NCBI RefSeq assembly: GCF_009695635.1
Contig: NZ_VUNN01000015.1
Coordinates: forward strand, 1 to 59,355
Length of the DNA stretch: 59,355 nt
Source of the DNA: Bullifex porci
GTDB taxonomy: Bacteria; Spirochaetota; Spirochaetia; Sphaerochaetales; Sphaerochaetaceae
Reading direction: 5' to 3'
In this document: in pieces, positions 1-59,355 of the stretch
Numbering within the stretch: position 1 is the stretch's first letter
How the letters are laid out: every line of letters starts with the position of its first letter
Position numbers and translations under genes: made by a program
Notes under the pieces: model-generated
What the model saw: only the letters and a program-made list of their open reading frames with translations
Databases searched by the model: none
What the model was told of the DNA's origin: nothing

Positions 1-45
1 TATTTACATCATGTATTAATTTATTGATATTTTGGACAAAATTGA

Positions 46-85
46 AGGCGAATGCTCGCTTATATGCTCGCATTCGCCTCTTTTT
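46..85 (+). terminator. Rho-independent terminator of a plus-strand gene left of the window
   Basis: A 10-bp perfect stem (46-55 with 70-79, AGGCGAATGC and its complement) is followed by CTTTTT. The T-run lies on the plus-strand side, so it ends a transcript entering from the left. It may also slow transcription leaving valS on the other strand. Confidence 0.75.
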
Positions 86-136
86 CATTTAGCACTATTT
101 GTTTTTAAAGGCTCGTGCAACAGCCCCTCTTATCTA

Positions 137-2788
137 TTAAAGAGTCTTTAGAAGAGCTATATGCTCACCTGCTTTTGCAATTGTTTCTTCAAACTCTGCC
201 TTCTTGCCCTTCTCCTTCTCGATGGCTTCAGGCTTAGCATTTTTAACAAACTGCTCATTTGAAAGCTTTTTATTGCTCTGTGCTAAATTCTTTTCAGCCT
301 TTGCAATCTCATTTTCAAGCTTCTTAATCTCAGCTTCAACATCGATAGCCTCACGAACAAATGAGAATACCTCAAAGCCGATTGCAGCAGAAGGGAATGC
401 CTTAGAAACATCAATAGAAGCAGTTGTATCAATTTCAAGATTACCAGCACCCATGAAGGTTGCCATTAAGCTCTTCTCACTAATAAATACATCTGTTGCA
501 TAGAAGCCCTCTGATGGTCTAATAACAACGTGTAGCTTCTTCTCAGGAGCAATACCAAGCTTACTTCTAACAGAACGAACATTTCTTACTGCCTCTTGAA
601 GCTCAGAAACTACCTTTGAATCCTCAGCAAAATCAAATGCTTCATCGAACTTTGGATAATCCTGGTTAATTAACATACCCTTATTGTTAGGAAGCTTCTG
701 ATAAATCTCCTCTGTAACAAATGAAAGATAAGGATGCATTAAGCGCATTGATTTCTCAAGAACATCCATAAGGATTGAGATTGCAAGATCCTTTTCTTCA
801 GCTGTTCCATGTAAGAGCTTCATCTTACTTGCTTCGATGTACCAGTCACAGTAATCATTCCAGAAGAATGAGTAAACTGCCTGAGCTGCTTCATTGAAGC
901 GGTAGCTTGTCATAGCCTTATTAATAGTATTAATTGCGCTATTAAGCTGATGATAAATCCACTTATCCATTGTATTGAGCTTATCAGGAGTGATCTCAAC
1001 AAGATTTCTATCCTCAAGATTCATAAGTAAGAATCTTGTCGCATTCCAAATCTTATTAGCAAATCTAGAGCCCATCTTGAAGGAATCCATATCTACCTGA
1101 ACATCTTGGCCCTGAGCTGCAAGATAACAAAGTGTAAACTTCATTGCATCTGCACCATAAAGGTCAATTACCTCAAGAGGATCGATACCATTTCCAAGGC
1201 TCTTACTCATCTTTCTACCTTGCTTATCTCTTACAAGTCCTGTAATTACGATATCCTTAAATGGAGCCTGGCCCATAAATTCCTCTGAAGCCATAATCAT
1301 TCTACTAATCCAGAAGAAGATAATATCGTATGCAGATACTAGAGTCTGAGTTGGGAAGAAAGTCTTTAAATCAGGAGTCTTATCTGGCCAGCCAAGTGTT
1401 GAGAAAGGCCATAGCCATGATGAGAACCAGGTATCGAGTACGTCATTATCCTGATGAAGATGCTTAGAGCCACACTTTGGACAAGTATCAACATCTGTTC
1501 TAGAAACAATCATCTCTCCGCAATCTTCACAGTACCATACTGGGATTCTATGTCCCCACCAAAGCTGACGAGAGATACACCAGTCACGGATGTTTTCCAT
1601 CCAGTGTGTATAAGTATTTTCCCATCTCTTAGGATAGAACTGTATATCACCATTTTTCCATGCAGCTAATGCCTTATCAGCCATAGAACGCATTGATACA
1701 AACCACTGCTCAGAAAGATATGGCTCTACAACTGTATGACAGCGGTAGCAGTGACCAACATCGTGTGCATGGTCAGTAATTCCAACTAAATATCCGCCCT
1801 CTTGTAAATCTGCGACAACAAGCTCACGAGCCTTAATTGGATCAAGTCCACGATATTTCTCTGGTACGTTTTCATTTAAGGTACCATCTGGGTTTAAAAG
1901 ATTAATTGCTTCTAAATTATGTCTCTTTCCACACTCCCAGTCGTTTGGATCGTGAGCAGGAGTAATCTTTACCATACCAGTACCAAATTCTTTATCAACA
2001 AATGCATCAGCGATGATTGGAATTTCCTTACCCATCAATGGAAGAATTAGCTTTTTACCAACAACACTCTTATATCTCTCATCATCAGGGTTAACTGCTA
2101 CAGCAACATCTCCAAACATTGTTTCAGGACGAGTAGTAGCAACTGTAATGTAGCCAGATCCATCAGCATATGGATATCTAACATCATAGAGATGTCCTGG
2201 CATATTCTCATACTCAACCTCATCATCAGCTAGTGCTGTACCACATTTTGGACAGTAGTTTACAAGATATTTACCTTTATAGATTAAGCCTCTCTCATAC
2301 AAGGTTACAAAAGCCTCTCTAACGGCCTTTGAGAGTCCCTCATCCATTGTAAATCTTTCATGGTCCCAATCACAGGAGCATCCCATCTTCTTAAGCTGTG
2401 AGGAGATAATTGCATGGTGCTTATGCTTAACTTCCCAGGTTCGCTCGATAAACTTTTCTCTACCAAGATCCTGTCTTCTTAATCCCTCCTTAGCAAGCTG
2501 ACGCTCTACTACGTTCTGAGTTGCAATACCAGCATGGTCTGTTCCAGGAACCCAGAGAGTATTCTTACCTTGCATTCTCTGATAGCGAACGATAATATCC
2601 TGCAAATTATTATTTAGGGCATGGCCCATATGAAGAATTCCTGTAACATTTGGAGGTGGCATTACCACGGAGAAATGCTCACACCCCTCTTTCTGAGGTC
2701 CAAAACACTTTCCGTCAACCCAACTGGAATAAATCTTATCTTCAAAATCCTTAGGGTTATAGGACTTTGAAAGTTCAACTGCTTTCAT
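137..2788 (-). CDS. valS: Valine--tRNA ligase
   Basis: Class I aminoacyl-tRNA synthetase that charges tRNA-Val in the cytoplasm and edits mischarged threonine. The protein (883 residues) has the HIGH-type motif HMGH at about 53-56 after PPPNVTGI, the editing (CP1) domain with TTRPET, and KMSKS at about 526-530. It ends in the long charged coiled coil typical of ValRS, with EIKKLENEIAKAEKN inside it. Length matches bacterial ValRS. The reading frame is open to a GTG at 2803, but GGAGG lies inside that extension and is well placed for the ATG at 2788 (MKAVELSK), so I use 2788. A terminator at 2864-2896 separates it from the sigma/anti-sigma unit upstream, so it has its own promoter. I see no T-box leader. 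Confidence 0.97.
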   Translation of the reverse strand: MKAVELSKSYNPKDFEDKIYSSWVDGKCFGPQKEGCEHFSVVMPPPNVTGILHMGHALNNNLQDIIVRYQRMQGKNTLWVPGTDHAGIATQNVVERQLAKEGLRRQDLGREKFIERTWEVKHKHHAIISSQLKKMGCSCDWDHERFTMDEGLSKAVREAFVTLYERGLIYKGKYLVNYCPKCGTALADDEVEYENMPGHLYDVRYPYADGSGYITVATTRPETMFGDVAVAVNPDDERYKSVVGKKLILPLMGKEIPIIADAFVDKEFGTGMVKITPAHDPNDWECGKRHNLEAINLLNPDGTLNENVPEKYRGLDPIKARELVVADLQEGGYLVGITDHAHDVGHCYRCHTVVEPYLSEQWFVSMRSMADKALAAWKNGDIQFYPKRWENTYTHWMENIRDWCISRQLWWGHRIPVWYCEDCGEMIVSRTDVDTCPKCGSKHLHQDNDVLDTWFSSWLWPFSTLGWPDKTPDLKTFFPTQTLVSAYDIIFFWISRMIMASEEFMGQAPFKDIVITGLVRDKQGRKMSKSLGNGIDPLEVIDLYGADAMKFTLCYLAAQGQDVQVDMDSFKMGSRFANKIWNATRFLLMNLEDRNLVEITPDKLNTMDKWIYHQLNSAINTINKAMTSYRFNEAAQAVYSFFWNDYCDWYIEASKMKLLHGTAEEKDLAISILMDVLEKSMRLMHPYLSFVTEEIYQKLPNNKGMLINQDYPKFDEAFDFAEDSKVVSELQEAVRNVRSVRSKLGIAPEKKLHVVIRPSEGFYATDVFISEKSLMATFMGAGNLEIDTTASIDVSKAFPSAAIGFEVFSFVREAIDVEAEIKKLENEIAKAEKNLAQSNKKLSNEQFVKNAKPEAIEKEKGKKAEFEETIAKAGEHIALLKTL

Positions 2789-2863
2789 ACCCAAAGCCTC
2801 CACAAAATATAGTCATTTTATCTTAACAAAAAGAGGTATAAAGGTATAGAGAGAAAAAAGAAA

Positions 2864-2896
2864 AAGGATACCCAACTTTTTATTAGGTATCCTTAA
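2864..2896 (-). terminator. Rho-independent terminator after the anti-sigma gene
   Basis: On the minus strand, AAGGATACC and GGTATCCTT form a 9-bp stem around a loop of about 13 nt, followed by a T-rich tract. It ends the cysS-sigma-anti-sigma transcript 20-50 nt past the anti-sigma stop. Confidence 0.75.
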
Positions 2897-2914
2897 TCGT
2901 AGAAGAAATTATAT

Positions 2915-3439
2915 TTATTCGATTGGTTTTAAACCCTTAATCGAAATATCAACATTGTACCCCTTGCTATCAAGGTATTTCATTATTTCCTCCAAGGAAT
3001 AGGCATCTAAGCCCTGCTCCTTTGTAGAAACTAAATGAACATTTTCACTTCCTGCTTGAGCACTAAAGGAAGGCATAATATCGCTAGTATTACTTGAAGA
3101 GCTACCAAATAAAGCAAAGCTTCCAATAAATACTACAATGATACCTGCAGCAGCTGTTACCATTGAGGGAATCGATACTTCAAGCTTTTTTCTCCAAAAG
3201 CTTATTTTCTTATTAGAAAAGCATTTCTTTTCTAGAATTGATAGAGTCTGTTCTTGTCTTGAAGTTAATTCCTCATCACTAGGCCCCACACCCTTGATGA
3301 TGGCATCAAGCTTTTTCAGTTTTTCAAGTCTACTCTGACATGCAGTGCAATAAGAAAGATGCTCTTCAACCTGGCTCTTATAAGGCTCCCCAAGCTCTCC
3401 ATCCAGATAAGAAGATAGTAATCCATCATCAATACACAT
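2915..3439 (-). CDS. Zinc-finger anti-sigma factor (membrane anchored)
   Basis: Predicted inhibitor of the ECF sigma factor encoded immediately upstream. The N-terminus (about residues 1-45) has the anti-sigma zinc signature H-x3-C-x2-C in HLSYCTAC. A single membrane segment of about 19 residues (TAAAGIIVVFIGSFALFG) follows near residue 105, and the C-terminal 50-60 residues would be extracytoplasmic and could sense a signal. AAGGAGG is immediately before ATG-GCT-ATG, so the ATG at 3439 (MCIDDGLL) is best spaced. The gene overlaps the end of the sigma gene by 11 nt, which implies translational coupling. What it senses cannot be read from the sequence. Confidence 0.85.
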   Translation of the reverse strand: MCIDDGLLSSYLDGELGEPYKSQVEEHLSYCTACQSRLEKLKKLDAIIKGVGPSDEELTSRQEQTLSILEKKCFSNKKISFWRKKLEVSIPSMVTAAAGIIVVFIGSFALFGSSSSNTSDIMPSFSAQAGSENVHLVSTKEQGLDAYSLEEIMKYLDSKGYNVDISIKGLKPIE

Positions 3440-3965
3440 AGCCATCCTCCTTAGAGAGAATTTCCTCAAGCTTCTTTCTAGCTCTATGAACTCTCACCTT
3501 TACATTACTCTCGGAAATCCCAAGAATCTTACCAATGGCTTTATAATCAAGATCGCCATACTCCTTAAGAGTTATAACCATCTTAAGATTATCAGGCAGC
3601 ATCTCTATTGCAGCTCTAACCTCTTTGATAGTTTCCTTATCAGAGAGCTCCTTCACACCATCTACTACATAGGTAGCAGAGGTTGTAGGTAGCTGTTTAA
3701 CCTTTTCAACCATGTTTATCTCCCGTTTATTTCTTCTCACATGGTTCAAGGCTAAATTCTTAGAGACCCTAATTAGCCAATACTTCGCATCATCCTCTGA
3801 TGGGAAGCTCATATTCTTCATATAAAAGCGTTCAAACGTCTCTTGAACGAGGTCCTGAGCGATGTCTAAGTTATACACAACGTGATAACAAATCTTCATC
3901 AGCAAAGGATAACACTCATTATAGATGAGCTTGAAATCTTTTAAGTCCGTACTTTTGATTTCCAT
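3429..3965 (-). CDS. ECF (sigma-70 family) RNA polymerase sigma factor
   Basis: Alternative sigma factor of 178 residues, the usual ECF size. Region 2 (about 20-90) contains DIAQDLVQETFERFY, the core-binding and -10 recognition segment. Region 4 (about 120-170) contains DYKAIGKILGISESNVKVRVHRARKKL, a helix-turn-helix for the -35 element. It is followed by an overlapping anti-sigma gene, so its activity is probably held back until that partner releases it. It starts 28 nt after cysS on the same strand and may be partly co-transcribed with it. The regulon is unknown. Confidence 0.92.
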   Translation of the reverse strand: MEIKSTDLKDFKLIYNECYPLLMKICYHVVYNLDIAQDLVQETFERFYMKNMSFPSEDDAKYWLIRVSKNLALNHVRRNKREINMVEKVKQLPTTSATYVVDGVKELSDKETIKEVRAAIEMLPDNLKMVITLKEYGDLDYKAIGKILGISESNVKVRVHRARKKLEEILSKEDGYVY

Positions 3966-3993
3966 AACAGTAAATGCCCTTTATACAAAAAGG

Positions 3994-5400
3994 TTACACT
4001 CTCTCAAGAACTGGACCTTGAGGTGTATCTTTTACGATATAACCCATTTCCTTTAGGGTATTTCTAATTTCATCAGCTCTAGCAAAATTCTTTGCTTTCT
4101 TTGCATCAGCTCTCTCCTGAGCTAATGCTTTAACCTCAGCTGGAATATCATCACCCTCATCACTTTGGGCCTTTACCTCATCAAGTCTTAAACCAAGAAT
4201 CATATCCATCTCAAGAATTAATGAAAGCTTTTCACCATCACTAACACTATTATCCTTGAGCATAGACCACATTACAGCTAGAGCCTGTGGAGCCATTAAA
4301 TCATTTTCCATAGCACCAAAGAACTGCTCTTTATAGCTTAATGCCTTTTCACCTAATTCACTTGGCTCACTCTTCTTAAGCTCAGCTACTCTCTTTACTA
4401 AGCTTTCCCTTGCACTCTTTGCATGGTCTAAAGCCTCAAAGGAGAACTTAAGCTGGCTTCTATAGTGTCCTGAAAGGCAGAAGTATCTATAGTCAAGAGC
4501 GTTATACCCCTTTGACTCTAAGACAGAGAGTGTTAAGAACTCACCAGAGGACTTACTCATCTTACCCTTATCATTAAGTAAGAATTCACCATGGCACCAA
4601 TAATTTACCCAAGGCTTTTTACCTGTTGCGGCTTCACTTTGTGCGATCTCATTTGTATGGTGAACAGGAATAGCATCAATACCACCACAATGGATATCAA
4701 AGTGGTCGCCAAGATATTTACTACTCATAGCTGAGCACTCAATGTGCCATCCTGGATATCCAACACCCCATGGTGAAGGCCATACCATAGCTTGGTCCTT
4801 AAACTTTGAATTAGTAAACCATAAAACAAAGTCCTTAGGATTCTTCTTATTGCTATCAACCTCAATTCTTGCACCCTCTCTTAAATTATCTAAGCGAAGA
4901 CCTGCAAGCTTACCATAATCATCGATTGTATCGATTGAGAAATAAACATTTCCACCACTAACGTATGTGTGACCCTTCTCTTCAAGAGTTTTGATTAAGT
5001 TAATCATATCTTGAATGTGGTCTGTTGCCTTACAAACTACTCCTGGGCGAACAATATTTAAATGGCTCTCATCGGTAAAGAATGCTTTTGTATAAAACTC
5101 AGCAATATCCCAAACGCTCTTACCAGTTTCCTTAGCTCGTTTATTTAATTTATCCTCACCATCATCGCCATCACCAGTTAAATGTCCAACATCTGTAATA
5201 TTCATTACATGCTTAACATCATATCCTGCATGAGAGAGTGTTCTATGAAGTAAATCCTCAAATATATATGTTCTAAGGTTGCCAATATGAGCAAAATTAT
5301 AAACGGTAGGTCCACAACAGTACATCGAAACCCTATTATCAACAATTGGTTTGAACTCTTCTGTCTTCCTACTCATTGTGTTGTAAAGCTTAATTGACAT
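3994..5400 (-). CDS. cysS: Cysteine--tRNA ligase
   Basis: Class I synthetase charging tRNA-Cys. It is 468 residues long, with HIGN at 38-41, the zinc and active-site region including GWHIECSAMS, and KMSKS at about 280-284. The C-terminal anticodon-binding part is typical. AAGGAG precedes the ATG (MSIKLYNT) at a good distance. It is divergent from murB, with only 30 nt between the two start codons, so the murB -35 box lies inside the first codons of cysS. Confidence 0.97.
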   Translation of the reverse strand: MSIKLYNTMSRKTEEFKPIVDNRVSMYCCGPTVYNFAHIGNLRTYIFEDLLHRTLSHAGYDVKHVMNITDVGHLTGDGDDGEDKLNKRAKETGKSVWDIAEFYTKAFFTDESHLNIVRPGVVCKATDHIQDMINLIKTLEEKGHTYVSGGNVYFSIDTIDDYGKLAGLRLDNLREGARIEVDSNKKNPKDFVLWFTNSKFKDQAMVWPSPWGVGYPGWHIECSAMSSKYLGDHFDIHCGGIDAIPVHHTNEIAQSEAATGKKPWVNYWCHGEFLLNDKGKMSKSSGEFLTLSVLESKGYNALDYRYFCLSGHYRSQLKFSFEALDHAKSARESLVKRVAELKKSEPSELGEKALSYKEQFFGAMENDLMAPQALAVMWSMLKDNSVSDGEKLSLILEMDMILGLRLDEVKAQSDEGDDIPAEVKALAQERADAKKAKNFARADEIRNTLKEMGYIVKDTPQGPVLERV

Positions 5401-5423
5401 ACACCATTTCTCCTTATTAGACT
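5394..5423 (+). promoter_or_regulatory. Predicted sigma-70 promoter of murB; leaderless start
   Basis: TTGACA (5394-5399), an 18-bp spacer and TAGACT (5418-5423). A start point about 7 nt downstream falls on or beside the murB ATG at 5431, and no Shine-Dalgarno is present. The -35 box overlaps the cysS start codon on the other strand. Confidence 0.55.
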
Positions 5424-5430
5424 ATTTTAT

Positions 5431-6327
5431 ATGGTATCTAATGTAAGCATTCTAGAAGAAAAAATCAACATTCATACCAACTATGATATCACACTCCTTT
5501 CACCCATTAAGTGTGGGGGTAAGGTAAAATATATTACTTTCCCTTCTACACTTGATGAAGTAATCGAGAGTATAAAATTCTCAAAGCAAAATGACCTTAA
5601 GCTTTTCATACTGGGAGGCTTAACTAATACTCTAGTGCTTGATAGCGGTCTTGATGGCTTAGCTATTTCAACAAAGAATCTAAAAGGTATAACAGTAAAA
5701 GACGATGTAATAAGCGCTAAGTGTGGTGAGTCGTTAAGCCATGTAATTCAAAGTGCAATTAATAATAATCTATCGGGTCTTGAACAGCTTTCAGGAATCC
5801 CGGGAACTATTGGTGGTGCTTTAAAGGGAAATGCAGGCTCCTACAATAAAGCTATTTCAGATATTTTTTATAGTGCAGAAATTGTGCTACCAGATTTAAG
5901 CATAAAAAAAATATATAATTCTGATGACCTATTTTCCTATAGAGCATCAAACCTTCCAAAGGACTCATTTATTTACTCTGTCTCTTTACGCTTAAATAAG
6001 GTCGATGATAATAAACCTCTTATTAAGCAAAGAGAAGAATATATCTTAAAAAGAAAAGAGGTGGGACAATATGATAAGCCATCTCTAGGCTGTGTATTTA
6101 AAAACCCTACTCCACTTAGTGCAGGCTTATTAATTGATAAATGTGGTCTTAAGGGCTTAAGCTACAATGGTGCAGTAGTAAGTGAAAGTCATGCGAACTT
6201 TATTACTGTTGAGAAAAATACAACAGCAAACTCTTACCTTACATTAGCAAATAAGGTAAGAGAAGAAGTTTTTAAGCGCTTTGGTATTACACTCGATTAT
6301 GAAATTAATATTATGGGCCAAAATTGA
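5431..6327 (+). CDS. murB: UDP-N-acetylenolpyruvoylglucosamine reductase
   Basis: Reduces UDP-GlcNAc-enolpyruvate to UDP-MurNAc with NADPH and FAD, the second step of peptidoglycan precursor synthesis. The FAD-binding part includes ILGGLTNTLV and the loop GIPGTIGGALKGNAGSY. The C-terminal substrate domain has the SLGCVFKNP segment and a SAGLLIDKCGLKG helix. At 298 residues it matches the compact form of MurB. It has no visible ribosome binding site and seems to be read from a leaderless mRNA. Its last 17 nt overlap the convergent gene at 6311-7330. Confidence 0.93.
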   Translation: MVSNVSILEEKINIHTNYDITLLSPIKCGGKVKYITFPSTLDEVIESIKFSKQNDLKLFILGGLTNTLVLDSGLDGLAISTKNLKGITVKDDVISAKCGESLSHVIQSAINNNLSGLEQLSGIPGTIGGALKGNAGSYNKAISDIFYSAEIVLPDLSIKKIYNSDDLFSYRASNLPKDSFIYSVSLRLNKVDDNKPLIKQREEYILKRKEVGQYDKPSLGCVFKNPTPLSAGLLIDKCGLKGLSYNGAVVSESHANFITVEKNTTANSYLTLANKVREEVFKRFGITLDYEINIMGQN

Positions 6328-7330
6328 GCGTAACAGAGGTTTTAACCTTAAATTCACTTGAAAGTGATAAATAAATTGAAAAGCTATCTCTATCTAAATT
6401 AAAAGCAACAGAGAAGGTTTTTAAATTACTTTCAAACCGAAACCAATCTTTTTTAAAGATATATGTAAATGAGCCTGAGTTATCAAGTTTTATGCCAAAG
6501 TAATAGAGGAGTAATTCATATTCATAGTCTTTGATATATTTTCCCTTTTCAGTAAAGGATAATTTATACTCACTCCTTAAAATAAGCTTTTTATATCTAT
6601 ATCTAACATTAGAGGAAAGCTCAAAGCTTCGATAAGTGCCTCCTATATAGGGGTTACTTCCTTTAGAGTATGTAAGGCTAATATTTAAATCTCTACTTCT
6701 AATATCGCTTGTGATAATTAATGTCTTAGGATTTGCTTCCTTATAGTAATATGTAATATCTCCAAAGGAGACTGTAAGAGCAATATTGTTATAGCTTACG
6801 CCAAGAGAATAGAACCTTGATATCTCATTAAAATGAGTTAAGCTTACCATTACTCTAAATAGTAGGTATTTATTTGAATATCGTAGGATGATATTTTCAC
6901 CCGCAAAGCCTCCTCTATTTTTACTATATGAGTATAGTTCATCACCTCTCTCTCCACTTTGATATCTTAAAAATGAGAGTGAAATATCCTTAAATGAGAC
7001 ATAGCTACCAATAGAAAATCTTTTATCAGGAGTTAAAAACAAAGCATAGCTATCATCAAAATAACCAAAGCCCTTAATATTAGCTGTCTTTTTTCGCTCA
7101 GCTTTATCCTTCCAAATGTAATAATCAGGGTATATTAACTCTGATAATTCAAACTCACTAATTGATCCCGCTTTAAAATTACCCTTTTTAATTGAAAATG
7201 TTTGTTCAACACTATCAATTGCAATTGGCCCAGAGCTAAGACGAATGCTCTCCTTTGAGAAGCTAATACTAACTGCACCTACTTTTGTACATAACAAAAG
7301 TACAATAATCATTAAAAATTTTATCCTCAT
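6311..7330 (-). CDS. Hypothetical exported protein, outer-membrane beta-barrel candidate
   Basis: I do not recognise a named family. The protein is 339 residues with a clear signal peptide (a hydrophobic stretch FLMIIVLLLCTKVGA, cleavage probably near residue 20). The remainder is built of alternating short strands rich in Ser, Tyr, Phe and Lys (for example SLSFLRYQSGERGDELYSYS and LSYNNIALTVSFGDITYYY-like stretches), as expected for an outer-membrane beta-barrel. There are almost no Cys residues and no catalytic motif. It stands alone, divergent from ackA and overlapping the 3' end of murB by 17 nt. Its role is unknown; a porin-like or surface protein is the best guess. Confidence 0.6.
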   Translation of the reverse strand: MRIKFLMIIVLLLCTKVGAVSISFSKESIRLSSGPIAIDSVEQTFSIKKGNFKAGSISEFELSELIYPDYYIWKDKAERKKTANIKGFGYFDDSYALFLTPDKRFSIGSYVSFKDISLSFLRYQSGERGDELYSYSKNRGGFAGENIILRYSNKYLLFRVMVSLTHFNEISRFYSLGVSYNNIALTVSFGDITYYYKEANPKTLIITSDIRSRDLNISLTYSKGSNPYIGGTYRSFELSSNVRYRYKKLILRSEYKLSFTEKGKYIKDYEYELLLYYFGIKLDNSGSFTYIFKKDWFRFESNLKTFSVAFNLDRDSFSIYLSLSSEFKVKTSVTLNFGP

Positions 7331-7444
7331 ACTAATAATAGCAAAAAAAGTCTGTTTTTTTCAAAAGTTGAAGATTGAGAAAAACGAATAATGATGTTTA
7401 AATAAAAGAAAAACAAATTAACAAATTAATTTAGGAGTAAATAG

Positions 7445-8785
7445 ATGGTAATCCTCACATTAAACTGTGGCAGTTCCTCTGCCAAGTATCAGGTATATGA
7501 CTGGGATAATAAAGATGTCCTAGCCGTAGGTATTGTTGAAAGAATCGGTCTTGAATATTCAACTATCGAGCAGAAGTCCACAGGTAAGGAAGTATATGAA
7601 GCTCGCTTCTCATCACCAACCCACATGGAAGCTATCCAGCTAGTATTAAAGATGTTAGTTGATGAGAAATATGGTTGTATCAAGAGCCTAGATGAAATTG
7701 GTGCAGTAGGTCATAGAGTACTTCATGGTGGTGAATATTTTAAGAAGTCTACCTTAGTAACAGATGAAGTAATTGAAAAATTAAAGGAAATCATCCCACT
7801 TGGACCTCTTCATATGCCAGCAAATATCATGGGTATTGAGGTTGCTCGTAAACTCATGCCAAATGTTCCTCAGGCAATTGTTATGGATACAGCTTGGCAC
7901 CAGACAATGGAAGAAGCTGCATTTATGTATGCTGTTCCGTATTCATGGTATAAGGACTACAACGTACGCCGCTATGGCTTCCACGGAACAAGCCACCTCT
8001 ATTGTGCTAAGAGAGCTGCAGTTCTCCTTGGAAAGGAAAACAAGGATACTAACGTAATTATCATGCACATTGGTAATGGTGCTTCTGGCTGTGCAGTTAA
8101 AAATGGTGTATGTATCGATACATCAATGGGTCTCACTCCACTTGAGGGTCTCGTAATGGGTTCAAGAAGTGGTGATATGGATCCAGCTATCATCCCTTAT
8201 ATGTGTAAGAACCTTGGTGTAACACCAGCTGAAATGGATACTCTATTAAATAAGAAATCAGGTCTTATCGGTATTTGTGGAAAGTCTGATAGAAGAGACG
8301 TACATACAGCAGCACTCGAAGGCGATAAGCTTGCTCAGCTTGGTATAGATATGGAAATACATAGAATCAAGAAGTACATCGGTGCTTATGCAGCTCTTCT
8401 TGGCCGTGTAGATGCAGTTGTATTCACAGCAGGTGTTGGTGAAATGGGTGATCACATCAGAAAGGGTGCTCTCTCAGGTCTTGAAAACTTTGGTATTAAG
8501 CTTGATGAGAAGAAGAATGCTCTCTCACACTGCAGAAATACAGAAACATGTATCAGCGCAGATGATTCTCCTGTTAAGATTTTCGTAATCCCAACAGATG
8601 AAGAGCTTGTAATGACTGAAGATGCATTTGCACTCATGAATGGAACCTACGACATCCATACAAACTTCCACTACACATTTGAGTCTCCAGATTATGTTAA
8701 TAAGGCTAGAGCTAGAGGTCTTGTTGAAAACCTCAAGAAAACTCCAGAGCTTGAAAGCATAATTGCTCATCCAGTAAGAAAATAA
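7445..8785 (+). CDS. ackA: Acetate kinase
   Basis: Interconverts acetyl phosphate plus ADP and acetate plus ATP, the ATP-yielding step of mixed-acid fermentation. The N-terminal signature LTLNCGSSSAKYQ, the motif YGFHGTSHLY and the loop THIGNGAS-like MHIGNGASG are present, as is the second phosphate-binding part FTAGVGEMG. At 446 residues it is about 45 longer than most AckA proteins. The excess is a C-terminal tail after IPTDEELVMTEDAF, which I take to be a lineage feature. The ribosome binding site GGAG is 8 nt before the ATG. No phosphotransacetylase gene is adjacent. Its richer use of C-ending codons than its neighbours suggests high expression. A terminator follows at 8792-8820. Confidence 0.97.
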   Translation: MVILTLNCGSSSAKYQVYDWDNKDVLAVGIVERIGLEYSTIEQKSTGKEVYEARFSSPTHMEAIQLVLKMLVDEKYGCIKSLDEIGAVGHRVLHGGEYFKKSTLVTDEVIEKLKEIIPLGPLHMPANIMGIEVARKLMPNVPQAIVMDTAWHQTMEEAAFMYAVPYSWYKDYNVRRYGFHGTSHLYCAKRAAVLLGKENKDTNVIIMHIGNGASGCAVKNGVCIDTSMGLTPLEGLVMGSRSGDMDPAIIPYMCKNLGVTPAEMDTLLNKKSGLIGICGKSDRRDVHTAALEGDKLAQLGIDMEIHRIKKYIGAYAALLGRVDAVVFTAGVGEMGDHIRKGALSGLENFGIKLDEKKNALSHCRNTETCISADDSPVKIFVIPTDEELVMTEDAFALMNGTYDIHTNFHYTFESPDYVNKARARGLVENLKKTPELESIIAHPVRK

Positions 8786-8791
8786 CTATTC

Positions 8792-8820
8792 AGCCTCAGA
8801 TTTATTTCTGAGGCTTTTCT
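8792..8820 (+). terminator. Rho-independent terminator of ackA
   Basis: AGCCTCAGA, a TTTAT loop and TTCTGAGGCT form a strong stem followed by TTTTCT, starting 7 nt past the ackA stop. Confidence 0.88.
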
Positions 8821-8917
8821 ATACCCTTTCAGTTTTTATAAACTTAAATAATTATACTATTTTCGGTATATTATATTACTTTTTATAATTAATCATATTT
8901 AATTAATTATTATTAAT

Positions 8918-10246
8918 ATGAAATATGATATAGATACTATTGCAAAAGAAAGGTTTAATATTGTTTCTCTAAGAGAACATCAGAGGTTAGTAATAAATGA
9001 AATTATTTCAGGCTTTACAAAAGCTAATGGAGCTATGATAGTTGTTCTCCCAACAGGCGGTGGTAAAAGCCTATGCTTTCAGCTTCCAGCAATAGTTGCA
9101 GATGGGATCACAATTATAATCTATCCTATATTAGCTTTGATGAGAGATCAAAGTGCAGCATTAAAAAGATTAAATATAGAGCACTGTGTTTTAACAAGTA
9201 AAAGCAATAAGAAAAAAGCATTGCTCGATATACTCTCTAATAAAGCTAAGATTATAATTACTACTATGGAATCGTTAACAAATCCTTTGATACTAACATT
9301 CCTCTCTGCACAAAAGATATCATTAGTAGTATTTGACGAAGCACATACAGTGATTTCATGGGGTGAGAGCTTTAGACCCAAATACCTTGAAACAAAAAGA
9401 GTATTAAAGTTTTTAAAGCCTCAGCAAGTATTAGCTTTTACAGCAACTCTTGATAGCTACACAGAGTCAAAGCTATGTGAGCTACTATTTATTTCAAAGC
9501 CAAAGATAATTGCAGCATCTATGAATAGAGAAAATATAATTTATCATAGAATACGCTCTCTTTTTCCAATTATGGATATAGTTACACTTCTTAAGGCTTC
9601 TTCAACACGTCCTGCTATTGTCTTTACACGTTCAAGAAAAAGATGTGAGCAGCTTGCTATCCTGCTATCTCCATACTTTAAAACAATGTTTTATCATGCG
9701 GGTTTATCATCTGAAAAGAGACTTGAGATAGAGAAGCAATTCTATAAAAGCTCAGATAGCGTAATGTGTGCAACTATTGCATATGGGATGGGAGTTGATA
9801 AAAGAGATATTAAAACAGTAATTCATTATGATTTATCTCAAAGTGCTAGTGATTACCTTCAAGAGTCAGGAAGAGCTGGAAGAGATGGCTCTATAGTAAA
9901 TGCGTATGTATTAATTAAAGCAGATGAGGATAGTCCGTTAAAGAATCTCTTTTTAAGTAATAAATGTATTAGAGAAAGTTTAATTAATTTAATGGGGAAA
10001 AAGCTTATCGGAGAATGCCAAGGCTGTGATAGCTGTGAAAATAAATTTACACAAGCTTGGGGAGAAGAAAGAATATTAAAAGCTGCTAGGCACCTTCCCC
10101 TAGTCTTCAATACGTCTTCACTTAGTCAATATTTATTAAGGAAGAAGGAATTTAAAGGAATAAAAAAACTTGAGCTAGATAATGCTATTCATATTTTATT
10201 AGAGGAAAAGAAGCTTAAAAGTATCTTTTCTAAACTTTATTCTTAA
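8918..10246 (+). CDS. RecQ-family ATP-dependent DNA helicase (short form)
   Basis: Superfamily 2 helicase. Walker A is PTGGGKSLCFQLP near residue 45, the DEAH box is near 140, motif III is FTATL, and motif VI is QESGRAGRDG. After the helicase core there is a Cys cluster ECQGCDSCENK, the RecQ zinc-binding element. The protein stops at 442 residues, whereas typical RecQ is about 600. It lacks the full winged-helix and HRDC domains, so it resembles the short RecQ-like helicases. It probably acts in recombination or repair, though whether it replaces canonical RecQ here cannot be said. No clear ribosome binding site precedes the ATG. It is a single gene with neighbours on both sides having separate signals. 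Confidence 0.88.
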   Translation: MKYDIDTIAKERFNIVSLREHQRLVINEIISGFTKANGAMIVVLPTGGGKSLCFQLPAIVADGITIIIYPILALMRDQSAALKRLNIEHCVLTSKSNKKKALLDILSNKAKIIITTMESLTNPLILTFLSAQKISLVVFDEAHTVISWGESFRPKYLETKRVLKFLKPQQVLAFTATLDSYTESKLCELLFISKPKIIAASMNRENIIYHRIRSLFPIMDIVTLLKASSTRPAIVFTRSRKRCEQLAILLSPYFKTMFYHAGLSSEKRLEIEKQFYKSSDSVMCATIAYGMGVDKRDIKTVIHYDLSQSASDYLQESGRAGRDGSIVNAYVLIKADEDSPLKNLFLSNKCIRESLINLMGKKLIGECQGCDSCENKFTQAWGEERILKAARHLPLVFNTSSLSQYLLRKKEFKGIKKLELDNAIHILLEEKKLKSIFSKLYS

Positions 10247-10299
10247 ATATTAATATCTTTTTACAATCCTTTCTGATAGACTATTTTATGGAGGAGAAC

Positions 10300-11550
10300 A
10301 TGAAAGATATTAGCCATCTCTATGAGGGCCTATATGGCAAAAATTATAATAAAGAGGATATGGATGCTCGCTTTGAACACCTTTTAAAAGAGCATGAAAA
10401 GGAGTTTGGGAAAAAGGATAATGTTGCACTATTTTCAACAGCTGGTAGAACAGAATTAGCTGGCAACCATACAGACCATAACCTTGGTTTAGTAATTACT
10501 GGAACTATAAATTTAGATACAATCGCAGCTGTTTCATTAAGAGCTGATAGCAGAGTAATTCTAAAGAGTGAGGGCTTTCCAGTTGATGATGTAGATATCT
10601 CAGATCTATCTATTAAGGAGGAAGAAAAAAATACAACATCTTCCTTAATTAGAGGTATTGCAGATGCATTTACAAAGAGAGGATTAAAGGTTGGAGGCTT
10701 TGAAGCTAATACAACTACTAGAGTATTAAAGGGCTCAGGACTATCCTCCTCTGCTGCAATTGAAGTATTAATTGCTGAAATATTTAACAATCTATTTAAT
10801 AACGATGCACTTTCTCCTATTGAATTAGCAAAGATAAGCCAATATGCAGAAAATGTATACTTTGGTAAGCCATCAGGCTTAATGGACCAAATAGGATGTG
10901 CAAATGGTGGTATTGTAGGAATTGATTTCGAGGATGCCAAAAATCCAAAGGTTAAGGCTCTAGACGTTAACTTTAAGGATTATGGATATAACCTAGTAAT
11001 CGTTGATACTAAAGGTAACCATGCAGATTTAACTCATGAATATGCAGCTGTTCCAACAGAGATGAAGAGAGTTGCAGCTTACTTTGGAAAGAGTGTTTTA
11101 AGAGATGTTTCATTAAATGAGTTTATTAAAGCATTACCTGAAGCAAGAAAAGCTGTTAACAATGACAGAGCACTTTTACGAGCTTATCACTACCTAACAG
11201 AGAACCAAAGAGTTAATGATATGCTAGAGGCTTTAGAGAATAAGGATTTTGATTCCTACCTCAAGGGTGTCCAAGAGAGTGGTAATTCATCCTTCAGATT
11301 CTTACAAAACGTATATGCAGCAAGTGCACCACAGGAACAGGGACTTTCCATTGGAATTGCAATTAGTGAAGCAATTTTAAAGGATAAGGGTGTTGTAAGA
11401 GTACATGGTGGTGGCTTTGCAGGTACAATCCAAGCATACGTTCCAGATGATATTCTCGATGAATATATCACTCAAATGGATAATCTATTTGGTAAGGGTG
11501 CTTCTACACTACTCTCAATTAGAAGCCTTCCAACCTGTAGACTTTGTTAA
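10300..11550 (+). CDS. galK: Galactokinase
   Basis: Phosphorylates D-galactose to galactose 1-phosphate, the entry into the Leloir pathway. The galactokinase signature GRTELAGNHTDHNLG is near residue 45. The GHMP kinase ATP-binding loop KGSGLSSSAAIEV follows near 145, and the C-terminal motif is VHGGGFAGTIQAY. Length (416) is normal. An upstream in-frame ATG at 10288 exists, but the sequence GGAGGAG directly after it is the ribosome binding site for the ATG at 10300, so that start is chosen. No galT or galE is adjacent. It is convergent with the small gene 11552-11710, with a 1-nt gap. Confidence 0.93.
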   Translation: MKDISHLYEGLYGKNYNKEDMDARFEHLLKEHEKEFGKKDNVALFSTAGRTELAGNHTDHNLGLVITGTINLDTIAAVSLRADSRVILKSEGFPVDDVDISDLSIKEEEKNTTSSLIRGIADAFTKRGLKVGGFEANTTTRVLKGSGLSSSAAIEVLIAEIFNNLFNNDALSPIELAKISQYAENVYFGKPSGLMDQIGCANGGIVGIDFEDAKNPKVKALDVNFKDYGYNLVIVDTKGNHADLTHEYAAVPTEMKRVAAYFGKSVLRDVSLNEFIKALPEARKAVNNDRALLRAYHYLTENQRVNDMLEALENKDFDSYLKGVQESGNSSFRFLQNVYAASAPQEQGLSIGIAISEAILKDKGVVRVHGGGFAGTIQAYVPDDILDEYITQMDNLFGKGASTLLSIRSLPTCRLC

Positions 11551-11551
11551 G

Positions 11552-11710
11552 CTATTTATTTATATCAGTGCTGTTGCATTTATTGCAGCAGCATTTTTTT
11601 TCACTACTACAGCCGCAGCCACATGATGAGCACTTTCCATTCTTCTTTAGTGATCTAAAAGCTAATACTGCTAATAATATAACTACTAATAAAACAATTA
11701 TTGTTGCCAT
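11552..11710 (-). CDS. Small Cys-rich membrane protein, FeoB-associated type
   Basis: A 52-residue protein. The N-terminus is one hydrophobic helix (ATIIVLLVVILLAVLAF), then RSLKK, then a Cys-rich tail with eight Cys (CSSCGCGC, a Lys-rich gap, CCC, and one more C). This arrangement matches the small FeoB-associated Cys-rich membrane proteins usually found beside the ferrous iron transporter FeoB. AGGAGA sits 8 nt before the ATG, which supports translation. No feoA or feoB is in the window, so the assignment rests on composition and topology only. The tail could bind iron, zinc or another soft metal. The gene lies in the 258-bp gap between galK and the MATE gene. Confidence 0.65.
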   Translation of the reverse strand: MATIIVLLVVILLAVLAFRSLKKNGKCSSCGCGCSSEKKCCCNKCNSTDINK

Positions 11711-11792
11711 TTTTAATCTCCTGTTAGTCAAAACTAACTATAATAATAAATAATAAGATAATCAACTACTTATTATTTTTTTCCAAGCTTAC

Positions 11793-11798
11793 TATAAT
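11793..11798 (+). promoter_or_regulatory. Predicted -10 box of the MATE gene
   Basis: A perfect TATAAT ends 10 nt before the ATG at 11809. The matching -35 (TTATTA, 17 bp upstream) is weak. There is no ribosome binding site, so the mRNA would have a leader of about 4 nt or none. Confidence 0.45.
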
Positions 11799-11808
11799 AT
11801 GCGACTGT

Positions 11809-13155
11809 ATGACTAAACAAATTGAGAAAAATGCTATTGTAGAGGGACCAATTTGGAAAGCAATACTTTATTTCTTCTTTCCAATACTCTTTGGAACATT
11901 CTTTCAGCAGCTATATAATACAGTTGATGCAGTTATTGTAGGACAGTTCTTAGGTAAGCAGGCCTTAGCAGCAGTAGGCGGTGGAACTAGTACAATTATT
12001 AATCTACTTATTGGCTTCTTCACCGGTCTTGCATCTGGTGCTAGCGTAGTTATATCCCATCGCTATGGCTCAGGAAATATTGACAAGACAAAGCAAGCTA
12101 TAAATACAGCAATGGCTATATCAATAGCTAGTAGCATAATTATTACAGCTGTTGGACTACTAACAGCAAAGGCATCACTGGAAATTATTAAAACACCAGA
12201 TGATATACTACCTCAAGCATTAAAATATATGAGGATATATTATGCTGGCTCTACTGCACTTGTAGTATATAATATGGGAACAGGAGTATTTAGAGCACTT
12301 GGAGACTCAAGGCACCCTCTCTACTTTTTAATAATAGGCTGTATTTGTAATATTATATTAGATATTATCTTTATTGGCGCCTTTAAAATGGGAGTTGAAG
12401 GAGCTGCATTCGCAACTGTAATATCACAAGCTATCTCTATGCTATTAACTCTTGTAAGCTTAGCTAAGCTTAAAGATGGTCTTAAATATAGAGTATTAGA
12501 GAGTCGATTCAACATAACAGAATTAAAGGAGATGCTTAGAATTGGACTTCCTTCTGGTATTCAGTCAATGCTCTATACACTATCAAATCTATTAATTCAA
12601 AGTAGTGTAAATGGCTTTGGAACAGATACAGCTGCAGCCTGGGCTGCATATGGAAAGCTCGATTGCATGTTCTGGATGATAATAAATGCCTTTGGTATAG
12701 CAATAACAACCTTTGTAGGTCAAAACTATGGAGCTGGTAAAACAGATAGAGTAAGGAAGGGAGTAAGAACAACAATACTATTTGCAGGCGGCACAACAAT
12801 AGTTATTTCCTTAATCTACTGTCTCTTTGCTCGATATGCATATATGCTATTTACTCAAGATGAAAATGTAATAAATATTGGTGTTGAGATCATATATATT
12901 ATTGCTCCAACCTTTATTACATATATTACTGTAGAAATACTATCTGGCACTATTAGAGGAGCAGGTAAGGCGTTAGTTCCAACTGTAATTTGTTTAACAG
13001 GTATTTGTGGTATTAGAGTTCTATGGGTATGCATTGTCTCACCACTTATTGGAACACTTTCTTCAGTAATAGTTTGTTATCCAATTACTTGGGTAATTAC
13101 TTCAATACTATTCTTAACCTATTATAAAAAAGGTAAGTGGCTTAATAATAATTAA
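11809..13155 (+). CDS. MATE family efflux transporter
   Basis: Membrane antiporter of 448 residues with about 12 predicted transmembrane helices, built as two similar halves. The N-terminal segment ILYFFFPILFGTFFQQLYNTVDAVIVGQFLG is the typical first-helix region of the NorM/DinF-type MATE superfamily, and AAVGGGTSTIINLLIGFFTGLASGASVVISHRYG follows as expected. It exports cationic drugs or metabolites using a Na+ or H+ gradient; the substrate cannot be told. It ends at a hairpin shared with the convergent thrC gene. Confidence 0.92.
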   Translation: MTKQIEKNAIVEGPIWKAILYFFFPILFGTFFQQLYNTVDAVIVGQFLGKQALAAVGGGTSTIINLLIGFFTGLASGASVVISHRYGSGNIDKTKQAINTAMAISIASSIIITAVGLLTAKASLEIIKTPDDILPQALKYMRIYYAGSTALVVYNMGTGVFRALGDSRHPLYFLIIGCICNIILDIIFIGAFKMGVEGAAFATVISQAISMLLTLVSLAKLKDGLKYRVLESRFNITELKEMLRIGLPSGIQSMLYTLSNLLIQSSVNGFGTDTAAAWAAYGKLDCMFWMIINAFGIAITTFVGQNYGAGKTDRVRKGVRTTILFAGGTTIVISLIYCLFARYAYMLFTQDENVINIGVEIIYIIAPTFITYITVEILSGTIRGAGKALVPTVICLTGICGIRVLWVCIVSPLIGTLSSVIVCYPITWVITSILFLTYYKKGKWLNNN

Positions 13156-13182
13156 GGGAGAGCTTTTAAACTCTCCCCTTAG
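13152..13182. terminator. Hairpin between convergent MATE gene and thrC
   Basis: AAGGGAGAG and CTCTCCCCTT pair around a CTTTTAAA loop. T-runs on either side are weak, so it is a modest bidirectional terminator. Confidence 0.5.
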
Positions 13183-13185
13183 CTA

Positions 13186-14445
13186 TTATTTAAATAGCTC
13201 CTTGTAGTCAGTACCAATCTCAGTGAAGGTACTTGGCATATTAACTAGCTTTGCTAATGCTGGTGGCATTTCTACTGTCTTATTAATTAATGGCTCAACT
13301 ACAGTTTCAAATTTAGCAGGATGTGCTGTTGAAACTATAATAGTTGGTTCACTATTAAAATGATCAAGTCTTACACGCTCTGCACATGCAGTATGTGGAC
13401 AAAGCACATAGCCTTCCTTAGCATATTCATCCTTAATAGTTTTCTTAATCTCTTCATCACTAACAGAGTAAGCAGTAACATTTTCCTTCATCTTCTCATA
13501 GCTATCAAAGAGGTTAAAGAGTCTTTCCATATTAGATGGAGCACCTACATCCATTGCATTTGCTAAAGTCTTAACACTATCTCTAGGACGATATACACCA
13601 CTTGATAAATACTCTGGGATAGTAGTATTAGCATTAACTGCTAGAACTATTCTTTCAATTGGAGCTCCAATAGCTTTAGCCCAGAAAGCACCAGTACAGT
13701 TACCAACATTACCTGATGGAACAATTATTACAGGCTTCTTTCCACATCTCTTTTGATAAAGCATTGAAGCATATACATAGTAAACCATCTGAGGAAGGAG
13801 TCTTCCTAGGTTAATAGAGTTAGCACTTGAAAGATTCTTTAATTCAGGATCAACGAAGGCACTCTTAACCATTCTTTGGCAATCATCGAAGGAGCCTCTA
13901 ACCTCATATGATGAGATATTATCATCCCAACAGGTTAGCTGTCTTCTCTGACGCTCAGCAACTCTTCCCTTTGGGAATAATACCTTAACAGAGAGATTCT
14001 GTCTCTTATGGAATGCTGATGCAACAGCACCACCTGTATCACCACTAGTAGCAACTAAGATACAAAGCTTTTCACCCTTCTTTACTAATAGCTTCTCCAT
14101 TGAGAAGGATAAGAATCTTGCACCAAAATCCTTAAAAGCAGAGGTTGGTCCATGGAAAAGCTCTAATACAGATGTATCCTTAAGCTCTCTTAGCTCAACT
14201 GGAAAGTTAAATGCGCCCTTACAAATATCTAAAAGCTCATCTAATAGCTCATCACCCTCGAAGAAAGGCTTTAGTGTCTCATAGGCAAAGGTAGGATAGT
14301 CTAATTCTAAGCTAACACTCTTTGAGAGAGTAGGAAGCTGTGATGGTACGAATAAGCCACCATCTGCAGCTAAGCCCTTTAATATAGCCTGTGAAGCAGT
14401 GAGCTTTATATCTCTATTTTTATCACGTGTTGAATAGTAATACAT
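13186..14445 (-). CDS. thrC: Threonine synthase
   Basis: PLP enzyme converting O-phosphohomoserine to threonine. It is 419 residues. The PLP lysine lies in HGPTSAFKDFGARFLS near residue 110, and the substrate/phosphate loop is VATSGDTGGAVASAF. VIVPSGNVGNCTGAFWAK is the second conserved loop. AAAGGAG precedes the ATG. It is 14 nt downstream of thrA on the same strand, forming a thrA-thrC operon. A homoserine kinase gene (thrB) is not in the window. Confidence 0.96.
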   Translation of the reverse strand: MYYYSTRDKNRDIKLTASQAILKGLAADGGLFVPSQLPTLSKSVSLELDYPTFAYETLKPFFEGDELLDELLDICKGAFNFPVELRELKDTSVLELFHGPTSAFKDFGARFLSFSMEKLLVKKGEKLCILVATSGDTGGAVASAFHKRQNLSVKVLFPKGRVAERQRRQLTCWDDNISSYEVRGSFDDCQRMVKSAFVDPELKNLSSANSINLGRLLPQMVYYVYASMLYQKRCGKKPVIIVPSGNVGNCTGAFWAKAIGAPIERIVLAVNANTTIPEYLSSGVYRPRDSVKTLANAMDVGAPSNMERLFNLFDSYEKMKENVTAYSVSDEEIKKTIKDEYAKEGYVLCPHTACAERVRLDHFNSEPTIIVSTAHPAKFETVVEPLINKTVEMPPALAKLVNMPSTFTEIGTDYKELFK

Positions 14446-14459
14446 TTCTTTCTCCTTTA

Positions 14460-16853
14460 TCAGAGTATTCCTGCACCAATGTAAATGGCCAGTCTAAGTA
14501 GGTCTGCAAAAACGCCACCCGCTGTAACCTCTCTACCAGCACCTGGGCCCTTAATTACTAGTGGTTGGCTTTCAACATAACGACTTGTAACGAATGTTAT
14601 CACATTATCGGTTCCTGATGCACTTGCAAATGGATGGTTTGCACCAAAGGATTCAAGAGAAACTGAGCACTTTCCGTTGTCTACTCGACCAACATATCTA
14701 ATTACCTCACCCCTATCCTTTGCTTCCTTATACTTGGTGTATATCTCATCATCCATCTCAGAGAGCCTTGATAAGAACTCCTCCTTAGAGGCATCCTTAA
14801 GCTTGTCAGGAACTAATGAGGTAATATTAAGGTTCTCAAGCTCTACATCTAAACCAATTTCACGAGCTAGGATAACTGTCTTTCTAGCTACATCCATACC
14901 AGATAGATCATCACGAGGATCTGGCTCTGTATATCCCATCTCCTTAGCCTGTAAAACTAGCTGAGAGAATGGAACAGTACCATCGTAACGATTAAATAGC
15001 CATGATAATGTACCAGATAGCATACCCTCTATCTTCTTAACCTCATCACCTGTTTGGATTAAGTCATTAAGTGTATTAATAACTGGTAGACCAGCACCTA
15101 CTGTAGTCTCATACAAAAATCTTTTTCCAGTTCTCTTACAGGTTTCGAACATCTCCTTATAATAAGAATAGGAGCCTGTTGCAGCCTTTTTATTAGGAGT
15201 AATTACGTGGAACTTCTCTAAGAAACGAGAATACATACTAGCTAGCTCATTACTTGTTGTGCAATCAACAAGAACAGAGTGTGGATAGTATTCAGAGCCT
15301 ACATGAGCTAAGAACTTATTTAAATCATATTCCTGAGATGCAACCTCAAATAGCTCTCTCCACTTAGAAAGGTCAATACCCTCCTCACTTAAAAGCATTC
15401 TAGAGGAACTAGCAATTGCACGGATTCTAATATCAAGACCAAATTGATCCTGTAGACGTTCCTTTTCACTTGCAATCTGGTTCAAAAAGGTTCCACCGAT
15501 ATTACCTGGTCCAAAGACACCAACAGACATTGTTTGTGCAGATAAAAAGAATGATGCATGAACCTGAGAAAGTGCCTTAAGCGAGTCACATTCTCTAATA
15601 ACTGCAGAAATATTTCTTTCTGAAGAGCCCTGAGCGATAGCAGAGATGTTTACACCTGCCTTAGCAAGTGCAGAGAAGAACTTACCAGATACACCGATTT
15701 GTCCACTCATCACATCACCAACTGCAGCAAGGATTGCCATATTACTAACTGCGCTAATAGATCCAATTTGATGGTTATTAAGCTCGCTCTCAAATTCATA
15801 TCTCGCACAAGCAGCAGCCATAGTTACTTGAGAAGATGGAACTGCAAAACAAATTGAATACTCACTAGAAGCCTGGCTTATGAGAATTACAGAAATACCT
15901 TCCCTTCTAAGAGCTGTAAATAGACGAGAGGAAATACCAGGAATACCAGACATACCAGCACCTTCGATGTTGATAATCGAAATATCTCTCATGACAGAGA
16001 AGGCCTTAATTGGGAATCGTCTATCCTGGACACTCTTTTTATCTGTAATAATAGTTCCCTTACTTGTGATATCACCCCAGAACTTTAGTTCTATAGGAAT
16101 TCCCTGGCTTTGAGCTGGAATAAAGTAGTGAGGATGAACAATAGGAGCACCAAAGAAGCTTAACTCAGTTGCTTCAGCAAAAGAAAGACGCTCAATAACC
16201 TTAGCAGAAGGTATATCCTTCTTTCTTGCAGTACATAAAAGTGATCTATTATTCCAAAAGGTTAGTGCACCACCTGCATTAACTGCACATAGACATGCAG
16301 TATATTCACTCTCACCCTCATGGCTTAAAACCTTAATTTTAGGCTGGATTAAATCGCCATAGATGAATGTAGCTCCCCTTGTGAAGCTCTTTTGTCTAAC
16401 AGCCTTATCTGCAGCAATTAGTGAAGCTGTTATTCCATTTGAATTAAAATATGCAGATGCAATTAAAGCTAAGTAATAGCTTGTTAATGAAGCAAAATAT
16501 TTTAATGTACTCTCAGAAATATCCTCTAAGAGCCATACAGACCTAAGGATATCTTCCATATCCTCAAAGCCCTTTCGAATTAACGATGAAACTATTTCAT
16601 CTCTAATGTTTAGTTTTGATGACAAATCTAGCCAAGCAAGCTGAGATTGCTCTAAGGAAGACCATAAAATCTCATCCTTTTTCTTTGCACTCTCTAAAAG
16701 ACCAGATAAACATAACGGACCTTCATGCACTGGAGAAATAACATATACTTGACTCTCTTCTGTTGATGAAGAGTGTATCTTTAAAAGCTTTTCATATCCT
16801 TCAGGTATACAGAGCATTACGCCTTCAAGCGCATGTACTCTTAAGTCATCCAT
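14460..16853 (-). CDS. thrA: Aspartokinase-like/homoserine dehydrogenase fusion with degenerate kinase half
   Basis: 797 residues, laid out like bifunctional ThrA. The kinase-like N-terminal half (about 1-290) keeps the ThrA region RLSFAEATELSFFGAPIVHP. It lacks the KFGGTS lysine loop at its start (RVHALEGVMLC stands there), lacks the RGE motif, and has LSHEGESEYTACL where LGRNGSDYSA is expected. Two ACT-type regulatory repeats follow (about 290-450). The homoserine dehydrogenase half (about 455-797) looks intact: GVFGPGNIGG nucleotide loop, TPNKKAA, GAGLPVINTL and GYTEPDPRDDLSG. Inference: it reduces aspartate semialdehyde to homoserine under ACT-mediated feedback control, and aspartate phosphorylation is done by another enzyme. 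There is no sign of frameshift, so this is family drift rather than recent damage. Confidence 0.88.
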   Translation of the reverse strand: MDDLRVHALEGVMLCIPEGYEKLLKIHSSSTEESQVYVISPVHEGPLCLSGLLESAKKKDEILWSSLEQSQLAWLDLSSKLNIRDEIVSSLIRKGFEDMEDILRSVWLLEDISESTLKYFASLTSYYLALIASAYFNSNGITASLIAADKAVRQKSFTRGATFIYGDLIQPKIKVLSHEGESEYTACLCAVNAGGALTFWNNRSLLCTARKKDIPSAKVIERLSFAEATELSFFGAPIVHPHYFIPAQSQGIPIELKFWGDITSKGTIITDKKSVQDRRFPIKAFSVMRDISIINIEGAGMSGIPGISSRLFTALRREGISVILISQASSEYSICFAVPSSQVTMAAACARYEFESELNNHQIGSISAVSNMAILAAVGDVMSGQIGVSGKFFSALAKAGVNISAIAQGSSERNISAVIRECDSLKALSQVHASFFLSAQTMSVGVFGPGNIGGTFLNQIASEKERLQDQFGLDIRIRAIASSSRMLLSEEGIDLSKWRELFEVASQEYDLNKFLAHVGSEYYPHSVLVDCTTSNELASMYSRFLEKFHVITPNKKAATGSYSYYKEMFETCKRTGKRFLYETTVGAGLPVINTLNDLIQTGDEVKKIEGMLSGTLSWLFNRYDGTVPFSQLVLQAKEMGYTEPDPRDDLSGMDVARKTVILAREIGLDVELENLNITSLVPDKLKDASKEEFLSRLSEMDDEIYTKYKEAKDRGEVIRYVGRVDNGKCSVSLESFGANHPFASASGTDNVITFVTSRYVESQPLVIKGPGAGREVTAGGVFADLLRLAIYIGAGIL

Positions 16854-16883
16854 AAAAACCTCCGATAATCTCTAGAGACAAAT

Positions 16884-16905
16884 ATGAGCCCTGCTATAGG
16901 GCTCA
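16884..16905 (-). terminator. Terminator hairpin of rpmB
   Basis: ATGAGCCC and its complement form an 8-bp stem with a short loop just past the rpmB stop on the minus strand. The T-run is poor, so some read-through into thrA is possible. Confidence 0.55.
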
Positions 16906-16929
16906 TACTCTTTGGAAAGATAAGTAAGA

Positions 16930-17160
16930 TTATACTACTTTCTGGAACTTTCCGCTTCTAAGACAACGTGTGCAAACCTTAATTGTCTTTGGAGTACCAT
17001 TAATCATAGTCTTAATGGTTACAAGGTTTGGGCGGAACTCTCTCTTCTTTGTTACACCAATATGCTGACCAACACCACCGTCTTTCTTAGCTTGACCTTT
17101 ACGAGGAACTACCTGTCCAGCAACAGTACCCTTACCGCAAATATCACATCTTCTTGCCAT
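16930..17160 (-). CDS. rpmB: 50S ribosomal protein L28
   Basis: A 76-residue protein of the large ribosomal subunit. It starts MARRCDICGKG and ends in KVCTRCLRSGKFQKVV. The two CxxC pairs (CDIC and CTRC) show the zinc-binding form of L28. The frame extends 12 nt to a GTG, but AAGGTGG is placed for the ATG at 17160. It stands as a single gene, divergent from the unknown gene at 17319. Confidence 0.96.
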   Translation of the reverse strand: MARRCDICGKGTVAGQVVPRKGQAKKDGGVGQHIGVTKKREFRPNLVTIKTMINGTPKTIKVCTRCLRSGKFQKVV

Positions 17161-17318
17161 GATTATATCCACCTTAATCTGTGTTATTTTTTCTATTCGG
17201 GCGGCTTCTCAATATCATCTGTTCGAGCATATACAGTGAAAGTGAGAGGTCGCAACTATTTGACTTTATCAAATATTCATAGGTTTTGTAAATACTCTTT
17301 CTATTCATTTTTCCATTC

Positions 17319-17741
17319 ATGAAGTATTATTTTCATATGACTGAAAATATTTTTGCTCTCACCTGTGATAAAGACTTTGAAAATAAGCTATTCTTGCTAA
17401 GGAAAAAGCTATTCAAGCTTTCAGATGATGAGACTATTTTCGCCCTACCTCCATATATTATTTTAGGAAAAACAGAGAAGAGAAGCTTTGATAGAAAGCA
17501 CTACAACCTAAAGCTTTTTTTTGATGGAAGCTATGTTGATAGTGAATATGGAAAGCTATTAACAGCTCATGATGATAAAGAATTGAAAGAAATCCAAAAA
17601 AGCTTAAATATTACTCCCTCCCCTGTTGGAATATATATTTCTAAGCGTGCATTACCAACCTTAGAGGAGCCTCTTATTTCTAAGCATCAGCGCTTAGTAC
17701 TACTTAAGAGCTTTCAAGATGGATTTATAGTTTTACAATAG
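17319..17741 (+). CDS. Hypothetical protein, 140 residues
   Basis: Not recognised. It is a soluble, charged protein without signal peptide or membrane segment. The middle contains ETIFALPPYIILGKTEKRSF, and the end contains VGIYISKRALPTLEEPLIS followed by KHQRLVLLKSFQDGF. There is no clear ribosome binding site. A second in-frame ATG at 17337 could be the true start. Its last 28 nt overlap the convergent nth gene. Codon use resembles its neighbours, so I consider it a real gene of unknown function. Confidence 0.6.
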   Translation: MKYYFHMTENIFALTCDKDFENKLFLLRKKLFKLSDDETIFALPPYIILGKTEKRSFDRKHYNLKLFFDGSYVDSEYGKLLTAHDDKELKEIQKSLNITPSPVGIYISKRALPTLEEPLISKHQRLVLLKSFQDGFIVLQ

Positions 17742-18319
17742 CTTCTTACAGGACACTCATCACAATTAGGCTTTTTGCTAAAGCAATACTTTCTTCCATG
17801 TAAATTTAAAACCATAGAGAGCCTTGACCATAATTCTTTTGGATAGTTTTTCTTAATATCAAACTCAACCTTATCTGGATCTGTTTCAGCTGTATATCCA
17901 AGACGCTTAGCAACTCTCTTAAAATGAGTATCAACAATAATTGCTGGCTCATTACAAATATGTAAAATATAGCAGTTAGCTGTTTTTCTACCAACTCCAG
18001 GAAGCTTTATTAATTCCTCGATAGTATTTGGAATATAACCTAAGCTAACTAAAGCCTTTGAAAGAGCAATAATATTTTTAGCCTTCATATGGTAAAAGCC
18101 CAAAGGCTTAATTATCTCCTCAACAGCTGTTAATTCAGCATTAGATAACGCCTTTTCATCAGGGTATTTAGAAAATAATATAGGAGTAATTCTCATTACT
18201 GCAGCATCTGTTGTTTGTGCTGATAAGCAAACAGAAACTAAAAATTGAAAGTTAGTATCTGCAAATAAAAAACCAATATCCTTAGGATATATTTTATCGA
18301 GAATTTCAAAAGCCTTCAT
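17714..18319 (-). CDS. nth: Endonuclease III (base-excision DNA glycosylase/AP lyase)
   Basis: Removes oxidised pyrimidines and cleaves at abasic sites. It is 201 residues. The helix-hairpin-helix LPGVGRKTANCYIL has the catalytic lysine, and IIVDTHFKRVAKRLG has the catalytic aspartate. The C-terminus holds the [4Fe-4S] cluster with the canonical spacing C-x6-C-x2-C-x5-C (CFSKKPNCDECPVRSYC). All key residues are present. It is convergent with, and overlaps by 28 nt, the hypothetical gene at 17319-17741. Confidence 0.95.
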   Translation of the reverse strand: MKAFEILDKIYPKDIGFLFADTNFQFLVSVCLSAQTTDAAVMRITPILFSKYPDEKALSNAELTAVEEIIKPLGFYHMKAKNIIALSKALVSLGYIPNTIEELIKLPGVGRKTANCYILHICNEPAIIVDTHFKRVAKRLGYTAETDPDKVEFDIKKNYPKELWSRLSMVLNLHGRKYCFSKKPNCDECPVRSYCKTINPS

Positions 18320-18604
18320 AAAATGGATAGTAACACAATAATAGAATTAATGATAAGAAAGAAAAAACATAAACTACACTTTTAAGACACTTATCATCCA
18401 TATTCTCTCTTTGCATTGTGTTTCTTTCTTCTAGAGTCTATTATTTTTTGCTTGGATAAGCTTAAGATATTATGAGATAAAAGCCATAAGCAAAATGATT
18501 ACAACTTTAAAAGATTTTGATTTATTTGCTGACAGCTGAAAACAAATAACGACTCACCTGCATCAGATAGGCAAAGTGATGAAATAGCCAATTTATTGAA
18601 ATAA
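18320..18604. other. Intergenic stretch without an intact gene
   Basis: About 285 bp of AT-rich sequence between nth and the LuxR-type remnant. I find no ribosome binding site with a credible reading frame, no terminator and no RNA gene. The last 80 bp may be decayed coding sequence continuous with the remnant: in the same frame, residues QLKTNNDSPASDRQSDEIANLLK precede a stop at 18602. Confidence 0.5.
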
Positions 18605-18817
18605 TATAAACTCACAGATAAGGAAGCAATGATTATCCGTATGGTGGAATCAGGATATCTTAGGGAATCTCTTACAGAAAAACTATTCATATCGGAAAAT
18701 ACCTTAAAGGAGCATCTCTGCAACATATACAGAAAGCTTGGCATCAACAAGTTTGAAGAACTACTTCAGTTTACTATAGATAATTCATCACTTTACTCCC
18801 AAGGAGAGGCAGGGTAA
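18605..18817 (+). pseudogene. Remnant of a LuxR-type helix-turn-helix regulator
   Basis: The frame reads YKLTDKEAMIIRMVESGY and then LTEKLFISENTLKEHLCNIYRKLGINKFEEL. This is the GerE/LuxR DNA-binding domain, with the usual 'LT..E' start, 'ISE.TVK.H...IY.KLG' recognition helix and end. A stop codon (TAA, 18602-18604) lies directly before the domain, there is no N-terminal receiver or sensor part, and no ribosome binding site is seen at the internal ATG (18629). It is therefore most likely a decayed gene fragment. A free-standing 62-residue HTH protein from 18629 is the less likely alternative. Confidence 0.7.
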
Positions 18818-18949
18818 TGACTAATCTAGAACAACAGATATAGAGGTCTATATCAATAATTTTCATAGAGATTTACTATAAATATATAATTTAATCGTAT
18901 TAAATAGCTTACCTTATATCTATTTTCACTTTTATTTTCTAAATAATGT

Positions 18950-18987
18950 AAAAAAAAGAAGCTGAAACCTATTAAGTCTCAGCTTTT
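18950..18987 (-). terminator. Terminator of tRNA-Pro
   Basis: On the minus strand AAGCTGA and TCAGCTT pair around a 13-nt loop, followed by a run of T residues (CTTTTTTTT). It lies just past the tRNA 3' end. Confidence 0.85.
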
Positions 18988-18991
18988 ATAG

Positions 18992-19064
18992 TCGGGATGA
19001 ATGGACTCGAACCATCGATATTCTGCTCCCAAAGCAGACGCCATAGCCGCTAGGCGACATCCCG
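18992..19064 (-). tRNA. tRNA-Pro (anticodon UGG)
   Basis: A 73-nt cloverleaf on the minus strand. The 7-bp acceptor stem is CGGGATG/CATCCCG with discriminator A. The anticodon stem is TCTGC/GCAGA with loop TTTGGGA, giving anticodon TGG. The T-arm is GATGG-TTCGAGT-CCATT. The CCA end is not encoded. A strong promoter lies at 19079-19107 and a terminator at 18950-18987, so it is a monocistronic tRNA gene. Confidence 0.96.
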
Positions 19065-19078
19065 AATCAACGAAGATG

Positions 19079-19107
19079 ATAATGCACTAAATAGAAATTA
19101 TTGTCAA
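19079..19107 (-). promoter_or_regulatory. Promoter of tRNA-Pro
   Basis: TTGACA (minus strand, 19102-19107), a 17-bp spacer and CATTAT (19079-19084), 14 nt before the mature tRNA 5' end. Confidence 0.75.
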
Positions 19108-19208
19108 CAGCTTTTGAAAAAAAGTTTAAAAAAATTCATAAAAGACTAAAATAATTATCTTTAGCATTATCTAGCTATTTCTTCATTTTTTAATTCTTTC
19201 TCAATATA

Positions 19209-19237
19209 TTGTCATATTTAATTCCAAATTGTAATAT
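19209..19237 (+). promoter_or_regulatory. Predicted promoter of the gene at 19246; leaderless start
   Basis: TTGTCA (19209-19214), a 17-bp spacer and TAATAT (19232-19237). The -10 box ends 8 nt before the ATG, so transcription would begin at or within 1-2 nt of the start codon. No Shine-Dalgarno is present. Confidence 0.6.
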
Positions 19238-19245
19238 GAATTATT

Positions 19246-20043
19246 ATGATAAAAAAGAGAATAGCTTTGTTAGCAATTCTTATCCTTATTCCATTAGCTC
19301 TGATGGCTAATGATACATTAAAAGGATATGATTTTACTTTTTATAAAACTGTTTCTGAATCATTGGGAATAGCTAATAAAGAGAAATTTGGCTTTGATTA
19401 CACAGGCTTTGGTTTCTTAGGAGAAAAATCTACCAGTGGTGTTTTCGTACGCTTTGGACTACAAACTCCATATTTATCAATTATATCATTAGTAAAGCCT
19501 CTTGAAACAACTAAATCTGTTGAATTAGACGATGGTATATTAAGCGAAGTAACAATAAAGGAACGTATCTCAGATATAACTCTATCATTTGTTTTAGGAA
19601 GTGCTAAAAGATACATCTTTGACCAGAGATTAGATTTTTATCTTGGATATGGCTTTAACATAAAAAGTAGATTATATAGCAACTCAAATATTGAAACTAA
19701 GCTAGAGCTTGAATCCTCTGAATTTACTATATCCTTTGATATAGATGCTGGTGTTAAATTTCTTTTAAAGAAAAATCATTCTATAAGAATTGGTGTTTAT
19801 GCTACTTATAGCTTATTTGGATACTATGGCTATTCAATGCTTTATATTATTGAAGATCAAAGCTTACGTACATACTCAAATCAAGCTATCTTCCTATTTG
19901 CAAAGAGTGAGTTTAACCCTATTCCACTTAAGTTTACTGGATATATCTCAATGGGAACTACCTTTACAAATAAACAATTTGTAAAACGCTATAAATACTC
20001 TATTTCAAAGGATGGCACTAAAATATATCAATTAGAAAAATAA
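19246..20043 (+). CDS. Hypothetical exported protein, small outer-membrane beta-barrel candidate
   Basis: 265 residues with a clear signal peptide (KKRIALLAILILIPLALMAN, cleavage after about residue 21). The mature part alternates hydrophobic and polar residues in strands rich in Gly, Tyr, Phe and Ser, for example LDFYLGYGFNIKSRLY and HSIRIGVYATYSLFGYYG. This resembles 8-10-strand barrels of the OmpW/OmpA-N or spirochaetal surface-protein type, but I recognise no named family. It stands alone between two tRNA genes on the opposite strand and seems to be read from a leaderless mRNA. Function unknown. Confidence 0.6.
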   Translation: MIKKRIALLAILILIPLALMANDTLKGYDFTFYKTVSESLGIANKEKFGFDYTGFGFLGEKSTSGVFVRFGLQTPYLSIISLVKPLETTKSVELDDGILSEVTIKERISDITLSFVLGSAKRYIFDQRLDFYLGYGFNIKSRLYSNSNIETKLELESSEFTISFDIDAGVKFLLKKNHSIRIGVYATYSLFGYYGYSMLYIIEDQSLRTYSNQAIFLFAKSEFNPIPLKFTGYISMGTTFTNKQFVKRYKYSISKDGTKIYQLEK

Positions 20044-20068
20044 AAAAACCGGACCAATTTGATCCGGC
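20041..20068 (-). terminator. Terminator of tRNA-Arg
   Basis: On the minus strand CCGGATCAAATTGGTCCGG folds into a hairpin followed by seven T residues, 4 nt past the tRNA 3' end. It overlaps the stop codon of the convergent gene. Confidence 0.88.
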
Positions 20069-20071
20069 TCG

Positions 20072-20145
20072 TACGCCCTACAAGATTCGAACTTGTCACC
20101 TACTGCTTAGAAGGCAGTTGCTCTATCCAGGTGAGCTAAGGGCGC
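20072..20145 (-). tRNA. tRNA-Arg (anticodon UCU)
   Basis: A 74-nt cloverleaf on the minus strand. The acceptor is GCGCCCT paired with AGGGCGT (terminal G-U), with discriminator A. The D-arm is TAGCTCACCTGGATAGAGC. The anticodon stem is ACTGC/GCAGT with loop CTTCTAA, giving anticodon TCT. The T-arm is ACAAG-TTCGAAT-CTTGT. CCA is not encoded. It lies directly downstream of the arginine biosynthesis operon on the same strand. Confidence 0.96.
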
Positions 20146-20166
20146 ATTGTCTTAATGACGAAAAAT

Positions 20167-20195
20167 ATCATAGGTTATTAAGATTTTTTCGTCAA
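20167..20195 (-). promoter_or_regulatory. Promoter of tRNA-Arg
   Basis: TTGACG (minus strand, 20190-20195), a 17-bp spacer and TATGAT (20167-20172), about 21 nt before the mature tRNA. The same bases could form a hairpin (20156-20194), but no T-run follows on the minus strand, so I read it as a promoter. Confidence 0.7.
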
Positions 20196-20218
20196 TAGTT
20201 TTTTTAGTAATATTCTCA

Positions 20219-21394
20219 CTAAAGTGAAGAAAGAATTTCATCTAATGCTGAAATTACTATATCAACCTCTGCATTAGTAATAATAAGTGGAGGTACGAAG
20301 CGAACTACATCATATCCAGCTGAGCAAGCTAAAATCCCCTTCTCTCTTAGCTTTTCGATAATAAGCTTTGGAGCAACTTGCACTTCTAGGCCAAGCATTA
20401 AGCCCATACCTCTTACATTTGAGCATATCTGATTATATTTTTTTGCTAGCTTCTTTAAGCTATCCGCAAAGTATAAGCCAACCTCCTGGACATGCTCAAG
20501 TAAGCCATTTTGTAGCTCATTAATTACTACAGTTGATAGTGCACAGGAAATAGGATTACCACCAAAGGTTGAAGCATGGTCCCCTGGCTCAAATACATTC
20601 GCAGCCTTTGAATAAGCACATAGTGCAGATAGTGGGATACCGCCTCCTAATGCTTTTGCAAGAGTCATTATATCTGGCTTAACATTATAGTTCTGCCATG
20701 CAAACATTTTTCCACTTCTTCCAATGCCACACTGAACACAGTCATAAATAAGTAGCATATCCTTAGCATCACATAGCTCTCTTAAAAATTGTAAAAATTC
20801 TGGCTTTGCAGGGATAATACCACCTTCTCCCTGTATTGGCTCAACAAAGATAGCAGCGAATGTGTCATCAACAACAGCCTTTACACTGTCTATATCGTTA
20901 TATTTAGCATATGCAATATCTGGAACCATAGGATAAAAGCCCTTATGGTATTTCTCTTGTCCTGTTAAGGTTACAGCTCCATAGGTTCTTCCATGGAATG
21001 AGTGCTCAAATGATAATATCTTACTTTTACCCTTTTTAGAGCCATATTTTCTTGCAAGCTTCAAAGCACCCTCATTTGCTTCGGCGCCACTATTTGCAAA
21101 GAATACTCTTTCACATTGACTAACCTTTGTAAGTAAGGCAGCAGCTTCAACTGTATATTTGTTGTAATAAAGGTTAGAAACATGGAATATACCCTCATTT
21201 AAAACCTGAGTAGCCTTATTAATCAGCTTCTCATTTTTGTATCCCAAAGCATTAACTGCGATACCACCTACTAAATCAAGATACTTATTATTATCTACAT
21301 CATATAGGTAGCATCCTTCTCCCCTGTCAAAGCAAATTGGGATTTGGGCATAGGTTTTTAATAATACATTTTGTCCAACTTCAACATAATTCAT
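20219..21394 (-). CDS. argD: Acetylornithine aminotransferase
   Basis: Class III PLP aminotransferase converting N-acetylglutamate semialdehyde to N-acetylornithine with glutamate. It is 391 residues. The N-terminus has GEGCYLYDVDNNKYLDLVGGIAVNALG, FFANSGAEANEGALKLAR binds PLP phosphate, FVEPIQGEGG is the cofactor-stacking motif, and the Schiff-base lysine is in MTLAKALGGGIP. AAGGAGAG precedes the ATG. It is the last gene of argC-argJ-argB-argD, 12 nt after argB. Confidence 0.96.
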   Translation of the reverse strand: MNYVEVGQNVLLKTYAQIPICFDRGEGCYLYDVDNNKYLDLVGGIAVNALGYKNEKLINKATQVLNEGIFHVSNLYYNKYTVEAAALLTKVSQCERVFFANSGAEANEGALKLARKYGSKKGKSKILSFEHSFHGRTYGAVTLTGQEKYHKGFYPMVPDIAYAKYNDIDSVKAVVDDTFAAIFVEPIQGEGGIIPAKPEFLQFLRELCDAKDMLLIYDCVQCGIGRSGKMFAWQNYNVKPDIMTLAKALGGGIPLSALCAYSKAANVFEPGDHASTFGGNPISCALSTVVINELQNGLLEHVQEVGLYFADSLKKLAKKYNQICSNVRGMGLMLGLEVQVAPKLIIEKLREKGILACSAGYDVVRFVPPLIITNAEVDIVISALDEILSSL

Positions 21395-21406
21395 ATAAAG
21401 CTCTCC

Positions 21407-22279
21407 TTACAAAAGCATTGTACCGATACCTTCTTCTGTGAAGATCTCAAGTAAAATAGAATGAGGAATTCTTCCATCTAAAACGTGGACACTCTTAACA
21501 CCCTTTTTAAGAGCATCTAAGCAACACTCTGTTTTTGGAATCATACCTCCAGAGATAACACCACTCTCAATTAAGCTAATTGCTTCACTTTCACTGAGCT
21601 TTTTAATTAATGATTCAGGGTCATCCTTATCCTTCATTATTCCATCTACATCTGTCATAAAGACAAGCTTCTGAGCATTTAATGCTCCTGCTACACTTGA
21701 TGCAGCATAGTCAGCATTTATGTTGTATGTGTTTCCATCACTATCGGTTCCAATAGGTGAAATAACAGGGATAAAATCTGCATCCATAAGAGTCTTTATT
21801 AATGTAATGTCAACCTTCTCTATTTCACCTACAAAGCCAAGATCTCTACCCTTTTTGTCTTCCTTCTTTTTAGAAATAAATGTAGAACCATCCTTACCAT
21901 TTATAGAACAGGCATGAATTCCAACGGCCTCTAAGTCTTTAACTAGGTTCTTTCCTATTGTGCCAGAAAGCACCATCTCAGCAACATCTGCAGTTTCCTT
22001 ATCTGTATATCTTAGACCATCGATAAATACAGACTCCTTACCCATCTTAGCAAGAAGTGCAGAAATTTCCTTTCCACCACCATGTACAATAACAGGCTTA
22101 AGACCAATGAACTTAAGCATTGCAATATCTGTAATAACTGCCTTCTTTAAAGCGTTATCAACCATTGCAGAGCCACCATACTTTATAACTACAGTTGTTC
22201 CTCTAAATTTTCTAATATATGGAATAGCTTCAATAAGGACCTGTGCCTTCTTTACGCCATTTTCTTGTCTTTCTGTCAT
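21407..22279 (-). CDS. argB: Acetylglutamate kinase
   Basis: Phosphorylates N-acetylglutamate, the second arginine-synthesis step. It is 290 residues with the amino-acid-kinase fold: VVIKYGGSAM at the start, VHGGGKEI near residue 65, and GGMIPKTECC near 245. The longer N-terminal helix (RQENGVKKAQVLIEAIPYIRKF) is the feature linked to hexameric, arginine-inhibited enzymes, so feedback inhibition is likely. AGGAG precedes the ATG. It begins 2 nt after the argJ stop. Confidence 0.96.
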   Translation of the reverse strand: MTERQENGVKKAQVLIEAIPYIRKFRGTTVVIKYGGSAMVDNALKKAVITDIAMLKFIGLKPVIVHGGGKEISALLAKMGKESVFIDGLRYTDKETADVAEMVLSGTIGKNLVKDLEAVGIHACSINGKDGSTFISKKKEDKKGRDLGFVGEIEKVDITLIKTLMDADFIPVISPIGTDSDGNTYNINADYAASSVAGALNAQKLVFMTDVDGIMKDKDDPESLIKKLSESEAISLIESGVISGGMIPKTECCLDALKKGVKSVHVLDGRIPHSILLEIFTEEGIGTMLL

Positions 22280-22281
22280 TA

Positions 22282-23490
22282 TTAGCTCCTATAGTCACCA
22301 TTAATCTTTACATATTCATAGGTTAGGTCGCAGCCCCAAGCATTAGCAATACCACAGCCCTGATTAAGCTTTACAAGAACTTTTACTTCCTTTTCAAGTA
22401 ATATTTCCTTTGCCTTAGCTTCATCAAAAGCAATTGGCTCTCCTTGTTTTAATGTTTGGATTTCTCCTTTTTGGGATTTAAAATATAAATCTACTAGACT
22501 TGGGTCAAATTCAGCATTTGAATATCCCATTGCACATAAAATTCTTCCCCAGTTTGCATCTGAGCCAAAGAATGCAGCCTTAACAAGATTAGATGAAATA
22601 ATACTTCTAGCAAGGATTTTAGCATTTTTAGTATCAACAGCACCAACAACCTCAACTTCAATTAATTTCTCAGCACCCTCTCCATCCTTAACAAGCATTA
22701 TTGCAAGCTTCTTTAATACTGTATCAAGTGCAAATGCAAAGTTCTCTTTTGCTTCACCTGTTGAACAATCAACAAGAGAGGCACCATTTGCAAGTACAAA
22801 GCAGGAATCATTAGTAGAGGTATCACCATCAACACTAATCATATTAAATGAATCCTCAACAGATAAGCCTGTAAGAAGCTGTAGGCTTTCACTATCAATT
22901 TTTGCATCTGTCATAATAAATGAGAGTGTTGTTGCCATATTTGGGTGTATCATACCAGAGCCCTTAGCAAAGCCTGTAACTTTAACAAGCTTTTCATCAT
23001 ATACAAAGGAAGCAGTAACACATTTTTTATGAGTATCTGTAGTTAAGATTGCTGTTGCAACATTATCAATTTGCTTATTACTAGTGCTAAGCTCAGAAAT
23101 TGCATCATTAATTCCACTTTCAATTTTATTCATATCTAGTGGAACACCAATTACACCAGTTGAAGCAACGAAATATTCATCTGAGGTACCACCTAGCTTT
23201 GCGGCACAAAGCTCAGCCATATGCACAGCATCCTTATAGCCCTGCTCTCCTGTACATGCATTTGCATTTCCACTATTAATTATTATGCCCCTCTTAGGAG
23301 ATTGCTTAATTGACATATCATATAATACTGGAGCTGCTTTTACTTTGTTAGTTGTATAAGTAGAACTTGAGGTACAAGGAGTATCACTATAAATTAAAGC
23401 CATATCAAGCTTCTTTTTCTTAAGTCCAGCATGAACACCACTAACTAAAAAACCCTTTGGAAGAATTAATTGTTCATCAATCCTTATCAT
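22282..23490 (-). CDS. argJ: Glutamate N-acetyltransferase / amino-acid N-acetyltransferase
   Basis: Self-cleaving enzyme that moves the acetyl group from N-acetylornithine to glutamate, making the cyclic arginine pathway. It is 402 residues. The autoprocessing site is in MIHPNMATTLSF, cut between Ala and Thr to give alpha and beta chains. GIIINSGNANACTG and the C-terminal CDLTYEYVKINGDYRS are conserved. Its start overlaps the argC stop by 4 nt. No argA is seen, consistent with a bifunctional ArgJ making the first N-acetylglutamate as well, although one-function ArgJ cannot be excluded from sequence. Confidence 0.95.
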   Translation of the reverse strand: MIRIDEQLILPKGFLVSGVHAGLKKKKLDMALIYSDTPCTSSSTYTTNKVKAAPVLYDMSIKQSPKRGIIINSGNANACTGEQGYKDAVHMAELCAAKLGGTSDEYFVASTGVIGVPLDMNKIESGINDAISELSTSNKQIDNVATAILTTDTHKKCVTASFVYDEKLVKVTGFAKGSGMIHPNMATTLSFIMTDAKIDSESLQLLTGLSVEDSFNMISVDGDTSTNDSCFVLANGASLVDCSTGEAKENFAFALDTVLKKLAIMLVKDGEGAEKLIEVEVVGAVDTKNAKILARSIISSNLVKAAFFGSDANWGRILCAMGYSNAEFDPSLVDLYFKSQKGEIQTLKQGEPIAFDEAKAKEILLEKEVKVLVKLNQGCGIANAWGCDLTYEYVKINGDYRS

Positions 23491-24518
23491 ACACCACTAC
23501 TCCTATTTAAACCTTCATCTTCATTAAAGCCAAATACAATATTCATATTTTGTACAGCCTGACCTGCTGCACCTTTAACTAAATTATCTATTGCACCAAC
23601 TGCAATAACTCTATTAGTTCTACTATTGTATTTATAATAAATATCTACAAAATTACTTCCTCTAACAAAGCTTGTTTCAGGAACGTAACTAACTAAACGA
23701 ATAAACTCTTCATCGTTATATGAATCTAAATATGCATTCTTAATATCCTCTTCGCTAACGTTATCCTTTACCTTTGCATAGCAGGTTGCCAAAATACCTC
23801 TCTGCATTGGAACTAAGTGAGGTGTAAACTCAACTACAATTTGCTCATTAGCAGCAATAGATAGCTCCTGCTCAATCTCAGGAATATGTCTATGAGTAAC
23901 TAAACCATATGGCTTTATACTCTCATTAACCTCACAAAATAGATTTTGAACCTTCTCTCCTCTACCAGCACCTGTAGTACCACTCTTAGCATCGATTACA
24001 ATTGAATCAAGGTCAATTAAATGATTCTTTACTAATGGATAAAGTGTTAAGATAGAACAGGTTGTATAGCAACCAGGGTTAGCAATAAGTCTTGCACCCT
24101 TTATAGACTCTCTATGAATTTCAGGAAGTGCATATACTGCACTGCTTAGAAGCTTTTCATTGTGGTGCTCTGTCTTGTACCACTTCTCATATACATCCTT
24201 ACTATGAAGACGGAAATCTGCCCCTAAATCAATTACGACACACTTTTTTAATATTTCTTCAGTAACTACCTTTGAGGCAATAGAATGAGGTAGAGCTAGG
24301 AAAACAACATCACAAGCATCAGAAGCATTCTCTATGCTATCATCTGAGAGAACAATATCTATTCTTTTTTCGAAAAATGGATAAATATCTGTTAGTTTCT
24401 TTCCTGCATAGGAATGAGAGCCTAAGTATGTAAGCTCAACATCTTTATGATTAAGTAAAATATTTATTAATTCTGAACCTGCATATCCTGTTGCACCGAT
24501 AATACCAACTTTTATCAT
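23487..24518 (-). CDS. argC: N-acetyl-gamma-glutamyl-phosphate reductase
   Basis: NADPH-dependent reduction of acetylglutamyl phosphate to the semialdehyde. It is 343 residues. GIIGATGYAGSELI is the nucleotide-binding start, and NPGCYTTCSILTLYP carries the catalytic Cys. The frame continues upstream to 24539, but GGAG is well placed for the ATG at 24518 (MIKVGIIG). It is the first gene of the arg operon. The 80 bp upstream is AT-rich with the near-palindrome TGCATATTAATACA (24536-24549), which might be an operator of an ArgR-like repressor; that is weak. Confidence 0.95.
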   Translation of the reverse strand: MIKVGIIGATGYAGSELINILLNHKDVELTYLGSHSYAGKKLTDIYPFFEKRIDIVLSDDSIENASDACDVVFLALPHSIASKVVTEEILKKCVVIDLGADFRLHSKDVYEKWYKTEHHNEKLLSSAVYALPEIHRESIKGARLIANPGCYTTCSILTLYPLVKNHLIDLDSIVIDAKSGTTGAGRGEKVQNLFCEVNESIKPYGLVTHRHIPEIEQELSIAANEQIVVEFTPHLVPMQRGILATCYAKVKDNVSEEDIKNAYLDSYNDEEFIRLVSYVPETSFVRGSNFVDIYYKYNSRTNRVIAVGAIDNLVKGAAGQAVQNMNIVFGFNEDEGLNRSSGV

Positions 24519-24601
24519 ATTTATACTCCGATAATGCATATTAATACAATATTTGACGTTTTATCCATAGGTTTTATGCATAAATTTACATTTTCTTCGA
24601 T

Positions 24602-24630
24602 AAAAAAAAGCAGGTCCTCAGACCTGCTGT
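24602..24630 (-). terminator. Terminator after xdhD
   Basis: On the minus strand AGCAGGTC and GACCTGCT pair around TGAG, followed by eight T residues, about 20 nt past the xdhD stop. Confidence 0.92.
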
Positions 24631-24649
24631 TAAATAGAAATCAAATTTA

Positions 24650-27523
24650 TTAAAGCTTACCCATTGCTTTTAAAATCTTTTCTGGTGTAATTGGCCAAGA
24701 GCGAACCCATGCACCTGTAGCATCGGCAATAGCCATAGCAATTGCAGGAGCTGCGCCATTAGTCGCAATTTCACTAATACTCTTTGCACCATATGGGCCA
24801 TATTGATCATTAACATCAATTAGTACAGCCTTAAAGTCCTCTGGAGCTTCACCAATCATAGGAGTTCCATAATCGGTAAGGTTTGCATTTACACATACTC
24901 CATCCTTATCAAGTACCATACCCTCATAAAGTGTATGTCCAATACTCTTCATTGCAGCGCCATACATTTGGCATAGTGCAATTTCAGGGTTTATTGGAGT
25001 ACCAGCATCCTGAAGCGCATAGAACTTCATGACCTTAACCTCTCCAGTTCTCTTATTAACTGCAACCTGAGCAAAGTGTGCACCATAAGGAATAGCATTA
25101 TTAGGTGTAACAAAGTATCCAGTTCCAACGAGCTGTCCATGACCTGTACCAGATAGAGTATCGTGGCTAAGCTTTGCATATGAAAGAGTTTTACCACTCT
25201 TTGTGCTATAAACCTCTCCAGGACTACGTAGGATTAAATCACTCTCATCCTCACCCATTTGGAAGCTTGCTTCCTTAATCATCTTCTTAACTAAATCCTC
25301 TGTTGCTTTTAGTGTTGCAGAAGCAGAGAAATAAGTTCCACTAGATGCATAAGCTCCGGTATCAAATAGACAGGAGTCTGTATCACCAGAGATAACTGCA
25401 ATCTTATCAAGAGAGATCTTAGTTTGCTCAGCTACAATCTTTGCTGAGATAGTATCTAGTCCAGTACCAATATCTGCACCACCACTTAATACTAGGAATG
25501 TACCATCTGTTAAGAGCTTTACTTGACAGTTAGAGTGGTCAAGTCCTGGAAGACCTGAGCCCTGCTGTATCATTGCAAAGCCTTTACCTATTGCCCAATC
25601 AGGATCAGAGGAGCTTTCCTTCTCACCCCACTTAATCATCTTTGCACCTTCCTCAAGAGCCTGCTTAACGCCACAGGAGCCTACAGGTACTATAGCACCC
25701 TCTCTTCCTTCTCCTAAGCCCTTTAGGATCTCAAGCATATAGCCCTCTTCTACAACATTCTTCTTAGCAACCTCTAATGGGTCTAGACCAAGCTTCCATG
25801 ATAGCTGTGCTAAGGCAGACATTATTGCGAAATATCCTTTTGGAGCACCATACCCTTGATATGCACCTGTTGGAGCGATGTTAGTGTAGTAGGTGTTAAG
25901 GTCATAGAACATATTCTTAACAGCAAATAGAGGAAGAGTCTTACTTGATGCATTCATAGGAACAGTTAGACAGTGGTTACCATAAGGACCAGTATTAGCT
26001 CTTACATCCATATAAATAGCTGTAATAGTTCCATCCTTCTTACCACCCATCTTAACTGTTAAGCGCATTGGGTGACGAGTAGAGTTAGCGATAAACTCCT
26101 CTTTTCTACTATTTCTGTAATAAATTGGCTTACCTGTGATGTATGTACAATAAGCACAAAGATCCTCAACTAGAATATCCTGCTTAGAGCCATAACCACC
26201 ACCAACTCTTTCCTTAATGATATGAACCTTATTTTCACTAAGTCCACAAACAGTTGCAACAATACGTCTAAGGTGCCAAGGTACTTGAGTAGATGCATGA
26301 ACAGTTAAACGTCCATTCTCAATTAAGGAATAGCAAACATGTGGCTCTAATGGAGTACACTGTACTTGGCTTGTTTGATATGTCTCCTCAACTATGGCAT
26401 CAGCTTCCTTAAAGCCCTCCTCAAGTGAGCCAATTCCACCATGAGCGCCAGCAGCAATGTTGTGTCTAATATCACCATGGAGAGGGAATTGATAAATTAC
26501 CTTACCATCTCTTTCGTCATAGCTCTTATTTTGCTCATCTAAATCGCTAGGAGCACCAACTACATATTCAATTTTACCATTATGAACTAGTGGAGCATTA
26601 TCGGCCATAGCCTCTTCTACAGTGAAGATAGCAGGAAGTGGCTCATATGTGACCTTAATAAGAGACATTGCCTTTTCACAGGTCTCTCTATCCTTTGCAA
26701 CAATAGCTGCTACACGGTCACCTACGTGACGAACCTTTCTGTTTATTAGCTTTCTATCATGTGGACTTGGTTCAGGATTTCCCTGTCCTGCAGACATGTA
26801 GTAAACATCAGGAACATTCTTCCAAGTAACAATTGCTTCAACACCCTCAAGGCTTTCAGCCTCACTTGTATCGATATCTTTTACATAGGCCATAGCATAT
26901 GGGCTTCTTAAAACCTCAAGAGCATATGCACCTGGCATAACCTTATCCTCAACAAATACTTTTTCGCCTCTAACTAGGCTATCACCATCGATTTTTCCTG
27001 TTGGCTTACCAATAACATCTAGATTTGGTCTAAAGGATGGAGAAACTGGAGTTTGGTAGCTACCTGTAGCTCTCTCCTCCTGAACAAGCTTTACAGCAAG
27101 ATAGAAGTGCTCATAGCCCGCATCACGAATAAAGACTGATGAAAGAGCATCCTTAACATCCTCTCTTGTTGCATCACTCTTGTGAGCCAAGAGGTGTGTT
27201 AGGATTAATGCGACTGTTGGAGAGTTATAAGCACTTTGAACAACTCCTGCAGCAACCATAGCTCTCTGAACATCATTAATCTTTCTATCCTTGATTAAGC
27301 TTTCAGCAGTAAAAATCTCAGCTCCCTCAGCCATAAATAGAGGGATAAGGTTAGAGGCTCTTACTTCATCATTGAAGATAATACAGTCACTACCTGCAAA
27401 GCCCTCTCTATCATCACTATCTCTAACACTATTTAGGCCCATAGAGTATAGAACATCTCTAAGAGGTGTCATCACATCAAGAGTTGATGATACTTTCTTA
27501 CCATTAAGAGTAAAACTAACCAT
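24650..27523 (-). CDS. xdhD: Molybdenum hydroxylase XdhD (probable selenium-dependent; purine-type substrate)
   Basis: 957 residues, essentially the length of E. coli XdhD (956) and collinear with it as I recall that sequence. Residues 1-150 are a ferredoxin/[2Fe-2S]-like domain that has lost its cluster cysteines (RDSDDREGFAGSDCIIF stands where C-x4-C-x2-C belongs). The molybdopterin domain follows, with HVGDRVAAIVA, RVGGGYGSKQD, GAYQGYGAPKG and GPYGAKSISE. Such enzymes use a molybdenum-cytosine-dinucleotide type cofactor and, in SelD-linked clusters, labile selenium. The role is hydroxylation of a purine-like heterocycle; the family was also named 'putative selenate reductase Mo subunit'. 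It is last in xdhA-xdhC-xdhB-ygfM-xdhD and overlaps ygfM by 8 nt. AAGGAGG precedes the ATG. Confidence 0.9.
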   Translation of the reverse strand: MVSFTLNGKKVSSTLDVMTPLRDVLYSMGLNSVRDSDDREGFAGSDCIIFNDEVRASNLIPLFMAEGAEIFTAESLIKDRKINDVQRAMVAAGVVQSAYNSPTVALILTHLLAHKSDATREDVKDALSSVFIRDAGYEHFYLAVKLVQEERATGSYQTPVSPSFRPNLDVIGKPTGKIDGDSLVRGEKVFVEDKVMPGAYALEVLRSPYAMAYVKDIDTSEAESLEGVEAIVTWKNVPDVYYMSAGQGNPEPSPHDRKLINRKVRHVGDRVAAIVAKDRETCEKAMSLIKVTYEPLPAIFTVEEAMADNAPLVHNGKIEYVVGAPSDLDEQNKSYDERDGKVIYQFPLHGDIRHNIAAGAHGGIGSLEEGFKEADAIVEETYQTSQVQCTPLEPHVCYSLIENGRLTVHASTQVPWHLRRIVATVCGLSENKVHIIKERVGGGYGSKQDILVEDLCAYCTYITGKPIYYRNSRKEEFIANSTRHPMRLTVKMGGKKDGTITAIYMDVRANTGPYGNHCLTVPMNASSKTLPLFAVKNMFYDLNTYYTNIAPTGAYQGYGAPKGYFAIMSALAQLSWKLGLDPLEVAKKNVVEEGYMLEILKGLGEGREGAIVPVGSCGVKQALEEGAKMIKWGEKESSSDPDWAIGKGFAMIQQGSGLPGLDHSNCQVKLLTDGTFLVLSGGADIGTGLDTISAKIVAEQTKISLDKIAVISGDTDSCLFDTGAYASSGTYFSASATLKATEDLVKKMIKEASFQMGEDESDLILRSPGEVYSTKSGKTLSYAKLSHDTLSGTGHGQLVGTGYFVTPNNAIPYGAHFAQVAVNKRTGEVKVMKFYALQDAGTPINPEIALCQMYGAAMKSIGHTLYEGMVLDKDGVCVNANLTDYGTPMIGEAPEDFKAVLIDVNDQYGPYGAKSISEIATNGAAPAIAMAIADATGAWVRSWPITPEKILKAMGKL

Positions 27524-28217
27524 TGAGTGCCTCCTTCAAGATTTCATAGTTTTCTTTGATTAAATACTTTTTATATTCACTCGATCCAGTAATATCACTC
27601 TTGATATCACTACTCATAGCCTGCTCAAGAGAGAAGAATATACCACTATTAGAAACTGCACAGAAGTATCCATTTTCACTTAATGCAGAGGTAACTGCTG
27701 CATGAGTTGAGCTTGTTAATGATTCTCTTTTATTAACAACCTTAACTAAAGGATTAATTAAAATACCAACGATAAGACAGCTACAGCTTCCTTTCTCAAC
27801 ATATTTCTTTAATGAACAAACCTTCTCCTCACTAGAAAAAACTACTAGCTTTGCATCATATGCAAGAAGTGTTGGAATTAGGTAGCTATCAAATCGTAGA
27901 GATGCAATATTTCCACCAATAGTTGCAGCATTCTTTAAAGCTCTTGAGGAAAGATATTTACATGCTTCCTTTAAAGGCTTAGGTACTATTGAGGATGCTA
28001 AAAGCTCTGAAAAGGTAACGGTTGAGGAGATGAAAATATCATCTCCCTTAGCTTCTATTTTCTTTTCAATTAAAGAAGAAATAGGAATAACGCTATCACC
28101 TTTAACAGGAGAATTTAAACGTAAAGCCTCTGTACCACCAGCAAGATAAATAGCATTTAAATTTTCTTTCTTTGCTTTTACACATTCACATAAGGATGAT
28201 TTCTTGATTAGTTCCAT
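27516..28217 (-). CDS. ygfM: FAD-binding subunit of the XdhD molybdenum hydroxylase
   Basis: 233 residues, FAD-binding type 5 (CO dehydrogenase/xanthine dehydrogenase medium subunit). Visible are LAGGTEALRL for the pyrophosphate loop, SRALKNAATIGGNIASLR, and SSEYKKYLIKENYEIL at the end. It is short and divergent compared with the neighbouring XdhB, as E. coli YgfM is. It overlaps xdhD by 8 nt and is preceded by GGAGG. It should pass electrons from the XdhD site to FAD and on to a redox partner, possibly YgfK. Confidence 0.85.
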   Translation of the reverse strand: MELIKKSSLCECVKAKKENLNAIYLAGGTEALRLNSPVKGDSVIPISSLIEKKIEAKGDDIFISSTVTFSELLASSIVPKPLKEACKYLSSRALKNAATIGGNIASLRFDSYLIPTLLAYDAKLVVFSSEEKVCSLKKYVEKGSCSCLIVGILINPLVKVVNKRESLTSSTHAAVTSALSENGYFCAVSNSGIFFSLEQAMSSDIKSDITGSSEYKKYLIKENYEILKEALNG

Positions 28218-28229
28218 GAGTCCTCCTTA

Positions 28230-29093
28230 CTATTGGATAATTCCTTCGTCTCCACCCTTTGCGACCTCTGAGAGGAAATAATCTAGCATACGTCTAGTTG
28301 AATTTCTTCTCCAAGTAGCCATAGCTCTAGGTGAAATTGTTTGGTCATGAGTATTAAGGATATCCTCCTTTAATGCTGGGATATCTTCTAGCTTCTTACC
28401 AATTAGCTTAGCTTCATTAGCCTTGTTTCTAGCAACCTTAGGACCTGCAGCACCACTAGAGACTCTAAAGTCCTTAATTATTCCATCCTCAACATAAATT
28501 AAAGCAGATAACGATAGCTTACTAATTGCATTAGCCTTACGAGTTCCTATCTTTCTATAGTATCCATATGTGTATTTAACATTTGGAATACGAATAGCTG
28601 TGATAATCTCATCATCTGCTAAAGCAGTCTTCTTACTACCCTTGATAAATTCATCAACTAAAATTTCTCTAGTTGAATTTATGCTTTGTAAAACAACAGT
28701 TGCATCAAGAAGAATTAATGGCTGAGGTAAATCGCCCTTAGGAGAAGCATTTCCTAAGTTTCCTCCGATAGTAGCACTATTTCTTAATGAGATAGCACCC
28801 ATTAGGGATGCTGCCTTTCTTACGAAGAAAGGAACGTCTTCACAGCTAGCTATCTCAGCTGAGGTTGTCAACGCACCAATTAATACAGAGCCATCCTCTT
28901 CCTTTTTTATTCCCTTAAGCTCATTAAGTGAGGACATAATCATTACAGGGAAAGGGAACTCTGGAACAACTCCAGTTCCTCTTCTGTACTGAACCATAAG
29001 GTCAGAGCCACCAGCAAGAGGCATTGCGTGGACCTCTGCTCTAAGCTTTAATGCTTCTTCAAGTGTTGATGGAATATATGTTTCGTTTACCAT
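28230..29093 (-). CDS. xdhB: Xanthine dehydrogenase FAD-binding subunit
   Basis: 287 residues, near the E. coli XdhB length. PLAGGSDLMVQYRRG is the FAD pyrophosphate loop. MGAISLRNSATIGGNLGNASPKGDLP is the second FAD signature of the family. The C-terminal part SPRAMATWRRNSTRRMLDYFL is the CO-dehydrogenase-flavoprotein C domain. Its start overlaps the xdhC stop by 7 nt, and GGAGAAGG precedes it. It forms the three-subunit enzyme with XdhA and XdhC. Confidence 0.92.
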   Translation of the reverse strand: MVNETYIPSTLEEALKLRAEVHAMPLAGGSDLMVQYRRGTGVVPEFPFPVMIMSSLNELKGIKKEEDGSVLIGALTTSAEIASCEDVPFFVRKAASLMGAISLRNSATIGGNLGNASPKGDLPQPLILLDATVVLQSINSTREILVDEFIKGSKKTALADDEIITAIRIPNVKYTYGYYRKIGTRKANAISKLSLSALIYVEDGIIKDFRVSSGAAGPKVARNKANEAKLIGKKLEDIPALKEDILNTHDQTISPRAMATWRRNSTRRMLDYFLSEVAKGGDEGIIQ

Positions 29094-29560
29094 AAGCCTT
29101 CTCCCTTTTTGCTAGCAAGCAATATGGATTCAACTATTAAATCATAACCAGTACAGCGACAGATATTTCCGCTAATAGCAAGTCTAATATCAGCTTCTGT
29201 TGGATGAGGATTATTCATTAATAAAGCTTCAGCTGCCATAACCATACCTGGAATACAGAAGCCACACTGTACAGCACCACCCTCAGCAAAGCTCTCGACT
29301 AAGCACTTACCCTGTGGAGTATCGCGTAAGCCCTCGATAGTAATGATTTCACAGCCACCAACTGCACCTACAGGTATAATACATGATGTTACCAGCTTAC
29401 CATCCTTTAAAACTGAGCATGCACCACACTCACCTTCACCACAACCTTCCTTAGTACCGGTGATACCAAAGTCATCACGTATTACATCCAAAAGCCTCTT
29501 TAATGGATTACCATCAAAGGCAACAGGCTTTCCATTTAGTTTGAATTCTATCATGCTCAT
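29087..29560 (-). CDS. xdhC: Xanthine dehydrogenase [2Fe-2S] subunit
   Basis: 157 residues with two [2Fe-2S] centres. The first is plant-ferredoxin-like (KEGCGEGECGACSV with a later VTSC). The second is the C-terminal helical cluster VQCGFCIPGMVMAAEALL together with ISGNICRCTGY. Start and the xdhA stop overlap as ATGA. It is the only gene in the operon with the complete cluster cysteines, so it may serve both XdhA and XdhD. Confidence 0.94.
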   Translation of the reverse strand: MSMIEFKLNGKPVAFDGNPLKRLLDVIRDDFGITGTKEGCGEGECGACSVLKDGKLVTSCIIPVGAVGGCEIITIEGLRDTPQGKCLVESFAEGGAVQCGFCIPGMVMAAEALLMNNPHPTEADIRLAISGNICRCTGYDLIVESILLASKKGEGLW

Positions 29561-31689
29561 CTTCTTAATCCTTCAATATCTTCAACTGGGATAGGAATCT
29601 TAGTACATGTAATACCAAGAGCTCTTTCAACAGCATCAACATAGGCAGCATCTGTACCATTAAAAACAAGCTCACCCATGCCCTTTGCACCAAATGGTCC
29701 CCATGGATATGGGTTATCAACAAAGAAATATTCCTGCTTAGGGAAGTCCATACTAGTTGGAATAACGTAATCTGACATACTTGATTGCTTGAAGTGTCCA
29801 GTAGTATTTTCCATCTTCTCCATAGCAGCATATCCAAGTGATTGCATTACACCACCATTTACCTGTCCATGAACAATTAGCTCATCAATTGGCTTACCAA
29901 TATCATGGCTAGTCCAAACACCCTTAACAGTAACCTCGTTAGTAAGCTTATCGACCTCTACCTCAACACATGCAGCACCCCATCCGTAACCAAGGTATGC
30001 ATCGCCCTTGAAGGTTGACTGATCCCATGGATGTCCCTCTGGGTGCTCATATTGAACCTCAACCTCAGCATGCTCCTCATTCATCTTTTCCTTCATCAAA
30101 AGAGCAGCTCTATAGCCAAGATTACCAACGATCATCGTTGATCTTGAAGCAGCTGTAGGACCTGAGTCTGGTACTAAATCTGTATTTGGAGCATCAAATA
30201 CTACTTCATCCATTCCAACCTCAAGTGTTGAAGCTACAATCTTTCTAAGAGCGGTTCTAAAGCCCTGACCCATCTCTGTTTGGCCACAAAGTACAGTGAA
30301 TTTATCACCATCCTTAACTAGCTTTAAGCGACCCTTAATAATTGCCTGCTCACCATTACCAGTAAAGGCACCACCGTGGTTATAGAAGCTAATACCAATA
30401 CCCCTACCTGAGCCATAGCCATACTCTGCACTCTTTCTGTAGTAATCACTAGCAGATGTAATTTGCTCCATCATCTCAGGAAGCTTAACATCTTCAATAA
30501 TATGGCCCTCAGTTACTGTTTCATCACCTTTTTTTAAGAAGTACTTCTTCTTATAAATTGCAGGATCATAACCGAATTTTCTAGCAATATGATCAAGGTG
30601 AGTCTCTATAGCGAAGATTGTTTGAGGAGCTCCAAAGCCTCTAAATGCACATGATGGGAAGGTATTTGTAGCCATACCATAGCCCTCAATCCTTGTACTA
30701 GGGAAGTTATAAACACCATTAGCATGGAATACACCTCTCTGTAAAACTACATAGGAGGAGGATAAATATGCACCACAGTTGTAATATACCTTGATATCAC
30801 TACCTAAGATATTTCCATCACGATCTACACCTGTTCTAAACATAATCTTTGAAGGGTGTCTCTTAACAGAATAGAGCATATCCTCTTCTCTATCAAAGCT
30901 TAATTGAATAGGCTTTTTAATGATACTTTCAGCAAGAAGAAGAGGTCCTGCTAATACATCAGGGAAGTGCTCCTTACCACCAAATGCACCACCAGTAACT
31001 GTTTGCTTAACTACAATATCCTCAGGGTTTAAGCCTAAAAGCCCGCAAATACTCTTTCTAATGTAGAAAGGACATTGAGCTGAGGCATAGATAACATATC
31101 TACCATCCTCGATAGTTGCAATTGCACCATTAGTCTCTAGGTGCACATGCTCCTGGAAGCCAGTTTCAATGGTCTCTTCAATTACCTCTGCAGCCTTAGA
31201 AAGTACTTCATTAATATCTTCTCCCTTATCACTTACAAGAGAGCACATTATATTATTCTCTTTACAAAGAGGAGCTGCTTCATTTTTTATAGCATCATCA
31301 ATTGTAACGACAGGAGTTTCTTCTGTGTATGTAATCTCAAATTCTTTATAAAGCTTATCAAGAACGCCACGATCAGAACCAACTAAAATACCAATTGTTT
31401 CACCAACATACTTTACGTCACCATCGGCAAAGCAGCGCCAATCATCAGCGATCATCTTCAAAGCATTCTTACCATTCTCTGGGATATCTTTTGCGCTGAT
31501 AAAGTAATACCCATCAGGAAGTGATGGCACCTTAATGCGATCAATTCTTCCACGAGCAATCGTTGAACGAATGAGTCGAGAATAAAGCATTGAATCAAAC
31601 TTTAGGTCTGCAAGATATATTGCTTCCCCTCTAGCCTTTTCAACTGCATCAACTCTCTTGATCTTATCATCAATATGAGTAACTGACAT
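29557..31689 (-). CDS. xdhA: Xanthine dehydrogenase molybdenum-binding subunit
   Basis: 710 residues of the aldehyde oxidase/xanthine dehydrogenase large-subunit family. VTGGAFGGKEHFPD is the cofactor loop. FPSCAFRGFGAPQTIFA carries the arginine/phenylalanine stretch. LCGQTEMGQGFRTAL, TAASRSTMIVGN and WGPFGAKGMGEL, with the catalytic glutamate, complete the active site. The frame is open to 31707, but GGAGGC precedes the ATG at 31689 (MSVTHIDD). It is the first gene of its transcription unit, with a promoter at 31774-31801 and paired direct repeats at 31809-31827. Confidence 0.92.
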   Translation of the reverse strand: MSVTHIDDKIKRVDAVEKARGEAIYLADLKFDSMLYSRLIRSTIARGRIDRIKVPSLPDGYYFISAKDIPENGKNALKMIADDWRCFADGDVKYVGETIGILVGSDRGVLDKLYKEFEITYTEETPVVTIDDAIKNEAAPLCKENNIMCSLVSDKGEDINEVLSKAAEVIEETIETGFQEHVHLETNGAIATIEDGRYVIYASAQCPFYIRKSICGLLGLNPEDIVVKQTVTGGAFGGKEHFPDVLAGPLLLAESIIKKPIQLSFDREEDMLYSVKRHPSKIMFRTGVDRDGNILGSDIKVYYNCGAYLSSSYVVLQRGVFHANGVYNFPSTRIEGYGMATNTFPSCAFRGFGAPQTIFAIETHLDHIARKFGYDPAIYKKKYFLKKGDETVTEGHIIEDVKLPEMMEQITSASDYYRKSAEYGYGSGRGIGISFYNHGGAFTGNGEQAIIKGRLKLVKDGDKFTVLCGQTEMGQGFRTALRKIVASTLEVGMDEVVFDAPNTDLVPDSGPTAASRSTMIVGNLGYRAALLMKEKMNEEHAEVEVQYEHPEGHPWDQSTFKGDAYLGYGWGAACVEVEVDKLTNEVTVKGVWTSHDIGKPIDELIVHGQVNGGVMQSLGYAAMEKMENTTGHFKQSSMSDYVIPTSMDFPKQEYFFVDNPYPWGPFGAKGMGELVFNGTDAAYVDAVERALGITCTKIPIPVEDIEGLRR

Positions 31690-31773
31690 GAAGCCTCCAT
31701 TTACCATTATATTTACTTATTTATAATGGAATTATATCAACTAAAAGGATTTATATGATACCATCCCTCTTTC

Positions 31774-31801
31774 AGTATACAACATAGCGATAAAAATGCA
31801 A
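31774..31801 (-). promoter_or_regulatory. Predicted promoter of the xdhA operon
   Basis: TTGCAT (minus strand, 31796-31801), a 16-bp spacer and TATACT (31774-31779). The leader is about 80 nt. The suboptimal -35 fits a promoter needing activation. Confidence 0.55.
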
Positions 31802-31808
31802 AAGAAAT

Positions 31809-31827
31809 TGAAACAAAATGCAACAAA
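31809..31827 (-). promoter_or_regulatory. Paired direct repeats, putative activator site of the xdhA operon
   Basis: On the minus strand TTTGTTGCA (31819-31827) and TTTGTTTCA (31809-31817) repeat in the same orientation with exactly 10 bp between starts. The pair begins 7 bp upstream of the -35 box. A matching pair lies upstream of ygfK (36465-36483). Confidence 0.5.
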
Positions 31828-31836
31828 TTACAACCC

Positions 31837-31872
31837 AAAAAAAAACCACCGAACAATTATGAACGGTGGTTT
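31837..31872 (-). terminator. Terminator after ssnA
   Basis: ACCACCG and CGGTGGT pair around a 12-nt loop on the minus strand, followed by a run of T residues. It separates ygfK-ssnA from the xdhA operon downstream. Confidence 0.92.
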
Positions 31873-31894
31873 AAAACTTTTTCCCTTTTCGGTA

Positions 31895-33229
31895 TTAAGG
31901 TTTAATTTTATCTACAGTATTCCAAACTCTCTGGGCAACACGACGTGCTTCCTCATAGATCTTATTTTCATCAAGGCCGAGGAAAGCTCTATTTTCAAGG
32001 ATAATCTTACCATCAACGATTACAGTGTTAACACAGTTACTACTCATACCCCAGACAAAGTGTCCTGCAGCATTTGCACTAACTAATGGAGTTGGAGCCT
32101 GGTAATCAAGGAGAGCTAAGTCAGCAGTATATCCCTCTTCAACACGTCCCCACTTTCTTCCATCATTAAAGCTCTTCTCAATAAGTCTATTACCACGATT
32201 AAGAGCATTAACAAACTCAGCAGGCCAGAAAGGAAGCCCCTCATCCTTATGCTTAAAGAAGGAAATCTTAAGCTCCTCAAACATATTGCCACCACAGCCA
32301 TCTGTACCAATTACAAGATTCTTTATTATTGGAAGATTCTTGCAATACCCAACATGGTTGTTCATGTTACTTCTTCCATTATGAGCAAAGAAGCAATCTC
32401 TTTCGTTAATAGTTCTTATTTCCTTTTCAGAAAGGTGAAGTCCATGTACTAATAGAGTCTTGTCTGTTAATAGGCCAAAGCGATCAAGACGATCGATGAT
32501 ATCCTCATTGTACATATGGTGTGACCATACTACATCGTACTTATCCTCAGCTACATGAAGGTGCATTCCTCTACCTGTTTCCTTCATAGCTTCACTCATC
32601 ATAGCTAAGCCCTCATCAGGGATAGTAAATGGAGCATGACCACCAATCATAGCTTCGACAAGAACCTTCTTATGCTTTTTCTTCTCATCAACCTCTTTTG
32701 CAAAGCGGATATTTTCTTCAACACCACTCTTTACCTCTTCAAGACCCCCATTACGATCTGTTATCTCATAACAGGTTGAGCCTCTAAGGCCTACCTCCTC
32801 CATACCCTTTGCAATAGTTGAAAGAGATCCCTTGATGTAGGAAGGTGAAGCATGATGGTCAATAGCACAGGTAGTACCAGCTTTAATTGCATCCATTGAG
32901 CAAATAAGAGAAGAGTAGTAGCATGCCTCCTCATCGAGCCCGCGGTCTAAGCGCCACCACCACTCCTTAAGGACCTGGATAAAATCTGTTTGAGGACCTG
33001 CTGAGATTAGCATGCCTCTAGATAGACCTGAGTAATAGTGGTGATGAGAGCATACATTACCAGGGATTAAAGTCTTATTTGTGCCATCGATAACCTTATC
33101 AGCTACAGCATTTAAACCAGCTCCAACCTTCTTAATAATGCCATTATCAATCAAAACATCCATATTCTCCTTTACTTCAAATGGAGCTTCTGTCTGCATT
33201 ATTCTTACATTCTTAATTAATATTGCCAT
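31895..33229 (-). CDS. ssnA: SsnA aminohydrolase, selenium/purine cluster
   Basis: Metal-dependent amidohydrolase of 444 residues, close to E. coli SsnA (442). The metal-binding HxH lies in SHHHYYSGLSRG near residue 61. AMIGGHAPFTIPDEGL, MHLHVAEDKYD and LVHGLHLS supply later metal ligands, and VIGTDGCGGNMFEE has the final aspartate. It is related to guanine and chlorohydrolase-type deaminases and is thought to deaminate a purine-breakdown intermediate. The true start is the ATG at 33229, one nt after the ygfK stop, with GGAGG inside the end of ygfK. It is followed by a strong terminator. Confidence 0.93.
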   Translation of the reverse strand: MAILIKNVRIMQTEAPFEVKENMDVLIDNGIIKKVGAGLNAVADKVIDGTNKTLIPGNVCSHHHYYSGLSRGMLISAGPQTDFIQVLKEWWWRLDRGLDEEACYYSSLICSMDAIKAGTTCAIDHHASPSYIKGSLSTIAKGMEEVGLRGSTCYEITDRNGGLEEVKSGVEENIRFAKEVDEKKKHKKVLVEAMIGGHAPFTIPDEGLAMMSEAMKETGRGMHLHVAEDKYDVVWSHHMYNEDIIDRLDRFGLLTDKTLLVHGLHLSEKEIRTINERDCFFAHNGRSNMNNHVGYCKNLPIIKNLVIGTDGCGGNMFEELKISFFKHKDEGLPFWPAEFVNALNRGNRLIEKSFNDGRKWGRVEEGYTADLALLDYQAPTPLVSANAAGHFVWGMSSNCVNTVIVDGKIILENRAFLGLDENKIYEEARRVAQRVWNTVDKIKP

Positions 33230-33230
33230 A

Positions 33231-36200
33231 TTACTCCTCCACACTATTTAGAAGATATGAATATCTTGTTATTACACGATTGATGATAGCTAAAAGCTCT
33301 TCATCAAGCTCGATATCTGCATGATCATCAAATACCTTACCCTCAATTATCTTTCCATCGACTCTTGCGATAATCTTCTCTGCAAAGATGAAGAAGCCTG
33401 AGTTCGTACTATTTTCAAAGTCATCCTTTCTTGAGAAGAGTGTAAACTTCTTAAGGTATGGACCACCATCATGAGGACAGAAGGTTGCACAGTTACCACA
33501 TTCATTACAATATGCATCGATATGTAGAATTTGGAATGGATCATCAAAGAGACCTGTATCTCTTAAATCAATTGCCATATTTGCACGGTTAGGACAAACC
33601 TCTACACACTTATTACATAGGTATGAGCACTCAACACAGCGACAAGCCTCTGTTTTCATGAATTCCTTAGAGGAGCATTTATCACAGGATCTTAAGATTC
33701 TTGACTTTCTCTCTCTAATTGACTGGAAGAATTCATTCTCCTCAGCTTCTAATTCCTCATCAGAGTACTCCTCTTCACTATCATGACAGCCGCAATCACA
33801 ATTATCATCATGACAGCCACAATCACAATCCTCATCATGCTCACTTTCAGCAACCTCAGACTCAAGCTTAGCAATTACAGCATCAATAGCTCTATCAACT
33901 GCACTACGAGCAGATGCAATACATCTTACAACTGTTGTAGGACCAGTTAATGAGTCACCAACGATGTATACACCCTCACTATCTGTTGGATATCCATCTA
34001 CTATACTAACTCCAAGGGATGCAAACATATCACAATCAGGCTTATTACCTGTAGCTGTAATAATAGCACTACAGTTAAGTGTAATTACCTCTCCTGTATC
34101 CTCAGGTCTTCTTCTACCAGACTTATCCTTCTCTCCAAGCTTCATAACTGAGAGTGTTAATACGCCATTTTCAAGCTTCTTAGGATTTGTTAGGAATGCA
34201 AACTTAACACCATCCTCTAGAGCAGCTTCATATTCTTCTCTATCAGCAGGCATCTCAGCAAAGCTTCTTCTATAAACAACTGTTACTTTTGCACCCTTTC
34301 TTATAGCGGCTCTTGCAGCATCCATAGCAGTATTACCACCACCAACAACGATAACATCGGAGCCTAAGCTATATTCCTCTCCCTTCTTATCTGAGCCAAG
34401 GAAGGTGGTTGCATCAACAATTAGCCCCTCACCCTCAATATTAATCTTATTCTCTTTCTCTGCACCAATAGCATAGAAGATATAATCAAAGCCCTGACTC
34501 TTAAGCTTTTCAATTTTTACATCTTCAGGTGTAACTGAGTAGTGGATATCAACTCCATTACTAAGGATGAAATTAACATCTCTTTCAACTACCTCGCGAG
34601 GGATTCTGAACTCTGGAATAATGTTAGAAACAACACCACCAGCACAGCTTTCTCTTTCGAAGATTTCAGTCTTAAAGCCAGCTCTAGCTAAGAAAAGTGC
34701 AGCAGATAAGCCAGCTGGACCAGCACCAACTACAGCAGCCTTAACATTTGCTGGTTCACTTGGCTTTTCCCAAATCTCAGAGAGATATTCATCTAAGCCC
34801 TGCTGGGCAGCTAATCTCTTCATCTCTCTAATCTTTACTGGACCCTCATAATCGAGTCTTGTACAGTGGTTTTGACACTGATGGTCACAAATCCAACCAG
34901 TAATATTAGGTAAAGCATTCTTATCTAAGATTACAGCAAGAGCCTCAGCAACCTTACCCTCACCCATAAGCTGAACATATTCAGGAATATCCTGGTGAAT
35001 AGGACATGCACTTACACATGGAGAAACATAACAATCTGTTAAGGTAAGAGGTGTTGAATCCTTAGCCTTATTTGTCCCTCTAAAGTCCTTATTGATAAAA
35101 TACTTTCTATCGCGTGCCTTAGTATTTAAAGCCTCAAGCTTTGAGTTATCTATTTCATTCATCTTCCAGCCATCTGAGCTATAAGCGATCTCACAAAGCT
35201 GCTTCATTCTATTGTAGCCACCTGGCTTAAGCATATCTGTTGCAAGTGTAATAGGATGAATACCTGATTCAAATAGATCCTTAACTGTCAAAGCATTAGC
35301 TCCACCAGAATATGAGATAGGAAGCTTACCATCAAATTCCTTAGATAAGCGAAGAGCAACGCTAGTTGAAATAGGAAGAAGAGTTCTACCAGACATATAC
35401 ATCTCATCGCCAGGTAAAACACCTTGGTCATTCACAGAGCCAAGAGTATTAGTAAGCTTTACTCCAAAGCCTCTATTTTCCTTCTTTGCTAATGCAATTA
35501 AGCGTGTGAGCATTGTAATTGCATCGCCATATTGTAAATCATGCTCAAAGCTTTCTCTCTTTAAGCCAACATATACATAACCAAGCTCATCTAGAATTCT
35601 TCTAACCTCATCAAAGCCAAGAAGAGTAGGATTAAGCTTTACAAATGTATCAATATGCTTTTCAGTAAGCATATATGTACAAATTGCTTCAATTTCCTTA
35701 GGTGGACAGCCATGCATTGTTGAAATAGTTACAGATGGACTAATTTTTTTACTAATCTTTGGTAGCATCTTTACAACACTACTCTCTAACCCCTCCCAAG
35801 GAGTACCTGCTAAGAAGCCATCCTCAAAGACCTTCTTTACACTATCAATATAACCATCAAAGCGTCCATCAACATCTGCATCGAGCATTGAGTTGATAAA
35901 CTTCTGCATTCTTTCAGTCTTAATACCCTCAAGGTTATATCCAACACTCATGTTAAATATAAAGGAAGGCTTTTCAAACTTTCCACCCTGCATGAGAGTT
36001 TCAATAATATGTAAAATAATCCAAGCCTTTAAATACTCATCATATGCTTTAGGAAGTGTATATTCTGTTGACCACTCAACGTTATAACCCTCATCACGAG
36101 CATCTATACATGGCTTTGCAATCTCAAGAGTATCCATAATTTGGACAGTCTTAAGTTCGATAAATCTCGCACCAGTTAGATATGCAGCGATAATATTTTG

Positions 36201-36398
36201 AGCAAGCTGAGTATGTGGACCTGCAGCAGGACCTAATGGAGTAACACACTCCTGATTAAAAACCTTTATTGCTTTATCCTTTTTAGGAACATAAAATTCA
36301 CTTTCATGAATAGAGAAAACAGAACCTTCATTTCTGTACTCACCGACGATTCTTTCTAATAAATTTACAAAAGGAACCGGACGCATTTTATCTGCCAT
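33231..36398 (-). CDS. ygfK: YgfK, FAD/NAD(P)/Fe-S oxidoreductase (putative selenate reductase subunit)
   Basis: 1055 residues; E. coli YgfK is slightly shorter. Residues 1-440 resemble dihydropyrimidine/dihydroorotate dehydrogenases (TISTMHGCPPKEIEAI near 226). About 455-530 is the Cys-rich Fe-S domain of glutamate-synthase small subunits (SPCVSACPIHQDIP and CDHQCQNHC). About 550-850 binds FAD (GAGPAGLSAALF) and NAD(P)H (VVGGGNTAMDAARAA), with VYIVGDSLTGPTTVVRCI. About 900-985 holds ferredoxin-type clusters (CVECSYLCNKCVEVCP and CNECGNCATFCP). An unusual Asp/Cys/His repeat, CDCGCHDDNCDCGCHD, occupies about 857-872 between them. It likely shuttles electrons between NAD(P)H and the hydroxylase or reduces a heterocycle. 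Promoter and repeats are at 36429-36483. Confidence 0.93.
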   Translation of the reverse strand: MADKMRPVPFVNLLERIVGEYRNEGSVFSIHESEFYVPKKDKAIKVFNQECVTPLGPAAGPHTQLAQNIIAAYLTGARFIELKTVQIMDTLEIAKPCIDARDEGYNVEWSTEYTLPKAYDEYLKAWIILHIIETLMQGGKFEKPSFIFNMSVGYNLEGIKTERMQKFINSMLDADVDGRFDGYIDSVKKVFEDGFLAGTPWEGLESSVVKMLPKISKKISPSVTISTMHGCPPKEIEAICTYMLTEKHIDTFVKLNPTLLGFDEVRRILDELGYVYVGLKRESFEHDLQYGDAITMLTRLIALAKKENRGFGVKLTNTLGSVNDQGVLPGDEMYMSGRTLLPISTSVALRLSKEFDGKLPISYSGGANALTVKDLFESGIHPITLATDMLKPGGYNRMKQLCEIAYSSDGWKMNEIDNSKLEALNTKARDRKYFINKDFRGTNKAKDSTPLTLTDCYVSPCVSACPIHQDIPEYVQLMGEGKVAEALAVILDKNALPNITGWICDHQCQNHCTRLDYEGPVKIREMKRLAAQQGLDEYLSEIWEKPSEPANVKAAVVGAGPAGLSAALFLARAGFKTEIFERESCAGGVVSNIIPEFRIPREVVERDVNFILSNGVDIHYSVTPEDVKIEKLKSQGFDYIFYAIGAEKENKINIEGEGLIVDATTFLGSDKKGEEYSLGSDVIVVGGGNTAMDAARAAIRKGAKVTVVYRRSFAEMPADREEYEAALEDGVKFAFLTNPKKLENGVLTLSVMKLGEKDKSGRRRPEDTGEVITLNCSAIITATGNKPDCDMFASLGVSIVDGYPTDSEGVYIVGDSLTGPTTVVRCIASARSAVDRAIDAVIAKLESEVAESEHDEDCDCGCHDDNCDCGCHDSEEEYSDEELEAEENEFFQSIRERKSRILRSCDKCSSKEFMKTEACRCVECSYLCNKCVEVCPNRANMAIDLRDTGLFDDPFQILHIDAYCNECGNCATFCPHDGGPYLKKFTLFSRKDDFENSTNSGFFIFAEKIIARVDGKIIEGKVFDDHADIELDEELLAIINRVITRYSYLLNSVEE

Positions 36399-36428
36399 AA
36401 CGAGCCTCCACGTGGTTTATCTAATTTT

Positions 36429-36456
36429 ATTGTACCCTACTTTGATGATAAGTCAA
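36429..36456 (-). promoter_or_regulatory. Predicted promoter of ygfK-ssnA
   Basis: TTGACT (minus strand, 36451-36456), a 16-bp spacer and TACAAT (36429-36434). A ribosome binding site GGAGGC lies before the ygfK ATG. Confidence 0.65.
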
Positions 36457-36464
36457 CAACGATT

Positions 36465-36483
36465 TGCAACAAACCGCAACATA
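36465..36483 (-). promoter_or_regulatory. Paired direct repeats, putative activator site of ygfK-ssnA
   Basis: On the minus strand TTTGTTGCA (36465-36473) has a 7-of-9 copy, TATGTTGCG (36475-36483), exactly 10 bp further upstream. The pair starts 8 bp from the -35 box, and 36 bp from the -10 box against 35 bp in the xdhA promoter. Confidence 0.5.
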
Positions 36484-36509
36484 AAAGCTGCCCGATTAAG
36501 AGCAGCTTA
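36484..36509 (-). terminator. Terminator after glyA
   Basis: AAGCTGC and GCAGCTT pair on the minus strand around a 10-nt loop, followed by TTAT. The short T-run means some read-through toward ygfK is possible. It abuts the distal direct repeat of the ygfK promoter. Confidence 0.65.
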
Positions 36510-36513
36510 TAGG

Positions 36514-38025
36514 TCAAAGAAATTGTTCCTTTAGATAATCTAGATCAAGTTCAGGATAGAGGACAAACCTCTTTAGGAGAGCCTTAACTCTACCTCTTGC
36601 ATCCTCCATTACCTCTGGTGGGCACTTGGCTTTATTCTTACTTAGTTGTCCGGCCTTCTCACCCTTTGTAAGGCGAACAGGGTGTGCATTTTTTAAGACA
36701 TTAGAGATAATAGATGCTATTTCCTTCATCTCCTCTTCCTTCATACCAAGTGTTGTGACAGCAGGAGTACCAAGTCTTAAGCCAGATGTATACCATGGTC
36801 CATTTTTATCAAATGGAAGAGCATTTCTATTTAGTGTTATTCCACACTCTCTAAGTAGTGTTTCACTCATTCTACCATTTAAGCCAAATGGACTAACATC
36901 TAGTAATAGGAGGTGGTTATCACTTCCACCAGTTAAAACAGTTAAGCCCTCACTAATAAATGCTTCGCATAGAGCTTGAGAGTTTTTAACAATTTGTGCT
37001 GCATATGCCTTATATTCATCTTGAAGAGCCTCTTCAAAGCAAATTGCCTTTGCAGCCATTACCTGTGGTAGTGGTCCTCCGATAACTAATGGACAGCCCT
37101 TATCAACACTCTCACTAAACTCATTTTTACATAAAATCATACCACCACGAGGACCACGTAGAGTTTTATGAGTTGTAGTTGTAACTACATCTGCCCATGG
37201 GAATGGAGAGTAATCACCTGTTAATACACCACCTGCAACTAAGCCAGAGAAGTGTGCCATATCAACCATAAATACAGCACCAACAGAGTGAGCTATTTCA
37301 CTCATTATTCTAAAATTAATCTTTCTAGGATAAGCAGAGTAGCCAGCAAGAAGAATTAATGGCTTAATTTCATTTGCCATTGCTCTAATCTCATCATAGT
37401 TTAAGAGATTTGTATTTTTATCGACAGTATATGAGTATGCATCAAAAAGCTGAGCAGAGATATTTTGTCTATAGCCATGAGTAAGATGTCCACCTGAATA
37501 GTAATCAAGGCCTAGTAATCTCTGGTTATGTAGCGCATGACGTACCTTATTCCAATCCTCACGAGACATGTTACTAACATTCTCTACTCCCATTTCTGCT
37601 AAGGTTGGGATTTGTACTCTACTATTTAGAATTGCCCAATAGGCACAAAGGTTTGCATCTGCACCTGAGTGAGGCTGTACATATGCATGCTCAGCACCAA
37701 ATAGCTTCTTCGCCTTTTCACAGGCAATTGACTCTATTTCATCAACATTTTGGCACCCTGCATAAAATCTATGGAATGGGAAGCCCTCGCTATATTTATC
37801 TGTTAATAGATTTCCCATTGCACCCTGAACTGCAATTGATGAGAAGTTCTCACTTGCAATAAGCTTAAGATCATTTTCTCTCTGATCCTCTAGCTCCTTA
37901 ACAATATATCGAGCTACATCCTTATCCTTTGCGGCTATTAGCTCTAGCTGAGAAAGGTACATCACCATCTCAGGAGTAAAATCATCCAAGTGATTTTTTA
38001 TGTAATTTTTTGTGATACTCTCCAT
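36514..38025 (-). CDS. glyA: Serine hydroxymethyltransferase (long form)
   Basis: PLP enzyme interconverting serine plus tetrahydrofolate and glycine plus methylene-tetrahydrofolate. It is 503 residues against about 417 in E. coli, with an N-terminal extension (about 60 residues before DQRENDLKLIASENF) and insertions; this long type is familiar from spirochaetes. LTDKYSEGFP, HSGADANLCAYW, VDMAHFSGLVAGG and the PLP lysine in TTTTHKTLRGPRGGMI are present. GGAGG is placed for the ATG at 38025; the upstream TTG at 38037 is rejected. It is on the same strand as, and just upstream of, the ygfK/xdh cluster, where glycine from purine breakdown would be its substrate. Confidence 0.95.
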   Translation of the reverse strand: MESITKNYIKNHLDDFTPEMVMYLSQLELIAAKDKDVARYIVKELEDQRENDLKLIASENFSSIAVQGAMGNLLTDKYSEGFPFHRFYAGCQNVDEIESIACEKAKKLFGAEHAYVQPHSGADANLCAYWAILNSRVQIPTLAEMGVENVSNMSREDWNKVRHALHNQRLLGLDYYSGGHLTHGYRQNISAQLFDAYSYTVDKNTNLLNYDEIRAMANEIKPLILLAGYSAYPRKINFRIMSEIAHSVGAVFMVDMAHFSGLVAGGVLTGDYSPFPWADVVTTTTHKTLRGPRGGMILCKNEFSESVDKGCPLVIGGPLPQVMAAKAICFEEALQDEYKAYAAQIVKNSQALCEAFISEGLTVLTGGSDNHLLLLDVSPFGLNGRMSETLLRECGITLNRNALPFDKNGPWYTSGLRLGTPAVTTLGMKEEEMKEIASIISNVLKNAHPVRLTKGEKAGQLSKNKAKCPPEVMEDARGRVKALLKRFVLYPELDLDYLKEQFL

Positions 38026-38098
38026 AGAAGCCTCCAAATTATTACAAGCTTAGTAAAAATATCAGTCTTATGCAATCATTTATGTTATCATTGTAGCT

Positions 38099-39823
38099 AT
38101 GCGTATACATCCAACAACAATATTAGGAAGACTGATAATCTACTTTTTGATTATCATGTTTATTCCGCTACTAATATTTTTAATATTCTTTAACTACTAT
38201 AACGCCAAGGGTGTATATGGTGTACTTGAGCAGCAAGCAAAGGTATTAATTAAAGCAGATGGTCAATTAATAGAGAAAAAGATGGAAGAATATAGGCATA
38301 TTGCCTATTCAATAGGAACAAATGAGCTAGTAATAGATGCCCTAGAGGATGATGTATTAACAGATAATGAAGCCTCACAACTATATACAACAATGTATGT
38401 TTTGCTTAATTCTGACTCCATGCATGCCGATGCCCATATAGTTTCTGTATCAGGTAAAAGTAGATTATCCTCAGGTATTTTCCCAGATGAATATGATACT
38501 CGCTTCCAAACAAATGAGTGGAATAGAAAAAATATTATTGCAGAAGCAAATACTCGACGTGATTTAGGTAGAGCCTCCCTATTTTTTATTGGAGATCATA
38601 GAGTAAATAACGATGGAGAACAAATCCTTTTTTCTATATTAAGAAATATCTTTTCAGATGATGGAACAATGCTAGGATATGTAATTGTAGATGTATATAC
38701 CGAAGCAGTTATTCCAGAGCTTACAAACGGAAGTATATTTAAGGATGTTATCTTAGTCGATAATACTCTTTACTCAGCCTTTTCACTAAACCATCCAAAT
38801 ATGTATGGTAGCTTCGATAAATTCCCATTTCTTCGTGATGACTCTATTCAAAAGTACTATTACTACTTTCCATCAGGGCTTTTCTATGTTGTTGGATATA
38901 TAGATACAACTATATTTAAGGGTAGCTCAGAGAGACTCTTTGCATCTATTACTATTGCCCTACTACTAGGTACACTAGTTTCAGTTATACTCTCATTTAT
39001 CTTTTCTCACTCTCTATCAAAAAGAATTAACAACATGATAAAGAACATGAAATACATAGAGGAAGGGAACCTAAATATATATCTTGAGGAAACTGGAATC
39101 GTAGAATTTAATGAGCTAGCAGCTTCCTTTAATACTATGATTACTAAAATAATTTACTTAATCCAAAGTCGTAGTGAGGAGGCTGCAAAGGCTGCTGAGG
39201 CAGAGAGAAAGGCTTTGGAGAGCCAGCTTAATCCCCATTTTATCTTTAATACCCTTAATACAATTAAAGCGTTAGCAAAGCTACACAATGAAACAGATAT
39301 CTATACAATCTCATTGCAGCTGGGAAAGCTTCTTCGTTCCTCATTAAAGAACCACTCCTCAACATGCCTACTTTCAGAGTCTATTGAGCTTACTAAAAGC
39401 TATCTTGCTATTCAAAAAATTAGATTTAGCGATAGACTAACATATACTATCGAAACTCATGATACTCCTTGTGATACCATCCTAACTCCTAAGCTAATAA
39501 TCCAACCATTAGTAGAAAATGCAGTTGTACATGGACTTGAGCCAGGAATGGGGGGAGTTACAATTGAAATAGATATCAAAAAGGTATTAAATAATATTTA
39601 TATATCTATAAAGGATAATGGCTGTGGAATGGATAACCCAGAGCTATTTAATGATATGAGTCAGCTAGAGGATAGCGGCCATGTAGGTATATATAATATA
39701 TATAGAAGACTTCAGCTTAGGTATGGAAATAGCTTTACATTTGAAGTTAAAACAGGTCCAAATGAGGGCTTTAAGGTTAATATTGTTATTCCAGTAGAGG
39801 AGGATAAAAATGGAAACACTTAG
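38099..39823 (+). CDS. Sensor histidine kinase, YesM/LytS type
   Basis: 574 residues. Membrane helix 1 (LIIYFLIIMFIPLLIFLIFF) is followed by an extracytoplasmic sensing region to about residue 275 and membrane helix 2 (ITIALLLGTLVSVILSFIF). Next come a HAMP linker, the His_kinase box QLNPHFIFNTLNTI with the phosphorylated His at about 380, and the ATPase motifs QPLVENAVVHG and IKDNGCGM. The next gene, overlapping by 14 nt, is its YesN-type regulator. Such pairs usually control a neighbouring sugar ABC transporter, which fits 40565-45539. No ribosome binding site is seen. A -10 box TATCAT (38086-38091) ends 7 nt before the ATG. Confidence 0.92.
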   Translation: MRIHPTTILGRLIIYFLIIMFIPLLIFLIFFNYYNAKGVYGVLEQQAKVLIKADGQLIEKKMEEYRHIAYSIGTNELVIDALEDDVLTDNEASQLYTTMYVLLNSDSMHADAHIVSVSGKSRLSSGIFPDEYDTRFQTNEWNRKNIIAEANTRRDLGRASLFFIGDHRVNNDGEQILFSILRNIFSDDGTMLGYVIVDVYTEAVIPELTNGSIFKDVILVDNTLYSAFSLNHPNMYGSFDKFPFLRDDSIQKYYYYFPSGLFYVVGYIDTTIFKGSSERLFASITIALLLGTLVSVILSFIFSHSLSKRINNMIKNMKYIEEGNLNIYLEETGIVEFNELAASFNTMITKIIYLIQSRSEEAAKAAEAERKALESQLNPHFIFNTLNTIKALAKLHNETDIYTISLQLGKLLRSSLKNHSSTCLLSESIELTKSYLAIQKIRFSDRLTYTIETHDTPCDTILTPKLIIQPLVENAVVHGLEPGMGGVTIEIDIKKVLNNIYISIKDNGCGMDNPELFNDMSQLEDSGHVGIYNIYRRLQLRYGNSFTFEVKTGPNEGFKVNIVIPVEEDKNGNT

Positions 39824-40562
39824 TCTTGTTATCATCGAAGATGAAAAGATAATGCTAGAAGAACTTGTAAGTACAATCGACTGGGCTTCCATTGGACTTA
39901 CTGTTATAGGAACTGCAGAGGATGGCTTAAAGGGTGAAATGCTAATAAAGGAGAGTAATCCAGATATAATTATTACAGATATTCGACTTCCTCTACAGGA
40001 TGGCTTAACAATGGTATCAAAATGTCCATTATTAGATCAAAATGTATTGGTACTATCTGGATATACAGACTTCGAATACACAAGAAAGGCTATTCAGCTT
40101 GGAGTATATGATTACATCGAAAAGCCCTTTGATGATGAGGAGCTTTTAAAGGTTTGTGGTCAGCTTGCAGATAAAATTAGAGAGGAGCATAAGAATGAAA
40201 AGCAGGAGGAAGGATCCTTCCATATCAATCTTCCAACAGGCTTTCATAACCATCAAATTAGCTGTGTAGTTAATTTTATTAAGGAAAACTATGAAAAGGC
40301 TATTGGTCTTTCTGATGCAGCTGAAGCTATTAAGCTATCTGAAAACCACCTATCAACACTATTTAAAGAGGTTACAGGAATTAATTTCTTACAATATCTA
40401 AATGCATATAGATTAAATATGGCAATTGATCTTATGAAGGAGGGAGGAGTCAATATCTCAGAAATCGCACCACGCTGTGGCTTCCAAAATCCAGGATACT
40501 TTGCAAAGATCTTTAAACGATATTTTGGCATGACTCCTACTCAATTTAGAGACCAGCTATAA
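39810..40562 (+). CDS. Response regulator with AraC-type DNA-binding domain (YesN type)
   Basis: 250 residues. The receiver domain has the acidic pair in IIEDE, the phosphorylated Asp57 in IIITDIRLP, and the lysine in YIEKPFDDEE. Two helix-turn-helix motifs at the C-terminus are of AraC/XylS type (AIKLSENHLSTLFKEVTG, then ISEIAPRCGFQNPGYFAKIFKRYFG). GGAGG lies upstream of the ATG inside the kinase gene. It is convergent with the binding-protein gene 2 nt away. It is shorter than many YesN proteins because it lacks a linker domain. Confidence 0.94.
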   Translation: METLSLVIIEDEKIMLEELVSTIDWASIGLTVIGTAEDGLKGEMLIKESNPDIIITDIRLPLQDGLTMVSKCPLLDQNVLVLSGYTDFEYTRKAIQLGVYDYIEKPFDDEELLKVCGQLADKIREEHKNEKQEEGSFHINLPTGFHNHQISCVVNFIKENYEKAIGLSDAAEAIKLSENHLSTLFKEVTGINFLQYLNAYRLNMAIDLMKEGGVNISEIAPRCGFQNPGYFAKIFKRYFGMTPTQFRDQL

Positions 40563-40564
40563 AG

Positions 40565-41881
40565 CTAACGCTTTTCATCTATAATTTCTTGTACTGCGCT
40601 CTTTAGCTTTAAATACGCACTTCTTGGTGACTCATTTTGAAGCATCACAGAACCAACTGCAGTTCTTAATAGACTTTGTATAGCAGAGGAGGACTCACCA
40701 TAATAAACTATGTGTCCTCTTTCAAAGTCCTTAGCAAAAACATCTGAATATGGCTTTGCTTTAAAGGCTTCACTATTAAATAGCGCCTTTGTTGGCTGTA
40801 TAATCGCAACCTCTTCTAAATACTCTTCTCCATGAGAAAGCATATATGAGATAAACTCCCATGCTACTTTCCTTGTTTTTTCATCGCAATCACCATTTAC
40901 CATATAGTAATGACCATAGTAGCACGCTGCAGTATCAACAACAGCATCCTCAAATACAGGATATGGAACTACCATCCACTCTCCGCTATTAAAGAACTCA
41001 GGATTGTCACTCTTCATTCGAGCCTCCTGATAAAGTCCCGTTTGAGCCATGGCTATATCGTTATTATCATAGTTAAATAGTGATCTTGCATTTTTATATG
41101 TTGGAGATCCTAAATTTAGACCATTTGGTCCCCACATCTGCATAAAGGTAAGCCACTTTATCCAAGCCTCCTCTCCAACGATTGCTTCCTTACCATCATC
41201 TGAGATTAGCTTACCACCTAGCTGCTCTACCATAGGTACCATTGCCTCTAAAAAGTATGGATATCTAAAGTCGAACCCTCTACGAACTAAGATATTTCCA
41301 TCTCTAATAACTATTTTTTCAGATAGTCTAACAATATCTTCCCAGGTCTTTGGATAATCTGTTTCAGGATCTAAGCCAGCATCTCTGAAGACCTTCTTGT
41401 TAATAAATATACACCAATTAGTAAGCTCTAAAGGTAAGCCATATATTTCGCTATTATAGGTAACAGGATCAAGCATACCATCTATGTAATAGGATTTAAC
41501 ATCCTCTGCATCTTTATATCCTGCAGCTTCATAATCCATAGGTGCAACTCTTCCAGTAGTAATTAAAGGGTACTCATCATTAATTGATAGATTAAAAATT
41601 GTAGGTCCCTCACCTGCTGCAAATGCAGTTTGAACTAGCTCTATAAGCTTCGTCGATGATTGTCTAGTAATATTAATCTCAACATTTGGATGAGTTTGCA
41701 TAAATTCCTTTGCATATCTATCCTCAAGTAGTGCTCTATTACTATCCTCATGGGTCCACATCTCTAATACGATGTGTTCATCCTCTTTACTTTTATGGTT
41801 AAAAAATGAATAAAAGAAAAAAGCTGCACATAAAGAAATAACAGCAATAGCTAAAATAATGAAACAACCCTTTTTCTTCAT
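40565..41881 (-). CDS. Extracellular sugar-binding protein of an ABC transporter (second copy)
   Basis: 438 residues, family 1 solute-binding protein. It is a close paralogue of the protein at 44244-45539: both share WTHED, GLPLELTNW, NKKVFRDAGLDPE, DYPKTWE, IVIRDG, RRGFDFRY, PMVEQLGG and IVYYG blocks in the same order. The N-terminus is a hydrophobic segment FIILAIAVISLCAAFFFY without a clean lipobox, so it may be membrane anchored rather than a standard lipoprotein. It lies next to the YesM/YesN genes and apart from the permeases, which fits a role in ligand presentation to the kinase or in a second specificity. GAGGT precedes the ATG. Confidence 0.88.
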   Translation of the reverse strand: MKKKGCFIILAIAVISLCAAFFFYSFFNHKSKEDEHIVLEMWTHEDSNRALLEDRYAKEFMQTHPNVEINITRQSSTKLIELVQTAFAAGEGPTIFNLSINDEYPLITTGRVAPMDYEAAGYKDAEDVKSYYIDGMLDPVTYNSEIYGLPLELTNWCIFINKKVFRDAGLDPETDYPKTWEDIVRLSEKIVIRDGNILVRRGFDFRYPYFLEAMVPMVEQLGGKLISDDGKEAIVGEEAWIKWLTFMQMWGPNGLNLGSPTYKNARSLFNYDNNDIAMAQTGLYQEARMKSDNPEFFNSGEWMVVPYPVFEDAVVDTAACYYGHYYMVNGDCDEKTRKVAWEFISYMLSHGEEYLEEVAIIQPTKALFNSEAFKAKPYSDVFAKDFERGHIVYYGESSSAIQSLLRTAVGSVMLQNESPRSAYLKLKSAVQEIIDEKR

Positions 41882-41968
41882 AATTTACCTCAGTTACTAT
41901 TATTATATATAAAATAATCTAAAAAATAAAACTCAATTAAATGGTTCATCTTGCGATAAAGCACCATA

Positions 41969-41997
41969 TTGACTTATAGACATAAGTTATCTATAAT
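41969..41997 (+). promoter_or_regulatory. Promoter of infA
   Basis: TTGACT (41969-41974), a 17-bp spacer and a perfect TATAAT (41992-41997). The leader is about 35 nt and includes GGAGG at 42029-42033. Confidence 0.8.
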
Positions 41998-42037
41998 TTT
42001 TAAGGCTTTATAAGAAAAGCAATTATATGGAGGAAAT

Positions 42038-42256
42038 GTGGCTAAAGAAGAAGCTATTGAAGTTGAAGGCGTAGTAAAGGAAGCACTCCCAAATACAAGA
42101 TTTAGGGTTGAGCTTCAAAATAAGCTTGTTATTCTCGCTCACCTCTCCGGTAAGATGAGGAAGCATTATATCAGAATTGTTCCAGGTGATATAGTTAAAG
42201 TTGAACTATCACCATATGATCTATCAAAGGGTAGAATTGTTTACAGAGAACACTGA
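42038..42256 (+). CDS. infA: Translation initiation factor IF-1
   Basis: 72 residues, one S1-like OB fold that binds the 30S A site during initiation. [20 protein letters not shown] and [33 protein letters not shown] are the family hallmarks. The start codon is GTG at 42038, 4 nt after GGAGG; an ATG at 42036 overlaps it out of frame. It is a single gene with its own promoter and terminator, placed between two parts of a sugar-transport locus rather than in a ribosomal-protein operon. Confidence 0.97.
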
Positions 42257-42266
42257 TTAATGACAG

Positions 42267-42290
42267 GCTTCCAGATTTGGAAGCTTTTTT
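42267..42290 (+). terminator. Terminator of infA
   Basis: GCTTCC and GGAAGC pair around a 5-nt loop, followed by TTTTTT, 10 nt past the infA stop. Confidence 0.9.
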
Positions 42291-42311
42291 ATTTCTTATT
42301 GTATATATAAA

Positions 42312-42336
42312 TAAACCCGTCATATGACGGGTATTT
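42312..42336. terminator. Terminator hairpin after the sugar permease genes
   Basis: ACCCGTCATATGACGGGT is a near-perfect palindrome flanked on the plus side by ATTTTTT and on the minus side by TTATTT. It should end the minus-strand permease operon and back up infA termination. Confidence 0.75.
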
Positions 42337-42352
42337 TTTAGTCTTTAAATTA

Positions 42353-43237
42353 TTATCCCTTTCGAGATTCATAAACAGCTGCACCACCTAAGAAATACTT
42401 AGATAGAGAGAAGAAGAGTATAAACATTGGAATAGATGCAAGAAGTGCACATGCCATCAAAGCACCCTCATCTGTTTGCTTTTCTTCTGCAAACTTTGAA
42501 ATATAGAGTGGTACTGTCTTCATTTTTTCTGCCTGTGAGCAGAGAAGTGGCCACAAAAGGTTATCCCATTGATTTCTAAAGGATAATATACCAAGAGTAG
42601 CAATAACTGGTGTTGAGTTTGGAAGTACAATTTTATAGTAAATCTTAAACTCACCAAGACCATCTACACGTGCTGCATCAAGATACTCACTTGGGAAGGT
42701 TAGTAAATATTGTCTCATCTGGAATACACCAAAGGCACTAACCAAGAATGGTATTATAAGACCTGGAATAGTATTGATAAGCTTAAACTTTGAAGCAACT
42801 AAATAAAGAGGGATCATAATTGCTTCAAAAGGTATCATCATAGTACTCATAATTAACATAAATACTAGAGTCTTACCTTTGAAATTAAACTTAGCTAAGC
42901 CATAGCCACATAAGGAAGCCATTAATACGGTAGTTATTGAACAGGTTAATGCAACAACTAAAGAGTTTAATAGGTTTGTAAAGAATATCTTCTCACCATG
43001 GTTACCCAATATAGCTTTCTGAAAGTTAGTAAAGAACGTTCTACTCTCTGAAGTAAAATATTTTTTACTAGGAATCCAAGTATATGGCATACTCATTATC
43101 TGCTTTGCATCCATGAAGGCTGCTGTAACCATGAATACTAGAGGAAGTATAGTAAATATTAGAACTAATATTAGTACGATATAGGTAATAACCTCACCTA
43201 CTCCTACCTTTCCAACGAATTTATTATTATTCATCAT
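42353..43237 (-). CDS. Carbohydrate ABC transporter permease, MalG type
   Basis: 294 residues with six predicted membrane helices. The EAA loop that contacts the ATPase is EYLDAARVDGLGEFKIYYKIVLP, near residue 190. The C-terminus ends in the usual short cytoplasmic tail after the last helix. GGAGG precedes two adjacent ATG codons. It is 11 nt after the MalF-type gene. No ATPase gene is in the locus, so a shared MsiK/UgpC-type ATPase elsewhere must energise it. Confidence 0.93.
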   Translation of the reverse strand: MMNNNKFVGKVGVGEVITYIVLILVLIFTILPLVFMVTAAFMDAKQIMSMPYTWIPSKKYFTSESRTFFTNFQKAILGNHGEKIFFTNLLNSLVVALTCSITTVLMASLCGYGLAKFNFKGKTLVFMLIMSTMMIPFEAIMIPLYLVASKFKLINTIPGLIIPFLVSAFGVFQMRQYLLTFPSEYLDAARVDGLGEFKIYYKIVLPNSTPVIATLGILSFRNQWDNLLWPLLCSQAEKMKTVPLYISKFAEEKQTDEGALMACALLASIPMFILFFSLSKYFLGGAAVYESRKG

Positions 43238-43248
43238 TTTCCTCCATC

Positions 43249-44175
43249 TTAATATTCGACGTCTTCATCACCCTTCTGAGTCTTAAACTGTAGGAAGGTA
43301 AAGAAAAGCATGATAACAAACAGGATGATAGACATAGCACTTGATCTTCCAAGTCTTCTATTTACAACACCTGTGTAGTAAATATTCATTGTAATAACAT
43401 CGATTGGCTCTCTTGCTGTTCCACCCTGGACAAACATGTATTGAGTACTGAAGGTCTTCAAGCACTGTAGCATTGCCATAATAGATACAAGCATGATAGT
43501 TGGCTTTAGAAGAGGAAGAGTAATCTTCCAAAAGGTATGCCATCTTGATGAGCCATCAACTATAGCTGCTTCATAAATTGTTGGAGGGATTGAAGCAAGT
43601 CCTGTAATAAATAGTATTGTAAAGTATCCTATGTATTTCCAGAAGTAAACTATAATAGTTGAAATTCTCAACATGTTATCATTTGTTAGCCACTGGAAAT
43701 CTCTTCCAGAGGATCTCATTACAAAATTTGATAGCTGGTTAAAGAGTCCAGTTGGCTGGAATAGAATCATCCAAATAGTTGCTGCTACTACACTAGATAG
43801 TACTGCAGGTGTATAGAAAGCAAGCTCGAACATCTTAGACTGTCCAGGCTTACGAAGCTGCATAATCATAACGGCAAGAATTAAAGAAACTACTACCATA
43901 GGAATAAATGTACCAATAGTAAAGATTCCTGTTGCCTTGAGAGAATTTATAAGGGAAAATCCCCCATTTGATTGAGTAAATAGATATACGTAGTTATCTA
44001 ATCCAATAAAATCCCAGGTACGCTTAATAGCATCTCTATTCGTAAGGCTTGTAATAAACGCACTAATAATTGGATAGAAGCTAAATACTGCAAAGAATAA
44101 TAGACATGGAATAGTAAATGCAAAGCCCCACTTTGCTTGCTGCTTCTCTATGCTAAATTTTTTTTCATGTTTCAT
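43249..44175 (-). CDS. Carbohydrate ABC transporter permease, MalF/UgpA type
   Basis: 308 residues, six membrane helices, starting with WGFAFTIPCLLFFAVFSFYPIISAF. The EAA loop is IYEAAIVDGSSRWHTFWKITLPLLKP. It is the partner of the MalG-type permease downstream. Between it and the binding-protein gene is a hairpin (44197-44223). AGAGAGG precedes the ATG. Confidence 0.93.
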   Translation of the reverse strand: MKHEKKFSIEKQQAKWGFAFTIPCLLFFAVFSFYPIISAFITSLTNRDAIKRTWDFIGLDNYVYLFTQSNGGFSLINSLKATGIFTIGTFIPMVVVSLILAVMIMQLRKPGQSKMFELAFYTPAVLSSVVAATIWMILFQPTGLFNQLSNFVMRSSGRDFQWLTNDNMLRISTIIVYFWKYIGYFTILFITGLASIPPTIYEAAIVDGSSRWHTFWKITLPLLKPTIMLVSIMAMLQCLKTFSTQYMFVQGGTAREPIDVITMNIYYTGVVNRRLGRSSAMSIILFVIMLFFTFLQFKTQKGDEDVEY

Positions 44176-44196
44176 TTTTAACCTCTCTTATTAAAC

Positions 44197-44223
44197 GTGG
44201 GCCGGTAAAATATGCCGACCCAC
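44197..44223 (-). promoter_or_regulatory. Intercistronic hairpin between binding-protein and permease genes
   Basis: GTGGGTCGG and CCGGCCCAC pair (one G-U) around an AT-rich loop, with no T-run after it. It probably protects the upstream binding-protein mRNA or partly stops transcription, giving more binding protein than permease. Confidence 0.6.
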
Positions 44224-44243
44224 AATTTTCAAACCAAATAAGA

Positions 44244-45539
44244 TCAGTCTGCGAGAATCTCTAATACATTCTTCTGGAGAGCATCATAAGCTACTGATGG
44301 ATCTGTACCCTGTAGCATAACCTGCTTAATTGCACTGTTGATAGCACTCTGGATTTCTGTAGCACCCTTTCCGTAGTATACGATGTGAGATCTAGCAAAG
44401 TCATTCTTGAATACCTCTGAATATGGCTGAGCAGCGTATGTTGCACCTTCCATCAATGCCTTAGTTGGCTGGATAAGTCCTACCTGTGTAAGGTACTCTT
44501 CAGCGTGTCCCTCTGTTAAGAGGAAGTACTTAATTAATTCCCAAGCCATCTGCTGTTCTGCCTTAGGCTTATCAGCATTAACCATGTAGAAGTGGCCATA
44601 GTAGCAACCAGCTACGTCCTTAACTGCATCCTCAAATACTGGATAAGGAACTACCATCCACTCACCACTGTTATAGAATGCTGCGTTATCTGAAAGGATT
44701 CTAGCTTCCTGATAAAGACCTGTGTTACACATTGCGATATCATTGTTGTCTTTATTGAAGAGCTTTCTAGCTGCTGTTAATGTTGGGTTACCAAGATTTT
44801 CACCCTGTGGGCCCCATTCCTTCATAAATGTTAAAGCCTTTACCCAAGCTTCCTTATTTACACATCCATCCTTCTCAGAGAGAGAACCACCAAGCTGCTC
44901 AACCATTGGAATGAAGTATGTGAGCTCATATGAATATCTGAAGTCAAAGCCTCTTCTTGTGATGATGTCACCATCTCTTATTACAATCTTCTTTGATACT
45001 TCCTTCATCTCTTCCCAAGTCTTTGGATAATCCTTTTCTGGGTCTAAGCCTGCATCTCTAAATACCTTCTTATTTAAGAAGATAGACCAGTTTGTAAGCT
45101 CAAGAGGAAGACCATAAACATCACCATCGTAGTAAACTGCATCAATCATACCATCTTGATAGTTAGCGAGAAGATCCTTAGCATCCTTGAAGCCGAGAGT
45201 CTTGTAATCTGCTGGAGCTACACGACCAGCTTCGATATACTGGAATTCGTTTTCGATAGGAAGGTTAAAGAATGATGGACCTTCTCCTGATGCGAAAGCT
45301 GTCTGAATGAGCTCTCTAAGCTTCTCTGCACTCTGTCTTGTAACGTTAACAGTTACATTTGGATGAAGCTGCTTGAATTCTTCAATATATCTCTCTTCAA
45401 GAACCTGTCTAGCGGAATCCTCATGTGTCCAGAATTCGAGAGTAATTGGCTCATCTGCCTTAGGTTCACTTGCACCCTGTGCAAATACAGATGTAAGTGT
45501 CATTACTAAACAAAGTAATAAAACCAATGCTTTTTTCAT
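44244..45539 (-). CDS. Extracellular sugar-binding protein of an ABC transporter
   Basis: 431 residues, family 1 solute-binding protein. The signal peptide KKALVLLLCLVMTLTSVFAQGASEP is cleaved probably after VFA; no typical lipobox is at the usual site. The body shares long blocks with the protein at 40565-41881. It is first in the operon with the two permeases. AAAGGAGG precedes the ATG, the strongest ribosome binding site in the locus. The sugar is unknown; the closest family members bind oligosaccharides. Confidence 0.92.
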   Translation of the reverse strand: MKKALVLLLCLVMTLTSVFAQGASEPKADEPITLEFWTHEDSARQVLEERYIEEFKQLHPNVTVNVTRQSAEKLRELIQTAFASGEGPSFFNLPIENEFQYIEAGRVAPADYKTLGFKDAKDLLANYQDGMIDAVYYDGDVYGLPLELTNWSIFLNKKVFRDAGLDPEKDYPKTWEEMKEVSKKIVIRDGDIITRRGFDFRYSYELTYFIPMVEQLGGSLSEKDGCVNKEAWVKALTFMKEWGPQGENLGNPTLTAARKLFNKDNNDIAMCNTGLYQEARILSDNAAFYNSGEWMVVPYPVFEDAVKDVAGCYYGHFYMVNADKPKAEQQMAWELIKYFLLTEGHAEEYLTQVGLIQPTKALMEGATYAAQPYSEVFKNDFARSHIVYYGKGATEIQSAINSAIKQVMLQGTDPSVAYDALQKNVLEILAD

Positions 45540-45640
45540 ATAAAAATTGCCTCCTTTTATGGCTTTCTATAATTAATCATCAATTTAATTTCTTCGTTTC
45601 GCAATTGTAATTATTTATCGTTTTTTGAATAAAATTCAGA

Positions 45641-45668
45641 AAAAGAAGCACCTATTACAGTGCTTCTT
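45641..45668 (-). terminator. Terminator overlapping the stop codon of the Smr-domain gene
   Basis: AGAAGCAC and GTGCTTCT pair on the minus strand around a loop containing the TAA, followed by TTTT. The stem includes the last two codons of the gene. Confidence 0.85.
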
Positions 45669-47541
45669 CTTCCTTCTTTAATATTACCCAAACAGCTCCA
45701 GTACCTCCATATTGGATCTTTGGAACTATAATTTCTCGAGCAATTTTTCTCTCATTCAAAATCTTATAAACTAAGTCCTTAAGAACGCCAACACCATCCT
45801 CAGAGTGTAATCCCTTTCCATGGATTATAGCAATCTTTTGTATCTTAGAGGAAAGTGCTTCATCTAAGAAATGGTTGATTTCACTCTCCGCCTCTACATA
45901 TGTCATTCCATGAAGATCTAGTGTTGCTAATGGAAGCATTACTCTTAGCTCATTCATAGTTTTTTCTCGAGGCTTCTTCCTTAGCTCACCCTTCTCCTTT
46001 AAAATATCCTCAAAGCTCTTCTGAGGAATTTTATTAACACTCTCATTAAATAGCTTTGATTTCTTTATTGGAGCCTTTTTAATGACAATTTGTTCTGTAT
46101 CAGGCTTTTCAACAATATCCTCAGTTACAAGCTCCTTTTTCTCTTCTCTTATAATTGGTTTGTTATCACCAAAGATAGACCAAGCAACAGTAGAAGGACG
46201 TTCATCGTCCTCTTCCTTTTCTTTAAAGAAGGTTGTCTTTTCAGGAATAACTTCCTCTTTTTCTACAATCTCTTTTTTAACACTCTCTGTTTTTATAGAA
46301 CATTCAAAGGAGTTAAGAAGCTCACCAAAGTCTTTAGTTGGCTTATAGGAAGGTGAAACACGCTTTATCTCTTCCTTTATAGGAGTCTCCTCCTTTACTT
46401 CCTCTTTAACCTTTTCCTCTCTCTCAATTGGTTTATTCTCTCCAAAGACAGACCAAGCAACAGAGGAAGGGCGCTCATCATCCTCTTCCTTTTCTTTAAA
46501 GAATGTTGGCTTTACAGGAAGAGCTTCCTCTTTTTCTACAATCTCTTTTTTAACACTCTCTATCTTTATAGAACCTTCAAAGGAGTTAAGAAGCTCACCA
46601 AAGTCTTTAGTTGGCTTATAGGAAGGTGAAACACGCTTTATCTCTTCCTTTATAGGAGTCTCTTCCTTTACTTCCTCTTTAACCTTTTTCTCTCTCTCAA
46701 TTGGCTTATTGTCTCCAAAGACAGACCAAGCAACAGTAGCAGGACGCTCATCATCCTCTTCCTTTTCCTTAAAGAAAGTTGGCTTTTCAGGAATTATCTC
46801 CTTCTTTTTTTCAACCTTTACTTCTTTCTTCTCTTCAACTTTCTTTGGCTTTACCTTACCTTCAAAGGAATCAAGTAAATCTCCAAAGCTTTTTGTTGGT
46901 TTATATTCCTTCGATACTCTTTTAAAGCTTTTTTCAGCTTCTTCTTTTACTTCTTCCTTCCTTTCAGCTCTTTCAATTTTTTTATTATCACCAAAAACTG
47001 ACCAAGCAACTGTGGATGGACGCTCATCATCTTCCTCCATTTGCTTAAAGAAGGTTGGCTTTGGAGCATCTAAAACCTTTTCCTTAACAACAGGAGTATC
47101 ATCCTGTTTCTTTACAGGCTTTCCCTCAAATTGATCTAACAGTGAGCCAAAGTCTTTAGTTGGTTTATAGGAAGGAGATACTCTTTTTATTTCCTGTTTT
47201 TTATTAATACTTTTTTTATCTGTTTTCTTTTCCCACTGCGCAAAGATATCAGCAAAGGAGGTTTCCTTTGCTTTTATTTCTTCCTTCTTTCCCTTTGAAG
47301 GAAGTGCATATGGATTTCCAGTATGCTCCCAGTTATATAAAATATCCTTAAAGGATGCATTAGGATCATAGCCCTGAACAATTTGAGATGGCTTTTTAGG
47401 AGGAGTCCTTTTTGCCTTTGGCTCCTCTTCCTTTTTCTCCTTTAATACGATGTTTTTAAAGGGAGAATCTGCTAGATTTTCATCATCAGTTAGAAAAGAG
47501 CGACCTGTTTCAGTCGCTCTTCTTTTATCTTTCTTACCCAT
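45655..47541 (-). CDS. Smr-domain protein with long internal repeat region
   Basis: 628 residues. The C-terminal 90 residues are an Smr domain: LDLHGMTYVEAE near 541, IIHGKGLHSEDGVG near 573, and GGTGAVWVIL at the end. Smr domains bind or cut nucleic acid (MutS2, and ribosome-collision nucleases). The first 530 residues are charged, low-complexity and probably disordered, with four tandem units of 91-92 residues at about 116-465. Each unit has two conserved islands, RVSPSYKPTKDFGELLNSFEG and FFKEKEEDDERPSTVAWSVF. The shorter motif [SD]F-x-x-[IL]-[LF]-x-x-[WF]-E also occurs outside the units, at about 63 and 94. No N-terminal family is recognised. It is followed downstream by a terminator and lies 2 nt after the CBS-ACT gene. 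Confidence 0.85.
   Translation of the reverse strand: MGKKDKRRATETGRSFLTDDENLADSPFKNIVLKEKKEEEPKAKRTPPKKPSQIVQGYDPNASFKDILYNWEHTGNPYALPSKGKKEEIKAKETSFADIFAQWEKKTDKKSINKKQEIKRVSPSYKPTKDFGSLLDQFEGKPVKKQDDTPVVKEKVLDAPKPTFFKQMEEDDERPSTVAWSVFGDNKKIERAERKEEVKEEAEKSFKRVSKEYKPTKSFGDLLDSFEGKVKPKKVEEKKEVKVEKKKEIIPEKPTFFKEKEEDDERPATVAWSVFGDNKPIEREKKVKEEVKEETPIKEEIKRVSPSYKPTKDFGELLNSFEGSIKIESVKKEIVEKEEALPVKPTFFKEKEEDDERPSSVAWSVFGENKPIEREEKVKEEVKEETPIKEEIKRVSPSYKPTKDFGELLNSFECSIKTESVKKEIVEKEEVIPEKTTFFKEKEEDDERPSTVAWSIFGDNKPIIREEKKELVTEDIVEKPDTEQIVIKKAPIKKSKLFNESVNKIPQKSFEDILKEKGELRKKPREKTMNELRVMLPLATLDLHGMTYVEAESEINHFLDEALSSKIQKIAIIHGKGLHSEDGVGVLKDLVYKILNERKIAREIIVPKIQYGGTGAVWVILKKEEEAL
46147..47195 (-). 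repeat. Four-copy tandem repeat inside the Smr-domain gene
   Basis: Units are marked by the sequence around GACCAAGC (plus strand) at 46179, 46452, 46725 and 47001. The period is 273 bp for the three distal units and 276 bp for the first, always a multiple of three. Neighbouring units at about 46245-46520 and 46520-46790 are nearly identical at the DNA level, so the expansion is recent. The copy nearest the N-terminus is most diverged. Confidence 0.85.
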
Positions 47542-47543
47542 TA

Positions 47544-48188
47544 TTAAGCTTCCCTAATATCGAGGATTTCTTTAACAAGTGGACTTAACAAAGAAGTGAG
47601 CTTTTCCTTAGTACAGCCTTGAACCTTAATTGTACATATTGCGTTACTAGGGTCAGTACCCATAAAGGTACCAAAGGAAATAATATCAAAGCCTGCATCA
47701 GAAATAACACGTGAAACAGCAGCAATTGTACCTGGCTTATCATCAACTAGGAATGATACGCGTACTCCAAAGTGGCGAGCACCAAAGAGTTCTAAAAGAA
47801 TTTTAAACATATCACTCTTTGAAACTATACCAACTAGCTTTCCATTCTCAACAACTGGTAAGCATGATAAATCCTGGTCTACCATTAAACGAGCAGCCTC
47901 TTCTACAGGAGTATCCTTACTTATAGTAACAGGATTTTTTGACATAATCTTTTTTACTGTGAGTTTAGATAATAGATATGCCATCTCATGAATAGAAAGA
48001 GATGATGCTGGTGAAGGAGTCGCAAAAAGAATATCCTTTTCACTAATAACACCAACTAGGTTCTTATCCTTATCAAGGACTGGTAAGCGATGGACCTTCT
48101 CCTTCTTCATTAAATCAGATGCCTCTACTACACTCGCATCAGGAGTAATGGTAACAGGATTCTTAGTCATTCTTCTTTCTATAATCAT
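47544..48188 (-). CDS. CBS-CBS-ACT domain protein
   Basis: 214 residues. Two CBS motifs (RRMTKNPVTITPDASVVEA to VGVISEKDILFA, and IMSKNPVTISKDTPVEEA to VGIVSKSDMF) form a Bateman module binding adenosyl nucleotides. The C-terminal 70 residues (VRVSFLVDDKPGTIAAVSRVISDAGFDIIS) are an ACT domain, which usually binds amino acids. The arrangement resembles AcuB-type proteins. It sits 55 nt behind livF and 2 nt before the Smr gene. A regulatory or sensor role for amino acid or energy state is likely; the target is unknown. Confidence 0.9.
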   Translation of the reverse strand: MIIERRMTKNPVTITPDASVVEASDLMKKEKVHRLPVLDKDKNLVGVISEKDILFATPSPASSLSIHEMAYLLSKLTVKKIMSKNPVTISKDTPVEEAARLMVDQDLSCLPVVENGKLVGIVSKSDMFKILLELFGARHFGVRVSFLVDDKPGTIAAVSRVISDAGFDIISFGTFMGTDPSNAICTIKVQGCTKEKLTSLLSPLVKEILDIREA

Positions 48189-48243
48189 TTTTACCCTCCG
48201 TCAAATAAATCTTACAATACAATGTTAAAAGATTAAAGGAAAA

Positions 48244-48975
48244 TCACTCTCCTAAATAAGCAGCCTTTACCTTTTCATTAGTTAAAAGGTTGCTTGCTTT
48301 ATCAGCTAATACTATCTTACCATTTTCCATTACATATCCCTTATTTGAAGCCTTTAAAGCCATTCTAGCATTCTGCTCAACAAGGAATATAGTTACCTTA
48401 TCCTGCTTGTTAATCAAAGCAATCTTATTAAAGATATCCTGAATAATAAGAGGAGCAAGTCCTAAGCCTGGTTCATCAAGTAATATCATTCTAGGAGATG
48501 ACATTAGAGCACGAGCGATAGCCATCATCTGCTGTTCACCACCAGATAAGCTTCTAGTCTTTTGCTTTCTTCTTGCACCTAAGATTGGGAAGAAGTCAAA
48601 CATTTCTTCCTTCTTCTTAGCAATTACATTTTGATCTCTAACCATAAAGGCACCCATATCAAGGTTCTCTTCAACGGTCATATCAGCAAAGACACGTCTA
48701 CCCTCTGGAACTAGTGAAATACCCATCTTAGCAATTTGGTCTGTTGTATGCTTAACCTTCTTTGCTTGACAAATCACTTCACCATCAAAGCATATTTGGC
48801 CATTAGTAAGTCCTTCAAGACCAACAATAGACTTTAAAAGTGTTGATTTACCAGCACCATTTGCACCGATTAAGCAAACGATATCACCTTGGTCAACATG
48901 CATTGAAACACCGCTAAGTGCTTTGATGTTTCCATAACAAACATCAATATTCTCAATTGTAAGAAGCTCAGACAT
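48244..48975 (-). CDS. livF: Branched-chain amino acid ABC transporter ATPase
   Basis: 243 residues. Walker A is GANGAGKST near 40, the signature is LSGGEQQMMAIARALMS, Walker B is MILLDEPGLGL, and the switch is FLVEQN. The fold and length are those of LivF. Its ATG touches the livG stop codon by one base, so the two are translationally coupled. It is the last gene of the liv operon. Confidence 0.95.
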   Translation of the reverse strand: MSELLTIENIDVCYGNIKALSGVSMHVDQGDIVCLIGANGAGKSTLLKSIVGLEGLTNGQICFDGEVICQAKKVKHTTDQIAKMGISLVPEGRRVFADMTVEENLDMGAFMVRDQNVIAKKKEEMFDFFPILGARRKQKTRSLSGGEQQMMAIARALMSSPRMILLDEPGLGLAPLIIQDIFNKIALINKQDKVTIFLVEQNARMALKASNKGYVMENGKIVLADKASNLLTNEKVKAAYLGE

Positions 48976-49751
48976 TAATCATCCTCCTCTGATCCAAGGT
49001 ATGCTTCAATGACGACAGGGTCATGCTTAATAGCATTAGGTGTTCCTGACGCTATCTTATTACCAAAGTTTAGAACAGTAATTTCATCACAAATATTCAT
49101 TACAAGCTTCATATCGTGTTCGATTAATACAACACTAACTCCAAGAGAACGAATACGTGAAATCATCTCCATTAGGTGCTCAGTTTCTTGAGGGTTCATA
49201 CCAGCTGCAGGCTCATCGAGGAATAAAAGTTTTGGCTCTGTAGCCATAGCTCTAGCGATCTCAAGCTCTCTTTGGTGGCCATAAGGAAGAGCCTTTGCAT
49301 CTTCATTTCTTAAATCTGCTAAGCCAAAGAAATCAAGGTACTCAAGAGCCTTATTATATATTGTCTTTTCCTCATTTTTCATGAAGAAGTAGCTCTTAAC
49401 AGATTGCAAAAAACGACCCTTATTCTTATCACCAACCTTAAAGTGGCGACCAATCATAACATTTTCTACAACACTCATCTCCTTAAAGAGACGAATATTT
49501 TGGAAGGTTCTGGCAATTCCAAGACGACAAATCTCATTAGCTTTTTTTCCAGTAATATCCTTACCTTCAAATAAAACCTTACCATTAGTTGGAGTATCGA
49601 GTCCTGTCATGTTATTAAACAGTGTTGTTTTACCAGCACCATTAGGGCCAATAAGACCTGTAATTAAACCCTCTTGGACACGGAAATCAACCTCATTAAC
49701 GGCAACGACACCGCCATAAACTCTTGAAAGCTTTTCAGTTTCTAGTAGCAT
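48975..49751 (-). CDS. livG: Branched-chain amino acid ABC transporter ATPase
   Basis: 258 residues. GPNGAGKTTLFNNMTG is Walker A, LPYGHQRELEIARAMA replaces the LSGGQ signature as usual in LivG, LLFLDEPAAGMNP is Walker B, and VLIEHDMK is the switch. The frame is open to 49799, but the ATG at 49751 (MLLETEKLSR) has AAGGGGG upstream and starts at the family's normal place, overlapping livM by 17 nt. Confidence 0.95.
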   Translation of the reverse strand: MLLETEKLSRVYGGVVAVNEVDFRVQEGLITGLIGPNGAGKTTLFNNMTGLDTPTNGKVLFEGKDITGKKANEICRLGIARTFQNIRLFKEMSVVENVMIGRHFKVGDKNKGRFLQSVKSYFFMKNEEKTIYNKALEYLDFFGLADLRNEDAKALPYGHQRELEIARAMATEPKLLFLDEPAAGMNPQETEHLMEMISRIRSLGVSVVLIEHDMKLVMNICDEITVLNFGNKIASGTPNAIKHDPVVIEAYLGSEEDD

Positions 49752-50658
49752 CCTTAGCCCCCTTCTTGCGTTTTTCACCGCTATAGTCGAACTTCTCACG
49801 ACCCATAATACCCTGAGGTCTCCAAATCATCATAACAACTAGGATAAGACCAAAGATAATTTGTTTTGCTTGAGCTGGAATAACATTTGTAAGTCCAGTA
49901 AGCTGAGGGAAGTATGAAATAAACTGAATAATAAAGGCTCCTAAAATACAAGCTAAGAAGTTACCCATACCACCAAGAACAACCATACAAAGTACCATGA
50001 TTGAAACCATGAAGGTATAAGTACCTGGTGTAACTGAAAGAATGTATACAGCCTGGAATGAGCCTGCGATACCAGCTACGCTTGCACCTAAGATAAATGC
50101 AGATACCTTATATTTAGTAGTATTAATACCCATTGAAGCGGCTGCAATTTCATCCTCTCTTACTGCTGCTAGAGCTCTACCCATCCTAGAGCGTGCGAGA
50201 CGTCTAAATAAGAAGTAGCAAATAGCTAAAACAACAACTAGCATAATTAAGAATGCAGTCTTTTTATATGGATTAAACTTAAAGCCCAAAATAGCAGCCT
50301 GAGGAATCTTCTGAATTCCCATAGGTCCCTTTGTTAAGCTATCCCAGTTATTGATTACGTTTCTAACAATTTCACCAAAACCAAGTGTTGCAATTGCAAG
50401 GTAGTCACCCTTAAGTCTTAAGGTTGGCATACCAATTGCAAAGCCGCAAATTGCACTGATTAATACAGCAACAGGGAGTGTAAGCCAAAAGTTCCAGCCA
50501 TAGGTAGTTGTTAAGATTGCAGTTGCATAGCTACCAAGTGCAAAGAAGCCTGCCTGACAGAGAGAGAGCATACCACCATAACCAGTGATGAGGTTCTGTC
50601 CGATTGCCATAAGTGCATAGATACATGTATATATCAAAATAATCTGAAAGAAACTCAT
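49735..50658 (-). CDS. livM: Branched-chain amino acid ABC transporter permease
   Basis: 307 residues with eight to ten membrane helices. ALGFGEIVRNVINN-type segment, RMGRALAAVREDEIAAASMGINTTKYKVSAF (the ATPase-contact loop) and GGMGNFLACILGAF are family features. Its start overlaps the livH stop by 4 nt. Confidence 0.95.
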   Translation of the reverse strand: MSFFQIILIYTCIYALMAIGQNLITGYGGMLSLCQAGFFALGSYATAILTTTYGWNFWLTLPVAVLISAICGFAIGMPTLRLKGDYLAIATLGFGEIVRNVINNWDSLTKGPMGIQKIPQAAILGFKFNPYKKTAFLIMLVVVLAICYFLFRRLARSRMGRALAAVREDEIAAASMGINTTKYKVSAFILGASVAGIAGSFQAVYILSVTPGTYTFMVSIMVLCMVVLGGMGNFLACILGAFIIQFISYFPQLTGLTNVIPAQAKQIIFGLILVVMMIWRPQGIMGREKFDYSGEKRKKGAKDATRN

Positions 50659-51575
50659 ACCTTCTCCTTTTCAACCTTACCAAGAATACCCTCTGGCTTG
50701 AGGAGTAATATAATGATAAGAATAACGAATGCGATTGTATCCTTATAACCCTGAGGAATACCAAGTACAGCAACACCAAAGGTTTCAACAAGGCCAAGTA
50801 GAATACCACCAAGCATAGCGCCTGAAATATTACCAATACCACCAACTACAGCTGCAACGAAGGCCTTTAAGCCTGTCATTGTTCCAAGTGTTGGATAGCA
50901 CTTATAGTCAAGTGCAATGAGCATGCCACCAACTGCTGCTAAAGCAGAACCAATAGCAAATGTAAGAGAAATTACCACATTTACATTAATACCCATTAAT
51001 TGAGCTGTATCCTGATCTAGAGAGGTAGCTCTCATAGCCTTACCCATTCTAGACTTTCCTACGAATAGGGTTAATGCAACCATCATTGCAAAGGATACAA
51101 TTAAAACAAGTATCTGGTGTGGTGTAATAGAAATTCCTAAAATAGTAATTGGAGAGTTATCAAAAGGATAATTTAGCTTCCTTGATTGAGTTCCCCACAT
51201 CCAAGCTGCTCCATTTGAAAGAATAAATGAAACACCAATAGCTGAAAGTAGAGGAGCAAGTCTTGCAGCTCTTCTTAGAGGCTTATAAGCGACTTTTTCA
51301 ATGAACATACCAAGAACTGCACAGAATACTGCAGAGAAAATCATCGCTAATAGAAATGAAATAAAGGTCCAAGCCCCGAGAGGTGCATCGCCTCTTAAAA
51401 AGTCAAAGGCAAACATACCCATGTACGCACCTACCATTAGGATATCGCCATGAGCAAAGTTAATAAACTTTAAGATACCATATACCATAGTGTATCCAAG
51501 TGCGATTAAAGCATAGATACCACCTAAGGTAAGGCCATTTGTGAGATGCTGAAAAAATACTGCTACAGATGACAC
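50655..51575 (-). CDS. livH: Branched-chain amino acid ABC transporter permease
   Basis: 306 residues with about eight membrane helices. GLTLGGIYALIALGYTMVYGILKFINFAHGD at the start, RMGKAMRATSLDQDTAQLMGIN (the ATPase-contact loop) and GGIGNISGAMLGG identify LivH. It is preceded by a hairpin (51599-51627) that separates it from the binding-protein gene. Confidence 0.95.
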   Translation of the reverse strand: MSSVAVFFQHLTNGLTLGGIYALIALGYTMVYGILKFINFAHGDILMVGAYMGMFAFDFLRGDAPLGAWTFISFLLAMIFSAVFCAVLGMFIEKVAYKPLRRAARLAPLLSAIGVSFILSNGAAWMWGTQSRKLNYPFDNSPITILGISITPHQILVLIVSFAMMVALTLFVGKSRMGKAMRATSLDQDTAQLMGINVNVVISLTFAIGSALAAVGGMLIALDYKCYPTLGTMTGLKAFVAAVVGGIGNISGAMLGGILLGLVETFGVAVLGIPQGYKDTIAFVILIIILLLKPEGILGKVEKEKV

Positions 51576-51598
51576 AGTCAGCTCCTTAAATAAAAGTA

Positions 51599-51627
51599 TT
51601 CATCCCTTGAGCGAGCCAAGGGATGAT
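51599..51627 (-). promoter_or_regulatory. Intercistronic hairpin between livJ and livH
   Basis: CATCCCTTG and CAAGGGATG form a 9-bp stem on an AGCGAGC-type loop with no strong T-run. It probably acts as a partial terminator or mRNA stabiliser, giving excess binding protein. Confidence 0.65.
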
Positions 51628-51649
51628 TATTCTTGAGAACGCTTATTGC

Positions 51650-52810
51650 TTATTTAACTTCAACAAGCTTACCACCGTCAACAGTGTATGCACCAATATA
51701 GATAGGTGTCTGGTTTTCAACACGATAAACACCCTGGTATGCAATTAAGTCACCATTTTCAGCAAAGTTAACAGTACCTGTTACACCCTGATAATCCTTA
51801 ATAGAAGCTACACCATTTCTGATAGCTGTTCTATCTGAGCCAACTTCCTTCATAACCTTGATGTAGATGTTTGTAGCATCAAATGCGTTTGTAGCAAATG
51901 AGTCTGGAGCAACACCAAATGCAGCTGTGTAATCAGCAACAAACTGCTTGTAAGAATCACTCTCTTCAACCTGTGTTGGAGCAATGTAAATAACACCATT
52001 TGTGTAATCACCAGCGAGGTCATAGATTTCAGGGTTTGAGAAACCATCACATGAGAGGAATGGAACGTTTAAGCCAACCTGAGCTGCCTGCTCGAGCTGC
52101 TGAGCCATTTCTACTGTGTAGTTAGGAATATAGATAGCTTCAACGTTAGCAGCCTTAAGCTTTGTGAGCTGTGTCTTGAAGTCCTTATCACCAAGCTGAG
52201 CTGTTTCAACTGCACTTACCTTACCACCGCAAGCTTCAAATGCAGCCTTCATACCTTCGTAAAGCCCCTGTGAATAGTCGTTCTTGATGTAGAGACAACC
52301 AATGTTTCTATATCCAAGTACTTCATAGAAATAGTGACCAGCTACTTCACCCTGGAGACCATCAGATACTACTGTTCTGAATACATAGTCACCAATTGCT
52401 GTAATATCTTTATGTGTAGCAGATGGGCTCATCATTGGGATACCTTCAGCCTGACAGCGTTCACCAACTGCGAATGAAACACCTGTGAATACAGGACCAA
52501 CTAAGCAAGAGATCTTATCTGTAGAAGAAAGCTTTTCAATAGCAGCCATACCCTTTTCCTGGTTACCTTCACTATCTTCAATAATTAACTCGATCTGAGT
52601 ACCATTAATACCGCCCTTAGCGTTAGCCTGATCTACAGCGAGCTTAACTGCCTGAGAACAAAGAATACCATAGTTTGCATTATCACCAGTCATAGGACCA
52701 ATGAAACCGATTTTGTAAGCTGTTGAGCTCTCTGAAGAACCACCAGCAAACAAACAAGCGCTCATTGCAACAAGAGCAAATACAAGAGCAACTTTCTTTA
52801 AAGATCTCAT
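51650..52810 (-). CDS. livJ: Branched-chain amino acid-binding lipoprotein
   Basis: 386 residues, type 1 periplasmic-binding fold of the Leu/Ile/Val family. KVALVFALVAMSACLFAGGSSES is a signal peptide with a lipobox (MSAC) or an alternative cleavage after LFA. YKIGFIGPMTGDNANYG is the conserved first strand, and SPSATHKD and TNAFDATNIYIKV follow. The frame extends to 52864, but GGAGGT precedes the ATG at 52810. It is the first gene of livJ-H-M-G-F, with a promoter at 52856-52884. livK would be an equally good name. Confidence 0.93.
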   Translation of the reverse strand: MRSLKKVALVFALVAMSACLFAGGSSESSTAYKIGFIGPMTGDNANYGILCSQAVKLAVDQANAKGGINGTQIELIIEDSEGNQEKGMAAIEKLSSTDKISCLVGPVFTGVSFAVGERCQAEGIPMMSPSATHKDITAIGDYVFRTVVSDGLQGEVAGHYFYEVLGYRNIGCLYIKNDYSQGLYEGMKAAFEACGGKVSAVETAQLGDKDFKTQLTKLKAANVEAIYIPNYTVEMAQQLEQAAQVGLNVPFLSCDGFSNPEIYDLAGDYTNGVIYIAPTQVEESDSYKQFVADYTAAFGVAPDSFATNAFDATNIYIKVMKEVGSDRTAIRNGVASIKDYQGVTGTVNFAENGDLIAYQGVYRVENQTPIYIGAYTVDGGKLVEVK

Positions 52811-52855
52811 ACCAAAACCTCCAATAGAGATGTACTTTTTTATTTTAATTAGCTT

Positions 52856-52884
52856 TTTATACACGAAATAGAATATTTATGCAA
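52856..52884 (-). promoter_or_regulatory. Predicted promoter of the liv operon
   Basis: TTGCAT (minus strand, 52879-52884), a 17-bp spacer and TATAAA (52856-52861), about 45 nt upstream of the livJ start. Confidence 0.55.
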
Positions 52885-52976
52885 TTAGCATACAACAACA
52901 ATTACCCTCTATTTTTAGGATTTTATAACAATATTTTTATTTTTTATTAATTTATAAATAATTATCGATAAAAAAA

Positions 52977-53747
52977 CTATTCTCTATAGCCTAAATACCT
53001 TAAAACCATATCTATCCAAGATTGGTTTTCTATAAACTCTGTACCAACCTCTCTTGTAGCTGTACTCCATCCATGGCCACCATAAGGAAATATGTGTGCT
53101 TCAAAATCAATTCCATTCCTCTTTAAAGCCATCATATATAGTAGAGAGTTTTCTACAGGAACTGCAGGATCATTCGCACTATGGAAGATAAAGCATGGAA
53201 TAGTATCCTTATCTACTCTCTTTTCAAGTGAGTAATACTCTTCGTCATGACCATCTTGGCAAATATTTTTTATTGATTCTCTATGAGCATACTCACCAGC
53301 TGTAATAACAGGGTAAGCAAGAACTACATTTTTTACCTTGCAATCAAAGCCATCACAAATTTCTTTATTCCAAAGAGTAGCTAATGAAGCAACTAAATGT
53401 CCTCCTGCAGAAAAGCCTACAACAGAGATATTATCTCTATCTACCATCCATTCCTTACTATTTTGCTTTATTATGTCTACACACTCTGCAAGCTCTCTTA
53501 CAGGGCTCTCTGTTTTAATACTCTCTCCAATAGAATAATAAAGAATAAATACATTGTAGCCCCTTGCAAAGAACTTAAAGCCAACAGGCTCTGCCTCTCT
53601 TGGAGAGAGATGCATATATGCACCTCCTGGACATACAATCATTACTGGATGGCTTTCAACGCTATCACATACGCTTGATAAATCCTCATGTAAATATGCT
53701 TTTACAACTCTTTTATTTCTTCCAACTGTAAAGTCAAATACTTTCAC
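52977..53747 (-). CDS. Alpha/beta hydrolase, acetyl-xylan-esterase-like (BD-FAE type)
   Basis: 256 residues, cytoplasmic (no signal peptide). The oxyanion region is VCPGGAYMHLSPREAEP, the nucleophile elbow is VVGFSAGGHLVASL (Ser near 115), the acid is in FHSANDPAVPVENS, and the catalytic His is in YGGHGWS. Such small enzymes remove acetyl or similar ester groups from sugars taken up by the cell. Its start overlaps the ribokinase stop by 14 nt, so sugar ester processing followed by phosphorylation is a reasonable guess. Confidence 0.85.
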   Translation of the reverse strand: MKVFDFTVGRNKRVVKAYLHEDLSSVCDSVESHPVMIVCPGGAYMHLSPREAEPVGFKFFARGYNVFILYYSIGESIKTESPVRELAECVDIIKQNSKEWMVDRDNISVVGFSAGGHLVASLATLWNKEICDGFDCKVKNVVLAYPVITAGEYAHRESIKNICQDGHDEEYYSLEKRVDKDTIPCFIFHSANDPAVPVENSLLYMMALKRNGIDFEAHIFPYGGHGWSTATREVGTEFIENQSWIDMVLRYLGYRE

Positions 53748-54630
53748 CTAAAAAACTCCTTACCTCATCATAGTATGGAACACTATCCATAGCTCCCTTT
53801 CTACTAACAGCTATTGCAGAAGCAGCACTCGCCCACTTAAGAGCATCTATTGCACCTTCTCCATCTATTAGCTTTTTCAAGAAATATCCAATAAAGGTAT
53901 CTCCAGCAGCTGTAGTATCAACACTATCAACCTTAAAGCAAGCTTGATGATAAACCTTACTACCATCATAATAAAGAGAGCCCTTATCTCCGAGCGTCAT
54001 TAAAATTTTACACTTTGGATATTTTTGACAAAGAGTATTTAAAATCTCCTCAAAATCTCCATCAGTTAAAGCTAAAGCAGCACCCTCTATTTCATTAACA
54101 ACTAGTAATGTAATTTTATCAAGAGGAAGCTTAAATACATCTTCATCCATAGGAGCAGGATTAAAGCAAATATTTATACCCTTTTCAGAGGCTCTATTTA
54201 TAATATATTCAAGCTCATTTATCTCATTTTGTATTACAAGCCAATCTCCTGCATCAAAATTAGAAAGGACACTATCAACCTCGATTTTTAAGATATTTTT
54301 GTTTTCACCTGAAAATAAAATGATAGAGTTTTGTCCCTCATCATCAACTTGGATTATAGCATTCCCGCTTTGATTATCTGTAACTATAGTAAGAGAGGTA
54401 TCAACACCAAAGCTCTTTAGCTTATCAAGAATAAAGGCTCCATCTGTACCTAGCTTTCCACTATGAAAGACTCTTAAGCCCGCTTTTGCTAAAGCAGCAC
54501 TTTGGTTTGCACCCTTTCCACCTGCGCCCTTAATAACACTGTAGGAGGAAATAGTTTCTCCCTCCTTTACTATATGATTTACACGATATGTAATATCTAT
54601 ATTTAAAGAACCATAGCAAAGAACCTTCAT
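53734..54630 (-). CDS. rbsK: Ribokinase-type PfkB sugar kinase
   Basis: 298 residues of the PfkB family. The N-terminal signature is YSVIKGAGGKGANQSAALAKAG. The C-terminal signature with the catalytic base is DTTAAGDTFIGYFLKKL. The first strand CYGSLNIDITYRV and motif SGNAIIQVDDEGQNSIIL match ribokinases, so ribose is the best substrate guess, but other pentoses are possible. No rbs transporter is adjacent. It is co-transcribed with the overlapping esterase. Confidence 0.82.
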   Translation of the reverse strand: MKVLCYGSLNIDITYRVNHIVKEGETISSYSVIKGAGGKGANQSAALAKAGLRVFHSGKLGTDGAFILDKLKSFGVDTSLTIVTDNQSGNAIIQVDDEGQNSIILFSGENKNILKIEVDSVLSNFDAGDWLVIQNEINELEYIINRASEKGINICFNPAPMDEDVFKLPLDKITLLVVNEIEGAALALTDGDFEEILNTLCQKYPKCKILMTLGDKGSLYYDGSKVYHQACFKVDSVDTTAAGDTFIGYFLKKLIDGEGAIDALKWASAASAIAVSRKGAMDSVPYYDEVRSFLGESI

Positions 54631-54671
54631 ACTTTAGCCTCACAGAAAGAATAATAAACTATAGATAAGAA

Positions 54672-54704
54672 AAAAGGTACTCCAAAATATATTGAAGTAC
54701 CTTT
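54672..54704 (-). terminator. Terminator after the outer-membrane protein gene
   Basis: AAGGTACTTCAA and the imperfect complement TTGGAGTACCTT pair on the minus strand, followed by TTTTCTT, 40 nt past the stop of the gene at 54746-55768. Confidence 0.85.
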
Positions 54705-54745
54705 TGTATTATGGAATTTTTCTCCCGAAAAATTGGAAGACCTTA

Positions 54746-55768
54746 TTAGAAAGTTATATAAGAAGCAAATCTAACGTATCCACTATTCTTGAAATCTTTG
54801 AAGTTATCTACACCAAGCTTAACATTAAGAGTGATGTTTGCAAGCTGTGTTGTTGCACCAACTGAAGCACCAACTGTTACATCAGCTAAATTAACTAATG
54901 CAAGACCTGCGCTTAATGTTGTAGGAGCCTTCTCAGCTGGGAGTACATATGATAAGCCTGCATATAAATTGTTCTTTTCGCTCTTTCTGATGAATTCAGC
55001 AAAGCCAGAAACTGACTTGTAACCACCAGCAACTGTTGCATAGTAAGCACCATTATTAAAATTATTAACGTTAGCAATAATCTGACCAGAAACTGCTAAG
55101 TCAAAGTCGAGATCAGCAAGAGTCTTAACATCTACTAAAGCAGCAGCCTGGAAATTATTTGTGCCTGCAGCCTGGTTAATACCATAAGCGACAGCAGCTC
55201 TAATACCATCAACTGGAGAAACCTTAGCTTCAACGAGACCTAACTGAGAACCAGTTGTGAATGAACCCCATGCACTAACTGTTACATATTTGTCATAAGA
55301 AACAGAAGCACCAATTGGCATTACATTTCTCTCAGCATTTAACTTAATATTATCTTCATTATCCTGAGGATCTAAGTAAGCCCAGTTGTAGCTTGTGCTG
55401 AATGACTGGTTACCAACATAGAGCTCTACAGCAACAGGAAGGCTAACACTTAATGTATCTTCAACTAACTTAGATGCTTTAACTGTAGCATAAGCGTTAA
55501 TTGGCTGTCTTACACCTGTTGTAAAAGATGCATCACCATCAAGAGTAATCTTATCCATTCTGAGTTCGCCATTTACATAATCAGAAGCAAGCTTAATCTT
55601 GAATCTACCACCATATGTAGAATCAAGATTTAAATAGTCCTTATTTTCAACTGTACCGTTGAAATTAACCTTATAGCCGAAACCAAGTTCGCCAGTCAAT
55701 GAGACATCTGCAAACAAACAAGCTGATGCAAGAAGTACTACGAGTAGAAGTGAGATTGTTTTTTTCAT
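54746..55768 (-). CDS. Outer-membrane beta-barrel protein candidate (porin-like)
   Basis: 340 residues. The signal peptide is KKTISLLLVVLLASACLFAD; the Cys could make a lipoprotein, but cleavage after LFA followed by DVSLTGELGFGYKVNF is the porin style. The mature part is a series of amphipathic strands ending in a terminal Phe (FASYITF), the classical signal for outer-membrane insertion. There is no Cys in the mature part. Codon use is more C-ending than in other unknown genes, suggesting high expression. It has its own terminator. A spirochaete major porin is plausible; the specific family is not recognised. Confidence 0.7.
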   Translation of the reverse strand: MKKTISLLLVVLLASACLFADVSLTGELGFGYKVNFNGTVENKDYLNLDSTYGGRFKIKLASDYVNGELRMDKITLDGDASFTTGVRQPINAYATVKASKLVEDTLSVSLPVAVELYVGNQSFSTSYNWAYLDPQDNEDNIKLNAERNVMPIGASVSYDKYVTVSAWGSFTTGSQLGLVEAKVSPVDGIRAAVAYGINQAAGTNNFQAAALVDVKTLADLDFDLAVSGQIIANVNNFNNGAYYATVAGGYKSVSGFAEFIRKSEKNNLYAGLSYVLPAEKAPTTLSAGLALVNLADVTVGASVGATTQLANITLNVKLGVDNFKDFKNSGYVRFASYITF

Positions 55769-55934
55769 TTTTCAATACTCCGTTTTTTTATAGATTTTGT
55801 AGAAATCGTCTCATGAATATTTGTAGCCAGTATGATATATAAATGTTCGCAATCTATATTAATTATGGAGATTATTGAGCTTTATGAAGAATATGGAGGA
55901 TTTTATATATTTTGTGTGTGCGAAGTGTAACTTA

Positions 55935-55963
55935 TTGATATTCAAGTGCATTCTAGATAAATT
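55935..55963 (+). promoter_or_regulatory. Predicted promoter of yfcE; near-leaderless start
   Basis: TTGATA (55935-55940), a 17-bp spacer and TAAATT (55958-55963). The -10 box ends 8 nt before the ATG at 55972, and no ribosome binding site is present. Confidence 0.5.
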
Positions 55964-55971
55964 CAAAGCAT

Positions 55972-56511
55972 ATGAAAGCACTTATTTTTTCAGATATCCA
56001 TGGTAGTGAGAACGCCATGTTAAGAGTTGATGAGCTTATTAAGAAGCACAATCCTGATTTAATTATCCTTCTTGGAGACCTATTATACCATGGTCCAAGA
56101 AATGATTTACCTTTAGGCTATCACCCAAAGGGTGTAATACCTTTATTAAATAAATATAAAGATAAAATAATAGCTGTAAGGGGAAATTGTGAAGCTGAGG
56201 TTGACCAAATGGTACTAGAATTTCCATGTATGAGTACCTATTCAGAGGTATTTGTTGATGGTTTAAAATTAACATTAACACATGGACACATATATAATGA
56301 GGAAAAGATAGTTCCTGGAGCCTCTATCATGCTTTATGGACACACTCACATTCCAGTTTGTCATAAAAAGAATGATATAATCTTCTTTAATCCTGGCTCA
56401 ACTTCTATTCCAAAGGGAGGAAATAAAGCCTCCTTTGGAATATATGAAAACAAAACACTCTCTGTTTTAGATTTAATTGATGAAAAGCAAATGCTAACAC
56501 TCTCTATTTAA
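55972..56511 (+). CDS. yfcE: YfcE-type metallophosphodiesterase
   Basis: 179 residues, calcineurin-like fold. The metal ligands are in FSDIHGS, LLGDLLYHG, RGNCE, LTHGHIY and YGHTHIP, all present. E. coli YfcE (184 residues) cleaves small phosphodiesters; the natural substrate is unknown. It is convergent with the histidine kinase gene and overlaps it by 8 nt. Confidence 0.92.
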   Translation: MKALIFSDIHGSENAMLRVDELIKKHNPDLIILLGDLLYHGPRNDLPLGYHPKGVIPLLNKYKDKIIAVRGNCEAEVDQMVLEFPCMSTYSEVFVDGLKLTLTHGHIYNEEKIVPGASIMLYGHTHIPVCHKKNDIIFFNPGSTSIPKGGNKASFGIYENKTLSVLDLIDEKQMLTLSI

Positions 56512-57997
56512 AGGAGAGTGTTACAACTACATATTCTCCTTCTTGTGAGATAGTAGCCTTTCCACCATGAAGATTCATAATTTGACCTGTAATAGGAAGA
56601 CCAAGTCCTGAGCCTCCCTCATGTCTACTTAAATCACCTCTAGCCCAAGGCTCGAAGAAGTCTGGAAGTGGATCTGGGAGCTTACCCTTATTTTTAATCG
56701 TTATAATGCTATCACTAACATATAAATCAATTTGATCACTACCACTTTGTATTGCGTTATTTAAAACCTCACATAGAGCTCTAGAAGCAAGATTTGTATC
56801 TAAGACTAAAGGAGAGTTATTATCTAAGTGTACATCAACCTTCTTAGAATCCTTGAATTGGCTTATTACACTATCGACGAAATCAAAGGAGCCAACCTCC
56901 TCCTTATTTGCCTTACAATCAGGAGAGAGTAAGAATGCATAGTACTTAATTGCACTTATTCTGCTAGTTAGTACATCACACTCCTTTTTCATTTGCTTAA
57001 GTAAATCCGCATTGATTGGGAAAATTCCATCTATAGATGCATCAAGAAGCATATTTAAGCTGGTAAGAGGAGTATTTAGGTCATGGCTAATTGATCTAAT
57101 CCACTCCTTTCTTGAATCCTGGTGCCTTCTAAGATTATTACCTAGCTCAACAATAGAGTCTGAAATACTTTGTAGCTCCATACTCTTTTGGGACCCGATC
57201 TCAACATCAAATTCATTATTTGAAAGCTTCTTTAATGAAGTTTGGATTTGCTTTATCGATTTTTCATTTCGCTTTGAAATAACATATGAAATTAATAGGG
57301 ATACAATAACTGCTATTGGAAGGAATGTAACAATTACAAGAGCTGAAGTATCTAGGATATATCTAGTAGGACCATATTTTCTAGCTGTCATAACTAAAAT
57401 ATCATAGTAGCCCTTAACCTCTCCATTACTCTTTATTACTACAGAGGCTGCTATATCACGTGCTTGAACCTCTAGAGGTACTGTATACTTTTGTTCTATT
57501 GAAGCAACCTCTTCATTTACATAAAAGATAAAGGTTCCATCAGCCTGTCTATCTACATTAAATTCATATAAATCTATATCTGTATTGATTTCTCTCATCG
57601 ATGATATATCTAAATTTGCAATTGAATTTACCATCAATTGACTATTAATCATCGAAGGGTCATTTATACTATTTTTTACTTTATCACCATTAGGAAGAGT
57701 TCCATAAATAATTTGGAATAACCCCTTTGCATCTCTAAATATTAAACCAGATATTCTATCATCAGCACACTCTAGGATAGTATTAATCATCCTATCTGGT
57801 GTTGGGTTATCATATGTGCTTAGTTCTTCTTTTATTCTTTTTACATATTCACCGGCAGCATATTTAGGCCAAGTATTCATTGCATGCTTATTAGATGCAT
57901 AAATAAATAGTAGCTGCAAAGCAATAATAAATATTGAAAGTAGAAAGATAGGGAAAAATAGCCTAAGAAAGTAATGTCTAATATGACCTTTATTCAT
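56504..57997 (-). CDS. Membrane sensor histidine kinase (class I)
   Basis: 497 residues. The first membrane helix (FLRLFFPIFLLSIFIIALQLLFIYAS) is at about 8-35. An extracytoplasmic sensor of about 175 residues follows, then the second helix (LVIVTFLPIAVIVSLLISYVI) near 220-240 and a HAMP segment. The phosphorylated His is near 305 in SISHDLNTPLTSL, and the ATPase N and G boxes end in GGSGLGLPITGQIMNLHGG. It is 6 nt downstream of its OmpR-type regulator on the same strand. The ligand is unknown. Confidence 0.93.
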   Translation of the reverse strand: MNKGHIRHYFLRLFFPIFLLSIFIIALQLLFIYASNKHAMNTWPKYAAGEYVKRIKEELSTYDNPTPDRMINTILECADDRISGLIFRDAKGLFQIIYGTLPNGDKVKNSINDPSMINSQLMVNSIANLDISSMREINTDIDLYEFNVDRQADGTFIFYVNEEVASIEQKYTVPLEVQARDIAASVVIKSNGEVKGYYDILVMTARKYGPTRYILDTSALVIVTFLPIAVIVSLLISYVISKRNEKSIKQIQTSLKKLSNNEFDVEIGSQKSMELQSISDSIVELGNNLRRHQDSRKEWIRSISHDLNTPLTSLNMLLDASIDGIFPINADLLKQMKKECDVLTSRISAIKYYAFLLSPDCKANKEEVGSFDFVDSVISQFKDSKKVDVHLDNNSPLVLDTNLASRALCEVLNNAIQSGSDQIDLYVSDSIITIKNKGKLPDPLPDFFEPWARGDLSRHEGGSGLGLPITGQIMNLHGGKATISQEGEYVVVTLSFK

Positions 57998-58003
57998 AAG
58001 AGC

Positions 58004-58696
58004 TTATACCTTCTTACCTGTAAAACGGTAACCATACCCTCTTACAGTCTCTATCCAATTTCCACTCTTCAGCTTAGCTCTAATATTTTTAATATGTGTA
58101 TCTACTACTCTCTCATATGATTCAAAGGAGTAATCAAAGCACTCCTCTAATATTTGAGAACGAGTTATTAACACACCAGCATTGGAAGAAAGGTAGGAAA
58201 CTATTCGCCATTCAGCTGCTGTTAATATAATTTCTTCACCATCTATTGTTAGTTGATGCTGTAAGGAATCGATTATAAGCTCATGATTATCATCTGAAAA
58301 GGTAACGATATCACTCTTTTCACTTGAAGAGGAATCTACTCTTCTAAAAAGAGCAGCAACTCTTAGCACAAGCTCCTTTGGAGAAAAGGGTTTTGTTATA
58401 TAGTCATCACAGCCTAGCTCAAAGCCAAGAATTCTATCTGACTCCTCAACTCTAGCTGTTAGGAAGATTACTGGAAGCTCAGGATACTCCTTTTTAATCT
58501 CCTTAATAAACATAAAGCCATCACCATCTGGTACCATGACATCTTGAATTATTAAATCTGGAGTTTTCTCACATATAGCCTTTCTAGCATCCTGAATTAG
58601 TGCAAAGCCCTTAGCTGAGTATCCACTTAACTCTAAATATTGTACTACACCACTTCTGATAACATCATGATCTTCAACGACATATATTTCTTTCAT
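58004..58696 (-). CDS. OmpR/PhoB-family response regulator
   Basis: 230 residues. Receiver domain with acidic residues in VVEDHD, Asp52 in LIIQDVMVPDGDG, and Lys in DYITKPFSPKEL. The C-terminal winged helix has LTAAEWRIVSYLSSNAG, and THIKNIRAKL is the recognition helix, followed by IETVRGYGYRFTG. It is co-transcribed with the histidine kinase downstream. A very similar but truncated gene lies directly upstream (58777-59005). Confidence 0.95.
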   Translation of the reverse strand: MKEIYVVEDHDVIRSGVVQYLELSGYSAKGFALIQDARKAICEKTPDLIIQDVMVPDGDGFMFIKEIKKEYPELPVIFLTARVEESDRILGFELGCDDYITKPFSPKELVLRVAALFRRVDSSSSEKSDIVTFSDDNHELIIDSLQHQLTIDGEEIILTAAEWRIVSYLSSNAGVLITRSQILEECFDYSFESYERVVDTHIKNIRAKLKSGNWIETVRGYGYRFTGKKV

Positions 58697-58776
58697 ACAA
58701 TATTTATATATACTTGTAAGGTTTATTTTTTCAACTCATATCACGACAAATACATAAAAAATACAAGTTCATTACA

Positions 58777-59005
58777 TTAATCAAGCTTTTTTACACCTGT
58801 AAAGCGATATCCATACCCTCTTACTGTTTCTATCCATGATAACCCAGTATGACCAAGCTTTGATCTAATATTTTTAATATGTGTATCGATAATTCTATCG
58901 TAGCTCTCTCTATTATATTCAAAGCACTCATCTATCAGCTGAGTACGGCTAATAACATTTCCATAGTTTGCTGATAATACTTTTATTATTCTCCACTCTG
59001 CACCA
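58777..59005 (-). pseudogene. 3' fragment of a second OmpR/PhoB response-regulator gene, cut by an IS end
   Basis: Only the winged-helix domain remains: NGAEWRIIKVLSANYGN to the end, with DTHIKNIRSKL and IETVRGYGYRFTG. It is closely similar to the domain of the intact gene next door, so the two arose by duplication. At 59006 the sequence changes abruptly to GC-rich insertion-sequence DNA. The missing receiver domain is not found on the far side of that DNA. The frame runs on into the insertion to 59067 but makes no sense there. It is not functional as a phosphorylation-controlled regulator. Confidence 0.85.
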
Positions 59006-59226
59006 TTGACGTACTCCCACGGGCAAGCCCATGGGAATCTGGCCATGGTAACGACGGCTGCACTCAAAAGGGCGTCTTACACCGTCTCTGGCCCGCGAGA
59101 CCCGTCCGGCCTCGCCTTATAGTTTAGGCGTCCTTCGTCTGTTCCATTCGGTTCATGATACGCTTTGCCTCGGCGAGAATGTTCACCGCGGCATTCACAT
59201 CCCTGTCGTGATACACCCCGCATTCT
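59006..59226 (-). mobile_element. Right-end remnant of an IS200/IS605-family element with tnpB tail
   Basis: About 220 bp of GC-rich DNA in an AT-rich context. On the minus strand it begins with the last 33 codons of a TnpB-type gene, containing HDRDVNAAVNILAEAKR (the family C-terminus), with a stop at 59124-59126. A GC-rich tail of about 118 nt follows. The end is the hairpin CCCATGGGCTTGCCCGTGGG (59016-59035), then GTACGTCAA. An end hairpin followed by TCAA is the right-end style of IS605-type elements. The rest of tnpB and the left end are absent; an in-frame stop lies just upstream at about 59237. Confidence 0.85.
59124..59226 (-). pseudogene. tnpB: 3' end of tnpB (RNA-guided nuclease), truncated
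   Basis: The frame reads ECGVYHDRDVNAAVNILA, then EAKRIMNRMEQTKDA and a stop. This is the final zinc-finger Cys and the DRD-x-NAA-x-NI segment of TnpB, which holds the last RuvC aspartate. The N-terminal 350 or so residues are missing, so it is inactive. Confidence 0.8.
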
Positions 59227-59355
59227 GGTATAGATAGCTATTTTATATATAGATAATCTAGTCAAAATAATCAAAATAAATGAAGATAGATAACCAACAA
59301 TAAGACTAAGAACTAGTCAAAATATTTGAAAATGAAAGAGTAAAAAATATGAGAG
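59227..59355. other. AT-rich sequence beyond the IS remnant
   Basis: No gene is visible. The 12-mer CTAGTCAAAATA occurs twice in direct orientation (59258-59269 and 59313-59324). There is no sign of the missing half of the response regulator or of tnpB. Confidence 0.5.

Follow-up and report, generated by a model that had tools for sequence, protein, structure and literature searches.

The promoters of two neighbouring purine operons in the stretch of Bullifex porci DNA analysed here (the window; 59,355 nucleotides) share a tandem repeat. Comparison with other genomes confirmed this repeat pair as a family-wide pattern, and it appears to be a real control site of gut-type spirochaetes. We think it likely that the pair serves as operator for a purine/nitrogen-salvage regulator shared across the family, a 319-amino-acid HTH-(divergent WYL barrel)-WCX protein that would activate promoters carrying the site upstream and shut off its own gene. 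This proposal builds on direct observations of the site, its conservation and positions, the genes behind it, the co-occurrence of the regulator and a site before the regulator gene.

A tandem repeat precedes two purine operons

The first gene after the repeat at 36466 encodes a ygfK-type flavin/FeS oxidoreductase (33231..36398, minus strand; Pfam domains, relatives to 85% identity) and is followed by the aminohydrolase gene ssnA (31895..33244, minus strand; NF005540/TIGR03314 over cut-off). The repeat at 31810 precedes a gene for a xanthine dehydrogenase-type Mo-binding subunit (29557..31707, minus strand; XdhA/PucD models below cut-off, E 1e-110) and the remaining Mo-hydroxylase operon, which encodes an FeS subunit, two FAD-type subunits and a Se-type Mo/FeS subunit (24650..29560, minus strand; TIGR03313 over cut-off and related models). 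The ygf, yge, ssnA and xdh genes have a role in anaerobic purine degradation, the control of which is, to our knowledge, unclear in most gut bacteria. A histidine kinase and an AraC-type response regulator, encoded divergently at 38099-40562, adjoin the SHMT-type gene that precedes ygfK, and the kinase is also present at the corresponding place in one other genome (G057, L158). The binding sites of AraC-type regulators differ from simple 10-bp repeats.

On the minus strand, positions 31827-31809 on the xdh side read TTTGTTGCATTTTGTTTCA, i.e. TTTGTTGCA-T-TTTGTTTCA, and positions 36483-36465 on the ygfK side read TATGTTGCGGTTTGTTGCA, i.e. TATGTTGCG-G-TTTGTTGCA. Each pair consists of two 9-mers with a 10-bp period, in agreement with the original prediction of near copies with 10 bp between their starts at both places. 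The pair had been placed with its beginning 7-8 bp upstream of the -35 box; instead, it ends 6-8 bp upstream of it. The predicted distance of 35 or 36 bp to the -10 hexamer was reproduced as the interval between the last bases of the pair and of the -10 box (35 bp at xdh, 36 bp at ygfK). The two promoters, described as unlinked, belong to neighbouring operons 4.7 kb apart, and no match was found within the window before the glyA and arg genes, as had been reported.

The tandem operator of ygfK-ssnA, TGTTGCGGTTTGTTGC (36466..36481, minus strand, corresponding to the pair at 36465-36483), matches the family consensus exactly. A weak, in-phase third copy, TGTTGCAAATCGTTGT (36456..36471, minus strand; 2 mismatches), runs into the ygfK -35 box TTGACT (36451..36456, minus strand), which was scored independently of the site and is separated by a 16-bp spacer from the -10 box TACAAT (36429..36434, minus strand), 47 bp from the site start. 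The operator of the xdh operon, TGTTGCATTTTGTTTC (31810..31825, minus strand, corresponding to the pair at 31809-31827), has 1 mismatch and is kept in two close relatives (L029 and L034). It is accompanied by a weak in-phase upstream copy, GGTTGTAATTTGTTGC (31820..31835, minus strand; 2 mismatches), and followed by the -35 box TTTGCA (31797..31802, minus strand; alternatively TTGCAT, 31801-31796) and the -10 box TATACT (31774..31779, minus strand), 46 bp from the site start, as called by promoter scoring. Allowing at most 1 mismatch, TGTTGCN4TGTTGC occurs only at these two places in the window (0.18 expected; a count of 2 is reached in 3 of 100 shuffles). With at most 2 mismatches, the window contains 6 matches versus 4.4 expected from shuffles, and such matches are thus no commoner than chance would produce. 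The evidence from the window alone is modest.

The site is conserved across the family

We searched for the site in the 2.42-Mb genome containing the window (G000) and in related genomes, the named ones being Spirochaetales/Sphaerochaetaceae-type MAGs; all genome-wide counts are pattern searches. A first, loose pattern was too degenerate (97 matches versus 59 for the control). Position counts gave the consensus TGTTGCR-N3-TGTTGCR, a direct repeat with a 10-bp period and a 16-bp pattern. Among 61 family genomes, exact sites numbered 273 versus 6 for the reversed control pattern, and 57 of the 61 genomes contained the exact pattern. A sample drawn from the whole phylum, some members of the family among them, gave matches in only 68 of 296 genomes. 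The comparison with other genomes, 273 versus 6, is the reason why we judge the pair as certain, and the scan proposed with the original prediction to see whether the pattern is common at random AT-rich sites shows that it is not noise. The proposed check in relatives had the same outcome, the site being kept at orthologous ygfK and xdhA promoters. These counts, together with the fixed spacing of the site at orthologous promoters, refute an origin by chance or as a promoter-composition artefact of AT-rich DNA, to which we assign next to no probability even though matches with two mismatches are not enriched in the window.

All 16 Sphaerochaetales-type ygfK loci first inspected have the site, which is absent from 14 other inspected ygfK loci, mostly of other spirochaetes, and overall it is found 5' of ygfK in 29 distinct promoters. 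In one distant relative the ygfK promoter has two tandem operators, 36 bp apart (L044 520-571). The A required by a palindromic reading (TTGCAA-N4-TTGCAA or GCAA-N4-TTGC) is present in only 15 of 28 ygfK sites, 2 of 11 arcC sites and 3 of 16 ygeW/ygeY sites; because these bases are not conserved, we rejected the palindrome and read the site as a direct repeat. A gapped scan with GTTGCN{0,28}GTTGC was dropped as a spacing test, as codon-phase pairs inside genes dominate among the matches listed.

Predicted regulon

In the G000 genome, sites precede not only ygfK-ssnA and the xdh operon but also genes for a xanthine-type permease (C4) and a uracil-type permease (C20), the carbamate kinase gene arcC (C5), two nucleoside-type ABC operons (C23 and C56, the latter including a purine nucleoside phosphorylase), a carA-like gene (C15, degenerate site), the glutamine synthetase III gene glnN (C19), ygeW beside selD (C1) and ygeY (C8). 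Relatives add adenine deaminase/purine permease genes and a ygeX-type lyase. For several genes the name was assigned by reading the protein sequence and not by a profile search. The genes behind the sites are predicted to form one purine/nitrogen-salvage regulon, much wider than the two operons in the window. Contig C8 has two copies of a ∼150-bp promoter segment that contains the site together with a TACGAACGTTCGTTCGTA palindrome (G000:C8:31047 and C8:33182; L254 3063 and 5198); one copy lies before a TetR-type gene and the other, reversed, upstream of ygeY.

A candidate regulator with a WYL-like fold

One site, in genome G011, lies directly before a regulator gene. The encoded 319-aa winged-helix protein (G000:C34:121241-122197) is our best candidate for the reader of the site. 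Of the 61 family genomes, 51 have it as a single copy, with mostly 53-78% identity, and the first 40 residues of the protein, including the recognition helix, are almost invariant among the copies. The upstream region of its own gene contains a site with at most 1 mismatch in 31 of 45 loci. A good site lies downstream of the called -10 box in 23 of 31 such promoters, and in G000 it overlaps the -35. This G000 promoter also contains a reversed half-site, which faces the pair and creates the palindrome GCAACAAACCTTGTTGC (G000:C34:121160-121200; L230 ∼1670-1700), and reversed half-sites recur 5' of other regulator copies.

Among 30 genomes with ygfK, the regulator was found in 15 of the 16 with a ygfK site and, at full length, in none of the 14 without one (Fisher p 2e-7), one of the latter having a partial, distant match. 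Likewise, the presence of at least 2 sites was associated with that of the regulator across the 61 family genomes (Fisher p 2e-4). Both p-values overstate independence, because the genomes are related and the tests are uncorrected for relatedness. The distant relative L044 has both a ygfK site and the regulator, though its ygfK is only 49% identical. Within the family, the regulator was not found in the zero-site genomes G006, G022 and G030; G016 has the regulator and no exact site, and sites without a detected regulator occur in G019 (96% complete), in G034 and in a few genomes of lower completeness.

A different protein, such as an OmpR/PhoB-type response regulator, could bind the site, with the WYL-like regulator being merely one of its targets. 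The usual OmpR/PhoB operator consists of 10-11 bp direct repeats upstream of the -35, a feature shared by the 10-bp repeat described here, while the sites of known WYL regulators are inverted repeats or pseudo-palindromes. We regard such a binder as improbable, as the presence of the WYL-like regulator tracks the site across genomes and we found no other regulator gene that has its own conserved site; the position of the site at this gene resembles autoregulation.

The candidate regulator has the domain order winged HTH, helical module, barrel and WCX domain. HTH_11 scored over cut-off in the G000 copy and the N-terminal HTH was detected in 30 of 30 members; the WCX domain (PF25583) was present in 28 of 30, just over cut-off in the G000 copy, and the C-terminal region gave a profile match to DriD residues 247-323. 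The Pfam WYL model (PF13280) misses the regulator and is not among the members' listed Pfam families, yet it finds four other genes in G000, and hence the barrel is divergent. A full-length predicted model of modest confidence (pLDDT 77, pTM 0.47) had DriD, PafBC, CapW and BrxR as its top 26 Foldseek matches (E 3e-12 for DriD). Structure comparison gave Z 12 over 258 residues at an rmsd of 19; this rmsd and the low whole-chain TM-scores result from a different arrangement of the domains in the model. The best matches thus suggest a DriD/PafBC-like fold and a relative of the WYL-fold proteins. The nearest distant homologues outside the family (L243 1-2340, G315:C9; G254:C1:2141861-2142685) are the HTH-WYL-like N-terminal portion of a long frame that continues into an apparent Cas3-type HD/helicase.

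Promoter geometry and proposed mechanism

Promoters were scored without reference to the site, and distances were measured from the site start to the -10 box. The distance was 46-48 bp at 28 of 29 ygfK promoters, the exception (L035, 56 bp) being one helical turn further away, and 46-48 bp at 3 of 4 xdhA promoters. At ygeW (44-47 bp in 12 of 12) and ygeY (44-46 bp in 4 of 4) the site has the reverse orientation, yet the same position. Carbamate kinase promoters have an extended -10 and a distance of 24 bp in 9 of 11 cases, and therefore the first half-site supplies the -35. The ygfK promoter is near consensus (TTGACT-16-TACAAT), and at ygeW and ygeY the match to a -35 box is poor (TAGACA, TTTACA, TTGCTA).

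We propose that a dimer of the regulator contacts a single helix face, where it recognizes the two TGTTGCR half-sites in a head-to-tail arrangement. In front of ygfK, ygeW, ygeY and xdh, the dimer would have its centre ∼51 bp before the transcription start, immediately above the -35, and would recruit RNA polymerase. At the carbamate kinase gene the site would replace the -35 element, and at the regulator's own gene, mostly with the site just downstream of the -10, binding would shut off transcription. The WYL-like barrel may sense a signal related to purines or nitrogen. The sign of regulation, with activation from upstream sites and negative autoregulation, is what we infer from the site positions. 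Of the original proposal of one activator acting from one helix face next to RNA polymerase, a single regulator with fixed geometry serving one pathway agrees with the comparative data throughout; it may not be a pure activator, because the site overlaps the core promoter or lies behind it at arcC and at the gene of the regulator.

These positions count against our explanation, as they would also suit a pure repressor. The same regulator, bound to the same operator, could repress everywhere until released by purines or nitrogen limitation, by covering the -35/spacer at carbamate kinase, blocking its own start and blocking the alpha-CTD region at ygfK, ygeW and xdh. The arcC sites lie exactly at the expected -35, 24 bp from the -10, and the own-gene sites follow the -10, as in the fold relative BrxR, a repressor that binds downstream of its own -10 (PMC9122601). 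Moreover, the near-consensus ygfK promoter is strong by itself and may need no activator. We nevertheless think repression at all sites rather unlikely: the fixed -51 spacing, the one-turn exception and the use of both orientations are typical of contact with RNA polymerase and not of occlusion, the -35 boxes of ygeW and ygeY are poor, and DriD and PafBC, which come closest in fold, act as activators.

Comparison with known systems

DriD of Caulobacter crescentus is a WYL activator of sigma-70-type promoters whose -35 boxes are poor; the distance between its site and the -10 is fixed, and it makes contact with the alpha-CTD and beta parts of the polymerase (PMC12340889). For this reason we adopted the polymerase-contact model for the upstream sites. 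The candidate regulator shares with DriD the wHTH, helical module, WYL-type barrel and WCX domain, the fixed -10 distance and the site before its own gene. In contrast, the DriD site is a 20-bp pseudo-palindrome (ATACGAC-N7-GTCGTAT) overlapping the -35, and hence the arrangement described here, with a 16-bp direct repeat above the -35, would be new. DriD also responds to ssDNA and controls DNA-damage genes, whereas purine genes are the predicted targets here and Pfam WYL is undetected. PafBC, a mycobacterial DNA-damage activator, has the same domain order by fold (9fnd, 6sj9) but is a heterodimer with a DNA-damage regulon. The phage-defence regulators BrxR and CapW share the wHTH and WYL fold and the autoregulatory site downstream of the -10, but repress defence islands and use inverted repeats. 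PucR of Bacillus, an activator likewise tied to purine catabolism, was rejected as the regulator, as G000 has no match to HTH_30 (PucR-type). The site of lambda CII, TTGC-N6-TTGC, is a direct repeat near the -35. It has core words and spacing identical to those of the repeat described here. The phage protein CII is unrelated, however, and its site lies on both sides of the -35; we take this as a resemblance only. The term for the CII site is present in PMC2629481.

Implications

Our search of the open-access literature, covering Sphaerochaeta regulons and WYL combined with purine or xanthine dehydrogenase, found no description of this system. We see evenly balanced chances that a WYL-fold lineage from DNA damage and phage/CRISPR defence became the master switch of purine/nitrogen salvage in Sphaerochaetaceae-type spirochaetes, reading head-to-tail repeats instead of palindromes and having lost the WYL signature from a changed barrel that plausibly senses a purine-related small molecule. 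The nearest distant relatives of the regulator found here are fused to Cas3, as read from the open frame. If true, the direct-repeat operator raises the question of asymmetric binding by a homodimer, and the WYL-fold family would reach from DNA damage and defence into metabolism. The genes described here would then be the first defined purine-degradation regulon for gut-associated spirochaetes, with an operator and a named candidate regulator.
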